Virus record (IMG/VR): IMGVR_UViG_3300042445_000177
Location: 1-34,821 of that record
DNA: 34,821 nt
Origin: a virus
Direction: 5' to 3' (one strand)
In this document: positions 1-34,821 of the stretch, piece after piece
How the letters are laid out: the number at the start of each line of letters is the position of its first letter
How positions within the stretch are numbered: position 1 is the stretch's first letter
Position numbers and translations under genes: made by a program
The notes under the pieces: model-generated
What the model was told of the DNA's origin: nothing
Database searches by the model: none
Seen by the model: the letters and a program-made list of their open reading frames with translations, nothing else

Positions 1-127
1 GCATCATAAGAAGCAGCAGCACTTGTTGCAGACGCTGCAGCAGCTGTGGCTGAGTTACTTGCATTAGTGGCTGAGGTGCTTGCTGCAGATGCGCTGTTAG
101 AAGCATTGGTGGCTGAGGTAGCTGCAG
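1..127. repeat. Terminal direct repeat marking circular closure (copy 1)
   Basis: Bases 1-127 are identical to 34695-34821. The overlap lies inside the Ala-rich part of a tail-fibre gene, and the frame is kept when the ends are joined. The clean length of 127 equals a common assembler k-mer, so I read it as the overlap of a circular contig rather than a physical terminal repeat. The true genome could be circularly permuted, or have unrelated termini elsewhere. Confidence 0.95.
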
Positions 128-467
128 CAGCTTGTGCAGTTTCAGCGTTAGTCTCTGCTGTTTCTGCATTGGTTTCTGCAAGTTCTGCAGCAGTTTGTGC
201 TGCCTCAGCAGCAGCCTGAGCTGTCTCTGCATTAGTCTCGGCAGTCTCTGCATTTGTCTCGGCAGTCTCTGCGTTGGTGGCAGCAGTAGAGGCAGTAGAA
301 GCAGAAGCACTAGCAGCACTTGCTGAAGCAGCAGCAGCAGAGGCACTTGCATCAGCAGCGTCTGCGTCAGCTTGGGCTTCTACAACTAACTGAGCAACTA
401 ATGTAGCTTCACTAGACGAGTCGTTTACGGCATCACCTGAACCGCCGGGTCCTCTGTATATGGGCAA
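1..467 (-). CDS. Tail fibre protein, N-terminal part (gene runs across the contig join)
   Basis: This is the 5' part of a gene that continues at 34694 and stops at 32672: 2490 bp, 829 residues once joined. The start is TTG at 467-465, read as MPIYRGPGGSG. It has an AAGGAG ribosome site at 480-475 and no in-frame ATG before codon 448. Residues 1 to about 30 are a Gly-containing head typical of the virion-attachment end of podoviral fibres. Residues about 30 to 155 are almost only Ala, Thr, Ser, Glu and Asn in repeated short units (ETNAETA, SATNASNSA), which suggests a trimeric coiled or helical shaft. The gene lies directly downstream of the major capsid gene and its terminator. Attachment to the tail and a role in host recognition are inferred from family resemblance. 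Confidence 0.88.
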   Translation of the reverse strand, partial: MPIYRGPGGSGDAVNDSSSEATLVAQLVVEAQADADAADASASAAAASASAASASASTASTAATNAETAETNAETAETNAETAQAAAEAAQTAAELAETNAETAETNAETAQAAAATSATNASNSASAASTSATNASNSATAAAASATSAAASYD

Positions 468-509
468 AATTATTCTCCTTGACTTGTTTTAATGCACTCT
501 ATGAATACA

Positions 510-541
510 CTAAAACAAACTCCCTAGCCGTAGCTAAGGAG
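510..541 (-). terminator. Intrinsic terminator after the major capsid gene
   Basis: Read leftward, a hairpin at 541-520 pairs CTCC with GGAG and TAGC with GCTA, with one mismatch and a four-base loop. It is followed by the U-rich run TTTGTTTTAG (519-510). It sits 16 bp after the capsid stop and before the tail-fibre start, where T7-like phages also attenuate transcription. The T-run is interrupted by one G, so termination may be partial, letting the tail genes be read at a lower level. Confidence 0.7.
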
Positions 542-556
542 CTTGAGTTTTTACTA

Positions 557-1519
557 CTACGCGTTTACAGCAAGAACAAAACCAGCCTCAGGGCGAACAA
601 CCTTCGTACCAAATAAGGTATCGGCTGTGTAGAGAGTGGAGAGATAGTCCTGTTTATATTGCGTCTGTGAACGAACACCTAACTGCTCGCCCAATACCAT
701 TGTGTCGGTATGGAACAAAACAGCGGCTTTGATTGCGTCACCAACAGAGTTGTCAGAAGCAGTCTCAATCGTAGGCATATTGCTTGACACATAGATGTCG
801 ATGCCATACAGCTTACCGATTTGACCATTGTTTACGCCACGACCATCAACGAAGTCGCTGGAGTTGTAACGGTCAATACCCATGATTGCGTTACGCAATG
901 AAGGAGGAATCGCAAACTTACGACCATCCATTGGTACGTCAGCGTCGTCCATCAACTGGATGAGCTTACGGAAACCAGCGTCAGTGAACAAGTCAGAGGT
1001 GGTTACAGTGTCGAGAGCGTACAGTGTCAAACCTGTGGTTGCATCGATGAAGTACGCATTGCTGTGTACCCAATCAGAAGCGTCGCCGTCGCCGAAAGAC
1101 TTACCCAAAGCGATGAGGTCGTCATCAACTTGTTTAGCCAAAGCGTAACCAGCATCTTCCGTGTAGAAAGAACGGAGTGACGACAGCGCTTGAACTTCGA
1201 CGATGTCCTCGATGAAACGTGAGTACTCGAAGTGACGGTTGATTAAAAGCTGTACTTCACTTTCGGTATCAGCTTGAACCGTTACCGCTGTGTTTGCAGC
1301 TTTGAGGCTTGCAACGCCACGAGTTGGTTTAGGGATGTGCAGTGTATCGCCTTTTTTGCCTTTGAAAGACATTTTGCGAACAAGATTAGCCAATACTAGG
1401 TTTTTCTTGTAAGCAGCGATAACTTCATCAGACCAGATTTCTGGAATGAACTTGTCTGCGTTTGTTTTGTTGACGATAGATGTACTACCGCCGGGGTATG
1501 CTGCGCCTACTAATGCCAT
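557..1519 (-). CDS. Major capsid protein
   Basis: The product is 320 residues. It has an N-terminal segment with FIPEIWSDEV, a basic loop (FKGKKGDTLHIPKP), and a helical stretch FEYSRFIEDIVEVQAL around residues 97-112. The C-terminal half has the alternating pattern typical of podoviral coat proteins assumed to have the HK97 fold. I recognise it as a major capsid protein from overall sequence style and position: it follows the scaffold gene and precedes a terminator. ATG at 1519 is preceded by an AAGGAAAAA ribosome site. Its own promoter further upstream (3015-2987) and the terminator behind it suggest high expression. It assembles into the icosahedral head around the scaffold. Confidence 0.85.
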   Translation of the reverse strand: MALVGAAYPGGSTSIVNKTNADKFIPEIWSDEVIAAYKKNLVLANLVRKMSFKGKKGDTLHIPKPTRGVASLKAANTAVTVQADTESEVQLLINRHFEYSRFIEDIVEVQALSSLRSFYTEDAGYALAKQVDDDLIALGKSFGDGDASDWVHSNAYFIDATTGLTLYALDTVTTSDLFTDAGFRKLIQLMDDADVPMDGRKFAIPPSLRNAIMGIDRYNSSDFVDGRGVNNGQIGKLYGIDIYVSSNMPTIETASDNSVGDAIKAAVLFHTDTMVLGEQLGVRSQTQYKQDYLSTLYTADTLFGTKVVRPEAGFVLAVNA

Positions 1520-1550
1520 GATATTTTTCCTTTAATTAGAAATTCTAAAA

Positions 1551-2378
1551 TTACTTAACTCTCCCCTCAGCGTATGCTTGCATAATCTCGTCAGAGAGTT
1601 GCATATACCTGTCAGGGTCGGTCATTCTCAGTTTAATAAGGTCTGCTCTACGATATACTTTTCGACTGGTTTCACCAGCACCACCAACATCGACTGTAGC
1701 TGCCTTCATTGCCTGTTCTTGAGCTTTGCTTTCTACATTGGCTGATTGGACATTTTGGTTCTGCTGTTTGATTTGTTTGAGTTCCTTGTAGGTACTTAAC
1801 AATTCATCAGCGGATTCAAAGTCAAATTCAGCGTCTGCACGAGCAAACAAGTTTAAGCGAATAGCAGAAGATTTAACCCAATCTTGAAACCCTGCATCTT
1901 GTGCGATGGTTGCAAAGTCTGGGTGCTTTGAGGACAACTGTTGAGCTGTCTTCATGCGCTTCATTTCTAACGCTGCTTGTCTTGCTTCAAGAACTGCAGG
2001 ATGCTTCTCTACTTGTCTGTTGACCGCACTAGCTGGGTCTGCAAAAAAGTCGTCTTCGAGCGATTCTTCAATAGGCTTCGCTTCCTTAGCCCTCGAGTCG
2101 AGTTGTTGTTTTAACAGTTGGTCTGCAAGACTTCGTACTTCATGAACCTCATTTGCTTGTCGTCCAATGAGCTTTTCAGCCTCTTGGTGCATCTTAGCAA
2201 TCTCAATAGCAGACTTACCACGATACTTCTCTGGTAATTCTTCTACGGGTTCTTTGACATCAACCGCTTCAGTATTATCTACAGTAGTGCTGTCGGGTAC
2301 TGGGGTTGTAACGTCTTGTACTTCTTCTTGCTCACTGCCGTTAAACAGTTCTTCTTCTTGAATAAAGTTTGCTGCCAT
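1551..2378 (-). CDS. Capsid scaffolding / head assembly protein
   Basis: The protein has 275 residues and is very acidic at the N terminus (EEEL, EQEEVQDV). The middle is long, helical and charged, with many Gln, Glu, Lys and Ala, and includes YRGKSAIEIAKMHQEAEKLI. The C-terminal end is basic and Tyr-containing. This composition and the place immediately upstream of the major capsid gene fit a scaffold that guides capsid assembly and then leaves the shell. No catalytic motif is visible, so a self-cleaving scaffold is not indicated. The start ATG has an AGGAGA ribosome site just upstream. Function rests on gene order and composition rather than on a signature motif. Confidence 0.75.
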   Translation of the reverse strand: MAANFIQEEELFNGSEQEEVQDVTTPVPDSTTVDNTEAVDVKEPVEELPEKYRGKSAIEIAKMHQEAEKLIGRQANEVHEVRSLADQLLKQQLDSRAKEAKPIEESLEDDFFADPASAVNRQVEKHPAVLEARQAALEMKRMKTAQQLSSKHPDFATIAQDAGFQDWVKSSAIRLNLFARADAEFDFESADELLSTYKELKQIKQQNQNVQSANVESKAQEQAMKAATVDVGGAGETSRKVYRRADLIKLRMTDPDRYMQLSDEIMQAYAEGRVK

Positions 2379-2423
2379 TTAAAGTCTCCTGTCACCGAAT
2401 CAAGTGATTTTAGGATTTGTAAT

Positions 2424-2456
2424 CTAAGGCTTTATCTCCCGATAAAGGTATCTTAG
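2424..2456 (-). other. Extended hairpin between zinc-ribbon gene and scaffold gene
   Basis: CTTTATC (2430-2436) pairs perfectly with GATAAAG (2441-2447) around a four-base loop. An outer CTAAG/CTTAG pair (2424-2428 with 2452-2456) extends the stem. The outer arm covers the stop codon of the upstream small gene. Neither strand has a T-run after it, so a processing or mRNA-stabilising site before the scaffold-capsid message is more likely than a terminator. Confidence 0.5.
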
Positions 2457-2683
2457 GCGTTTTGCTTTGCTTCTTGCTTCTGCTTATCTTCGTGCCTTTT
2501 CGCCCACTTATCGTAGGCAGCCACGTAAGTTGGGTCTGTGCCATCTAAACTAATTCTCACGGGTGAGATAATCCGATTAGCTACATTCCCACAACTACAG
2601 GAGATGGTTGTTGTCTCATAATCAACGTAACCTTCTGTAATATGTTCTTCACTGCATTTAAAGTCGTACAGCCGTCTACTCAT
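2453..2683 (-). CDS. Small zinc-ribbon-like protein
   Basis: The product is 76 residues. It begins with RLYDFKC, resembling the YxxxC start of FmdB-type zinc ribbons, followed by a CSCG knuckle near residue 30 and a charged Lys/Gln-rich tail. Only three cysteines are present, so the metal site is incomplete compared with a full four-Cys ribbon; a His (H14) might complete it. It overlaps the previous gene by 8 bp and precedes the scaffold gene, so it is probably co-translated with the capsid block. Many podoviruses have a similar small protein here, of unknown role. A part in head assembly is only suggested by position. Confidence 0.6.
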   Translation of the reverse strand: MSRRLYDFKCSEEHITEGYVDYETTTISCSCGNVANRIISPVRISLDGTDPTYVAAYDKWAKRHEDKQKQEAKQNA

Positions 2684-2936
2684 TCTGAGCTGCTCCCGCA
2701 GAGTCGTTAATGAGAGACTCGTAAGCCTGTTCTGAAGCAGGTTTAAGGGTAATAAGCCACTGAAGCAAGTCCAGTTGTCCCTTCTTTACCATTAAATCCG
2801 ATTCATTCTGGATTGATAGCACATGGTTCAACGAATTGAACATTGTCTGTGCATCTTCCATTAAATCTTGCCACCCTTCAGTAGCCATCATTGAAAAGCG
2901 GTTTTCGTAATAGCTTTGTAGTTTTTTATCTATCAT
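2676..2936 (-). CDS. Hypothetical small helical protein, first gene of capsid block
   Basis: The product is 86 residues, predicted mostly helical, with the N-terminal string KKLQSYYENRFSMMATEGW and a later LQWLITLKPASEQAYESL. There are no cysteines, membrane segments or recognised catalytic residues. It is the first gene behind the promoter at 3015-2987, has an AAAGGA ribosome site, and its stop overlaps the next start. I do not recognise a named domain. Conserved placement between portal and scaffold in related podoviruses suggests a head-assembly accessory factor, but this is inference. Confidence 0.65.
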   Translation of the reverse strand: MIDKKLQSYYENRFSMMATEGWQDLMEDAQTMFNSLNHVLSIQNESDLMVKKGQLDLLQWLITLKPASEQAYESLINDSAGAAQNE

Positions 2937-2986
2937 TCTTCTTTGTCCTTTGAGGAGAAGTGAGTACTTACTTACTTATTTTTCAC

Positions 2987-3015
2987 ATAATAACACAAGT
3001 TGAGAAAAAAGTCAA
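2987..3015 (-). promoter_or_regulatory. Sigma70-like promoter for the scaffold-capsid block
   Basis: Read leftward, there is a -35 box TTGACT (3015-3010), a 17-bp spacer, and a -10 box TATTAT (2992-2987). Each box matches consensus at 5 of 6 positions. It lies in the 88-bp gap between the portal stop and the 86-residue gene. The untranslated leader then holds tandem AAGT repeats (about 2966-2980). Confidence 0.72.
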
Positions 3016-3024
3016 TAGTTTTCT

Positions 3025-5025
3025 TTACTTTTGCGAGGATTTCTTCATCTGTAGTTCAACAATCTTACCTTTGTTGTCAATGTCCTTTTCTTTGAGCATT
3101 AAATCAGCGATTCTTGCACGCTTTTCAAACTCATTGTCTTGGTTTTGACCATCAATATTGGTAGAAAGGGAACTAATAACCTTGGCTTTAAGTTCTTCAG
3201 GCAGTAATTGGGTCTCAACTACGGTCTTCTGAGCTTCGGCTTGGTCACGCATTGCACGGGCTTGGAGCGACTGGGTCGTTGCTTGAGCCTGTTCCATCTG
3301 CATCTGCACTGCCATCTGCTGTTGCTGTTGTTGCTCAGGGTTTGGCTGACTCATCTGTGTCAAGGCTTGCTCCATCTCAGCACGATTAGACAGACTGGAG
3401 TTAGCAATGATGCCTTTGAGGATGATTGGCAATACAGGAGTATCAGGTCCAAGAGTCTGTAATAGACCGATAAGCTGTTGCTGTTCGTATTCACGAGCCA
3501 TGATACCCAATGTAGCGGTAGGTAGGAACTTCATGTCTACAGAAGGATAACGCTCAGGGTCAAATTGCATATAGCGGAACGCAACCTTCTTAATCAACGG
3601 GACCATGAAGTCTTCTTGGAAGTTAGTCAGGGTACGTTTGTACTTCTTGATAATGCCTGACACAGCCATCGACATACCAGCACCACTAGAATCACGAGTT
3701 GCTTGTGTAACCATGCCTTGGCTATCTAAAGTACCGGTTGCCATTAGGAGCATACGCTCAAAGTCTCTTGCGGTAGCAGCAGACTCAGGGCTTGTTTGTC
3801 CAAACTTGAATGGCATCATAATCTCAGCAGGATTACCATTGGTGAGGATTGCTTTGCCGGGACGAACTTCAAACTTAGCGCCACGAGGCAGACGAGTAGC
3901 ATCCATTGCAATCATCGGAGCAGTGGTCAATGCCAAGCTGTCTAAGTGGCTGCGAAGCTGTGCATCAATCGCCTTTTGCATATTGTATGCTTTTTCGACT
4001 GTGCCACGACCCCAGAAGCGGTTAGGGACGGTATCGTCTTGGTAAGCGACTACAGGACGGTCTTTCATCATGTAGGGGTTACGCTCTGCCTTTAGAAGAA
4101 GACCATCATTGGCAATCACCACAATAGCCTCTACGAGGTCGCTGTAGGTGTCTGCAGTGCTGTCCTCGGGGAACAGGTCAACCACTTCCATTCCGTCGTT
4201 CTCAAGCTGTTCTAGGTACTCTCTTGGGACTAATCCGTAATAAGTGAGGAGTTTAACCTTGTCGTCTTGATACTGGATTACTTCTTGGGTTACTTCTAAG
4301 TCGTCATCGTTGCCAGCAGGTCCGATGTCTACCTTGCGATAGATACCCTTTTCCATACCTTCTACCACTTTGTGGATAGAGACAAACTTCTCCACTGCAC
4401 AGCCCATTGCATCTTCAATCGAAGTAGCGTTAGGGTCAATCAGGAAGTTCTTAGGGTTTACTGGGTTAATCTTAACGCAGAAGTATTCTTTCTCAGTAAC
4501 TCCATACGCAGCTTGCGTGCTACCGGGAATAGGCTGAGTAGACGGAACATACTCTGTCTCGGTCTTAACCATAATCTCGCCGATACCAGTACCATAAATC
4601 TCTGCCATCAGTTCAATCTGGTCTACTGACTTACGAATCTTGTTCGCAGTTAAGTCTTCCATGAGTAAAGCACGGATTGCTTGGACATCCATCGGATTAC
4701 CGTTGTAGTCCATGATGTCGTCTTTGATGTCGAAGAACTCTCCATTACCAAAGATAGCTTCCATAATCTCAGCGTGGCGAGTCTCAACTGCTTGCTGCGT
4801 TGCGGGACTGATTAAGCGACTGCGCTCGGACTCACGAGTACGGTCTTCAGAAGCCCAAACACCACGGAAGATACGCTCGTATTCTTTCCAGTCTTCTAAG
4901 TAGTTCTCGTCACGGCTATCACGCCAGCGGTCACAGTGTTGTACAACGAACGCTGCTAACTCTTTGTCAGCCTCAGAAGGTTCTTCCCACTGCATACCTT
5001 CGTTGTTGTCTTTCATTTCAGCCAT
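3025..5025 (-). CDS. Portal protein (head-tail connector)
   Basis: This is a 666-residue protein. It has an acidic, Trp-rich N terminus (WRDSRDENYLEDWKEYERIFRG), a long mixed core with KNFLIDPNATSIEDAMG and NRFWGRGTVEKAYNMQ, and a C-terminal region rich in Gln (residues about 565-610, with a run of six Gln) followed by charged coiled coil. The RFWGRG motif followed by a helix and a Gln-rich tail is typical of large podoviral portals. The dodecameric portal forms the DNA gate at one vertex and docks the terminase. It lies directly after the large terminase gene with an 11-bp gap, the usual order. No frameshift is seen. Confidence 0.85.
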   Translation of the reverse strand: MAEMKDNNEGMQWEEPSEADKELAAFVVQHCDRWRDSRDENYLEDWKEYERIFRGVWASEDRTRESERSRLISPATQQAVETRHAEIMEAIFGNGEFFDIKDDIMDYNGNPMDVQAIRALLMEDLTANKIRKSVDQIELMAEIYGTGIGEIMVKTETEYVPSTQPIPGSTQAAYGVTEKEYFCVKINPVNPKNFLIDPNATSIEDAMGCAVEKFVSIHKVVEGMEKGIYRKVDIGPAGNDDDLEVTQEVIQYQDDKVKLLTYYGLVPREYLEQLENDGMEVVDLFPEDSTADTYSDLVEAIVVIANDGLLLKAERNPYMMKDRPVVAYQDDTVPNRFWGRGTVEKAYNMQKAIDAQLRSHLDSLALTTAPMIAMDATRLPRGAKFEVRPGKAILTNGNPAEIMMPFKFGQTSPESAATARDFERMLLMATGTLDSQGMVTQATRDSSGAGMSMAVSGIIKKYKRTLTNFQEDFMVPLIKKVAFRYMQFDPERYPSVDMKFLPTATLGIMAREYEQQQLIGLLQTLGPDTPVLPIILKGIIANSSLSNRAEMEQALTQMSQPNPEQQQQQQMAVQMQMEQAQATTQSLQARAMRDQAEAQKTVVETQLLPEELKAKVISSLSTNIDGQNQDNEFEKRARIADLMLKEKDIDNKGKIVELQMKKSSQK

Positions 5026-5036
5026 TTTTCTTCCTA

Positions 5037-6290
5037 TTAGTAACCACTAATTACATCTAAAGTTTCCCACTCATCGCCACCATCGTCAACATCGAAGTTG
5101 GGGCGGACTAACTGCTCGATGTACGCTAACGCATCCACCGTGTCATCGTGTACTCCCTGTGTGGGGAACATTAGGAGTTCATCAACAAACAAATCAAAAT
5201 CACCTTCAGCGTTTAGGACAATCCTGCCATGCTCTAAATTACCTTGCAAAGCCCAAGTTACCCTATCTACTTTTTTCTTGTTGCCGTGCGTCAATTCTTC
5301 AATGTGAGCGTAACAGTTCATTCTTCGCATAGCGTCCATCAGTGGACTCATAATCGCTTGCTTTGCGATACCACGCTCAATCCCTACTGCCAGCGGCTGA
5401 TACTCTTGGATGTTTTTAAGTATTCTAAGCGCAGTGTCTTCAGTTGACCAGCGACCTGTTTCAATCTTATCCACAAACCACACATTATTATTATCTACCT
5501 TTACACACGCAATAGCGGTTTTATCTAATCGTTTATTGGTATTCTTCTTACCAATCTCATCAAAACCAGCGCAGTCTACTGCGATGTACCACGAACCTTC
5601 TTTTGGTTCTTCACCGAACTTAATCCATTCTTCTTTAAACAAACCAGAGCCAGCATTGTTAAAGGAAGACAAATACTCTTGGTTAAACGCAAAGGAACTC
5701 AGTGTTCGCTTTGCTGCCTCAATCTCTTTTGGGTCAATCGTTTCATTGTCAGCGGTGGTAAAGTGCCACGACTTCCAATCCTCGTCTGAGCCTGACTGTC
5801 CTAGCTGAAACCACTCATAGAAGTGATTACGTCCAGAAGGGGTAGAAATAAACATCGCTCTACCCTTTTTATCCGACAGCGCAGCTCGTAATACCCGTTC
5901 CCAAATCTCTGCTTTAATAAACGCTACTTCGTCCATTACTAAATACGACAAGGACACACCACGCAAAGAGTCTTGGTTGTCAGCGCCTCGAATGAGGATT
6001 TTCCTGCCGTTCACCAAGGTAATCTCTAAGTTGTTAATGTGAGCAGACTTGATTACAGGTCTACCTAAATCCATTAACAAGTCCCACATAATCGTTCTTG
6101 CTTGCCCCAGCGTTGGTGCAACGTACATCACGCTAGAGCCTTCAGGACAATTAAGCCCTTCAATCAGTAGGGTTATCGCAGATAATCTGGACTTACCACA
6201 GCGCCGACCAGCAGCAATGACCTTAAAACGAGTGGGGTCTTTAAATACTTCTTGCTGCCATTTTAGCAGTTGGAAGTTTAACTCACTCAT
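5037..6290 (-). CDS. terL: Terminase large subunit (DNA packaging ATPase/nuclease)
   Basis: The protein has 417 residues. Its ATPase domain carries Walker A AGRRCGKS (residues 27-34) and Walker B YLVMDE (D120, E121). A coupling-type segment ISTPSGRNHFYEW follows at about 148-160. The C-terminal RNase H-like nuclease has acidic residues in the expected places: D239 in AVDCAG, E305 in GIERG, and D382/D383 in HDDTVDA. It pumps DNA into the prohead through the portal and cuts concatemers. Start ATG overlaps the terS stop by 8 bp, so the pair is translationally coupled. All key residues are intact and the length is normal for compact podoviral enzymes. Confidence 0.95.
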   Translation of the reverse strand: MSELNFQLLKWQQEVFKDPTRFKVIAAGRRCGKSRLSAITLLIEGLNCPEGSSVMYVAPTLGQARTIMWDLLMDLGRPVIKSAHINNLEITLVNGRKILIRGADNQDSLRGVSLSYLVMDEVAFIKAEIWERVLRAALSDKKGRAMFISTPSGRNHFYEWFQLGQSGSDEDWKSWHFTTADNETIDPKEIEAAKRTLSSFAFNQEYLSSFNNAGSGLFKEEWIKFGEEPKEGSWYIAVDCAGFDEIGKKNTNKRLDKTAIACVKVDNNNVWFVDKIETGRWSTEDTALRILKNIQEYQPLAVGIERGIAKQAIMSPLMDAMRRMNCYAHIEELTHGNKKKVDRVTWALQGNLEHGRIVLNAEGDFDLFVDELLMFPTQGVHDDTVDALAYIEQLVRPNFDVDDGGDEWETLDVISGY

Positions 6291-6750
6291 CTAAATCCCT
6301 AATAACTACATCAGTAACATCGTTCTCAATTACTTCAGTTGCTTCTATACTGGGGCTGTTGATGCCCGTTATGTTAATACTAATCTGTGGTGCGCTGCCT
6401 CCACTCTTAGCCTCAAAGCTAGACAGTGGTAAAAGCCTCTCGCCACAGAACTTGAGCATCGCACCCTGTGCTGGATGACCGTCAGCAAGTGCTGTCTCAA
6501 TAATCTTGGTAATCACACTGTCACCAGCCGTAGCCAACAACCTTGCTTTAAATTCTGCAATCCTTGCTGCATCGCCGGGAGGTCTACCCAGTATGCCGGG
6601 ATTCTTCTTCTTGGCGATAGCCGCCTTGGTGGGACGACCTAACTTTGGTTTACCATTTACTACTTCACGTCGTTTAATCTTGGGGCGCTTATGCTTTACG
6701 ACATCACCTGTCGGTAGCGCAGATTCTAATTGTTTTTCAATTTCCGACAT
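6283..6750 (-). CDS. terS: Terminase small subunit (putative)
   Basis: This is a 155-residue protein. A basic N terminus (KHKRPKIKRREVV, LGRPTKAAIAKKK) contains two GRP motifs, resembling AT-hook or DNA-recognition tails. A helical middle ARIAEFKARLLA...HPAQGAMLKFCGERLLP and an acidic C terminus follow. The first gene of the leftward arm, coupled to terL by an 8-bp overlap, is normally terS, which recognises phage DNA and hands it to TerL. The sequence similarity I recognise is modest, so the call rests mainly on gene order, size and the basic/acidic layout. It is expressed from the promoter at 6979-6951 through a leader of about 195 nt. Confidence 0.75.
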   Translation of the reverse strand: MSEIEKQLESALPTGDVVKHKRPKIKRREVVNGKPKLGRPTKAAIAKKKNPGILGRPPGDAARIAEFKARLLATAGDSVITKIIETALADGHPAQGAMLKFCGERLLPLSSFEAKSGGSAPQISINITGINSPSIEATEVIENDVTDVVIRDLDE

Positions 6751-6809
6751 GAAGTCTTTATCCTAAAGGGAGACATAAATTTTTTAATAGTCCTACTAAT
6801 ACTATAGAG

Positions 6810-6857
6810 CGCTATCGGTAGATTGTTTCTCGCTATCGATAAGGGGAATGACTATCG
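6810..6857. repeat. Three CTATCG sites spaced about 20 bp
   Basis: CTATCG occurs at 6812-6817, 6833-6838 and 6852-6857. The first two sit in a longer shared word, CGCTATCG. The 21- and 19-bp steps put the sites on one face of the helix, as expected for cooperative protein binding. The array lies in the terS leader, downstream of its promoter. Confidence 0.6.
6812..6831 (+). promoter_or_regulatory. Shared 20-bp intergenic element, copy 1
   Basis: The sequence is CTATCGGTAGATTGTTTCTC. An inverted copy with 18 of 20 identical bases lies at 11154-11135, and a shorter degenerate inverted copy at 23033-23016. All three are in the main non-coding regions of the circle. No known site type is recognised. 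Binding by a phage-encoded regulator or a role in replication are possibilities. Confidence 0.65.
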
Positions 6858-6873
6858 TCTTTTTATTCCCCTT
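6841..6873. other. Perfect 9-bp inverted repeat in terS leader
   Basis: AAGGGGAAT (6841-6849) pairs with ATTCCCCTT (6865-6873) across a 15-base loop that contains the third CTATCG site. In the leftward transcript it forms a hairpin without a following U-run, so it is not a clear terminator there. Rightward it is followed only by TTCATCG. It may shape the mRNA leader or act as an operator. Confidence 0.55.
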
Positions 6874-6950
6874 TTCATCGTGGGCTATAATACTCCGCCC
6901 GTAGGGGACTGACCTGATTCCGTTATAGTGTGCTTTGAACTTGTAAGGCG

Positions 6951-6979
6951 ATGATAGCACATTTTCAGAGAATTGTCAA
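6951..6979 (-). promoter_or_regulatory. Strong sigma70-like promoter of the leftward structural arm
   Basis: Read leftward, there is a perfect -35 TTGACA (6979-6974), a 17-bp spacer, and a -10 TATCAT (6956-6951, 5 of 6 consensus). Transcription would start near 6944 and reach terS at 6750 through a leader of about 195 nt. This is the best promoter match I found in the window. Confidence 0.78.
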
Positions 6980-7006
6980 GCATTATTTTATTGACCTTGC
7001 TACAGA

Positions 7007-7076
7007 GTCTACTATGTCGTCTGCGACTGAGCGGGGCTATGACAGCAATACAGGTCTCCGCTAACCTCCTACGGAG
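7007..7076. other. Cluster of short hairpins
   Basis: Within 70 bp there are several short stems. GTCG/CGAC pairs around TCTG (7016-7027), nested in AGTC/GACT. AGCGG (7030-7034) pairs with CCGCT (7058-7062). CTCCG (7056-7060) pairs with CGGAG (7072-7076). The last two share bases and exclude each other. It could be a structured RNA or an origin element; no known RNA family is recognised. Confidence 0.35.
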
Positions 7077-7135
7077 TGAGCATTTTCCAATACCGTCAAT
7101 ACTGGTTCTTTTCTTCTTTTATTTCAGAGACTTAC

Positions 7136-7148
7136 ATTGCAGTGCAAT
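7136..7148. promoter_or_regulatory. 13-bp perfect dyad (operator-like)
   Basis: ATTGCA-G-TGCAAT is a perfect palindrome around one central base. It is directly followed by TATAGTCTAT, which contains a -10-like TATAGT (7148-7153). A dimeric repressor site overlapping a start region is a reasonable reading, but no good -35 box is present. Confidence 0.4.
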
Positions 7149-7192
7149 ATAGTCTATTTTACCTTTTTGTATGCTATAGCGCCTACAGCAAC

Positions 7193-7348
7193 ATTAACAC
7201 AACAACAACACCCCCTCCCCCCTATGTCACTTTGTAGCGTTGTTTCTATACCACAGTGTTGTATTAACACAACAGTATCGATGTTAGTGAGTGCTTACCA
7301 ACATAGACTATATTATATGATATTGTATAGTGTTGTTTCTACGCAACA
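7193..7348. repeat. Direct and inverted repeats around a C-tract and AT-rich stretch
   Basis: ATTAACACAACA occurs at 7193-7204 and 7263-7274. TAG(C/T)GTTGTTTCTA occurs at 7235-7248 and 7328-7341. TGTTGT (7257-7262) and ACAACA (7269-7274) form an inverted repeat, as do GTTG and CAAC at 7332-7347. CCCCCTCCCCCC (7211-7222) and an A/T-only-like run (7304-7330) lie between. Such iterons beside an AT-rich segment resemble replication origins. Confidence 0.6.
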
Positions 7349-7460
7349 GGGTATGTATTGCGATGATGCACCTATACCGGATTACCTAGTTAGTGAATAC
7401 CAACCTATACCGACTATGCTATTAGGGTAAACCCTTACGGGAAAGTCCCTATATAAATAT

Positions 7461-7488
7461 TTGGCACAATGCTAAAAATACTTATACA
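7461..7488 (+). promoter_or_regulatory. Possible promoter of the rightward arm
   Basis: TTGGCA (7461-7466, 5 of 6) is followed after 16 bp by TATACA (7483-7488, 4 of 6), ending 57 bp before the ardC start. Just upstream lie small inverted repeats AGGGT-AA-ACCCT (7424-7435) and GGGA-AAG-TCCC (7439-7449). The match is modest. Confidence 0.45.
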
Positions 7489-7515
7489 ATTAAACCTAGC
7501 AGCACAATTAAACCG

Positions 7516-7532
7516 GCAGTATCCTAAACTAA
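7516..7532 (+). repeat. Leader motif before ardC (duplicated before gp88)
   Basis: GCAGTATCCTAAACTAA stands 30 bp before the ardC ATG. It recurs exactly at 8475-8491, 32 bp before the next gene. Both copies are followed by a GGA-containing ribosome site and end in TACAAAATG. A shared regulator site or RNA element for the two genes is likely. Confidence 0.7.
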
Positions 7533-7545
7533 AGGACAATACAAA

Positions 7546-8418
7546 ATGAGCGCACTAATATATCAGCAAGTAACCGACCAAATCATTAAGCAATTAGAAG
7601 CCGGCGCTACGCCTTGGGTTAAGCAATGGAATGGCAGCAGCAGCGCCAACCATAACGCCGTAAGCGGTAAAACGTATCAAGGTATCAATACTCTCATTCT
7701 CGCCATGAGCGCCGCCGCTGGCGGGTTCAAATCCAACCAGTGGGCAACGTATAAACAATGGTTAGAATTAGGCGGACAAGTACGAAAAGGCACTAAGGGC
7801 ACTACTATTATTTTTTATTCACCGGTGACTGGCAGCAAAATCACTGCCGACGGCGTAGAGAAAAGCTATCATTACGTCCTAAAATCGTATAGCGTTTTTA
7901 ATGCCGACCAAATCGATGGCTATACGCCGCCGGTAGTAACGGTTAAACCGTTTAACAGCATTGCAGCATTAGAGGCATTGGCGACTGATAGCGGCGCTAT
8001 AATTAAGCACGGCGGCGATAAGGCGTTTTATTCGCCACGCAATGATTTTATCCAAATGCCAAATAAAACCGACTTTACTAATGAAGCGGCATATTATGCG
8101 ACTTTATTACATGAGATGGCGCACTGGTCCGGCGCTTCTAACCGTTTGGACCGGGACTTATCGGGACGTTTTGGTAATGAAGCCTACGCCGCCGAGGAAT
8201 TGATAGCGGAATTGTCGGCAGCATTTTTATGCGCTGAATATCAAATTGACGGCGACTTACGCCACGCCGGATACATTGCTTCATGGTTGCGTATTCTTAA
8301 GAATGACAATAAGGCAGTATTTAAGGCAGCAGCATTAGCGCAAAAATCAGCGGATTACATTAAGGCATTGTCTGCCACTGCAGTGGAGGCAGTATCGGAG
8401 GAATTGATAGCGGCATAA
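7546..8418 (+). CDS. ardC: ArdC-like antirestriction protein (ssDNA-binding domain plus zincin)
   Basis: This is a 290-residue protein. The N-terminal half (about 1-130) is the ArdC N-terminal type, with YQQVTDQIIKQLEAGATPWVKQW, QGINTL and LELGGQVRKGTKGT. The C-terminal half is a zinc metallopeptidase-like domain with HEMAH (H189, E190, H193) and a downstream acidic helix EELIAEL (217-223) that may give the third ligand. ArdC proteins are known from plasmids and phages to protect incoming DNA from restriction; the role here is inferred from the family. It is the first gene of the rightward arm, consistent with very early expression. Its bases are rich in GCCG/CGGC words, unlike the structural genes, which suggests later acquisition. 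Confidence 0.85.
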   Translation: MSALIYQQVTDQIIKQLEAGATPWVKQWNGSSSANHNAVSGKTYQGINTLILAMSAAAGGFKSNQWATYKQWLELGGQVRKGTKGTTIIFYSPVTGSKITADGVEKSYHYVLKSYSVFNADQIDGYTPPVVTVKPFNSIAALEALATDSGAIIKHGGDKAFYSPRNDFIQMPNKTDFTNEAAYYATLLHEMAHWSGASNRLDRDLSGRFGNEAYAAEELIAELSAAFLCAEYQIDGDLRHAGYIASWLRILKNDNKAVFKAAALAQKSADYIKALSATAVEAVSEELIAA

Positions 8419-8419
8419 T

Positions 8420-8460
8420 CTAGGGGTAAGCCCTAGTATATTTTCTGAATGTACTAGGGC
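8420..8460 (+). promoter_or_regulatory. Alternative hairpins between ardC and gp88 (attenuator-like)
   Basis: CTAGGG (8420-8425) can pair with CCCTAG (8431-8436). Alternatively, GCCCTAGTA (8430-8438) can pair perfectly over 9 bp with TACTAGGGC (8452-8460). The two structures share the middle segment and exclude each other. No clean U-run follows the second stem, so a classical terminator is not established. Confidence 0.5.
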
Positions 8461-8474
8461 ATTATTCTTATCTA

Positions 8475-8491
8475 GCAGTATCCTAAACTAA
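8475..8491 (+). repeat. Leader motif before gp88 gene (copy of ardC leader)
   Basis: This is an exact 17-base copy of 7516-7532. It is followed by ATGGAGG, giving a strong GGAG ribosome site, and TACAAAATG at the start codon. It lies 15 bp after the alternative hairpins. Confidence 0.7.
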
Positions 8492-8506
8492 TGGAGGCAT
8501 TACAAA

Positions 8507-9154
8507 ATGATACGATTATCAAAAACCAGTAAACTAGATGGCATTCTCTCATGGTCACTACAGGCGCTTGAGACTTGCCCGGGCAGCATTGCAAAAAATG
8601 GCGACTTAGTACCGGCGTGCAAGGGCTGCTATGCAACAACGGGTAATTACAATTATCCTAACGTGAAAGCGCCACGCCTTGAAAACCGGGATGACTGGCA
8701 GCGCACTGAATGGGTTAGTGAGATGGTATCGGCACTGGGTAATTCCCGGTATTTTCGCTGGTTCGATAGCGGCGACTTATACAGCGCCGACTTAGCGGCT
8801 AAAGTTTACGCCGTGATGGTTGCCACGCCATGGGTTAGTCACTGGTTGCCGACTAGAATGCACAAGTTTAAAAAGTTTACTAATATATTGCATAAAATGC
8901 AGTCACTGCCTAACGTCGCCGTGCGTTATTCTAGCGATAGCATTACCGGCGAAACCGTGCAGGGCTCTACTACGTCCACAATTTTTAGCAGTGAAGCACA
9001 ATTACCGGATAACGCCACGGTATGCCGTGCTTATGAGAATGAAGGAAAATGCAGCGGCTGCCGCGCGTGCTATGATAAAAACGTGGCAGTCATCGCCTAT
9101 AAAGCGCACGGGGTTAAAATGGCGAAAGTAATCCGCATTGCAGCAATGGCTTAA
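8507..9154 (+). CDS. Gp88-family Cys-rich protein
   Basis: The product is 215 residues, recognised as the phage Gp88 family (named after a mycobacteriophage product of unknown function). Two cysteine groups are seen: C24...C38-x2-C41-Y near the N terminus, and C173...C182-x2-C185-x2-C188 near the C terminus, suggesting iron-sulphur or zinc binding. Conserved-looking aromatic and acidic motifs lie between them (FRWFDSGDLYS at 83-93, HWLPTR at 112-117). It has the same leader as ardC and the same GCCG-rich base use, so the two genes probably moved and are controlled together. The activity is unknown; a redox or nucleic-acid-modifying enzyme and an anti-defence factor are both possible. Confidence 0.75.
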   Translation: MIRLSKTSKLDGILSWSLQALETCPGSIAKNGDLVPACKGCYATTGNYNYPNVKAPRLENRDDWQRTEWVSEMVSALGNSRYFRWFDSGDLYSADLAAKVYAVMVATPWVSHWLPTRMHKFKKFTNILHKMQSLPNVAVRYSSDSITGETVQGSTTSTIFSSEAQLPDNATVCRAYENEGKCSGCRACYDKNVAVIAYKAHGVKMAKVIRIAAMA

Positions 9155-9181
9155 TTATCAATCTAATCTAGAGGTTTAATT

Positions 9182-9361
9182 ATGTATAAAATTATCGACG
9201 TATACGGTTGCGCTTATAAAAACACTATGACATTCGACGAAGCAATAAAAACATTACAGGCGGATATGTACTTATCCGACAATGATATAGCGGCGGCAAA
9301 AAATGCGGATAAATTTTCTTTTATCTACGGTTTTAAATCATGTCATATTGAAAGGGTTTAA
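9182..9361 (+). CDS. Hypothetical 59-residue protein
   Basis: ATG at 9182 follows an AGAGG ribosome site and opens a 59-codon frame beginning MYKIIDVYGCAY. It is a small, mixed alpha/beta-looking protein with two cysteines (C10, C54) and no membrane segment. It lies between gp88 and another small gene with 2-bp spacing to the next start, in a tight row of small genes. No family is recognised. Ribosome site, spacing and lack of alternative frames support it as a real gene. Confidence 0.6.
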   Translation: MYKIIDVYGCAYKNTMTFDEAIKTLQADMYLSDNDIAAAKNADKFSFIYGFKSCHIERV

Positions 9362-9363
9362 TT

Positions 9364-9456
9364 ATGTTTAAAATTTTTGCAGTAGCGGTAAACATTGTTT
9401 TATTTGGTATCTTATCTATTGGCTTCGGTTATCTTATCGCCGAAGCACTAACTTAA
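9364..9456 (+). CDS. 30-residue single-pass membrane peptide
   Basis: ATG at 9364 is preceded by GAAAGGG at a good distance. The product is about 30 residues and nearly all one hydrophobic helix (FAVAVNIVLFGILSIGFGYL), with one Lys before it and a Glu after. It probably inserts in the inner membrane. Early phage membrane peptides of this size can act on host membrane proteins or in superinfection exclusion, but no function can be assigned here. Confidence 0.55.
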   Translation: MFKIFAVAVNIVLFGILSIGFGYLIAEALT

Positions 9457-9471
9457 AAAGGAATTACAAAA

Positions 9472-9768
9472 ATGAGTACACTATACGAAATTAAGAATAT
9501 CGACTTTCCTAAAAACAAGCCTAGCAAGGCGGCAGTATTGAAGGCAGTTAAGGCAGCCATAAAGCAAGGATATAAAGCAATAACCGTATCATGGGGCGAA
9601 AACTCTATTGACTTGAATATAAACCCGCATAGCAGCGCCGGAGACTGGTACGGCTATGGTTGGATTAGGGATATATCAGGCGACGATATTGCTAAGGGTT
9701 TAAGCGATACTAAAACCACTCAATTTATGAGGCAGCATTTTAACTTACTAGGGGAGGCGCTTAAATGA
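9472..9768 (+). CDS. Hypothetical 98-residue early protein
   Basis: This is a 98-residue protein. An N-terminal Lys/Ala-rich helix (KAAVLKAVKAAIKQG) is followed by beta-like segments (AITVSWGENSIDLNINP) and an aromatic Gly-rich stretch WYGYGWIRD around residues 61-69. AAAGGA precedes the ATG. Its stop overlaps the next start (ATGA). No known domain is recognised. The helix-plus-strand layout is compatible with a small nucleic-acid or protein-binding fold. Its position in the row of small genes behind ardC/gp88 suggests a host-takeover or anti-defence role, which is inference. Confidence 0.65.
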   Translation: MSTLYEIKNIDFPKNKPSKAAVLKAVKAAIKQGYKAITVSWGENSIDLNINPHSSAGDWYGYGWIRDISGDDIAKGLSDTKTTQFMRQHFNLLGEALK

Positions 9769-9956
9769 AAACTAATCAAGACTGGCTAGAATTAGCCTAT
9801 ACCGTAGATTTACTTAGTCGGATGACTGAATCAATAGAAACCTATTTGGATGATGATAGATGGGACGGTATAGCGGCTTTACACGCTGAAATTAAAGAAT
9901 CAAATAAACTTATCAAAAAGTACTATAAACGAGTGAATCAGGGGGTTACACAATGA
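9765..9956 (+). CDS. Hypothetical 63-residue helical protein
   Basis: The product is 63 residues, mostly helical, with alternating acidic and basic residues (TESIETYLDDDRW, EIKESNKLIKKYYKRV). It starts inside the previous stop (ATGA) and its own stop overlaps the next start the same way, so three genes are translationally coupled. A GGGGAGG ribosome site lies just upstream. No family is recognised. Confidence 0.6.
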   Translation: MKTNQDWLELAYTVDLLSRMTESIETYLDDDRWDGIAALHAEIKESNKLIKKYYKRVNQGVTQ

Positions 9957-10156
9957 AATTATATCGAGTGATTGCAAAACGTACATTATATGAGGAATTA
10001 TATATCGAAGCGGATAGTGAATCGAACGCTATCGCTTTAATCACAACGGGGGATGAGGAATACGACTGGAAGGATTTGCCTGAATTAGACTGGCAAATTG
10101 ATAGCGTTGAATTTCAAACAGAAGCAAAATATTCAAGCGAGGGTATAACACAATGA
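9953..10156 (+). CDS. Hypothetical 67-residue protein
   Basis: The protein has 67 residues, beginning MKLYRVIAKRTLYEELYIEA, a beta-strand-rich start followed by an acidic middle (GDEEYDWKDLPELDW). The pattern of a short basic strand pair, then xSESNAI, then a DWKDLPE-type segment is seen in many small phage proteins of unknown role. A GGGGG ribosome site precedes it, and it is coupled by ATGA overlaps on both sides. Confidence 0.62.
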   Translation: MKLYRVIAKRTLYEELYIEADSESNAIALITTGDEEYDWKDLPELDWQIDSVEFQTEAKYSSEGITQ

Positions 10157-10308
10157 AAACGAATAGGCAATATTTAACGGAAGACATAAAAGCAATGTTG
10201 CCAACATCACAGGCGGATTTTCCGTGGCTTATGCTGTTAAGTGAGGAAGGCTTGTATCACTTATGGATGGATTTAAGAAACCTAACAATGAAGGAAACAA
10301 CAGAATGA
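10153..10308 (+). CDS. Hypothetical 51-residue protein
   Basis: ATG at 10153 overlaps the previous stop. The frame encodes 51 residues (MKTNRQYLTEDIKAML... ending KETTE) and stops at 10308, overlapping the start of the next gene. The product is acidic and amphipathic with two Trp and no membrane segment. The row of four coupled ATGA junctions supports it. No relatives are recognised. Confidence 0.55.
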   Translation: MKTNRQYLTEDIKAMLPTSQADFPWLMLLSEEGLYHLWMDLRNLTMKETTE

Positions 10309-10454
10309 AAACACTATTAACCATATTGTCTGTAATGGTATTACTTACTGGCAATGCTATGGCAGGATGTAAACCAATTACAATCATTGCGCCCGACGGC
10401 ACTATGACCGTGTGTAGCGTGTGTAGCGATGGGAAAGTGATTATATGCACCTAA
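10305..10454 (+). CDS. Secreted 49-residue four-Cys microprotein
   Basis: ATG at 10305 is chosen over an in-frame ATG at 10263 because it overlaps the previous stop (ATGA), has an AAGGA site upstream and opens a classic signal peptide. The signal peptide is MK, then a hydrophobic core TLLTILSVMVLLTG, then N-A-M-A with probable cleavage after residue 20. The mature part is only 29 residues and holds four cysteines (C22, C37, C40, C48), including CSVC. It would be exported to the periplasm and folded by disulphides. Alternatively it could be a lipoprotein-like or membrane-anchored factor, though the cysteine is at +2, not +1. The function is unknown. Confidence 0.6.
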   Translation: MKTLLTILSVMVLLTGNAMAGCKPITIIAPDGTMTVCSVCSDGKVIICT

Positions 10455-10537
10455 ACACTATCCTATTCGTACTTACTGGCTTTTTAGTCTATACTCAATC
10501 CCTATTATGGTTGTTTGACTACATTGCAGGGCTTTAG
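10445..10537 (+). CDS. 30-residue membrane peptide
   Basis: The frame from ATG at 10445 overlaps the end of the secreted microprotein gene by 10 bp. It encodes about 30 residues with one hydrophobic segment (ILFVLTGFLVY...LLWLF) ending near a Tyr/Asp cap. It resembles the membrane peptide at 9364-9456 in size. There is no strong ribosome site, so coupling to the upstream gene would be needed. It is plausible but weaker than its neighbours. Confidence 0.42.
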   Translation: MHLNTILFVLTGFLVYTQSLLWLFDYIAGL

Positions 10538-10539
10538 AG

Positions 10540-10601
10540 GGCTGTTTTAGCCGACTTTGATTTAAGTTAATACCTACCTATTACTTATGCCGTAAAACGG
10601 C
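10540..10601 (+). other. Two small hairpins before the 66-residue gene
   Basis: GGCT-GTTTT-AGCC (10540-10552) and GCCGT-AAA-ACGGC (10589-10601) lie in an 80-bp gap. Neither has a U-run. They may be processing or weak pause sites dividing the microprotein row. Confidence 0.35.
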
Positions 10602-10617
10602 TTAGAAAGGCTTTAAA

Positions 10618-10818
10618 ATGCTTGATTTAGACAAAGTGGATTTAAGTAGTTTAGTGATTGATGGGATAGACCATGCCGACCATCCGGACTATTGTGATGC
10701 ATATTATAGTTATGGTGAATTTACTAATGGTTTAACTATGACCGATGAACAATTAGAACAATTTAAAGAGCTATGCCCAGACTTGTTTTATGAGATGTTA
10801 AACAACACTATTTATTAA
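10618..10818 (+). CDS. Hypothetical acidic 66-residue phage protein
   Basis: This is an acidic 66-residue protein with VDLSSLVIDGIDHADHPDYCDAYY-type sequence in the first half and MTDEQLEQFKELCPDLFYEML in the second. The pattern I-D-G-I-D, P-D-Y-C-D-A, then T-D-E-Q-L is one I recognise from small conserved proteins in many aquatic and enteric phages, without known function. A GAAAGG ribosome site precedes the ATG. It is followed 10 bp later by a Cys-cluster protein. Confidence 0.7.
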   Translation: MLDLDKVDLSSLVIDGIDHADHPDYCDAYYSYGEFTNGLTMTDEQLEQFKELCPDLFYEMLNNTIY

Positions 10819-10828
10819 GGGATTGACT

Positions 10829-11080
10829 ATGAGATGCCAATGTTGCAACACAGCATTAAATGATTTTGAATCAACTATGCGCCATGCCATTACTAGGGAT
10901 TTTTTGGAGATGTGTGGGACTTGTTTGCGTACCGTTGATGCCTATATCCCAGTACAGGTCAGGAATGACCTATTGAGCGATTCAGATACGGGTAATCTTG
11001 AATCATTGCTGGACAATATAGACGATTTTACTGGTGACGATTGCGATGAAGACCTTGATGAATATTGGAATGAGCGCTAA
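10829..11080 (+). CDS. Small zinc-finger-like protein
   Basis: ATG at 10829 is chosen because AAGGG (10817-10821) is at the right distance; a TTG at 10823 is too close. The 83-residue product has C-x2-C at the N terminus (RCQCCNTAL) and a second C-x2-C in FLEMCGTCL, a likely zinc site. An acidic tail (NIDDFTGDDCDEDLDEYW) follows. Similar short Cys-finger proteins occur widely in T7-like and aquatic podoviruses, often near early genes. A role in binding a host protein or nucleic acid is inferred. Confidence 0.7.
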   Translation: MRCQCCNTALNDFESTMRHAITRDFLEMCGTCLRTVDAYIPVQVRNDLLSDSDTGNLESLLDNIDDFTGDDCDEDLDEYWNER

Positions 11081-11134
11081 GGTAGACCTATATAGTATCG
11101 GGGCTGTAAGGTTTTAATAGTTTTTAATCACATA

Positions 11135-11154
11135 GAGAAACAATCTAAAGATAG
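11135..11154 (-). promoter_or_regulatory. Shared 20-bp intergenic element, copy 2 (inverted)
   Basis: Read on the minus strand it is CTATCTTTAGATTGTTTCTC, differing from copy 1 only at two adjacent bases (TT instead of GG). It is directly followed on the plus strand by ATAGTCTATGTTG (11151-11163), the inverse of 7299-7311. Confidence 0.65.
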
Positions 11155-11221
11155 TCTATGTTGTTAAAGCATTATACGAAGTTTTTGAAATTGTGTCAAG
11201 TCTTTTATTTTTGTCTTAAAC

Positions 11222-11244
11222 CATTGACTTTTGGATTGTCAATG
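11222..11244. promoter_or_regulatory. Dyad over a -35-like box (operator candidate)
   Basis: CATTGAC (11222-11228) and GTCAATG (11238-11244) form a perfect 7-bp inverted repeat with a 9-base centre. It lies 36 bp before the first replication-block gene. A TTGACT box forms part of the left arm. The downstream -10 (TACTGT) is poor, so the site could need an activator. Confidence 0.45.
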
Positions 11245-11279
11245 ATTACTGTAAGTTGTCTTTAATTGAAAGGGTTTTT

Positions 11280-11432
11280 ATGACTACTATTGACGAAGCA
11301 AGATACCACTACATTTTGTCGGATATGGCGGATTTGGTCGATGAATACGGCTATGCGGCTGTTATCAACGACTTAGATGAGATGATTGCTGCCAAAGCAA
11401 ATGCAATGCTGTACGAGGTGACTAATGTCTAA
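11280..11432 (+). CDS. Hypothetical 50-residue protein
   Basis: ATG at 11280 follows GAAAGGG. The 50-residue product begins MTTIDEARYHYILSDMADLV and is one long amphipathic acidic helix region. It is the first gene of the replication block and overlaps the next start by 8 bp. Such short D/E-rich proteins starting a replication operon are common in phages; no function is known. Confidence 0.62.
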   Translation: MTTIDEARYHYILSDMADLVDEYGYAAVINDLDEMIAAKANAMLYEVTNV

Positions 11433-11610
11433 TCTTCGGTACGAAGTAAGAGATGAATGGGGCGGGTTAGTAAGGCGGTTTTATACCCGTGATGAAGCAG
11501 AGCAGTATATTGAAATGGATAAATCGCTATGGATAAAGACATTACCGAAGCCAACAAAGATAGATGGCTTTACAGAGGCTTTAAAACGCCTTGGGAGCTG
11601 TTTGTTTTAG
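11425..11610 (+). CDS. Hypothetical 61-residue protein
   Basis: This is a 61-residue protein with RYEVRDEWGGLVRRFYTRDEAEQYI, followed by Lys/Pro-rich WIKTLPKPTKI and a last helix. The segment VRDEWGGLVRRF-TRDEAEQYI is a small beta-hairpin-helix pattern that I recognise from many small phage proteins. Its last 27 codons overlap the next gene (11529) in another frame. Both frames look genuine, because the C-terminal LPKP...EALKRLG pattern also looks conserved. Confidence 0.65.
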   Translation: MSNLRYEVRDEWGGLVRRFYTRDEAEQYIEMDKSLWIKTLPKPTKIDGFTEALKRLGSCLF

Positions 11611-11822
11611 TGGTGCTAGGGGTAGCCCTTATCTCGGCTTACGGGGGCTACAAAGCCGCTAAATGGGAACTAGAGCATACCGTATGCGGCAGTTATCAAA
11701 AAGGTCATTCCGATTGGCATGGCTGGTTAAGTGTTAAAGATGGTATTTCGAGATGTTTTTATGTAGAATCAGCATACCCTTGGCGGGTTCGTCATGGGGT
11801 TATTTTAGTGAATGGAGAATGA
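11529..11822 (+). CDS. Small membrane protein, overlapping start
   Basis: The product is 97 residues with one clear membrane segment (WELFVLVVLGVALISAYGG, about 23-41), a cytoplasmic Lys/Arg-rich N terminus and a soluble C-terminal part with two cysteines (C53, C76) and several Trp. The start ATG lies 82 bp inside the previous gene. A later GTG would cut into the membrane segment, so the ATG is preferred. Function is unknown. Confidence 0.58.
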   Translation: MDKDITEANKDRWLYRGFKTPWELFVLVVLGVALISAYGGYKAAKWELEHTVCGSYQKGHSDWHGWLSVKDGISRCFYVESAYPWRVRHGVILVNGE

Positions 11823-11823
11823 T

Positions 11824-12003
11824 ATGAGAACAGCACCAAAAGAAGTGGACATGACATTTACAGTTACGGTGACATACAAAGTCACTACTTACGGTGATAG
11901 TCGCTTTGATTGCTATGTAATGGCTGAGAACATGAGCATTGAAGATATACACAAAGAAGGTGAAGTGCAAGATATTGAAATAGGTGATGGGGAACAGTTT
12001 TAA
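11824..12003 (+). CDS. Hypothetical 59-residue protein
   Basis: ATG at 11824 is favoured over ATG 11812 because GGAG (11814-11817) is placed 6 bp before it. The 59-residue product is rich in beta-strand residues (MTFTVTVTYKVTTYG) with an acidic C terminus (IEIGDGEQF). It fits a small OB- or beta-sandwich-like protein. It is joined to the primase-helicase gene by a TAATG junction, suggesting co-translation. No family is recognised. Confidence 0.6.
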   Translation: MRTAPKEVDMTFTVTVTYKVTTYGDSRFDCYVMAENMSIEDIHKEGEVQDIEIGDGEQF

Positions 12004-13592
12004 TGACTCAATCTAAATTCGTTAAGCACCTACCGTGTGAGCATTGCGGCAGTTCAAATGCCAATGCGCTCTACGACGATGGGCATACCCATTGCTTTAA
12101 GTGCGAAACCTACACAGCCAGCAATGGTGAAACAACAACAATGAAGGCAGTTAAACCAATGAATAAGGACATACAATTTTATGACTCTGCTACTAATTCT
12201 AGTATCTCTGACCGTGGTATTACTTCGACTACTTGCCTGACCTACGGGGTTAAACAATCGACTGGTAAGCACTATTACCCATTCTATGATGCTGATGGCA
12301 CACTAGCGGCAGTGAAGACTAGGGATGTGGCTAACAAGCAGTTCAGCATTGCGGGTGACTTTAACAACGCTACGCTGTTCGGACAACAACTTTTTGCCAA
12401 GGCTGGTCGCTACTTGACTATCTGTGAAGGCGAACTAGACGCTATGGCGGCGTATCAGATGCAAGGTAGTAAGTATCCATGCGTTAGTATTCGCAATGGT
12501 GCTAGTGCTGCTCTAAAGGACTGTAAAGCACAGTATGAATGGATTGATTCATTCGAGAATATTGTGCTGTCATTCGATGCCGATGAAGCAGGACAGAAAG
12601 CATCACAGGCTGTCGCTGAACTCTTTGGTGGCAAAGTGAAGGTAATGAAGCATAAGAAAGGATACAAAGATGCGTGTGACTATCTTAAAGATAATTCTGG
12701 TAAGGAATTTATTGATGCTTGGTGGGGCGCTGAGTCTTATATACCTGATGGAATTATTCAAGGTAACACCCTCTGGGATATGGTATCAGCGCCTATTGAA
12801 AAGGCTGATTGCGATTATCCGTACGAGGAACTTAATAAACTTACATACGGTATCCGCAAAGGTGAGCTTGTCATGGTCACTGCGGGAAGCGGACTCGGTA
12901 AGTCTCAATTTTTACGGGAAATCGTATGGCATATCCTTAACAAAACCAATGACAACATCGGACTTATGTTTCTTGAAGAAGGAGTGCGTAAGACAGCTCG
13001 TTCGCTCATGTCGCTGGCAGTAAACAAACCAATCCATTTACCTGATGTAGAAGTATCACCGGAGGAACTGAAAGATGCTTTTGATAGAACTTTGGGAAGT
13101 GACCGTGTTTACCTGTTTGACCATTTTGGTAGCACTTCTTTGGAAAATATTGTCAATCGAGTGCGCTACATGGCAAAAGGGCTTGGCTGTGGTTATGTGT
13201 TTCTTGACCACCTTAGCATTATCGTTAGTGGCGGTGATGTGGGTGATGAACGTAAAGCACTGGACTCTATAATGACTAAGCTACGGATGCTGGTGCAGGA
13301 AACAGGAATCAGTCTTATCTGCGTCAGTCACCTAAAGCGCCCGGAAAGCAAAGGACACGAAGAAGGTGCTGCAACATCGCTGGCGCAACTGCGTGGCTCA
13401 GGCGCTATTGCACAGTTATCTGACATTGTCATTGGATTAGAGCGTAACGGTCAAGCACAAGATATGATTGAACGCAATACCACATCTGTGCGGGTTCTCA
13501 AGAACCGATTTAGCGGATACACTGGTAATTGTGGTGCATTGTTGTATAATGGCAAAACTGGACGAATGTTAGAAATTAAGGACACACTATGA
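12003..13592 (+). CDS. DNA primase-helicase (T7 gp4-like)
   Basis: The protein has 529 residues. The N-terminal zinc finger uses C12, C15, C31 and C34, the primase recognition element. The TOPRIM domain has E142 in CEGELDAM and the D-x-D pair D192/D194 in FDADEAG. The C-terminal RecA-like helicase has Walker A GSGLGKS (295-301), Walker B-like GYVFLDHLS, and a late motif LRGSGAIAQLSDIVIGL. It primes lagging-strand synthesis and unwinds the fork as a hexamer with the phage DNA polymerase. It is the first large gene of the replication block. All catalytic residues are present; the length is slightly below T7 gp4 (566). Confidence 0.93.
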   Translation: MTQSKFVKHLPCEHCGSSNANALYDDGHTHCFKCETYTASNGETTTMKAVKPMNKDIQFYDSATNSSISDRGITSTTCLTYGVKQSTGKHYYPFYDADGTLAAVKTRDVANKQFSIAGDFNNATLFGQQLFAKAGRYLTICEGELDAMAAYQMQGSKYPCVSIRNGASAALKDCKAQYEWIDSFENIVLSFDADEAGQKASQAVAELFGGKVKVMKHKKGYKDACDYLKDNSGKEFIDAWWGAESYIPDGIIQGNTLWDMVSAPIEKADCDYPYEELNKLTYGIRKGELVMVTAGSGLGKSQFLREIVWHILNKTNDNIGLMFLEEGVRKTARSLMSLAVNKPIHLPDVEVSPEELKDAFDRTLGSDRVYLFDHFGSTSLENIVNRVRYMAKGLGCGYVFLDHLSIIVSGGDVGDERKALDSIMTKLRMLVQETGISLICVSHLKRPESKGHEEGAATSLAQLRGSGAIAQLSDIVIGLERNGQAQDMIERNTTSVRVLKNRFSGYTGNCGALLYNGKTGRMLEIKDTL

Positions 13593-13915
13593 ATAACGAC
13601 CTAGTAGAAAAAGCACGGCAGTATGCCAAGACAGACGAATACTCTGTTACCCGTAACTACATCAATGCACTGTGCTTGGAGATTGACCGGCTACGCACAC
13701 TGAACAAGGATGTCTTTGGTCGTATTCAAGACAATCGGGCTATCTATGCTGATGCAGAACGTTATCGCTGGTTACGCAGTGCGTCATGGGATGTGGATAC
13801 TAAACTGGTAGCACCGTCGGTCATCGCCTGTAATGGTGATATGTCTGAATGGCGCTGGATGATTGGCGATGAGATTGATGTCGCTGTGGACAAGTTTATT
13901 GCGGAGGGTAAATGA
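13589..13915 (+). CDS. Hypothetical protein with DAERYRWLR motif
   Basis: The product is 108 residues. An N-terminal coiled helix (VEKARQYAKTDEYSVTRNYINALCLEIDRLR) leads to the DAERYRWLR motif (about 56-64), followed by a strand-rich end (WRWMIGDEIDVAVDKFIAE). The AERYRWLR segment is familiar from many small phage proteins of unknown function. The gene is coupled to primase-helicase (ATGA) and to the next small gene. A DNA-replication accessory role is only suggested by position. Confidence 0.65.
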   Translation: MNNDLVEKARQYAKTDEYSVTRNYINALCLEIDRLRTLNKDVFGRIQDNRAIYADAERYRWLRSASWDVDTKLVAPSVIACNGDMSEWRWMIGDEIDVAVDKFIAEGK

Positions 13916-14034
13916 GTTTCACTATCTATGAACCTAGTGGACAAATGTTTATTCAATGGTTCTTTACTATGGATGAACTTATTAAATCCATGTTGAAGAA
14001 CCCTAACAATGCCTATCATAGGAATGAATCATGA
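13912..14034 (+). CDS. Hypothetical 40-residue protein
   Basis: ATG at 13912 overlaps the previous stop (ATGA), with GGAGGG just before it, an excellent ribosome site. The 40-residue product (MSFTIYEPSGQMFIQWFF...) is aromatic at the start and basic at the end. Its stop overlaps the following ATG. The gene is too short for family recognition, but both coupled junctions support it. Confidence 0.58.
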   Translation: MSFTIYEPSGQMFIQWFFTMDELIKSMLKNPNNAYHRNES

Positions 14035-14315
14035 GTAAGAATGTAAAAGTAGATGGCTTTGTATGGATTGCTGAGAACGGGGCAGTGGACTACGGCTTCT
14101 TCTTTGGTGATGCCGATGAGCCAGTGCAGTTTACCACCACACTAAAGCAACTCATTCGAGATACGCTAGAGGCTTACAAGGTGTTAGGCACTGATGTGGT
14201 AGCGGATTACCATGTTGAAGACTGTCAGCAACTGATTAAGGCACTTAGCAACGCACAGAAGATGATTGAACACGAACTGAAAAGGATTGAAACCAATGCT
14301 CGTAAAGATAAATAA
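14031..14315 (+). CDS. Hypothetical 94-residue protein
   Basis: This 94-residue acidic protein has beta-like VKVDGFVWIAENGAVDYGFFFG at the start and a long helix QQLIKALSNAQKMIEHELKRIE at the end. It is coupled at both ends to its neighbours. No domain is recognised and no metal or catalytic pattern is visible. It may belong to the replication or nucleotide-metabolism accessory set. Confidence 0.6.
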   Translation: MSKNVKVDGFVWIAENGAVDYGFFFGDADEPVQFTTTLKQLIRDTLEAYKVLGTDVVADYHVEDCQQLIKALSNAQKMIEHELKRIETNARKDK

Positions 14316-14511
14316 CATCGTCATTGAAACAATGAACGTCAGCTACATCATTGACCGTGATGTCCACATGAACAACGGCAAGTCTTTCACATTACTTGAA
14401 CCTGAGATTCAGGACTTGCTTGCTGCAATGTTTGATGAACCACGACCAATGTCGGTAGAAGTAGTAGAAGAACCGCTTGTAATTAAAAAGAAAGTGACGA
14501 AGAAGAAATAA
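14296..14511 (+). CDS. Hypothetical 71-residue protein with Lys tail
   Basis: ATG at 14296 is preferred over TTG 14287 because AAGG (14282-14285) is at proper distance from the ATG only. The 71-residue product has a strand-rich first half (MLVKINNIVIETMNVSYI), an acidic middle and a strongly basic end (VIKKKVTKKK). It overlaps the previous gene by 20 bp. The basic tail suggests contact with nucleic acid; no family is recognised. Confidence 0.58.
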   Translation: MLVKINNIVIETMNVSYIIDRDVHMNNGKSFTLLEPEIQDLLAAMFDEPRPMSVEVVEEPLVIKKKVTKKK

Positions 14512-14524
14512 TATGGAGAACGCC

Positions 14525-14857
14525 ATGACTGATGTTATTCAATCTAAAACACCTGTTCCACAGGTAGAGTGGTATTACGCCGGTAAGAAAAAAGACGGAA
14601 CAGTTAAACTTCGTAAACACACTCACGAAAGTGCCGAGTATGTTGCTGAAGTTTTAAATCAACGTGGAATAGCCTTTGTGTTTCAAGACGCTGCTAAAAT
14701 GTTTCGAGTTTATCATCCTGAAAATCACAGACAATATCAGTATTTTTACACTACTGGTCAGTGGGGTATGTATTACTATGGACGAAGACCAGAGAAACAC
14801 TACCACAGTAACGGTATCTTAGAGTTTTTAGATAAATACATGATGAAAAAACCATGA
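14525..14857 (+). CDS. Hypothetical Tyr/His-rich protein
   Basis: ATG at 14525 has GGAG 6 bp upstream; an earlier in-frame ATG at 14513 is possible. The product is 110 residues and unusually rich in Tyr, His and Lys, with EWYYAGKKKDGTVKLRKHTHES near the start and YYYGRRPEKHYH near residue 90. It could bind nucleic acid through basic and aromatic residues. It has no cysteines and no membrane segment. The next gene begins inside its stop. Confidence 0.58.
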   Translation: MTDVIQSKTPVPQVEWYYAGKKKDGTVKLRKHTHESAEYVAEVLNQRGIAFVFQDAAKMFRVYHPENHRQYQYFYTTGQWGMYYYGRRPEKHYHSNGILEFLDKYMMKKP

Positions 14858-15057
14858 AATGGACTGGGACTATCCTCTGTCTGATTGGCATTGGCTTGAC
14901 TAGCCTAAACATCTTTCCACTTAACCTTTGGTTTGGGTTGATTGGTAGCGGGTTATGGGCTTGGTCAGGAGTGCAGCAGAAGGACTATGCCTTATTCACC
15001 GTTGAAGGTGTTGCAGTAGCAATGTACTTGGGAGGCTTGATAAAATTATGCTTATGA
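14854..15057 (+). CDS. Small two-helix membrane protein
   Basis: The product is 67 residues with hydrophobic segments around residues 4-20 (GTILCLIGIGLTSLNIF), 26-40 (WFGLIGSGLWAWSGV) and 48-65 (TVEGVAVAMYLGGLIKL). The pattern WxGTILCLIGIGLTSxNIxPxNLxxG recurs, in my recollection, in small membrane proteins of many aquatic phages, without known role. It is coupled by ATGA overlap to the previous gene and overlaps the next. It could be a membrane anchor for replication or an exclusion factor. Confidence 0.65.
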   Translation: MKWTGTILCLIGIGLTSLNIFPLNLWFGLIGSGLWAWSGVQQKDYALFTVEGVAVAMYLGGLIKLCL

Positions 15058-15431
15058 ACAACGACAAAAGATTTGACATTGACTTAAAGTATGGACAAGT
15101 ATTTGAGCAGAAGGTTGCTGATATGCTGCAGCACAGCAAGATAGAGGTTAAGACAGAGCGAGATATGTGGAAATGTACCGGCAACATAGCGATTGAGTTT
15201 GAAAGCCGTGGTAAGCCTAGCGGCATCGCCACCACCGAAGCAGAGTACTGGTTTCATAACCTTGCTATTGATAAGGACATTGTGATGACTTTAGTATTCC
15301 CGACTAAAATACTCAGGAATTACATTGCTAAAACAATGCCGAGACAGGTTCGAGGTGGTGATGACAATACTTCACGATTGTATTTGCTTAATCTGCAAAG
15401 TTTAGTTAAAATGATTAACGTATGCGTATAG
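15048..15431 (+). CDS. Possible PD-(D/E)xK-type nuclease
   Basis: This 127-residue protein has an N-terminal helix containing YGQVFEQKVADML (Glu in GxxxE position), then IEVKTERDMWKCTGNIAIEFESRG, which resembles the D/E-x-K core of small PD-(D/E)xK nucleases, then a helix AEYWFHNL. The strand DIVMTLVFP follows. The layout fits a restriction-like nuclease fold or a resolvase, but the core acidic residues cannot be matched with certainty. Its stop overlaps the DNA polymerase start by 10 bp, placing it firmly in the replication operon. The start could also be the second Met at 15054. Confidence 0.55.
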   Translation: MLMNNDKRFDIDLKYGQVFEQKVADMLQHSKIEVKTERDMWKCTGNIAIEFESRGKPSGIATTEAEYWFHNLAIDKDIVMTLVFPTKILRNYIAKTMPRQVRGGDDNTSRLYLLNLQSLVKMINVCV

Positions 15432-17149
15432 TCCTAGACATCGAGACCAACAGCACCCACGATAAGATTTGGTGCGTAGTGTGTCGGGATATTGACAAGG
15501 ATGTTGTCTCTACGTTTGTGCAGCCAGCTATGCTGCAAGACTTTATTAAAGGGTGTGATAGCATTGTTACCCACAATGGCATCTTCTTTGATTTCCCTGT
15601 ACTCAAGAAAGTTTGGGGAATACAGGTAAAGAAGTCGCAGTTAGTAGATACGCTAGTGTTGTCAAGGTTATACAATCCCAGTCTAGAAGATGGACACTCG
15701 CTAGAGGCTTGGGGTAATCGTTTAGGACACTACAAAGCACCTTATAAAAAGATATGGTCTTGGCTTACTGGAAAGCCTTTAATTGGTGAAGATGAAAATG
15801 GTAAAAAAGTTGACAAGAGTAATTTAGCGTTTGACGAGCCTGTTATGTCAGCGCTATTGTGGTACTGTATTCAAGATACAAAAGTAACAGCAGAGCTGTA
15901 CAAACATTTAACTAAGGAAATGGAAAATGACTACTCGAAAGAAAGCATCAAACTCGAACACCAAGTCGCAATCATTATCGCCGAGCAAGAGCGCAACGGC
16001 TTTAAACTCAATCAGGCATCAGCTTTATCTCTCTTGGCTGAACTTAAGACTAAGCTGGATATTATTCAAGTTGAAATGGAAACCCTCTTTCCGCCAGTCG
16101 TCATCAGTGGCAGAACACATGGCACAAGTGGGAAGCCGCTCAAAGACATCATCACGCCGTTCAACCCCGGCAGCAGACAGCAAATTGCAGAGAGACTTCA
16201 AGAAAAGGGTTGGAAACCCAAAAAGCGTACCGAAAAAGGCAGCGTCATCGTCGACGAGGAAGTCCTTGCCAGTCTTGAGTACCCGGAAGCCAAAGCCCTC
16301 GCAGAGTACATGATGTTGCAGAAGCGAATAGCACAGATTACATCGTGGCTAGACGCAGTAGGTAGCGATGGTAGGGTTCATGGTCGTGTCATCACTAACG
16401 GCGCTGTCACAGGTCGGATGACGCACATGAGTCCGAATATGGCGCAAGTGCCTAACAGCGGCAGTCCTTACGGACACGAGTGTAGGGATTTATGGACAGT
16501 GGAGAAAGGATATAAGTTAGTCGGTATTGATGCTTCAGGACTGGAGTTAAGGATGCTGGCTCACTATATGAACGACAATGAATATACGAATGAGGTTGTA
16601 TCAGGCGATATACACACAGCGAACCAAACCGCTGCTGGGCTGCAAACGAGGAATCAAGCTAAGACGTTTATCTATGCCTTCCTTTATGGCGCAGGAAGTG
16701 CCAAAATCGGGTCGATTGTTGGAGGTAGTGCGAAAGAGGGACAGAAACTCATTGATAGTTTTTTACAAAACACACCGAAACTTAAAAGGCTCAGAGAGAA
16801 AGTGGCTCGTCTCTATGCTAAAGAAGGATGGCTACAAGGTCTTGACGGACGCAAGCTACTCGTTCGTGCGGAGCACTCGGCACTTAACACATTACTGCAA
16901 GGCGCTGGTGCAATCGTTATGAAACAGGCTGTTGTTATTTTGCACAAGAAGTTGCGTAAATCTAAGATAGACTTTAAGATGGTTGCTAATGTGCATGATG
17001 AGTGGCAGATTGAAGTGGAAGAACAGCGTTCCGAAGAAGCTGGTATTCTAGGTAAAGAAGCAATCAAAGAAGCTGGTATAATGTTGAATATGCGCTGTCC
17101 GTTGGACGGCGAATACAAAGTAGGTAACTCATGGAAAGAGACACACTGA
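15422..17149 (+). CDS. DNA polymerase, family A, with 3'-5' proofreading
   Basis: The protein has 575 residues. The exonuclease domain has ExoI D6/E8, ExoII N52/D57 and ExoIII Y148/D152. The polymerase domain has motif A DASGLELR (D370, E375), motif B R410-x3-K414-x3-Y418-x3-Y-G, and motif C H525-D526-E527. The residue equivalent to E. coli Phe762 is Tyr418, as in T7, the class associated with lytic phages and high chain-terminator incorporation. There is no 5'-nuclease domain; a separate FEN-type gene lies downstream. It copies phage DNA with the primase-helicase and ssDNA-binding protein. At 575 residues it is shorter than T7 polymerase (704), so thioredoxin-binding insertions are probably lacking. 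Confidence 0.95.
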   Translation: MRIVLDIETNSTHDKIWCVVCRDIDKDVVSTFVQPAMLQDFIKGCDSIVTHNGIFFDFPVLKKVWGIQVKKSQLVDTLVLSRLYNPSLEDGHSLEAWGNRLGHYKAPYKKIWSWLTGKPLIGEDENGKKVDKSNLAFDEPVMSALLWYCIQDTKVTAELYKHLTKEMENDYSKESIKLEHQVAIIIAEQERNGFKLNQASALSLLAELKTKLDIIQVEMETLFPPVVISGRTHGTSGKPLKDIITPFNPGSRQQIAERLQEKGWKPKKRTEKGSVIVDEEVLASLEYPEAKALAEYMMLQKRIAQITSWLDAVGSDGRVHGRVITNGAVTGRMTHMSPNMAQVPNSGSPYGHECRDLWTVEKGYKLVGIDASGLELRMLAHYMNDNEYTNEVVSGDIHTANQTAAGLQTRNQAKTFIYAFLYGAGSAKIGSIVGGSAKEGQKLIDSFLQNTPKLKRLREKVARLYAKEGWLQGLDGRKLLVRAEHSALNTLLQGAGAIVMKQAVVILHKKLRKSKIDFKMVANVHDEWQIEVEEQRSEEAGILGKEAIKEAGIMLNMRCPLDGEYKVGNSWKETH

Positions 17150-17337
17150 TGATAGAAGAAAAAGACGAGAACTTACTTGGGATGGTGGCTGTGTCTGCTT
17201 ACAAAGATGGGACTTATTCACTAAGTTCATCTTTTGATTTAAAGGAAACATACGAGCTTTTAAAGGATGCAGTGCTGGATATAGAAGATGGGACATTAGA
17301 AGAAAGTCTTAATCCCTATACCCAAACCTTGCAGTAG
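17149..17337 (+). CDS. Hypothetical acidic small protein
   Basis: ATG at 17149 overlaps the polymerase stop by one base; an earlier ATG at 17131 is also possible. The product is about 62 residues and acidic, with LLGMVAVSAYKDGTYSLSSSF (strand-turn-strand) and ETYELLKDAVLDIEDGTLEESL (helix). The strand pair ending in DGTYSLS plus a helix is a frequent small phage fold, possibly a protein inhibitor or clamp-like accessory. Function is unknown. Confidence 0.55.
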   Translation: MIEEKDENLLGMVAVSAYKDGTYSLSSSFDLKETYELLKDAVLDIEDGTLEESLNPYTQTLQ

Positions 17338-17339
17338 TG

Positions 17340-17348
17340 TGGTACAAT
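17340..17348 (+). promoter_or_regulatory. Possible extended -10 promoter for the ssDNA-binding gene
   Basis: TGGTACAAT carries an extended -10 (TGn) plus TACAAT (5 of 6). It lies 45 bp before the ssDNA-binding gene, in the only gap of this part of the operon. No -35 box is seen. An internal promoter would make sense for an abundant protein. Confidence 0.42.
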
Positions 17349-17392
17349 GTTGTAGCAGTATTCATAAACCGTAGTAGATAAGGAGTTTTAAA

Positions 17393-17803
17393 ATGGAAAT
17401 TAAACCAGTAAAAATCGAAGCAGAAATTCAGTGGGCTTTCTTTGACCGTGTTAACGACATGAGTGGCAAGTTCCAATGTGACTTGGCTAACCTGTCTGAC
17501 AAGGCTGTGGAAGCATTGGAGTCGATTGGTCTTGAGCCACGCAAGCGTGAAGACAAACCTGAGAAGGGTTGGTTCTTGACGGTGAAGTCAAACTACGCTA
17601 TCCAGCCTTACGACAAAGAAGGCAATGAGATTAAGGACACCGTAGGCAACGGCTCTAGGGCTGTGGCGTTGATTAAGCCTTATAGCTGGACTTGGAAGAA
17701 CAAGAACGGCGTGAGTGCATCACTGGCAAAGATTGTCATTACCGACTTAGTGAAGTACAGTGCCGAAGGTGCTGATGCTGACTTGGACGACGACATCCTG
17801 TGA
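17393..17803 (+). CDS. Single-stranded DNA-binding protein (gp2.5-like, putative)
   Basis: This 136-residue protein is strand-rich and aromatic (EIQWAFFDRVN, GWFLTVKSNYAIQPYD, ALIKPYSWTWKNKNGVSASLAKIVI) and ends in a very acidic tail (AEGADADLDDDIL). That OB-like body plus acidic tail is the hallmark of T7 gp2.5-type ssDNA-binding proteins, whose tail contacts polymerase and helicase. It has an AAGGAG ribosome site and possibly its own promoter, as expected for high expression. It is coupled to the exonuclease gene by a GTGA overlap. Similarity is by pattern, not by a single motif. Confidence 0.75.
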   Translation: MEIKPVKIEAEIQWAFFDRVNDMSGKFQCDLANLSDKAVEALESIGLEPRKREDKPEKGWFLTVKSNYAIQPYDKEGNEIKDTVGNGSRAVALIKPYSWTWKNKNGVSASLAKIVITDLVKYSAEGADADLDDDIL

Positions 17804-18483
17804 TAACAGCGTTCATTGATGCTGATAGCCTCTGCTACGCAGTGGGTTTCTCTAGCAACGATGCTGAGGAATACATTGCGATAGCAAGGCTTGAGGAAAC
17901 AATGACTGAACTTTGTATGGACTTGGACTGTGAAGATTACAAGGGCTTCCTAACGGGCAAAGGCAACTTCCGTGATTCGATAGCAGTTACAGCTCCGTAC
18001 AAAGGTCAGAGAATATCAGAAAAGCCAGTACATTTACAGGCGTTGAGAGACCACCTAGTGAACTCTTGGGGCTTTGAAGTAGTGCAGGGTATCGAAGCAG
18101 ACGATGCAGTTGGTATCGCTGCGTATGCGGTCTCTGAAGATGAATCCATCATGGTTCACATTGACAAAGACCTCAATCAGTTCAGAGGGTGGCATTACAA
18201 CTACCGCAAGAAAGAAAAGTATTATGTCTCTGAGTTTGAAGGCTTAACTGCTTTCTACACTCAGATTCTAACCGGTGACAGAATTGACAACATCATTGGA
18301 CTGAAGGGTATCGGTCCTGTTAAAGCTAAAAGGATTCTTGAAGAATGTACAAACGAAAACGAATTATATCAAGCAGTCCTCAAAGCCTACGAGGGCGACC
18401 AGCAGCGGGTGTTGGAGAACGCACAACTTCTGTGGCTGCAAAGAAGTCTAAATCAGACTTGGACTCCACCAAGCTCGTCTTAG
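17800..18483 (+). CDS. 5'-3' exonuclease, FEN/T7 gp6-like
   Basis: GTG at 17800 is the start. It overlaps the previous stop, and a later ATG would remove the metal-binding FIDADS (D7, D9). The 227-residue product has the second acidic group EADD (E99, D101, D102), then HIDKDL (D122, D124), D160/D163, and a helix-hairpin-helix GLKGIGPVKAKRIL (167-180) that binds DNA. This is the FEN-type flap/5' exonuclease used to remove RNA primers and degrade host DNA. The C terminus ends with a WTPP motif. The last 52 bp overlap the next gene. Confidence 0.9.
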   Translation: MITAFIDADSLCYAVGFSSNDAEEYIAIARLEETMTELCMDLDCEDYKGFLTGKGNFRDSIAVTAPYKGQRISEKPVHLQALRDHLVNSWGFEVVQGIEADDAVGIAAYAVSEDESIMVHIDKDLNQFRGWHYNYRKKEKYYVSEFEGLTAFYTQILTGDRIDNIIGLKGIGPVKAKRILEECTNENELYQAVLKAYEGDQQRVLENAQLLWLQRSLNQTWTPPSSS

Positions 18484-18776
18484 TTGAGTGGCTAGATGCC
18501 TTAGCACAAGGTGAGTGGCACGAAGCAAAGCGGGAAGATTTAAAGTGTAAGACAGTAGGTTTTGTGGTGTTTGAAGACGATGAACAAATTGAGTTAGCAG
18601 GGACCATTACTGCTGGAATGTGTAACAACAGTATTACCATCCCTAAGAAGATGCTAACCAAGATAAAGGAAATTAAAGTTGAAAACAAGAAAGTGTCGAA
18701 GGTGTCAAAACCAGTTCGAGCCAAGCAACGACAGTCGGATTTGCCTGACGTGCAAGACGAAGTGCAGTCGCTGTGA
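18432..18776 (+). CDS. Hypothetical protein overlapped at both ends
   Basis: The frame is open from 18345, but GTG at 18432 (read MAAKKSKSDLDSTK) gives a start close to what I recall for related proteins, and only 52 bp of overlap with the exonuclease. TTG 18459 is another option. The roughly 114-residue product has VLVEWLDALAQGEWHEA, then KTVGFVVFEDDEQIELAGTI and SITIPKKML, a small beta fold seen in many phage proteins (VEWxDA...W...TVGF...IPK). The Lys-rich end overlaps endonuclease VII by 98 bp. Function is unknown. Confidence 0.65.
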   Translation: MAAKKSKSDLDSTKLVLVEWLDALAQGEWHEAKREDLKCKTVGFVVFEDDEQIELAGTITAGMCNNSITIPKKMLTKIKEIKVENKKVSKVSKPVRAKQRQSDLPDVQDEVQSL

Positions 18777-19161
18777 TGTGCCTCTTACTGAAGACAACCA
18801 ACACTTTTATAGTCACAGCCTAAGAAAAAACTATGTGTGTAAAGCGTGTGTTGCTACTACAGCTAGGACAACAGTTGATAAAGATAAACGCAGAGATTAT
18901 GATTTAAACAGAAATTATGGAATAAATCATGAAATCTATTTACAAATGTTAGAGGAGCAGCAAGGTTGTTGTAAAATATGTGGTGTATTAGAAGAAGACG
19001 CTAGTGGTAAAAGACTTCATGTTGACCACAATCACGCAACAGGTCAAGTACGTGGATTATTATGTACTCGATGCAATACAGCAATAGGTAAGTTTAAAGA
19101 CGACCCTGAAATTATTAGAAACGCAATAGCATATATTGAAAGATGGAACAATGAAAACTAG
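18679..19161 (+). CDS. Recombination endonuclease VII
   Basis: The start is TTG at 18679, with AAAGGA 8 bp upstream. The 160-residue product first has Cys pairs (KCRRCQ, ICLTCKTKCSRC, VCKACV), then the endonuclease VII core: YGINHEIYLQML, GCCKICG, HVDHNHATGQVRGLLCTRCN and AIGKF. The His-Asp-His-Asn group is the metal-dependent active site and the Cys pairs bind zinc. These enzymes resolve branched DNA before packaging. The first 98 bp are also coding for the previous gene. A shorter start at GTG 18775 would keep the core, but would lose the Cys-rich head that looks conserved. Confidence 0.88.
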   Translation: MKTRKCRRCQNQFEPSNDSRICLTCKTKCSRCDVPLTEDNQHFYSHSLRKNYVCKACVATTARTTVDKDKRRDYDLNRNYGINHEIYLQMLEEQQGCCKICGVLEEDASGKRLHVDHNHATGQVRGLLCTRCNTAIGKFKDDPEIIRNAIAYIERWNNEN

Positions 19162-19507
19162 TTCGGCGAAACAGAAAGGGCGACTTTTGCAGCAGTGGAC
19201 AGTAAAGCAGTTACTGGAGAGGTATCCACAGTTAACGGACAAGGACTTACGCAGTTGTCCAATGGGTAGCCACGGCGAAGATGTCGTGATGTCGCAATAC
19301 GCTAAAGAGGAACTACCAGCTACGTTTGAATGTAAGTCTTTAGCCAAGATTGCGGTGTACAACTATTATGAGCAGTGCAAGAAGCACGGCGATGGTGAAC
19401 CGATTGTTATTATCAAGCAGAACAATTCTAAACCGCTCGCTGTAATTGACGCAGAACTTTTATTTGATTTGATGGCTAACAATGGAGATGAAGACGATGA
19501 TGAATAA
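19151..19507 (+). CDS. Putative resolvase-like PD-(D/E)xK nuclease
   Basis: ATG at 19151 is chosen over TTG 19136; it overlaps the endonuclease VII stop by 11 bp. The 118-residue product has KQKGRLLQQWTVKQLLERYP, then SHGEDVVMSQYAKEELPATFECKSLAKIAVYNYYEQ. The E-D followed by E-C-K pattern matches a compact PD-(D/E)xK core (GEDV...ECKS). The family appears in many aquatic phages beside endonuclease VII and is usually called resolvase- or VRR-like. The acidic end (NNGDEDDDE) is unusual. Enzyme activity is inferred from the motif. Confidence 0.68.
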   Translation: MKTSSAKQKGRLLQQWTVKQLLERYPQLTDKDLRSCPMGSHGEDVVMSQYAKEELPATFECKSLAKIAVYNYYEQCKKHGDGEPIVIIKQNNSKPLAVIDAELLFDLMANNGDEDDDE

Positions 19508-19799
19508 CGACAAAGAAATTAACCTGAAGGTTGAATTGACAGACCCGGATGGGGTACAAAGTTACGATGGTGATTTTTATTACGATGTGTCGTGGGTTAA
19601 CTTAGTTAGCAAGTTTGCTGACTTCTTGACACTGCAATACGGTTATCCTGTCAAAGAGAGACTTGTGTTTTTAACAGACTTTCCTGAAATCACCAACCAA
19701 GATGGCGGTGTAAACCACATCACCACTGAGGAATACCAACTGGTTCTCAAGAATCGTGAGCGTAGCGACTTGTTTACTGACTGGGATAACGAAGAATGA
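19497..19799 (+). CDS. Hypothetical 100-residue acidic protein
   Basis: ATG at 19497 (or 19500) follows GGAG at 19484; an earlier ATG at 19482 is less well placed. The protein is about 100 residues and acidic, with DGDFYYDVSWVNLVSKFADFL and a C-terminal TDWDNEE. The single-domain look, with strands first and helix later, is not recognised. It overlaps the previous gene by 11 bp and the next by 4, so it sits in a translationally coupled nuclease cluster. Confidence 0.6.
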   Translation: MMNNDKEINLKVELTDPDGVQSYDGDFYYDVSWVNLVSKFADFLTLQYGYPVKERLVFLTDFPEITNQDGGVNHITTEEYQLVLKNRERSDLFTDWDNEE

Positions 19800-20533
19800 A
19801 GATTCTTCTTCTTGATATTGAAACTGCGCCTATGACAGCATTGGTGTGGGGATTGTGGGACCAAAACATCTCACCTAACCACATCATTGATTCATCGAAT
19901 ATGCTCTGCTATGCTGCAAAGTGGCATGGCGATGAGAATGTTATATTTGATTCTGTTCATAACTCCAAAACCAAGAAGATGTTAAAAGGACTTCATGGAC
20001 TTCTCTCCGATGCAGACGCTGTGGTTCACTATAATGGTAATAAGTTTGATATGCCTACTATCAATAAAGAATTTATCCTCAACAGTTTTAGTCCTCCTAG
20101 TCCCTATAAACAGATTGATTTACTTCGTGTTGTTCGCAGCAACTTTAGGTTTCCTAGTAACAAGCTGGACTTCGTAGCACAGCGGCTTGGCTTAGGTAAG
20201 AAGCAAGAACATGAAGGAATGGAACTCTGGACAAAGTGCATGAAGGGTGACAAAGATGCGTGGAAGCGAATGGAGTCGTACAACATTCAAGACGTGGTGT
20301 TGCTAGAGTCTTTATATGACACACTCCGTCCTTGGATTAAGAACCACCCAAACCACAATATGTTCTCCGAAGGCGCTGTATGTCCTAACTGCTCGTCTAC
20401 GCACTTACAGAAACGTGGTGTAGCAATGTCCACCACTGGTGCATACCAACGCTACCAGTGCCGTGATTGTGGTACATGGAGTCAAGGAACTAAATCAACT
20501 CGTGGTCGTGTAGAAGTGAAAGGAATCGTATGA
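19796..20533 (+). CDS. DEDD-family 3'-5' exonuclease with C-terminal zinc finger
   Basis: This 245-residue protein has all exonuclease motifs: ExoI D7/E9 in LLLDIETAP, ExoII NGNKFD (N80, D85), and ExoIII Y162/D166 in SYNIQDVVLL. A four-Cys zinc finger follows: C196, C199, C222, C225 (CPNC and CRDCG). It looks like an RNase H-fold DnaQ-like enzyme that probably processes DNA or RNA ends. Since the polymerase already has proofreading, this second exonuclease likely serves recombination or host nucleic-acid degradation. The start overlaps the previous stop (ATGA), and the end overlaps the next gene. Confidence 0.85.
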   Translation: MKILLLDIETAPMTALVWGLWDQNISPNHIIDSSNMLCYAAKWHGDENVIFDSVHNSKTKKMLKGLHGLLSDADAVVHYNGNKFDMPTINKEFILNSFSPPSPYKQIDLLRVVRSNFRFPSNKLDFVAQRLGLGKKQEHEGMELWTKCMKGDKDAWKRMESYNIQDVVLLESLYDTLRPWIKNHPNHNMFSEGAVCPNCSSTHLQKRGVAMSTTGAYQRYQCRDCGTWSQGTKSTRGRVEVKGIV

Positions 20534-20844
20534 CCAACCCAGTAGCAATGCCGACACCGTTTGGCTACATTCGTGAAGAAACCCTAGCTGACTTAATTAA
20601 GAATTTTGACGACAAGAAAGTTGATACGTTAGAGCGTCAAATAGGTGGTACACACTACAAGAAAGGTGTGCAGCCTTGGACTATCGCCCTTGATTGGGGA
20701 CTAGACCCTTGGTCACATAATGTGGTAAAATACATACTCCGCTTCCCTTACAAGAACGGAAAGGAAGACCTAGAGAAGATTCAGCATTATTTAGATTTTT
20801 TGATAGAGAATTACGACGAAGTAAACAATAAGTATTACAAATAG
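20530..20844 (+). CDS. DUF3310 family protein
   Basis: The product is 104 residues. It contains RQIGGTHYKKGVQPWTIALDWGLDPWSHNVVKYILRFPYKNGKEDLEKIQHYLDFLIE split over residues 36-93, an excellent match to the DUF3310 pattern (IGGxHYk...iqPw...l....gnvvKYxxRxxxKnGxeDLxKaxxYl). The family is frequent in phages next to nucleotide metabolism or replication genes and is sometimes called a nucleotide kinase-like protein, without good proof. The GG-HY and KY..R motifs suggest ligand binding. It is coupled to the exonuclease gene. Confidence 0.88.
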   Translation: MTNPVAMPTPFGYIREETLADLIKNFDDKKVDTLERQIGGTHYKKGVQPWTIALDWGLDPWSHNVVKYILRFPYKNGKEDLEKIQHYLDFLIENYDEVNNKYYK

Positions 20845-20853
20845 AGAGAAACT

Positions 20854-21009
20854 ATGCCGCTGCTTTTACACGAAATCAAAGAAAGGTTAACCGCACTTGA
20901 TGAAGTAACCTTGCTAGAACTACTCAACATTAGCAGTGAAGACATAGTATCTGCCTTTGCAGATAAAATAGAAGAAAACGCCGATAAACTAGAAAAGGAA
21001 GTTAAATAA
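20854..21009 (+). CDS. 51-residue acidic protein before RNR
   Basis: ATG at 20854 follows AGAGAG and opens 51 codons with MPLLLHEIKERLTALDEVTLLELLNISSEDI and a charged coiled end (KIEENADKLEKEVK). The core ERLxxLDEVTLLELLNISSEDIV is, in my recollection, conserved among aquatic phages. It ends one base before the RNR ATG. A small regulator or structural partner of the reductase is possible; function is unknown. Confidence 0.65.
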   Translation: MPLLLHEIKERLTALDEVTLLELLNISSEDIVSAFADKIEENADKLEKEVK

Positions 21010-21010
21010 C

Positions 21011-22921
21011 ATGGCAGCATACAACATGACCCCGTACAACACATTCATCGCCAAGAGTCGTTATAGCCGTTACTTGGACGATAAAGGTCGTCGTGAGCAT
21101 TGGGATGAGACAGTAGCACGGTACTTTGACTTTATGGAAAAGCACCTACAAACGAAACAGAACTACACACTCACGAAAGAGTTGCGTAACGAATTACAAA
21201 CAGCAGTAACCGCATTGGATGTTGTACCATCTATGCGTGCAGTAATGACAGCAGGACCTGCGCTAGAGCGTCAGAATGTCGCAGCATTTAACTGTTCTTA
21301 TTTACCAATCGACGACCCCAAAGCCTTTGACGAAGCAATGTACATCCTTCTCTGTGGCACTGGTGTCGGTTTCTCTGTGGAGCAACAATATGTTTCTAAG
21401 TTACCTGAAGTTCCGACTCAGTTGTTTGATAGTAAAAGTTCTATTGTTGTGTCGGATTCTAAAGAAGGATGGGCAAAATCACTTCGCCAACTCATCGCTC
21501 TTTTGTATGCTGGCGAGATTCCAAAATTTGACGTATCTCGAGTTCGACCTGCCGGAGCAAGACTCAAGACCTTCGGTGGACGAGCTTCTGGACCCGGACC
21601 TTTGGAAGAACTTTATCGATTCTGTGTCGCCAAGTTCAAAGGGGCAGTTGGTCGCCGTCTCAGTTCCCTTGAATGCCATGATATTCTCTGCAAAATCGGG
21701 GAAGTTGTTGTTGTGGGCGGAGTCCGACGGTCGGCAATGATTAGCCTGTCTGATTTAACAGACGACAAGATGGCTCACGCTAAGGCAGGTAACTGGTGGG
21801 ATGGTCAAGGACAACGTGCGTTAGCAAACAACTCTGCTACCTATGTTGAGACTCCATCTATTGGTCAATTTATGCGTGAATGGAGTTCAATCTATGAATC
21901 ACACAGTGGAGAGCGTGGTATCTTCAATCGTGAAGCAAGTCAACAGCAAGCTGCGAAGAATGGTCGTAGGGATGCGTCGTATGCGTTTGGTACAAACCCC
22001 TGCAGTGAGATTATTCTGCGCCCTTACCAGTTCTGTAACCTCTCTAGCTGCATCATTCGCAGCACTGATAGTATTGATGATATTAGTCGTAAGATTCGTC
22101 TTGCTACCATTTTGGGTACTTTTCAGGCTAGTCTTACCGACTTCCCATACTTGCGTAAGATTTGGCAAAAGAACACCGAGGAAGAAGCACTCTTAGGTGT
22201 GTCAATGACTGGTATCTGCGACAATACTTTACTCAATAACCCTGATGATGAATCATTACCTGCTCGATTGGAGGCTCTCCGTGACCTTGCTGTTGCTACA
22301 AACGCTGAATTCGCTGATAGTATTGGTATTAACCGTTCTGTTGCTGTCACTGCCGTTAAGCCTGAAGGAACTGTTTCTCAACTCTGCTCTACTGCAAGCG
22401 GTATTCATCCTCAGCATAGTAAGTATTATATTAGACGTGTTCGTGCTGACAATAAAGACCCGCTCACCCAATTCATGATTCAAGCAGGATTTGTTGCAGA
22501 GCCTTGCGTGATGAAGCCTGAGTCAACAACAGTATTTAGCTTCCCTGTTGCTGTGGCGGATGGTGCGTTACTGCGTGAAGACTTGACTGCTATTGAGCAT
22601 CTGCGCTTGTGGTTAATCTTTCAACGTCACTACTGTGAACACAAGCCGTCTGTCACTATCTCTGTCTTAGAGAAAGAGTGGATGGATGTCGGAGCATGGA
22701 CATTTAAACACTTCGATGAGGTTACAGGTGTGTCGTTCCTACCGATGGACGGTGGAACTTACAAGCAAGCACCTTACGAGGAATGTGACGAAGAAACTTA
22801 CAACAAGTTAAAGTCGTTAGTTCCTGATACTGTGGATTGGGAGAACTTCAAAGAGTATGACGATAATGTCGAAGGCGCTCAGATGTTATCTTGCACTGCC
22901 GCAGGCGGCTGCTCTATCTAA
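21011..22921 (+). CDS. nrdJ: Ribonucleoside-triphosphate reductase, class II, adenosylcobalamin-dependent
   Basis: This is a 636-residue monomeric RNR of the Lactobacillus leichmannii type. It has C95 in NCSYLP, the radical motif N329-P330-C331-S-E333, and C342 exactly eleven residues later, matching C119, N406, C408, E410 and C419 of that enzyme. A C-terminal redox pair sits in SCTAAGGCSI (C628, C634). It converts NTPs to dNTPs with coenzyme B12, without oxygen dependence, supplying phage replication. It is about 100 residues shorter than the bacterial enzyme, with no break or intein seen. It is the last gene of the rightward arm, followed by a strong terminator. The phage enzyme would rely on host or environmental cobalamin. 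Confidence 0.93.
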   Translation: MAAYNMTPYNTFIAKSRYSRYLDDKGRREHWDETVARYFDFMEKHLQTKQNYTLTKELRNELQTAVTALDVVPSMRAVMTAGPALERQNVAAFNCSYLPIDDPKAFDEAMYILLCGTGVGFSVEQQYVSKLPEVPTQLFDSKSSIVVSDSKEGWAKSLRQLIALLYAGEIPKFDVSRVRPAGARLKTFGGRASGPGPLEELYRFCVAKFKGAVGRRLSSLECHDILCKIGEVVVVGGVRRSAMISLSDLTDDKMAHAKAGNWWDGQGQRALANNSATYVETPSIGQFMREWSSIYESHSGERGIFNREASQQQAAKNGRRDASYAFGTNPCSEIILRPYQFCNLSSCIIRSTDSIDDISRKIRLATILGTFQASLTDFPYLRKIWQKNTEEEALLGVSMTGICDNTLLNNPDDESLPARLEALRDLAVATNAEFADSIGINRSVAVTAVKPEGTVSQLCSTASGIHPQHSKYYIRRVRADNKDPLTQFMIQAGFVAEPCVMKPESTTVFSFPVAVADGALLREDLTAIEHLRLWLIFQRHYCEHKPSVTISVLEKEWMDVGAWTFKHFDEVTGVSFLPMDGGTYKQAPYEECDEETYNKLKSLVPDTVDWENFKEYDDNVEGAQMLSCTAAGGCSI

Positions 22922-22945
22922 TTCCTTGTATGTTGTAACTTATTG

Positions 22946-22972
22946 GGGGTGTCTTCGGACACCTCTTTTTTT
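22946..22972 (+). terminator. Intrinsic terminator with UUCG loop after RNR
   Basis: An 8-bp stem (22946-22953 with 22958-22965, one G-U pair) closes a TTCG tetraloop and is followed by seven T (22966-22972). This is a textbook rho-independent terminator and marks the end of the rightward arm. Confidence 0.93.
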
Positions 22973-23015
22973 ATGTCCCGAACGGGTTATTATGCTTAGT
23001 ATTTGTGCAGAAACA

Positions 23016-23033
23016 GAGAAACTTTACCGATAG
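23016..23033 (-). promoter_or_regulatory. Shared intergenic element, degenerate copy 3 (inverted)
   Basis: Read on the minus strand it is CTATCGGTAAAGTTTCTC. It keeps CTATCGGTA and TTTCTC of copy 1 in the same order, with a gap of two bases in the middle. The match is weaker than copy 2, but it falls again in a main non-coding region. Confidence 0.45.
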
Positions 23034-23096
23034 GGAAAGATGTTACTTAAACAACACATTTTGTTACATTTCACACACAAATGTTACTTTTCTTTC

Positions 23097-23170
23097 ACAT
23101 TTTGCACAAAATTGTCATTTTTAACGTTTATTCTGCACTTTATCCTACAATATGTTACTGTGCAAAATGT
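23097..23170. repeat. 12-bp perfect inverted repeat
   Basis: ACATTTTGCACA (23097-23108) is the exact reverse complement of TGTGCAAAATGT (23159-23170), with 50 bp between. An incomplete third relative, CACATTTTGT, lies just upstream (about 23055-23064). This could be paired binding sites for one protein. Confidence 0.6.
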
Positions 23171-23241
23171 ATCTCATTGTGTACATTATTGGGGTTAATG
23201 TATAAAATATGATACAATTTATGTGTAATATACTACACAAT

Positions 23242-23676
23242 TTACTTGAATGGGCGAGTGCCTTGACGGTCGATTGTAAGTGCTTGTCTACGAGGTGGTC
23301 TAGCAGGGCTATCAGGAACGCTTATATGAGTCCATGAGCCAAATTCTTCAATGATTTGGTCATACCCTATGTTGGCTGCAATGCAAGCCTCTACGACCTC
23401 TCTAGGGGTCATGCCGGGGACTCTAATATCTGCTGCACAACCGATACGGTGTTGGCTAGTATCTCGTGAGCCTACAGCATCGTTCACTGCTTTAGAGCGA
23501 AAGGCAGAGTTGACGATAATCGGCTTGTTGATTAGCTTTCTAACTTGCTCTAAGAGTCCTGCAGTACGCACTAGATTGGCTATCTCGGTAGCGTTAGGGG
23601 TGTTATCTAACCCTTTACGCTGACCAATCTCCGATACAGTCATTTCCTGTAAGGAGAAGTTCTCAGTTAATTTCAC
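23242..23676 (-). CDS. Endolysin, M15-type D-Ala-D-Ala peptidase
   Basis: GTG at 23676 is the start and overlaps the holin stop (GTGA). The 144-residue product has the M15 zinc site: H76 and D83 in SQHRIGCAAD, and H117 in SWTHISV, with the substrate-binding SAFRSKAVN ahead. It cleaves peptide cross-links in peptidoglycan to release progeny. No signal peptide or membrane anchor is present, so release through a holin is expected. The C-terminal tail is basic (RPPRRQALTIDRQG). It is the last gene of the leftward arm, immediately after the holin. Confidence 0.9.
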   Translation of the reverse strand: MKLTENFSLQEMTVSEIGQRKGLDNTPNATEIANLVRTAGLLEQVRKLINKPIIVNSAFRSKAVNDAVGSRDTSQHRIGCAADIRVPGMTPREVVEACIAANIGYDQIIEEFGSWTHISVPDSPARPPRRQALTIDRQGTRPFK

Positions 23677-24047
23677 TTAGCTCTACCATTCTTAGCGTAG
23701 AACATTGTCCTATCACCAAACAGGTAGAACCCTACGATAGCTGCAAAGTTATCTACTTCGGTGCTAGGGACTCCTGCAATGTGTGTCCAAGCCCATGCTC
23801 CAAGGGCTACAGCGACCACTAGCGGACGCTGAAGACGTACAATCGCCTCTACCCACAAGTAAGACGGATTAGAGCCACCAGCTTCGTTTAAAGCCTTGAA
23901 CATATCTAAGTCTATTTGCTTAACTTGAGTGTACTGCTCAATCGTGGCTGGTTTGAAGTTCTCAGGAGCGACAAACTTGGCAATTAACGACTTACCTAAG
24001 TCTACCGCTAAAGGTGCAAACGCTGCTAGGAGTGTTATTGGGTCCAT
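23673..24047 (-). CDS. Holin, GTA_holin_3TM-like
   Basis: The product is 124 residues. It begins with MDPITLLAAFAPLAVDLGKSLIAKFV (a likely amphipathic or membrane helix), then a soluble middle, then VRLQRPLVVAVALGAWAWTHIAG and AAIVGFYLFGDRTMFY. This gives three membrane-associated segments. The RLQRPLV...GDRTMF pattern matches the 3-TM holin family first noted in gene transfer agents. It lets endolysin reach the cell wall. It lies directly before the M15 endolysin gene with overlapping stop and start, a standard lysis cassette. Confidence 0.8.
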   Translation of the reverse strand: MDPITLLAAFAPLAVDLGKSLIAKFVAPENFKPATIEQYTQVKQIDLDMFKALNEAGGSNPSYLWVEAIVRLQRPLVVAVALGAWAWTHIAGVPSTEVDNFAAIVGFYLFGDRTMFYAKNGRAK

Positions 24048-25753
24048 TATTTAGCTTCTCCGTCTTCACGAAGCATTTGATTGTACAAGTCTGCTCCAGC
24101 AGCACCAAACATACCTGTATTGTTTTCTAGTGCTTTTTTTACCGCTGAACGAGCTGCACTGGGTGATTTCATCAGTTGTTTAGCAGCGCCGTATGTCAGT
24201 CCAGAGGCAACTAATATAGGAATAGCGACTTGTGGAATAATCAAGGCTGTGGCAACACCTGTAGTCGCTTTAGAGGCTATCATTACACCTTTGAGCATAC
24301 CGACAGGGTCTTGTTTACCAAGCACATTTAAGGCTCGTTGTGCAGTTTCGTTCAAAGCACCTTTACCACCGCCAGCACTGAGAATTGTCTGTGCTTGTGC
24401 AGCAGCAGCTTGTGATAACTGTTCAGGGTTAAAGATACCGCCTTTAGGTGTTGCACGTTTAGACGCATCAGCAAAGCTATACAACTTAGCCCAAGCAGCG
24501 TCTGCATTAGCAATAAGACCATCTTTATCAACTCGACTAATGAATTGATTAAGGTTTGCTAACACATCTCCATATCCTGATTTTAATGCTTCAGGCACTG
24601 CGCCTGTTTTACCATCTAGTTTAGAAACTTCACTCTTTAACCATTCTTGAACTTTTTTAATACCTTCACCAGATATTTCGCCGTTCTTGTCAATCTTGTT
24701 TCCAAGGTTAACATTTAAACTGTTCATTAATTTTTTACGGACAAACTCACGTTCTTGAGGATTTGCAAGAGTGTCTACAGCGTCTTTCATCGCTGTGTTA
24801 ATACCTTGTTTATATTCTGTGTCTAAAGGGTTTTTACCGATAGAAGACAAAGCATCATCATAATATTTACTGATTTGACTCTGTGTATAAGCAACTGCTT
24901 GTTGTCCGGGTTTAACAGTTGCAGGTACTTTTTGACCCAAAGTAGACAACACATCATCAGCAACAACGCCGTTGAAGGCTTTGTTAATCTTATCCGCTTT
25001 TGGACCTAAACCAAAACTTTCAATCTGTCTAAAGAGCCAACCCGGTGCGCCTTCGTAGGCTTGTCCGGGAGATACAGGAACACCTTGGTCCATTAGCTCA
25101 CGAGCGCCTTCTTTTAATCTAGGAGTTAACGCACCAATTAAGTTGTCAGTAACTTTACCAAGAATAGCTCCGCCAGCAACTTGCTTTGCTTTGTCTGCTA
25201 ATAAGTCAAACGTGCTTTCATACTTACCTTCTAACGGCTGAGTAGATGCGCCAATAGCGCCGCCGACATAACCTTTACCGGGTATCAAACGATTAACAGG
25301 ACTTGCAACAGCGCCAATCAGTTGCGGTACATCAAATCCTGACATTCCTGCTTCTTGCCGGGTCTGTGCGTATTGTTGTTGCACATCTTCTGCAATCTGC
25401 CGCCCTCTTTCGCCACCTAACACCTGTGTAGCAGCTAGAACTGGGTTCACTACAGCGCCCTTAAACACACCTGTAGCGGTGGCTTCTAGTGGAGTAGTTG
25501 GTTGTACAACAGCAGCACGACCACGACGAGGCATACCAACAGCAGCGCCTCCGCCTGTCTCAGCCATGACTTCGCTACGGACATCAGGAACTGTTTGTGT
25601 TGCAGCAATAACAGGTTTAAAACCAATCTGAGAAGAGAACTCAGTAAATGGAATATCGCTATAGAACTTCTCGTGAAAGCCCTTAGCTAATTGCTCGTCA
25701 GAAATATCTGCATATTGTGGGTATTGCTTACGAATATCCGCTAATGTAGCCAT
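24047..25753 (-). CDS. Internal virion / DNA ejection protein (largest)
   Basis: This 568-residue protein has a soluble N-terminal part with IRKQYPQYADISDEQLAKGFHEKFYSD (typical head of such proteins). A Gly/Ala-rich middle with possible membrane-seeking stretches follows (PVLAATQVLGG, GGAILGKVTDNLIGAL). Near the C terminus there is a hydrophobic segment around 495-525 (GVATALIIPQVAIPILVASGLTYG, split). That segment could form part of the channel by which podoviral ejection proteins pass DNA through the envelope. No transglycosylase motif is seen. It lies with two other internal-protein genes between tail and lysis genes. Function is inferred from position and composition. Confidence 0.7.
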   Translation of the reverse strand: MATLADIRKQYPQYADISDEQLAKGFHEKFYSDIPFTEFSSQIGFKPVIAATQTVPDVRSEVMAETGGGAAVGMPRRGRAAVVQPTTPLEATATGVFKGAVVNPVLAATQVLGGERGRQIAEDVQQQYAQTRQEAGMSGFDVPQLIGAVASPVNRLIPGKGYVGGAIGASTQPLEGKYESTFDLLADKAKQVAGGAILGKVTDNLIGALTPRLKEGARELMDQGVPVSPGQAYEGAPGWLFRQIESFGLGPKADKINKAFNGVVADDVLSTLGQKVPATVKPGQQAVAYTQSQISKYYDDALSSIGKNPLDTEYKQGINTAMKDAVDTLANPQEREFVRKKLMNSLNVNLGNKIDKNGEISGEGIKKVQEWLKSEVSKLDGKTGAVPEALKSGYGDVLANLNQFISRVDKDGLIANADAAWAKLYSFADASKRATPKGGIFNPEQLSQAAAAQAQTILSAGGGKGALNETAQRALNVLGKQDPVGMLKGVMIASKATTGVATALIIPQVAIPILVASGLTYGAAKQLMKSPSAARSAVKKALENNTGMFGAAGADLYNQMLREDGEAK

Positions 25754-26847
25754 TATTTCTTCCTTAAGCCTAGAGGGTCGTTGTTGTCTGGTGCTGTAGC
25801 ACTGGGAGTAACGGAGTAGTTACCTTTAAACCCTTTAAGCGTGCCGTTTTCTTCGTAATACTGCGATGCGTTAATTTTAGCATCTGCAGCATCTTGAATC
25901 TGCTTACGCAGTGCTTTTAAACGGTTTAAGTTGTCTCTCTTAGGCTGGGCTGTGTTATAAGCACGAGCAAGTAACTGTTCACCTTCTCGAGCAGCAAACT
26001 GACCACCGAGAACGGCTCGTAAGTTAGACTGTGCCACACCGCCGATTAAGTCTTTGGCTTCTGCTGCTTTAGGGTGTGTATAGGAAATTGTACCTGTCTT
26101 GTCAGACAAACCGACAATCTTACCTGACGTAGCGCCTTCAGGCTCTGTCTCAATAATCTTAATAGCATCATCAAGCATTTGTAAATTCTTAGTGATTGTT
26201 GTGCTACCACCAGCGGACACAAAGTCAGTGTACTCTTTGCTGAACTTAGTATCAACTGCTTTCTGTGCTGGAGTTAATTTACCAATGTCAATCCCAGCCG
26301 CACCTGCAGCACCTGCGGTAGCTTGTTTAGCAGCCTGAGCAGGAGTCAGTCCTTTTGGTACTTCACGTACAACTTCTTGTGTTAAAGCATTTACTAACTG
26401 AATCCTATCACCTAAGTCAACCTGAATAAGTCTTCCTGCTTCTGCTTGTTGTGTCCGAGCCTCAGCTAAGATAGTCTCTGCTGCAGTCTTTTGACGACCT
26501 AAACCAGCAGCTTCTATACGGTCTGCTTCACGCACTGCTTGCATGGCTTCTGCTGGTGCAAACGGCTGTAATGCACGAGCAAAGTCTCTAGCACCTTGGG
26601 CTGTAGACAAATCAAACTGTGAAGACAGTTGTTTAATCTGCGAGATTTTCTCTAATTCAGCGTCTCCACCAAGTAAACCACCTACAGCACGACCAACACC
26701 AGCTCCGCCCTGATAGATAGAGTATTGCGCTCTTTCCATTGGACTGAGCTGTGCAAACCTAAACGCATTAGAAGCGTCTGTAGTTTGACGCTGACGCATT
26801 AACTGCTCAGGAGATACTCCGAATAAACCGCTTACGATTTCTGCCAT
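25753..26847 (-). CDS. Internal virion protein
   Basis: The product is 364 residues, Ala/Gln/Arg-rich and largely helical. Its N terminus MAEIVSGLFGVSPEQLMRQRQ includes a short hydrophobic patch, followed by a long middle with coiled coil (AAETILAEARTQQAEAGRLI) and an end in GNYSVTPSATAPDNNDPLGLRKK. Its stop overlaps the next start (TAATG). The three-gene group of Ala-rich, helical proteins is what I expect for podoviral ejection proteins that leave the virion with DNA. No enzymatic domain is recognised. Confidence 0.68.
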   Translation of the reverse strand: MAEIVSGLFGVSPEQLMRQRQTTDASNAFRFAQLSPMERAQYSIYQGGAGVGRAVGGLLGGDAELEKISQIKQLSSQFDLSTAQGARDFARALQPFAPAEAMQAVREADRIEAAGLGRQKTAAETILAEARTQQAEAGRLIQVDLGDRIQLVNALTQEVVREVPKGLTPAQAAKQATAGAAGAAGIDIGKLTPAQKAVDTKFSKEYTDFVSAGGSTTITKNLQMLDDAIKIIETEPEGATSGKIVGLSDKTGTISYTHPKAAEAKDLIGGVAQSNLRAVLGGQFAAREGEQLLARAYNTAQPKRDNLNRLKALRKQIQDAADAKINASQYYEENGTLKGFKGNYSVTPSATAPDNNDPLGLRKK

Positions 26848-26856
26848 GATTTTTCC

Positions 26857-27981
26857 TTATCCTGCCAACAATTCTGGACCTTGGTTAAACAAACCACTAA
26901 ACCAGCTACTTGCACCCCCGCCGCCGCCGCTCATTCCACCCATGCCACCGCCGATAGCGCTTAGGGCAGAACCCATTGGACTGTAGCCTTGATATTGACT
27001 GTATGCTGTTGCTGCGGCTTGCTGTGGGTCTAAATACAAACGACCTGCTTGCGCTCCTGCATTTGCATACCGACCTGCCAAGTCTTGAGACAACATAAAT
27101 GGCTGTTGTCCGAGTTGTTCAGTTGTCCGCAATAATCCTAACTGAGCTTCTAAAGGACCGTACCCAGCAGTTGTGAGTCTTGGAACTTGTCCAAGCAAAT
27201 CTCCGCCTGTGCCAAATAGACCAGCACCGAATACAGCACGTTTTTGACCATATACATCTGCCTGTGCGGCTAACTCTGCGTCTTGTTGCGCCCGTGCATT
27301 AAAGAGTGCCTGTGCTAACGGATTGGCAGGAGCAGAGCCTGTGCCAGTCTGCACACCTAGACCGCCTGTACCACGACCATAATTAGCAGTAGCCAGTCTT
27401 GCTTCTTCAGCAGCACGTCCGGGAGCTAACAACCCTTGTTGCTGCGTCATATATTGCTGTGCAGCCTGTTCAGGAGAAGTAGCAAGATACTGTTGACCAA
27501 GATTAAACAGTGACTGAGCGCCACCAGTTAACGGCTGTGCCATCGCTCCGATTTGTGTTGGGTCATACCCGCCAGCAGCACCAAAGAGGCGCTGTTGAAT
27601 CGCCTGTAGCTCTGGTGACAGTGTATACCTGCCTTGCCCTTCAGGAGTAAACTGTGACGAGCCAAAGGCTGTAGTCATCCCCATTGGCTTGAACAGCGCC
27701 ATTGCTGAGGCACGTTCGGCAGCAGCTCTTAATGCTTCTGCTTGTCCTTTCGACGCATCAGCAGCTTTTCCACCAGATATTAAACCACCAACTAAACTGA
27801 GGGCGGGACTTACTATCTTGTCAATAAAGAACTCAGGAAGTCCAGTCTTAGGGTTGATAGTACCAGAGCCTCCAACACTCTTTAGAAGCTGTGCTTCTTC
27901 AGGGGTGATATGCGCCAACATAGTGTCGCCATTTCGACCATACTGTTGTAACTTCTCTGCTGTTTGTTTAATATTCTTCAT
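26857..27981 (-). CDS. Internal virion protein, Gly/Ala-rich
   Basis: The product is 374 residues. After a short charged start there is a hydrophobic stretch SPALSLVGGLISGGKAAD (about residues 57-74). A long Gln/Ala/Gly-rich region follows (GTAFGSSQ..., QQYMTQQQGLLAPG), and then a very Gly-rich end near 345-360 with GGMGGMSGGGGGASSWFSGLF. Low-complexity, membrane-seeking composition is typical of small ejection proteins in podoviruses. It stands first of the three internal-protein genes. No catalytic residues are visible. Confidence 0.68.
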   Translation of the reverse strand: MKNIKQTAEKLQQYGRNGDTMLAHITPEEAQLLKSVGGSGTINPKTGLPEFFIDKIVSPALSLVGGLISGGKAADASKGQAEALRAAAERASAMALFKPMGMTTAFGSSQFTPEGQGRYTLSPELQAIQQRLFGAAGGYDPTQIGAMAQPLTGGAQSLFNLGQQYLATSPEQAAQQYMTQQQGLLAPGRAAEEARLATANYGRGTGGLGVQTGTGSAPANPLAQALFNARAQQDAELAAQADVYGQKRAVFGAGLFGTGGDLLGQVPRLTTAGYGPLEAQLGLLRTTEQLGQQPFMLSQDLAGRYANAGAQAGRLYLDPQQAAATAYSQYQGYSPMGSALSAIGGGMGGMSGGGGGASSWFSGLFNQGPELLAG

Positions 27982-28014
27982 TTAGTATCTCTTTATAAAT
28001 ATACTTTAATCGTC

Positions 28015-28302
28015 TTACTGTTTAGGATACATTGCCTTGACAGCTAAACAATCAGCGATGTATTTGTCAATTTGTACTTGGTCTCCCTTTACTACACCAT
28101 CAACATAATCGTTGATAGAAGGATACGCTAATGCTCTTTTCTGACCGTAAGTCAACGCATTAAAAGCTGCATCTTGTTTTTGTTTATTTAATTCAGTAGC
28201 CTCAGCTTCTGTGATTGGTGTTTTGTCACCAATTAGATGGTCTTGCGAACCATCAAGTTCATAAGCATAAGTTTCATTGTTTGAAGATTTATAATATTTC
28301 AT
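28015..28302 (-). CDS. Hypothetical tail-associated protein
   Basis: This 95-residue protein begins KYYKSSNNETYAYELDGSQDHLI and ends with AYPSINDYVDGVVKGDQVQIDKYIADCLAVKAMYPK. The end pattern (YPS-I-D-Y-D..V.G...Q...Y...C..VK..YP) is one I recognise from small proteins beside phage tail fibre genes, often annotated as tail-fibre assembly or XkdW-like. It lies directly after a tail fibre-like gene, which supports that role. The activity is unknown. Confidence 0.68.
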   Translation of the reverse strand: MKYYKSSNNETYAYELDGSQDHLIGDKTPITEAEATELNKQKQDAAFNALTYGQKRALAYPSINDYVDGVVKGDQVQIDKYIADCLAVKAMYPKQ

Positions 28303-28310
28303 TTTATATC

Positions 28311-29081
28311 CTACCTAAATTCACGAAAAACAACAGTATTTAAAAAAAATGTTTCATATTTATAGGTCGAACCGGGAGCAACAATAGCAAACATTGACGC
28401 TGGAACACTTCCTGTATACCCCCAAGTACCTCTTAAAAGGACTCCATTGACAGTGATAGCAGCGTATCCTCCGTTGTCAGCACCAGTATTGGTCGACCCT
28501 TCAACAAACACACCAATTACTTTTCCAGTGCTGTTTGTATAAGTTGTGCCTGCAGTACGAGTAACACTTTGCCACTCTTGACCACTACCGAATACAGAAG
28601 ATGATGATGAAGTCCAAGATGTTCCATTAGACGTAAGTACGTTTCCAGAAGTGCTGGGAGCTACTGAGTTAATACCTGATGTACCGTTCCCAACTAACAC
28701 AGCATTAGCAGCCAAAGTAGAACGACCTGTTCCTCCATCAGCAACAGCTAAGTCAGTAATGCCTGCGATAGTGCCGCCGGTAATTGCAACAGCGTTTGCA
28801 TTTTGGGTAGACATAGTACCGAGACCAGCGGTTGCTGTATCTACTGCTGCCTTCACAAACGCAGTATTTGCTATTTGAGTAGTATTAGAACCAGAAGTTG
28901 CTGTTGGGGAAGTAGGTGTTCCAGTCAGATTTGGGCTATTAATATCTGCTTTTGATGCAACCGCATTAGCAATCGCAGATAACTCCGTATCAATTTCTGC
29001 ACCTTTAACAATCTTTCCTGAGTTGCCTGTAGGAAGGCTATCCTTAGCGGTGAAGTTTGTTGCTTTTACATAATTTGCCAT
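28311..29081 (-). CDS. Second tail fibre / spike-like protein
   Basis: This is a 256-residue protein. Residues 1 to about 35 have MANYVKATNFTAKDSLPTGN and KGAEIDTELSAIANAVASKADINSP, the usual start of phage fibres with a shared attachment motif. Then come Thr/Ser/Gly-rich repeats (NLTGTPTSPTATSG, LAVADGGTGRSTLAANAVLVGNG) common in fibre shafts, and an aromatic, compact C-terminal domain. It is likely a tail appendage, perhaps a second receptor-binding protein or a short connecting fibre. It is not close to the large tail fibre in sequence except for shared GTG-rich style. Confidence 0.78.
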   Translation of the reverse strand: MANYVKATNFTAKDSLPTGNSGKIVKGAEIDTELSAIANAVASKADINSPNLTGTPTSPTATSGSNTTQIANTAFVKAAVDTATAGLGTMSTQNANAVAITGGTIAGITDLAVADGGTGRSTLAANAVLVGNGTSGINSVAPSTSGNVLTSNGTSWTSSSSSVFGSGQEWQSVTRTAGTTYTNSTGKVIGVFVEGSTNTGADNGGYAAITVNGVLLRGTWGYTGSVPASMFAIVAPGSTYKYETFFLNTVVFREFR

Positions 29082-29090
29082 GTCTTATCC

Positions 29091-30710
29091 TTAAACTAAT
29101 GTTTTTCCAGCTTTTACCGCTACGTCAATCTTCTGAATTGACAAAGGGTTGCCGTTAATGTCTGCTTCTAAACCAAGCTGCATGATAGTGCCTTGACCGC
29201 CCGCATTGACGGAGAACCTATCAAGAACAATGCCTGAACTGTATTCAGCGATGTTATACTCACCTATGCCATATTCATACACTTGTGCAGTATCTAAAGT
29301 GTAGGTAGTAGCTTCATAGCCTTCTGTATAATCAAAACCCCACTTTACCGCTACAGACTGGTTTGTACCGCCAATCAACACCCAACCAATCTTCTTGAGA
29401 ATCTTCAGTTTAGTAGCCGCATCAAAGTCAAAGTAGTTGGTGTAATACTGTAAACGATACGTTACGCCGTTATCAGAATGTCCAAAATACTTACCAATGT
29501 AGGATGGTTGTCCAATTAACAACTCTTTAGCCTGAGTAATGCAAAATGATTTAGGCTGTAAACTATCCCAAATTGTTACTCTAGCTGAACCGTCTTGTAG
29601 ACGTGAGCGAGTATCAAAGCAATATACAAACCGACTTGTAGGTAAAGACAAAAGATAGATAGCATCTCTGTCGTGGTAAATACTTTTAATCTTGCCTAAA
29701 TCTGCCTCGGAAGCTATATTAGACATCAAGTCATCACGAACATTCTTAGAGATGTCGTTCATTGGTAATGACTTCTCTTGAATCACACGAGCAAGGCTAC
29801 GAACACCTGCATCAGACAAGAACAGAATATCTGTGCCAATGTTCTGTACTGAATCACGAGCAATACAACCTACGTTATAGATAACATCTTGTAATACTAA
29901 ACTACCTGTATCAATCGGATTAGCGTAGATAGCGGTGTTGTTACGACCAAAGATAACTAAGAATCCATTGTGTCCAGCGATAGCGACGATATTGTCCCCG
30001 TTAGGGAACACTTCTTGTAGGTTTAAATAACCTGCAGAGCCAGTAGTAAAGTCAGAACCACGCAGTAAGTCGCTGAAATAGACAGTCTGGGTATCGCCAA
30101 CAATGTTACCAACCCAGATACGACCAAAGCCAGAGAACACTGCGTTAGGTTTAAACGAGGCAGTGTTGTGATTCGCTGGTAATGTACCAACATCACCAAT
30201 CTGCTGAAAGCCAAACGTACCGCTATCGTGGTCGTGAGGGTCTCCACCAGAAACAGGAAGTTCGTGCCACACTAGCATCGGATGAGCAGCCTGAGCTAAA
30301 TAGGCATGAGGCTGAAAGTCGTTAACATCGCCGTATGGCATTGCTGCCATCTGCCAGTTATTGCCGGTTATCGTGTAAGTAGCGTTTCCTGAATTGTCTG
30401 CATTTCGGACAAGACGTTGTGTAAGTGTTGCACGACCAGTGAATAACTTGTTATTGCCTGCTGATATAATAGTATTGCTTCCGCCATCGACTACCTCCAT
30501 CATTGATTCAATCGGGTTAGAGCCTAAGTCTGCATTGACAGCGTTCTGTGGAGTCCAGCCCCGTCTTGCACCAATACGACCATAACGGTCAATTACGCAG
30601 TTCTGTGCTTTTAATGCAAAGCCAGACGACAGCGTAATGCTCGACTCTTGAAGATTGAGACCGTAAAATCCCGGTGCTGCAATCGAGGATGTTTGCAGTT
30701 GTCCAGCCAT
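29091..30710 (-). CDS. Tail hub / DNA stabilisation-type protein
   Basis: Start ATG at 30710 is in a TAATG overlap with the previous gene; a GTG five codons earlier is less likely because MAGQLQTSSIAAPGFYGLN is the beginning I recall in relatives. The 539-residue product has this start, then NCVIDRYGRIGARRGW, then many beta-strand repeats (DILFLSDAGVRSLARV, RFVYCFDTRSRLQDG) suggesting a beta-propeller or beta-rich ring. It is like the phage stabilisation or tail-tube proteins (P22 gp10 type, T7 gp12 type) closing the tail below the adaptor. The assignment to one type is uncertain. Confidence 0.72.
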   Translation of the reverse strand: MAGQLQTSSIAAPGFYGLNLQESSITLSSGFALKAQNCVIDRYGRIGARRGWTPQNAVNADLGSNPIESMMEVVDGGSNTIISAGNNKLFTGRATLTQRLVRNADNSGNATYTITGNNWQMAAMPYGDVNDFQPHAYLAQAAHPMLVWHELPVSGGDPHDHDSGTFGFQQIGDVGTLPANHNTASFKPNAVFSGFGRIWVGNIVGDTQTVYFSDLLRGSDFTTGSAGYLNLQEVFPNGDNIVAIAGHNGFLVIFGRNNTAIYANPIDTGSLVLQDVIYNVGCIARDSVQNIGTDILFLSDAGVRSLARVIQEKSLPMNDISKNVRDDLMSNIASEADLGKIKSIYHDRDAIYLLSLPTSRFVYCFDTRSRLQDGSARVTIWDSLQPKSFCITQAKELLIGQPSYIGKYFGHSDNGVTYRLQYYTNYFDFDAATKLKILKKIGWVLIGGTNQSVAVKWGFDYTEGYEATTYTLDTAQVYEYGIGEYNIAEYSSGIVLDRFSVNAGGQGTIMQLGLEADINGNPLSIQKIDVAVKAGKTLV

Positions 30711-31366
30711 TAGATTGGATACCACGCTTCTTCTTCACAGTACCTTGCAGACTCTAAACCAATCGCATCGGCAAGACTTTGTTTAAAGAGTGCATAAGTC
30801 TCAGCAGACTGTACGCCACCGTCTTCACCACGTTCCGCTTGCGCCCTAGCCAATGCACCAAGGATGACAGGCTCGTGTGGAACTAATAGTTTGTCTGAGT
30901 TGGTTACTAACTCAACCTGTGGGCGAATGACGTTAAAACGAATGTTGTACACACCGTTAGGGATAGGGTATAAATCGACCTGAGTGTCGCCGTCGGTGTT
31001 CGTGCCGTTAAAGTTATAATAGTAAGGAGAACCCTTAGCTGGACTAGCGATTAAGAATTGGTCGTTCATAAAACGAGTAGAAGCGTTCCGCATTACGAAA
31101 TTGCTGGTGTCGTTTAGGACATCAATAACACGAAAGCGTTGACCTGTACCTGTTAAGACATAGTTAAAGACATCAGCGCCAGTCACAGCAGATAAAGTCT
31201 CTGACAATGCGTTCCAGTTGTAAGCATCTTCCACCTGACGCTTAGAATCGTTTATGTATTTAGAAATCAGTTTGACATAGGCGTTATCCGACACTGAGGA
31301 AGCCTCTGGCTCACGCAGTCGGAGTAACACATCGTTCGTTAATTCTAGGTAGTTTTTAGATGCCAT
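30710..31366 (-). CDS. Head-tail adaptor / tail tubular A-like protein
   Basis: The protein has 218 residues. The N terminus (YLELTNDVLLRLREPEASSVSD) is followed by YINDSKRQVEDAYNWNALSETL, which matches the helix bundle common in phage adaptors of the T7 gp11 or P22 gp4 group. A strand-rich middle and a helical end (AQAERGEDGGVQSAETYALFKQSL) follow. It would sit under the portal and connect to the tail hub. It is coupled to that gene by TAATG. Function rests on the shared pattern and on gene order. Confidence 0.75.
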   Translation of the reverse strand: MASKNYLELTNDVLLRLREPEASSVSDNAYVKLISKYINDSKRQVEDAYNWNALSETLSAVTGADVFNYVLTGTGQRFRVIDVLNDTSNFVMRNASTRFMNDQFLIASPAKGSPYYYNFNGTNTDGDTQVDLYPIPNGVYNIRFNVIRPQVELVTNSDKLLVPHEPVILGALARAQAERGEDGGVQSAETYALFKQSLADAIGLESARYCEEEAWYPI

Positions 31367-31414
31367 ATAGTCCTAGTGTATCATACTTTTACAAAAATTG
31401 CAAGCGATTTCTAC

Positions 31415-31669
31415 TTATTTTGAACCGCAATCCCACTTTTTTAATGCCAATGCTTTACGGGTTGGTCTACCCTTTTCGTCCTTCATTGGACCAGCAACAC
31501 CGCCCATCCGAGCGCAGAAGCTCTTACGCCGTCCAGCCGCTTTAGGCGACTTTGCAGCCTCCTTAGCAGACACTGGCGGCTTTAACTTAGAGCCTGTCGT
31601 CTTGTTATAGTAGTCTCGACCTTTCTGGTTAAGACCACCTTCTGGGTTCTGAAACGCTTTTTTAGGCAT
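31415..31669 (-). CDS. DUF6321-type Lys-rich protein
   Basis: The product is 84 residues and strongly basic, with NPEGGLNQKGRDYYNK, then SPKAAGRRKSFCARMGGVAG and MKDEKGRPTRKALALKKWDC. This pattern (PEGGLxxKGRxYYN...SPKAAGRRKSFCARM) is the DUF6321 type, widespread in aquatic phages. It is the fourth of four consecutive small basic proteins. A role in binding packaged DNA or in head maturation is guessed from the charge. Its start overlaps the previous stop (TAATG). Confidence 0.75.
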   Translation of the reverse strand: MPKKAFQNPEGGLNQKGRDYYNKTTGSKLKPPVSAKEAAKSPKAAGRRKSFCARMGGVAGPMKDEKGRPTRKALALKKWDCGSK

Positions 31670-31821
31670 TATTTCTTCTTTGCTGTCTTAGCAGCATCCT
31701 TAAAGTCTTTAGCAGAAGGAGCGCCTTTAGCGCCAACCTTCCGCATTTTCTCACCTGAGCCAGCCTTGATACGGTTTCTCTTGGCTGCGATGTTAGCGTA
31801 CAATCCGGGTTTAGTAGCCAC
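31669..31821 (-). CDS. 50-residue Lys-rich protein
   Basis: GTG at 31821 starts a 50-codon frame, MATKPGLYANIAAKRNRIKAG then GEKMRKVGAKGAPSAKDFKDAAKTAKKK. I recognise this as a small basic protein conserved in many phages (ATKPGLYANIxAKRxRIxAGSGEKMRxxGxKGAPxAxDF). It overlaps the previous gene by 11 bp. Lys dominates the composition, so DNA binding in the virion is possible. The function is unknown. Confidence 0.72.
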   Translation of the reverse strand: MATKPGLYANIAAKRNRIKAGSGEKMRKVGAKGAPSAKDFKDAAKTAKKK

Positions 31822-31954
31822 GCATCGAACCCATCTTCTTAGCTGGTTTAGCTTTAGGAGTAGTTACTTTCGCTCCCGTCTTCATTGCATACGACTTAGC
31901 GTCTTTCTTACCCTTAGCGGTGTAAGGGAACTTCTTGTCTTTGACCATTGGCAT
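31811..31954 (-). CDS. 47-residue Lys-rich protein
   Basis: ATG at 31954 follows AAAAGGAAG, a strong ribosome site. The 47-residue product begins MPMVKDKKFPYTAKGKKDAK and ends AKKMGSMRGY. It is nearly half Lys, Ala and Met. The KxFPYTxxGKxxA pattern is shared by small proteins in other phages. It overlaps the GTG of the next gene. Its charge points to nucleic-acid contact. Confidence 0.68.
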   Translation of the reverse strand: MPMVKDKKFPYTAKGKKDAKSYAMKTGAKVTTPKAKPAKKMGSMRGY

Positions 31955-31956
31955 AA

Positions 31957-32103
31957 TTACTTCCTTTTCTTTGGTTGAGGTTTAGATTGTCCAGCTTTGG
32001 ATAAAGCGATTGCGATAGCCTGTTTCTGTGGCTTACCAGCCTTCATCTCTTTACGGATGTTAGTAGAGATAGTCTTCTGTGATGTACCTGATTTGAGTGG
32101 CAT
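31957..32103 (-). CDS. 48-residue DUF6496-type basic protein
   Basis: ATG at 32103 opens 48 codons: [20 protein letters not shown] then [18 protein letters not shown] and a Lys/Pro end. The pattern PLKSGxSxKTIxxNIxxxxxxGKPQKQAxAIALSxA is the DUF6496 type, common in phages and of unknown function. It stands two bases before the next start. It is the first of four consecutive basic small proteins in the structural arm. Confidence 0.75.
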
Positions 32104-32111
32104 CTTAGTCC

Positions 32112-32459
32112 TTATGCGTAATTTTGTACAGTTGACCTAGCATCTAAATCAAACGATGCCACAACTGTCATGGTTGAACCTGTTTCAGAGATAGCACGAA
32201 GTTCATCGTCTTCATCCATTACAAAAGAAAAAGTACTATCAATAACAGCGGAAGTCTTTGCAGATATAGTTCTTTCGTGGACTACTTCAATGCTAGTGTC
32301 TGTGCTTTTGTCATACCAATAGATAGAAATATGTTTATTACCAGCACCTCTATTAGTCATTAAAATATCATGCGTAATAGCCATGTTCCTAGTTGGCACA
32401 GTAAATAACGTAGTCAGCGTATTCGCTGTTAAGTTCTTACCTACGGAATGTGGTCTCAT
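32112..32459 (-). CDS. Small beta-rich structural protein (neck/tail, putative)
   Basis: This 115-residue protein is strand-rich: [24 protein letters not shown], then [20 protein letters not shown], then [28 protein letters not shown]. The alternation of strands and the small size fit a compact beta-sandwich such as a neck or tail-decoration protein. It lies between the small membrane protein and the basic protein cluster. I recognise the style from aquatic podoviruses, but no domain name. Confidence 0.6.
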
Positions 32460-32462
32460 AGT

Positions 32463-32669
32463 TTACTTTTTAAAAAACAATTCAGTCATATAACTGATGA
32501 ACGCGCCAGCAACTGAGGCAACACCCATCAATGCCCAAAGCGAACCTTTACTGCGCTCTGCCATAGCCACTAATTTCTTAATGTCGTTGTCCATAGCATC
32601 TACTTTACGCTCTAAGTTCTCTACGGAATTAACTAGCTTACCGTACTCGATTGGGTCAATGTCTGTCAT
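32463..32669 (-). CDS. Coiled-coil membrane protein (holin-like, putative)
   Basis: ATG at 32669 begins two bases after the tail-fibre stop. The 68-residue product has a charged coiled coil VNSVENLERKVDAMDNDIKKLV (split over 13-34), AERSKG, and one membrane segment SLWALMGVASVAGAFISYM (43-61), ending in FFKK. The coiled coil plus a single C-terminal membrane helix resembles small XhlA or DUF1515-like holin accessory proteins. A second lysis component besides the 3-TM holin is possible, but a structural role is not excluded. Confidence 0.62.
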   Translation of the reverse strand: MTDIDPIEYGKLVNSVENLERKVDAMDNDIKKLVAMAERSKGSLWALMGVASVAGAFISYMTELFFKK

Positions 32670-32671
32670 AA

Positions 32672-34821
32672 TTAGCAAGCCATCAATACACAAGGTACGC
32701 AGTATGAACCATCTGCATAAGTGCAAGTTATGTTAGTTGATGTTACTTTAGCGATTGTTTTAGAGCGAACAATATCATCGCCTTGTGGTTTAGCAGTACC
32801 GTCACCAGCCGACACGAGCAAGTCACCTTTCTGTACTACAACGCCATCAGCAATACGAATAATCATATCGCCTGTCATAGCAATATTCATATCATCAGAG
32901 TGGTAATATTCGTCTTTAGTCCAGTTTACAAACACACCAGCAACATTAGTATCACCTTCAACATCTGATACTTTCATCTTGTTTAGCTGTTCATTTTCTG
33001 CAACTACACCGTCTTTTTCCCATACACACATTTCATCTAAGTTAGAAAAGACTGTACCTTTCAGAATTGTGGCATCTTTAGAGCCATCAGGTAGCTGTGA
33101 CCAACGAGCTAAGTGACCACCGTTGTATGAAGTAGTTGTTCCAGAGATGCTGATAGTGCCTTCTACTGTTCCAGCACTACTAAAAGAAACGACTGTTCCA
33201 TCTACATTGCGGTTAAAAAATACTGGTGCTGACGAAGAAGAAACAAACATTTGCCCATCTGATGCCAACTCAATACCTACCGTTGTATTGTTATTTCCGG
33301 GGCTTCCTGTTGTAGTACCTACTAGCAAGTTACCACCACTATCTATTCTCATTGACTCAGTACCGCCTTCTGTAAAGGCAATAGTGTCGGCTGTTGGAAA
33401 AAAGATACCTGTGTTGGTATCGCCTGTAGTAGTAATAGCTGGAAGTGAAACTGTGCCAGCAGAAAAAGTGGCTACGCCTGTTGCGCCTAGGGTAGTAAAT
33501 GCGCCTGTAGAAGCTGTGGTAGCACCTACAGTACCGTTAATATTAATTGAAGCTGTACCAGTAAGATTAGTTACTACTCCACTAGAGGGAGTTCCTAATG
33601 CTGGGGTTACTAATGTAGGGCTTGTTGCTAATACTACATCTCCGCTACCAGTTGAACCTGTATAAGTTGGTGCAGTTGCTATTCCAGCTGCGCCAGTAGA
33701 GGTTAAAAATTTGGGTGTGCTTGTTGTGTTGCCATCTAAAAATACTGTTGTGCCTGAAAGCAGTTGGTAAGGAACAGAACCTAAAGCACCGCCAGCTAAG
33801 TTATTAGCAGTAGTAGCAGATACGCTTGCCCAAGTGCCATCACCTCTCCAATATGTAGAAGCTGAAGCACCTGTACCACTACCTAAGTTAGTTACAGGTA
33901 AGTTTCCTGTTACTTGCGTAGCAAGGCTTACATTAGATAATGTACCACCAAGAGTTAAGTTACCGCTTGATGTAACCGTACCGCTTAATGAAATACCATT
34001 GACTGTTCCTGTACCTCCAACACTTGTAACTGTACCTGTGGTGTTGGATTTATTATTAAATGTAGTCCAATCCGCAGCACTTAAAGCACCACGATTAGTA
34101 GCTGAAGCAGTTGGTACTTGTAAAGTAATTACAGGTGTAGTAGTACCAGTAGCTACAGTAGAGCTTAAATCTGTACCAGTTGTACCTAAAGTAATAGCAG
34201 CAACGCTAGTTACTGTTCCTACTGAAGCTGAACCACCAAGACTTGTGCTTGTGCCGTTAATAGTAATAGCTGAATTTGTAAGACTTGCGTTACCAATGTT
34301 TGATAGTGTATTGCTTGCACCACTGATAGTCTTATTAGTTAAAGTCTGAGTATCACTTGTGCCTACTACATCTCCTGTTGGAGCAGTCTTTAAAGCAAAA
34401 GCAGTTAAGTCAGAATCATAGGCTTGTACTGTTGTTCCAATAGCAGAAGGTGCTAAAGGAGTATAGGCTAAAGCAGTTGTAACATCGCTTGAAGTTAATG
34501 TAACATCTGAAGTGCGGGTATTAAATGACGTGACAACACTGCCACCAGCAGAGATTGGATTCCATACCGAACCCGTCCAAACTCTTGTTTCTGGTACTAC
34601 AGTATTAAAATATAACGCACCTGTAATGAGTGTATTACCATCGTTGTCTACTGTTGGATTTGAAGATTTAGCACCGAGATAACGGTCATCAAAAGCATCA
34701 TAAGAAGCAGCAGCACTTGTTGCAGACGCTGCAGCAGCTGTGGCTGAGTTACTTGCATTAGTGGCTGAGGTGCTTGCTGCAGATGCGCTGTTAGAAGCAT
34801 TGGTGGCTGAGGTAGCTGCAG
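32672..34821 (-). CDS. Tail fibre protein, main part (continues from 1-467)
   Basis: This is the 3' part of the gene starting at TTG 467; bases 34821-34695 repeat its beginning. After the Ala-rich shaft comes the attachment-domain-like SYDAFDDRYLGAKSSNPTVDN and TLITGALYFNT, which is typical of phage fibres. Many Thr/Gly/Ser repeats follow (GTVTSVGG, LSGTVTSSGNL, ATLSNVSLATQVTGN), giving a long beta-structured shaft. The C-terminal part (about residues 605-829) has SMRIDSGGN, GHLARWSQLPDGS, VFVNWTKDEYYHSDDMNIA and a final PCVLMAC. The MRIDSGGNLLVGTTTG segment is a common fibre motif. It probably binds the host receptor. It is the most repetitive gene in the genome. Confidence 0.88.
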   Translation of the reverse strand, partial: AATSATNASNSASAASTSATNASNSATAAAASATSAAASYDAFDDRYLGAKSSNPTVDNDGNTLITGALYFNTVVPETRVWTGSVWNPISAGGSVVTSFNTRTSDVTLTSSDVTTALAYTPLAPSAIGTTVQAYDSDLTAFALKTAPTGDVVGTSDTQTLTNKTISGASNTLSNIGNASLTNSAITINGTSTSLGGSASVGTVTSVAAITLGTTGTDLSSTVATGTTTPVITLQVPTASATNRGALSAADWTTFNNKSNTTGTVTSVGGTGTVNGISLSGTVTSSGNLTLGGTLSNVSLATQVTGNLPVTNLGSGTGASASTYWRGDGTWASVSATTANNLAGGALGSVPYQLLSGTTVFLDGNTTSTPKFLTSTGAAGIATAPTYTGSTGSGDVVLATSPTLVTPALGTPSSGVVTNLTGTASININGTVGATTASTGAFTTLGATGVATFSAGTVSLPAITTTGDTNTGIFFPTADTIAFTEGGTESMRIDSGGNLLVGTTTGSPGNNNTTVGIELASDGQMFVSSSSAPVFFNRNVDGTVVSFSSAGTVEGTISISGTTTSYNGGHLARWSQLPDGSKDATILKGTVFSNLDEMCVWEKDGVVAENEQLNKMKVSDVEGDTNVAGVFVNWTKDEYYHSDDMNIAMTGDMIIRIADGVVVQKGDLLVSAGDGTAKPQGDDIVRSKTIAKVTSTNITCTYADGSYCVPCVLMAC
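34695..34821. repeat. Terminal direct repeat marking circular closure (copy 2)
   Basis: This is an exact copy of bases 1-127. Position 34695 corresponds to position 1, so the unique sequence ends at 34694. It should be counted once when the genome is circularised. Confidence 0.95.

Follow-up and report, generated by a model that had tools for sequence, protein, structure and literature searches.

In the early region of phage T7, where hairpins lie between the genes of an early operon, RNase III cuts between the genes, giving separate mRNAs. Hammerhead ribozymes are known to flank single genes in phages and prophages, with a triple hammerhead set around ardA in Agrobacterium, and the processing of mRNA into single-gene mRNAs was proposed for such hammerhead-flanked phage genes (Perreault et al. 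2011, PMC3088659). An anti-restriction role, in turn, is known from plasmid ArdC proteins (PMC5512222).

Here we consider two adjacent genes, ardC (7546-8418, + strand) and gp88 (8507-9154, + strand), of the viral record IMGVR_UViG_3300042445_000177, whose whole analysed stretch of 34,821 nt is referred to below as the window. Like the hammerhead-flanked systems (PMC3088659), this locus and its relatives feature structured RNA between early or accessory phage genes, adjoining an anti-restriction gene. Unlike in those systems, the genes are of the ardC and GP88 types, a common leader of 12-17 nt follows each RNA element, and the element in the window is a hairpin, hammerheads being found in the relatives only. 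T7 likewise has hairpins between early genes; unlike in T7, cutting in the window is a prediction, and a phage RNA polymerase was not found among the genes scanned. While ribozyme-flanked phage genes are already known, the arrangement of hairpin, leader and ardC-GP88 genes is a new variant.

The leader and its surroundings in the window

The same 17-base sequence, GCAGTATCCTAAACTAA, precedes both genes on the + strand, as claimed in the first-pass annotation. One copy (7516-7532) starts 30 bp 5' of the ardC ATG (7546), the other (8475-8491) starts 32 bp 5' of the gp88 ATG (8507), and the identity between the two extends to 20 of 21 bases, reaching the Shine-Dalgarno region. These are the only copies in the window at up to three mismatches (0.08 expected; two copies reached in 0 of 100 shuffles). 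Pairing of UCCU with AGGA is possible in all leader copies; the leader RNA has no structure above chance in the shuffle comparison, and sequestration of the Shine-Dalgarno sequence by this pairing was rejected as the main explanation (z = 0.15 and 0.72 for the leader folds).

Counting from the divergent terminase/portal block, these two are the first large genes on the + strand. They open the rightward arm, as had been suggested, and we infer their early status from this genome position. The GCCG-rich base usage ascribed to both was also observed, the density of GCCG and CGGC being 24.1 per kb in ardC and 18.5 per kb in gp88 vs 0-10.4 per kb across the 22 further genes for which it was determined. 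For close relatives, the median densities are 24.1 for ardC, 18.7 for GP88 and 20.6 for a 243-aa family found in place of GP88; the medians for their backbone genes are 2-6.4, and that for GP88 from other phages is 4.8. In this lineage (window 7546-9154 and close relatives), the density is high in the slot whichever family fills it.

Upstream of ardC, a weak possible sigma-70-type promoter (TTGGCA-18-TACAAT, 10 of 12 matches) is located at 7461..7490 on the + strand, its sequence being also retained in two relatives (L004 and L007); overall, the scan yielded 14 such sites vs 16.7 expected in shuffles. A second sigma-70 promoter before gp88 was rejected, as none was found in the scan, and so was a promoter for a phage RNA polymerase, as no such polymerase was present among the genes scanned. 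Between ardC and the divergent terminase lie approximately 800 bp with imperfect direct and inverted repeats (7137-7450; TATGTCACTTTGTAGCGTTGTTTCTA..., AATATAGTCTATTTT/AACATAGACTATATT), which are possible operator sites.

The leader in related contigs

Viral contigs were scanned with exact patterns, and the sequence downstream of the matches was inspected. Among the relatives, the conserved part is a shorter core, (G)CAGTATCCTAAA, followed by 1-8 variable bases and the Shine-Dalgarno sequence. This core was observed before ardC in ten cases (the window, L004, L006, L007, L010, L012, L014, L097, L144, L146), before GP88 in the window, L007, L013, L014 and L097, and before the 243-aa protein replacing GP88 in L006, L010, L012, L096, L146 and L148, with a variant form in L004. 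It is also found before members of a 253-aa GP88 subfamily (L154, L155, L156, L165, L171), distant GP88 genes (L098, L153), a 58-aa gene (L098, L165) and a 108-113-aa gene (L149, L152). Overall, the core precedes at least five unrelated gene families, and ardC itself lacks it in relatives of the L098, L153 and L154 type. Some other matches to a looser pattern (e.g. L157-L178) are unrelated, arising by chance or belonging to other families.

The leader is hence conserved in other phages before ardC and the gene that follows it, but it is not specific to the pair; the view of it as a mark of ardC and gp88 is not supported, since the same core stands before the 243-aa, 253-aa, 58-aa and 108-113-aa genes. 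One group of contigs (L100-L107) has a different common leader, ATACAG..AAAGGG. It recurs ahead of ardC and a number of further genes, and every copy directly follows a GC-rich hairpin or a hammerhead. Thus, the same plan, a structured RNA followed by a common leader and a gene, occurs twice, with different sequences.

Structured RNAs adjoining the leader

The spacer between ardC and gp88 contains a long RNA hairpin of approximately 22 pairs (8421..8470, + strand), probably an mRNA processing or 3'-end element. Its folding energy is -27.0 kcal/mol vs -10.1 kcal/mol in shuffles (z = -6.7; 0 of 200 shuffles). A long stem-loop is present between ardC and the next gene in every close relative, the hairpin being retained in 16 contigs with energies of -20 to -29 kcal/mol, and the stem persists despite changed sequences of the arms (L097, L146, L098 and others). 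Changes on both sides were seen in 5 of the 18 consensus pairs; the underlying alignment A4 fits the two hairpin clades imperfectly, so that the pair counts understate conservation. In all relatives the leader starts 4-12 nt past the hairpin.

An RNase III processing site would consist of approximately 20 bp of double-stranded RNA between the genes that the enzyme cleaves; the hairpin has about 22 pairs, and its cleavage is predicted. A consensus scan flagged the same hairpin as terminator-like, with a T-rich tail, and it may end transcription. A GC-rich stem directly followed by a U run would be expected of an intrinsic terminator, but G-C pairs are scarce in this stem, and the tail, ATTATTCTTA, is of mixed composition, with some of its bases paired. 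The window has no match in Rfam, nor does it contain a hammerhead core (CUGANGA-stem II-GAAA-stem III-UH with stem I).

In the relatives, hammerhead cores were predicted in 11 distinct contigs (L096, L100, L101, L102, L104, L105, L106, L108, L112, L121, L148), with none in the reversed sequence and none in 10 shuffles of the 1.9 Mb. In L096, L108 and L112 they lie upstream of ardC, and in L100-L106 they directly follow it; in L148 the core precedes the 243-aa gene, and in L121 (at 2696) it comes after GP88. Just 5' of the leader in L096 (1133-1220) and L148/L180 (L180:1950-2034), the order is stem I, CUGAUGA, stem II, GAAA, stem III, GUC, stem I; the minimum-energy fold of the L096 element is the expected three-way junction. 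The predicted cut falls slightly upstream of the leader. The hammerheads stay below the Rfam gathering score, which no match in the relatives reaches; the weak matches are HH9 (17.7 bits, E = 0.042), HH3 (18.8 bits, E = 0.09) and the RAGATH-1 hammerhead (21.4 bits, E = 0.13).

Linkage of ardC and GP88 and exchange of genes

With the window proteins as queries, most relatives have the portal and the large and small terminase genes on one strand, followed by a rightward arm with helicase-primase and DNA polymerase at its end. The early gene normally found next to the divergent terminase is GP88 (60-71% identity). In 55 GP88 loci with at least 1.3 kb of flank on both sides, terminase was found upstream in 38 and ArdC in none. 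Thus, ardC is an optional insert, and GP88 the core gene of this position.

Seen from the side of ardC, the linkage is tight. In each of the 18 contigs whose ardC has at least 58% identity, a gene of the GP88 superfamily comes next or after one small gene, and four types of the superfamily occupy this slot (GP88, n = 5; 243-aa type, n = 7; distant GP88, n = 2; 253-aa type, n = 4). Some of these contigs were found via the leader; all eight found by ArdC alone also fit. A GP88-type gene lies within the fetched stretch at 19 of 51 ArdC loci vs 0 of 28 control loci (Fisher p = 7e-5, an optimistic value, as related contigs are not independent), and more distant cases are L121 (adjacent), L027 and MW202796 (reverse order) and L115/L141. 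Linkage to a GP88-type gene is therefore seen in 18 of 18 contigs when starting from ardC, but GP88 stands without ardC in all 55 well-flanked loci, and hence adjacency needs no joint anti-defence role.

The genomes of the marine podophages MK613346 (CRP-4), OR420734 (CRP-804) and KC465900 (HTVC011P) have GP88 or ArdC as their first or second gene. Both families thus show a preference for the leading early position.

The contig L148/L180, with terminase genes at 88-89% identity, has the 243-aa gene and lacks ardC. Its leader and the ardC of L096 are preceded by matching stretches of 88 nt (82%); from the leader onward, L148/L180 matches the second cassette (77%). As read from these sequences, the joint between presence and absence of ardC lies at the leader.

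The ArdC and GP88 proteins

The assignment of the first gene to the ArdC type is confirmed by both expected domains, an ArdC-N ssDNA-binding domain (PF08401, ArdcN; residues 5-118, E = 9.5e-36) and a C-terminal zincin-like metallopeptidase domain (PF18818, MPTase-PolyVal; E = 1e-49) with an intact HExxH motif (HEMAH). The same two domains and HExxH occur in ArdC of plasmid pSa and the ArdC-N/MPTase families of polyvalent proteins (PMC5512222). By analogy with plasmid ArdC, the protein probably shields DNA from restriction during entry or replication; unlike pSa ArdC, it is phage-encoded and is delivered as a gene rather than alongside conjugated ssDNA, and its activity is predicted. There was no match in PADLOC and none above the cut-off in NCBIfam.

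The gp88 product belongs to the GP88 family (PF17338; E = 1.2e-30, 107.6 bits vs the curated cut-off of 24.4) and has exactly seven cysteines (C24, C38, C41, C173, C182, C185, C188), the number reported for it earlier. In alignment A1 (49 sequences), the last six are invariant, and the first is nearly constant. The AF2 model (pLDDT 91, pTM 0.89) had no Foldseek match against PDB at E of 0.001 or better. The radical SAM reading comes from a second-look structural alignment (VIA), where the best 26 rows are all radical SAM enzymes, among them SuiB, QueE, EpeE, lipoyl synthase, viperin, NifB and MiaB, with Z of 4.6-6.9, below 8.

The model places three cysteines behind an early strand (13-16) and the four-cysteine site ahead of the last strand, and an invariant DxGD motif (D87..G89 D90) after strand 82-85 is similar, though not identical, to the GGE-like SAM-binding motif; this predicted layout resembles a radical SAM barrel that carries an auxiliary site. 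The radical SAM motif CxxxCxxC after strand 1 is absent; instead, C24-x13-C38-x2-C41 follows strand 13-16. A longer form of the cluster motif is known from QueE. Since the standard motif is lacking, we do not assign GP88 to the radical SAM superfamily. Its cysteines, in groups of four and three, are consistent with the prediction of a radical-SAM-like Fe-S protein, and the last ones resemble Fer4 motifs; judging from the model, an Fe-S enzyme of radical-SAM-like fold is the probable identity of GP88.

Besides GP88 (PF17338), two further families of phage proteins gave profile matches: the match to DUF7227 has E = 8.6e-8, and DUF5131 is weakly matched by 28 of the 49 GP88 members (best E = 6.6e-4). 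The link to radical SAM enzymes itself stands on predicted structure; we found neither solved structures matching GP88 by sequence nor plasmid relatives, and the literature collection searched contained no paper usefully linking GP88 with radical SAM. The profile comparison of GP88 with the 253-aa subfamily gave no match, though Pfam assigns both to GP88.

The 243-aa seven-cysteine family (L146:6668-7399 and relatives, alignment A3) is a remote relative of GP88. It has the same three-plus-four cysteine plan, matches the GP88 profile (probability 80%, E = 1.3e-5) and has structural neighbours in common with GP88, its first six structural rows being radical SAM enzymes, at low Z (3.6-4.7). The family is annotated as hypothetical in 148 phage records, many of them from phages of Mycobacterium, Klebsiella and Gordonia.

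Possible explanations of the arrangement

The identity of the leaders, the hairpin, the hammerhead cores near the leader and the presence or absence of ardC can be read directly from the sequences. The explanation that we favour, with some confidence, is that of exchangeable early cassettes, co-transcribed and cut into single-gene mRNAs with a common leader. The head of the early rightward arm would consist of swappable cassettes, each comprising a common leader (the core GCAGTATCCTAAA, then the Shine-Dalgarno sequence and ATG), a single gene and an element of structured RNA. The genes ardC and gp88 would be co-transcribed, and the hairpin between them would be cut by RNase III or a similar enzyme, in parallel to the self-cutting hammerheads. 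Separate ardC and gp88 mRNAs would result, having the same 5' leader and hence possibly the same control of translation or stability, and the repeated leader would be the joint where the cassettes swap.

Alternatively, the hairpin could be an intrinsic terminator and the leader could contain a promoter, making the genes separate transcription units with the same promoter. The terminator-like score and the T-rich tail agree with this, as does the start of the leader 4-12 nt after the hairpin in all relatives. We nevertheless consider it unlikely: there is no sigma-70-type site at 8420-8507, TATCCT has no -35 partner, no phage RNA polymerase is present among the genes scanned, the tight spacing to the ATG and the Shine-Dalgarno sequence fits an mRNA leader better, and a hammerhead rather than a terminator comes before the leader in L096/L148 and L100-L106. 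If, on the contrary, the leader were a recombination joint only, a short homology carried with the cassettes and having no regulatory role, it would bound the presence and absence of ardC, and the gene after it would be exchanged, as is indeed observed for four families. However, the core is identical while the next 1-8 bases and the type of the Shine-Dalgarno sequence vary freely, which suggests constraint beyond copying, and the position of the core is constant, at 13-20 nt from the ATG; this makes a purely recombinational role highly improbable.

The view expressed in the first-pass annotation, that ArdC and Gp88 form a dedicated, jointly controlled anti-defence pair with its own leader, draws on the linkage described above: the GP88-superfamily gene in all of the 18 contigs whose ardC has 58% identity or more, the 19 of 51 ArdC loci vs 0 of 28 controls, the distant cases (L121, L027, MW202796, L115/L141), and the refilling of the slot by distant members of one superfamily. 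It appears quite unlikely nonetheless, as the leader is not pair-specific, GP88 is without ardC in 55 of 55 well-flanked relatives, as is the 243-aa family at all 38 of its distant loci, ardC adjoins terS without GP88 in L117 and L122-L124, and PADLOC gave no match. A role of GP88 in defence, though conceivable, finds support in none of the present results. A bolder extension of the cassette explanation would have hammerheads and long hairpins interchange, the leader double as the swap joint and as a site bound by a single regulator, and the second cassette be reserved for a new radical-SAM-type family working with ArdC against host defence; in this full form it is speculative and distinctly improbable.

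A common leader and adjacency alone do not demonstrate a shared anti-defence function, and this calls for caution in reading such gene pairs. Under the explanation by exchangeable cassettes, a shared leader that looks like chance would become part of a plan for packaging early genes: one gene, a processing element and a standard leader, freely exchanged. For GP88, which occurs in bacterial and archaeal viruses, the analysis also provides a first structural hypothesis, namely that these are Fe-S proteins resembling radical SAM enzymes; the same hypothesis applies to the 243-aa relative that is present in many mycobacteriophages and Klebsiella phages.

Follow-up and report, generated by a model that had tools for sequence, protein, structure and literature searches.

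A predicted exported four-cysteine peptide from the replication gene clusters of uncultured phages

What is encoded by a row of short, closely packed genes in the genome of an uncultured phage, and might any of the products act in the envelope of the host cell? The question was raised by positions 9182–10537 of IMG/VR record IMGVR_UViG_3300042445_000177 (34,821 nucleotides, analysed at its full length and referred to as the window). The source of the window is an aquatic bacteriophage, and among named phages those of Pelagibacter come nearest by primase-helicase (about 51–52 %). The original prediction, made from the DNA letters alone, described eight tiny genes following ardC/gp88, several of them joined by ATGA overlaps. 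Two were said to encode 30-residue membrane peptides and one a secreted four-cysteine peptide that may block superinfection or a periplasmic host factor.

The row of small genes and its coding evidence

The row is on the + strand and follows the genes for an ArdC-type antirestriction protein (7546–8418; PF08401 and PF18818) and a GP88 family protein (8507–9154; PF17338), both in the same orientation. The ORF listing contained eight small ORFs between gp88 and position 10537, of 59, 30, 98, 63, 67, 51, 49 and 30 aa in order, and the count of eight therefore stands, although the 98-aa product is small rather than tiny. The first four encode a 59-aa protein (9182–9361), a 30-residue membrane peptide (MFKIFAVAVNIVLFGILSIGFGYLIAEALT; 9364–9456), the 98-aa protein (9472–9768), with relatives close to gp88 at 34 loci from many phages, and a 63-aa protein (9765–9956). 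They are followed by genes for a 67-aa protein that is variable among relatives (9953–10156), a soluble 51-aa protein (10153–10308), the four-cysteine peptide (10305–10454) and a second 30-residue membrane peptide (MHLNTILFVLTGFLVYTQSLLWLFDYIAGL; 10445–10537). ATGA overlaps at 9765, 9953, 10153 and 10305 join the third through the seventh gene, confirming the proposed coupling, and the seventh and eighth genes share a 10-nt overlap (10445–10454). Relatives of the 51-aa protein, encoded upstream of the four-cysteine peptide, were found in 17 loci at 33–45 % identity, and L001, L002 and L084 have a longer form. The window gave no match in Rfam or tRNA searches.

The mechanical ORF list places the start of the four-cysteine peptide gene at 10263, which would give a product of 63 aa. 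This reading was rejected because the window-type homologues share a start codon equivalent to 10305 that is preceded by a purine-rich stretch, and the product is therefore taken to be 49 aa long.

Selective constraint was assessed by dN/dS. For the four-cysteine peptide gene (10 distinct close relatives, window included) the value was 0.076 over the mature part as against 0.32 over the signal part, showing that it is a real coding gene and that purifying selection is concentrated on the mature part. Values of 0.136 for the membrane ORF at 10445 (non-overlapping codons of 14 distinct sequences) and 0.22 for that at 9364 (seven distinct sequences) indicate that the two ORFs for predicted membrane peptides are coding as well. 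Reading the same DNA in either of the shifted forward frames gave 0.68 to 20. Constraint also seems to act on the 59-aa gene (0.13; three distinct sequences) and on relatives of the 51-aa gene (0.08; eight distinct sequences, the window not among them), while a value of 0.48 for the 63-aa gene was set aside as one alignment row was shifted by a codon.

Several other features lie near the row. A perfect sigma-70 consensus promoter (TTGACA-17-TATAAT; 11171–11199, − strand) faces leftward, antisense to the small-gene row, and this promoter is retained near the same gene in 14 of the 16 sequences compared, window included. Promoter-like sites overall in the region were not above chance (14 versus 16.7), and the RNA just downstream of this promoter had no unusual fold (z 0.58). 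An operator-like inverted repeat, CATTGAC-N9-GTCAATG (11219–11247), is located between the antisense promoter and the next + strand gene, and most related loci have a sequence resembling it. An 83-aa protein with C-x2-C pairs that looks zinc-ribbon-like by eye (10829–11080) is the product of the small gene with the widest distribution in the region, present in 64 of the 110 loci searched. Another small protein (11529–11822) has an N-terminal membrane segment followed by cysteine residues, and its relative in L017-type phages (L017:8975–9199) is near the peptide gene; the clusters of other members include a different membrane-anchored two-cysteine small protein (L096:3273–3479; also in L114 and L142).

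An unnamed peptide family in uncultured phages

A peptide search of 2.9 million viral contigs, performed without selection for the cysteine pattern, identified relatives of the four-cysteine peptide at 23 loci, 13 of them with four cysteines, nine with two and one cut by the contig end. Further divergent members were found beside the primase gene by tblastn on the loci fetched for gp88. When the viral collection was scanned with the motif C-x7-PDG-x4-C-x-V-C, 60 of the 86 stretches recovered were family members, versus none of six for a scrambled control (PGD for PDG). A second pattern, which does not specify the first cysteine but requires the last, recovered 62 stretches that included 45 members, and the first cysteine was present in all 45. 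As each pattern demands three of the four cysteines, the counts of members with all four are inflated in these scans. The members of each pair L081/L082, L086/L087, L001/L002 and L084/L104 nearly duplicate each other or come from one contig, and several loci in the series L180–L213 repeat contigs of the 23-locus search.

The search for homologues thus delivered a family, with 57 distinct precursors in total. An alignment (A4) was built from 56 of these, omitting the GenBank one; P30, G32, C37, V39 and C48 are invariant in it and D31 is nearly so. A member is defined by a hydrophobic signal-like segment, followed by C-x7-P-[D/N]-G-x4-C-x-V-C-x(5-7)-C and an end within 4 residues, and the window peptide has each of these features. 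Comparison of profiles related the window type to the most distant group with 98 % probability, the motif having been used in collecting that distant group. The four-cysteine peptide belongs to an unnamed family spread over many otherwise different uncultured phages. An exported disulphide peptide in such an operon had been considered unusual, but this one is not confined to a single phage.

No significant family for the peptide was found in Pfam, PHROGs or NCBIfam; phrog_31190 (function unknown) gave a weak, non-significant match to the cysteine-rich end of two members (E 0.034 and 0.43). The A4 profile, searched against all PDB chain sequences with E up to 10, retrieved four matches at chance level. 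A Foldseek search with the model of the peptide against PDB and BFVD found nothing at E ≤ 0.001, as expected for only 49 residues. The top BFVD match (probability 0.99; E 0.061, not significant; 33 % identity over 49 columns) is A0A6J7VK77, an uncharacterised protein of 46 aa from an uncultured phage, and is probably a family member. The open-licence papers searched included none on such a peptide.

When five precursors were compared by tblastn with 50,697 GenBank phage records, the only plausible members were in four near-identical Manatee Spring podovirus records (E 0.6 with the window query). In the two of these records that were examined, MW202742 (L112:3935–4117) and MW202572 (L227:1501–1680), the peptide ORF is not annotated in its frame and is covered by out-of-frame genes in one record and by an opposite-strand gene in the other. 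The ORFs of the row are very short, and being missed in GenBank relatives is what would be expected of chance frames that are not translated. However, the dN/dS values, the shifted-frame controls and the scrambled-motif control make this explanation scarcely credible, and it was rejected on those grounds. In the genome collection, tblastn among 69 pattern stretches detected no relative, and the motif pattern recovered seven stretches with one member, L219, on a contig labelled as a Flavobacteriaceae MAG. The neighbouring genes on that contig look like those of L114-type phages, and the label is probably due to a binning error or a prophage.

Export signal, disulphides and predicted fold

The precursor has a basic start, a hydrophobic core and A-M-A, followed by GCKPITIIAPDGTMTVCSVCSDGKVIICT. 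By simple rules, residues 1–20 (MKTLLTILSVMVLLTGNAMA; 10305–10364) form a signal sequence with a predicted SPase I site between A-M-A and G, leaving a mature peptide of 29 aa (G21–T49; 10365–10451) with cysteines at 22, 37, 40 and 48. This is the arrangement that had been proposed. Signal sequences show no relation between subfamilies. In L092 and L093 the mature DNA is 71–84 % identical to that of the window type and the signal DNA 30–37 %, which indicates that signal sequences were exchanged at the cleavage boundary. Preservation of the signal and the cysteines among relatives had been named as decisive for the prediction; a signal-like segment is present in all complete relatives, though its sequence has been replaced, and all four cysteines persist throughout the close family, with two of the four left in two lineages.

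All 49 four-cysteine precursors have an SPase I type site at the first cysteine or one residue before it, assessed by the same simple rules. Export of the peptide is well supported by this pattern and cleavage is likely, while the long hydrophobic segments of some members could stay as membrane anchors. The position of the first cysteine, at the predicted cleavage point or adjacent to it, also raises the possibility of a lipoprotein resembling T5 Llp or T1 Cor, with that cysteine lipidated and the peptide anchored. A loose lipobox is present in 15 of the 49 precursors, including the window type (MAGC), but absent from the other 34 (YAGC, AFAC, VKAC and others), and lipidation as a family-wide rule was rejected for that reason. 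The first cysteine is moreover lost together with C40, which fits a disulphide partner and not a lipid site, and the two-cysteine forms retain a signal-like segment without it. The SPase I sites appear to fit better than the lipobox, and a lipoprotein is considered unlikely.

The pairing C22–C40 and C37–C48 was written down before either structural model was made. Among the 56 aligned precursors, C22 and C40 are both present in 49 and both missing from seven, and none has only one of them; C37 and C48 are present in all 56. The seven precursors fall into two lineages (L095–L103 and L105), pointing to two joint losses. AlphaFold run on A4 gave strands at 22–28, 34–40 and 45–48 (pTM 0.41; block-mean pLDDT 85, 90 and 83 over residues 21–49). 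A model of the distant group alone, with all window-type members left out, gave strands at 25–31, 37–43 and 46–49 (pTM 0.34). In both, the hairpin registers set the predicted cysteine partners opposite each other, with strand pairing read from DSSP strand limits. The paired cysteine loss in two lineages and the two models together indicate a three-stranded beta meander with disulphides C22–C40 and C37–C48, and two bridges probably hold the peptide together.

Genomic setting and candidate roles

The window-type peptide gene sits between the genes for GP88 and the primase-helicase. In L017 and its kin it comes just after the primase-helicase gene and is followed at −10 nt by a gene for a membrane protein; the single one tested is DUF6552. 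It adjoins DNA_pol_A and PDDEXK nuclease genes in L133 and YqaJ and ERF genes in L114, and is in a cluster with YqaJ and DUF3310 in L096. What stays constant across phage types is a cluster of genes for replication or recombination, a setting that speaks for early expression. L001 and L002 have a primase 96–97 % identical to that of the window, yet the four-cysteine peptide is absent from both, which suggests that it is accessory. As these two keep relatives of the 51-aa and 30-aa membrane-peptide genes, and other phages have the peptide without that membrane peptide, the row of eight is not one functional unit.

The 30-aa membrane peptide follows the four-cysteine peptide gene in all 14 window-type loci (L081–L094), as might be expected if the two overlapping genes encoded an antiholin- or spanin-like pair that sets the timing of lysis. 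An obligate pair was rejected, as each occurs without the other (the membrane peptide in L001 and L002, the four-cysteine peptide in other subfamilies). The genes are, furthermore, in the + strand replication cluster, while an M15 peptidase gene is at 23242–23676 on the − strand, and a role in lysis timing has only a small chance of being correct.

A small, cysteine-rich peptide that is exported by prediction might instead be released, as a toxin against competitors or as a cell–cell signal. Passage through the outer membrane would then be unexplained, the neighbours vary such that there is no constant partner gene for immunity or a receptor, and the genes sit in replication clusters; this role is very unlikely. 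In the arbitrium system, a short signal peptide gene (AimP) lies beside the gene for its receptor, AimR, and the mature part of the four-cysteine peptide is presumably unlike AimP.

We infer that the four-cysteine peptide binds in the envelope as an early accessory factor, and tentatively consider superinfection exclusion to be the likeliest single role, at rather less than even confidence and by analogy with known systems. The gene would be translated to a Sec-type precursor, and cleavage would leave a periplasmic peptide of 27–29 residues, predicted to be the doubly cross-linked antiparallel meander described above with the conserved P-D-G turn at the tip of its first hairpin. Made with the replication genes early in infection, the peptide would bind an envelope component and so shut out a superinfecting phage. 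The component could be a receptor or channel of the host, or the machinery by which a second phage enters. The case for exclusion draws on selection on the mature part, signal exchange, joint cysteine loss, the replication-gene neighbours and accessory status. Against it, the PDB profile search revealed no sequence relation to a known exclusion protein with a solved structure.

Small exported proteins are known tools of superinfection exclusion, with few families characterised, best known from coliphages. T4 Spackle (gp61.3) is a superinfection exclusion protein that inhibits the tail lysozyme of incoming T4. It is the product of an early gene with a cleaved signal, and a small soluble periplasmic protein with a disulphide and a mature part of 75 aa folded as an alpha-helical bundle (PMC7677548). 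The four-cysteine peptide is likewise predicted to be small, exported and disulphide-bearing and is placed early, but its mature part has 29 aa and is predicted to be all-beta with two disulphides; in the mature part neither model contains a Spackle-like alpha-helical domain, both giving three strands. The exclusion lipoproteins T5 Llp and T1 Cor are small and exported; Llp has a disulphide (Cys11–Cys58) and binds FhuA from the periplasm, and its gene adjoins that of the receptor-binding protein (PMC9586334). The four-cysteine peptide resembles them as a small exported phage protein with a predicted disulphide, but its family has no consistent lipobox and its gene is in a replication cluster, the window-type gene having GP88 and primase-helicase rather than a receptor-binding protein gene as neighbours. 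Neither Spackle nor Llp was among the four PDB matches to the A4 profile (E up to 10), and the peptide would work like either by analogy at most, without sequence relation.

The mature part is conserved in phages that differ widely, and a target common to many hosts would explain this better than a rapidly evolving one in a rival phage. The peptide might therefore take over the envelope in a way other than exclusion. It would then inhibit or redirect a conserved host machine, one for secretion, outer-membrane assembly or peptidoglycan synthesis or else a periplasmic protease, to the benefit of phage production. Phages whose replication modules differ have the P-D-G turn and C-x-V-C core in common, which would be expected if the target is present in many hosts; the genes are in early clusters and distant subfamilies match by profile. 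However, P-D-G conservation may reflect turn-making alone, and the profile match is partly built in, since members were collected with the motif. Such a takeover is possible, as a minority reading. A bolder extension, which we regard as doubtful, is that these are a widespread class of minimal phage binders, doubly stapled beta peptides of 27–29 residues with exchangeable signals that jam one conserved envelope machine of many aquatic Gram-negative hosts early and from the periplasm. Contact would be made through the tip of the P-D-G hairpin, with the neighbouring membrane peptides acting as helpers specific to each phage.

The original interpretation is upheld in part: the gene is conserved, the product is exported by signal rules, the paired cysteines fit disulphides and the place among replication or recombination genes suits an early function in the envelope, with superinfection block and a host target as candidate roles. 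A review puts the small phage genes found at more than two million, many of them with no known function (PMC11323111), so an unnamed small gene family is unsurprising by itself. The interest here is in the stapled, exported design and its spread. The family is shorter than known exclusion families, has a recognisable cysteine signature, is present in many uncultured phages and was missed in the deposited annotation examined (two GenBank records). It is also a clear test case for the many small phage proteins that lack a function. If a conserved envelope target is bound, the peptide would be a mini-binder of natural origin that can be synthesised, and would offer a way to reach that target.
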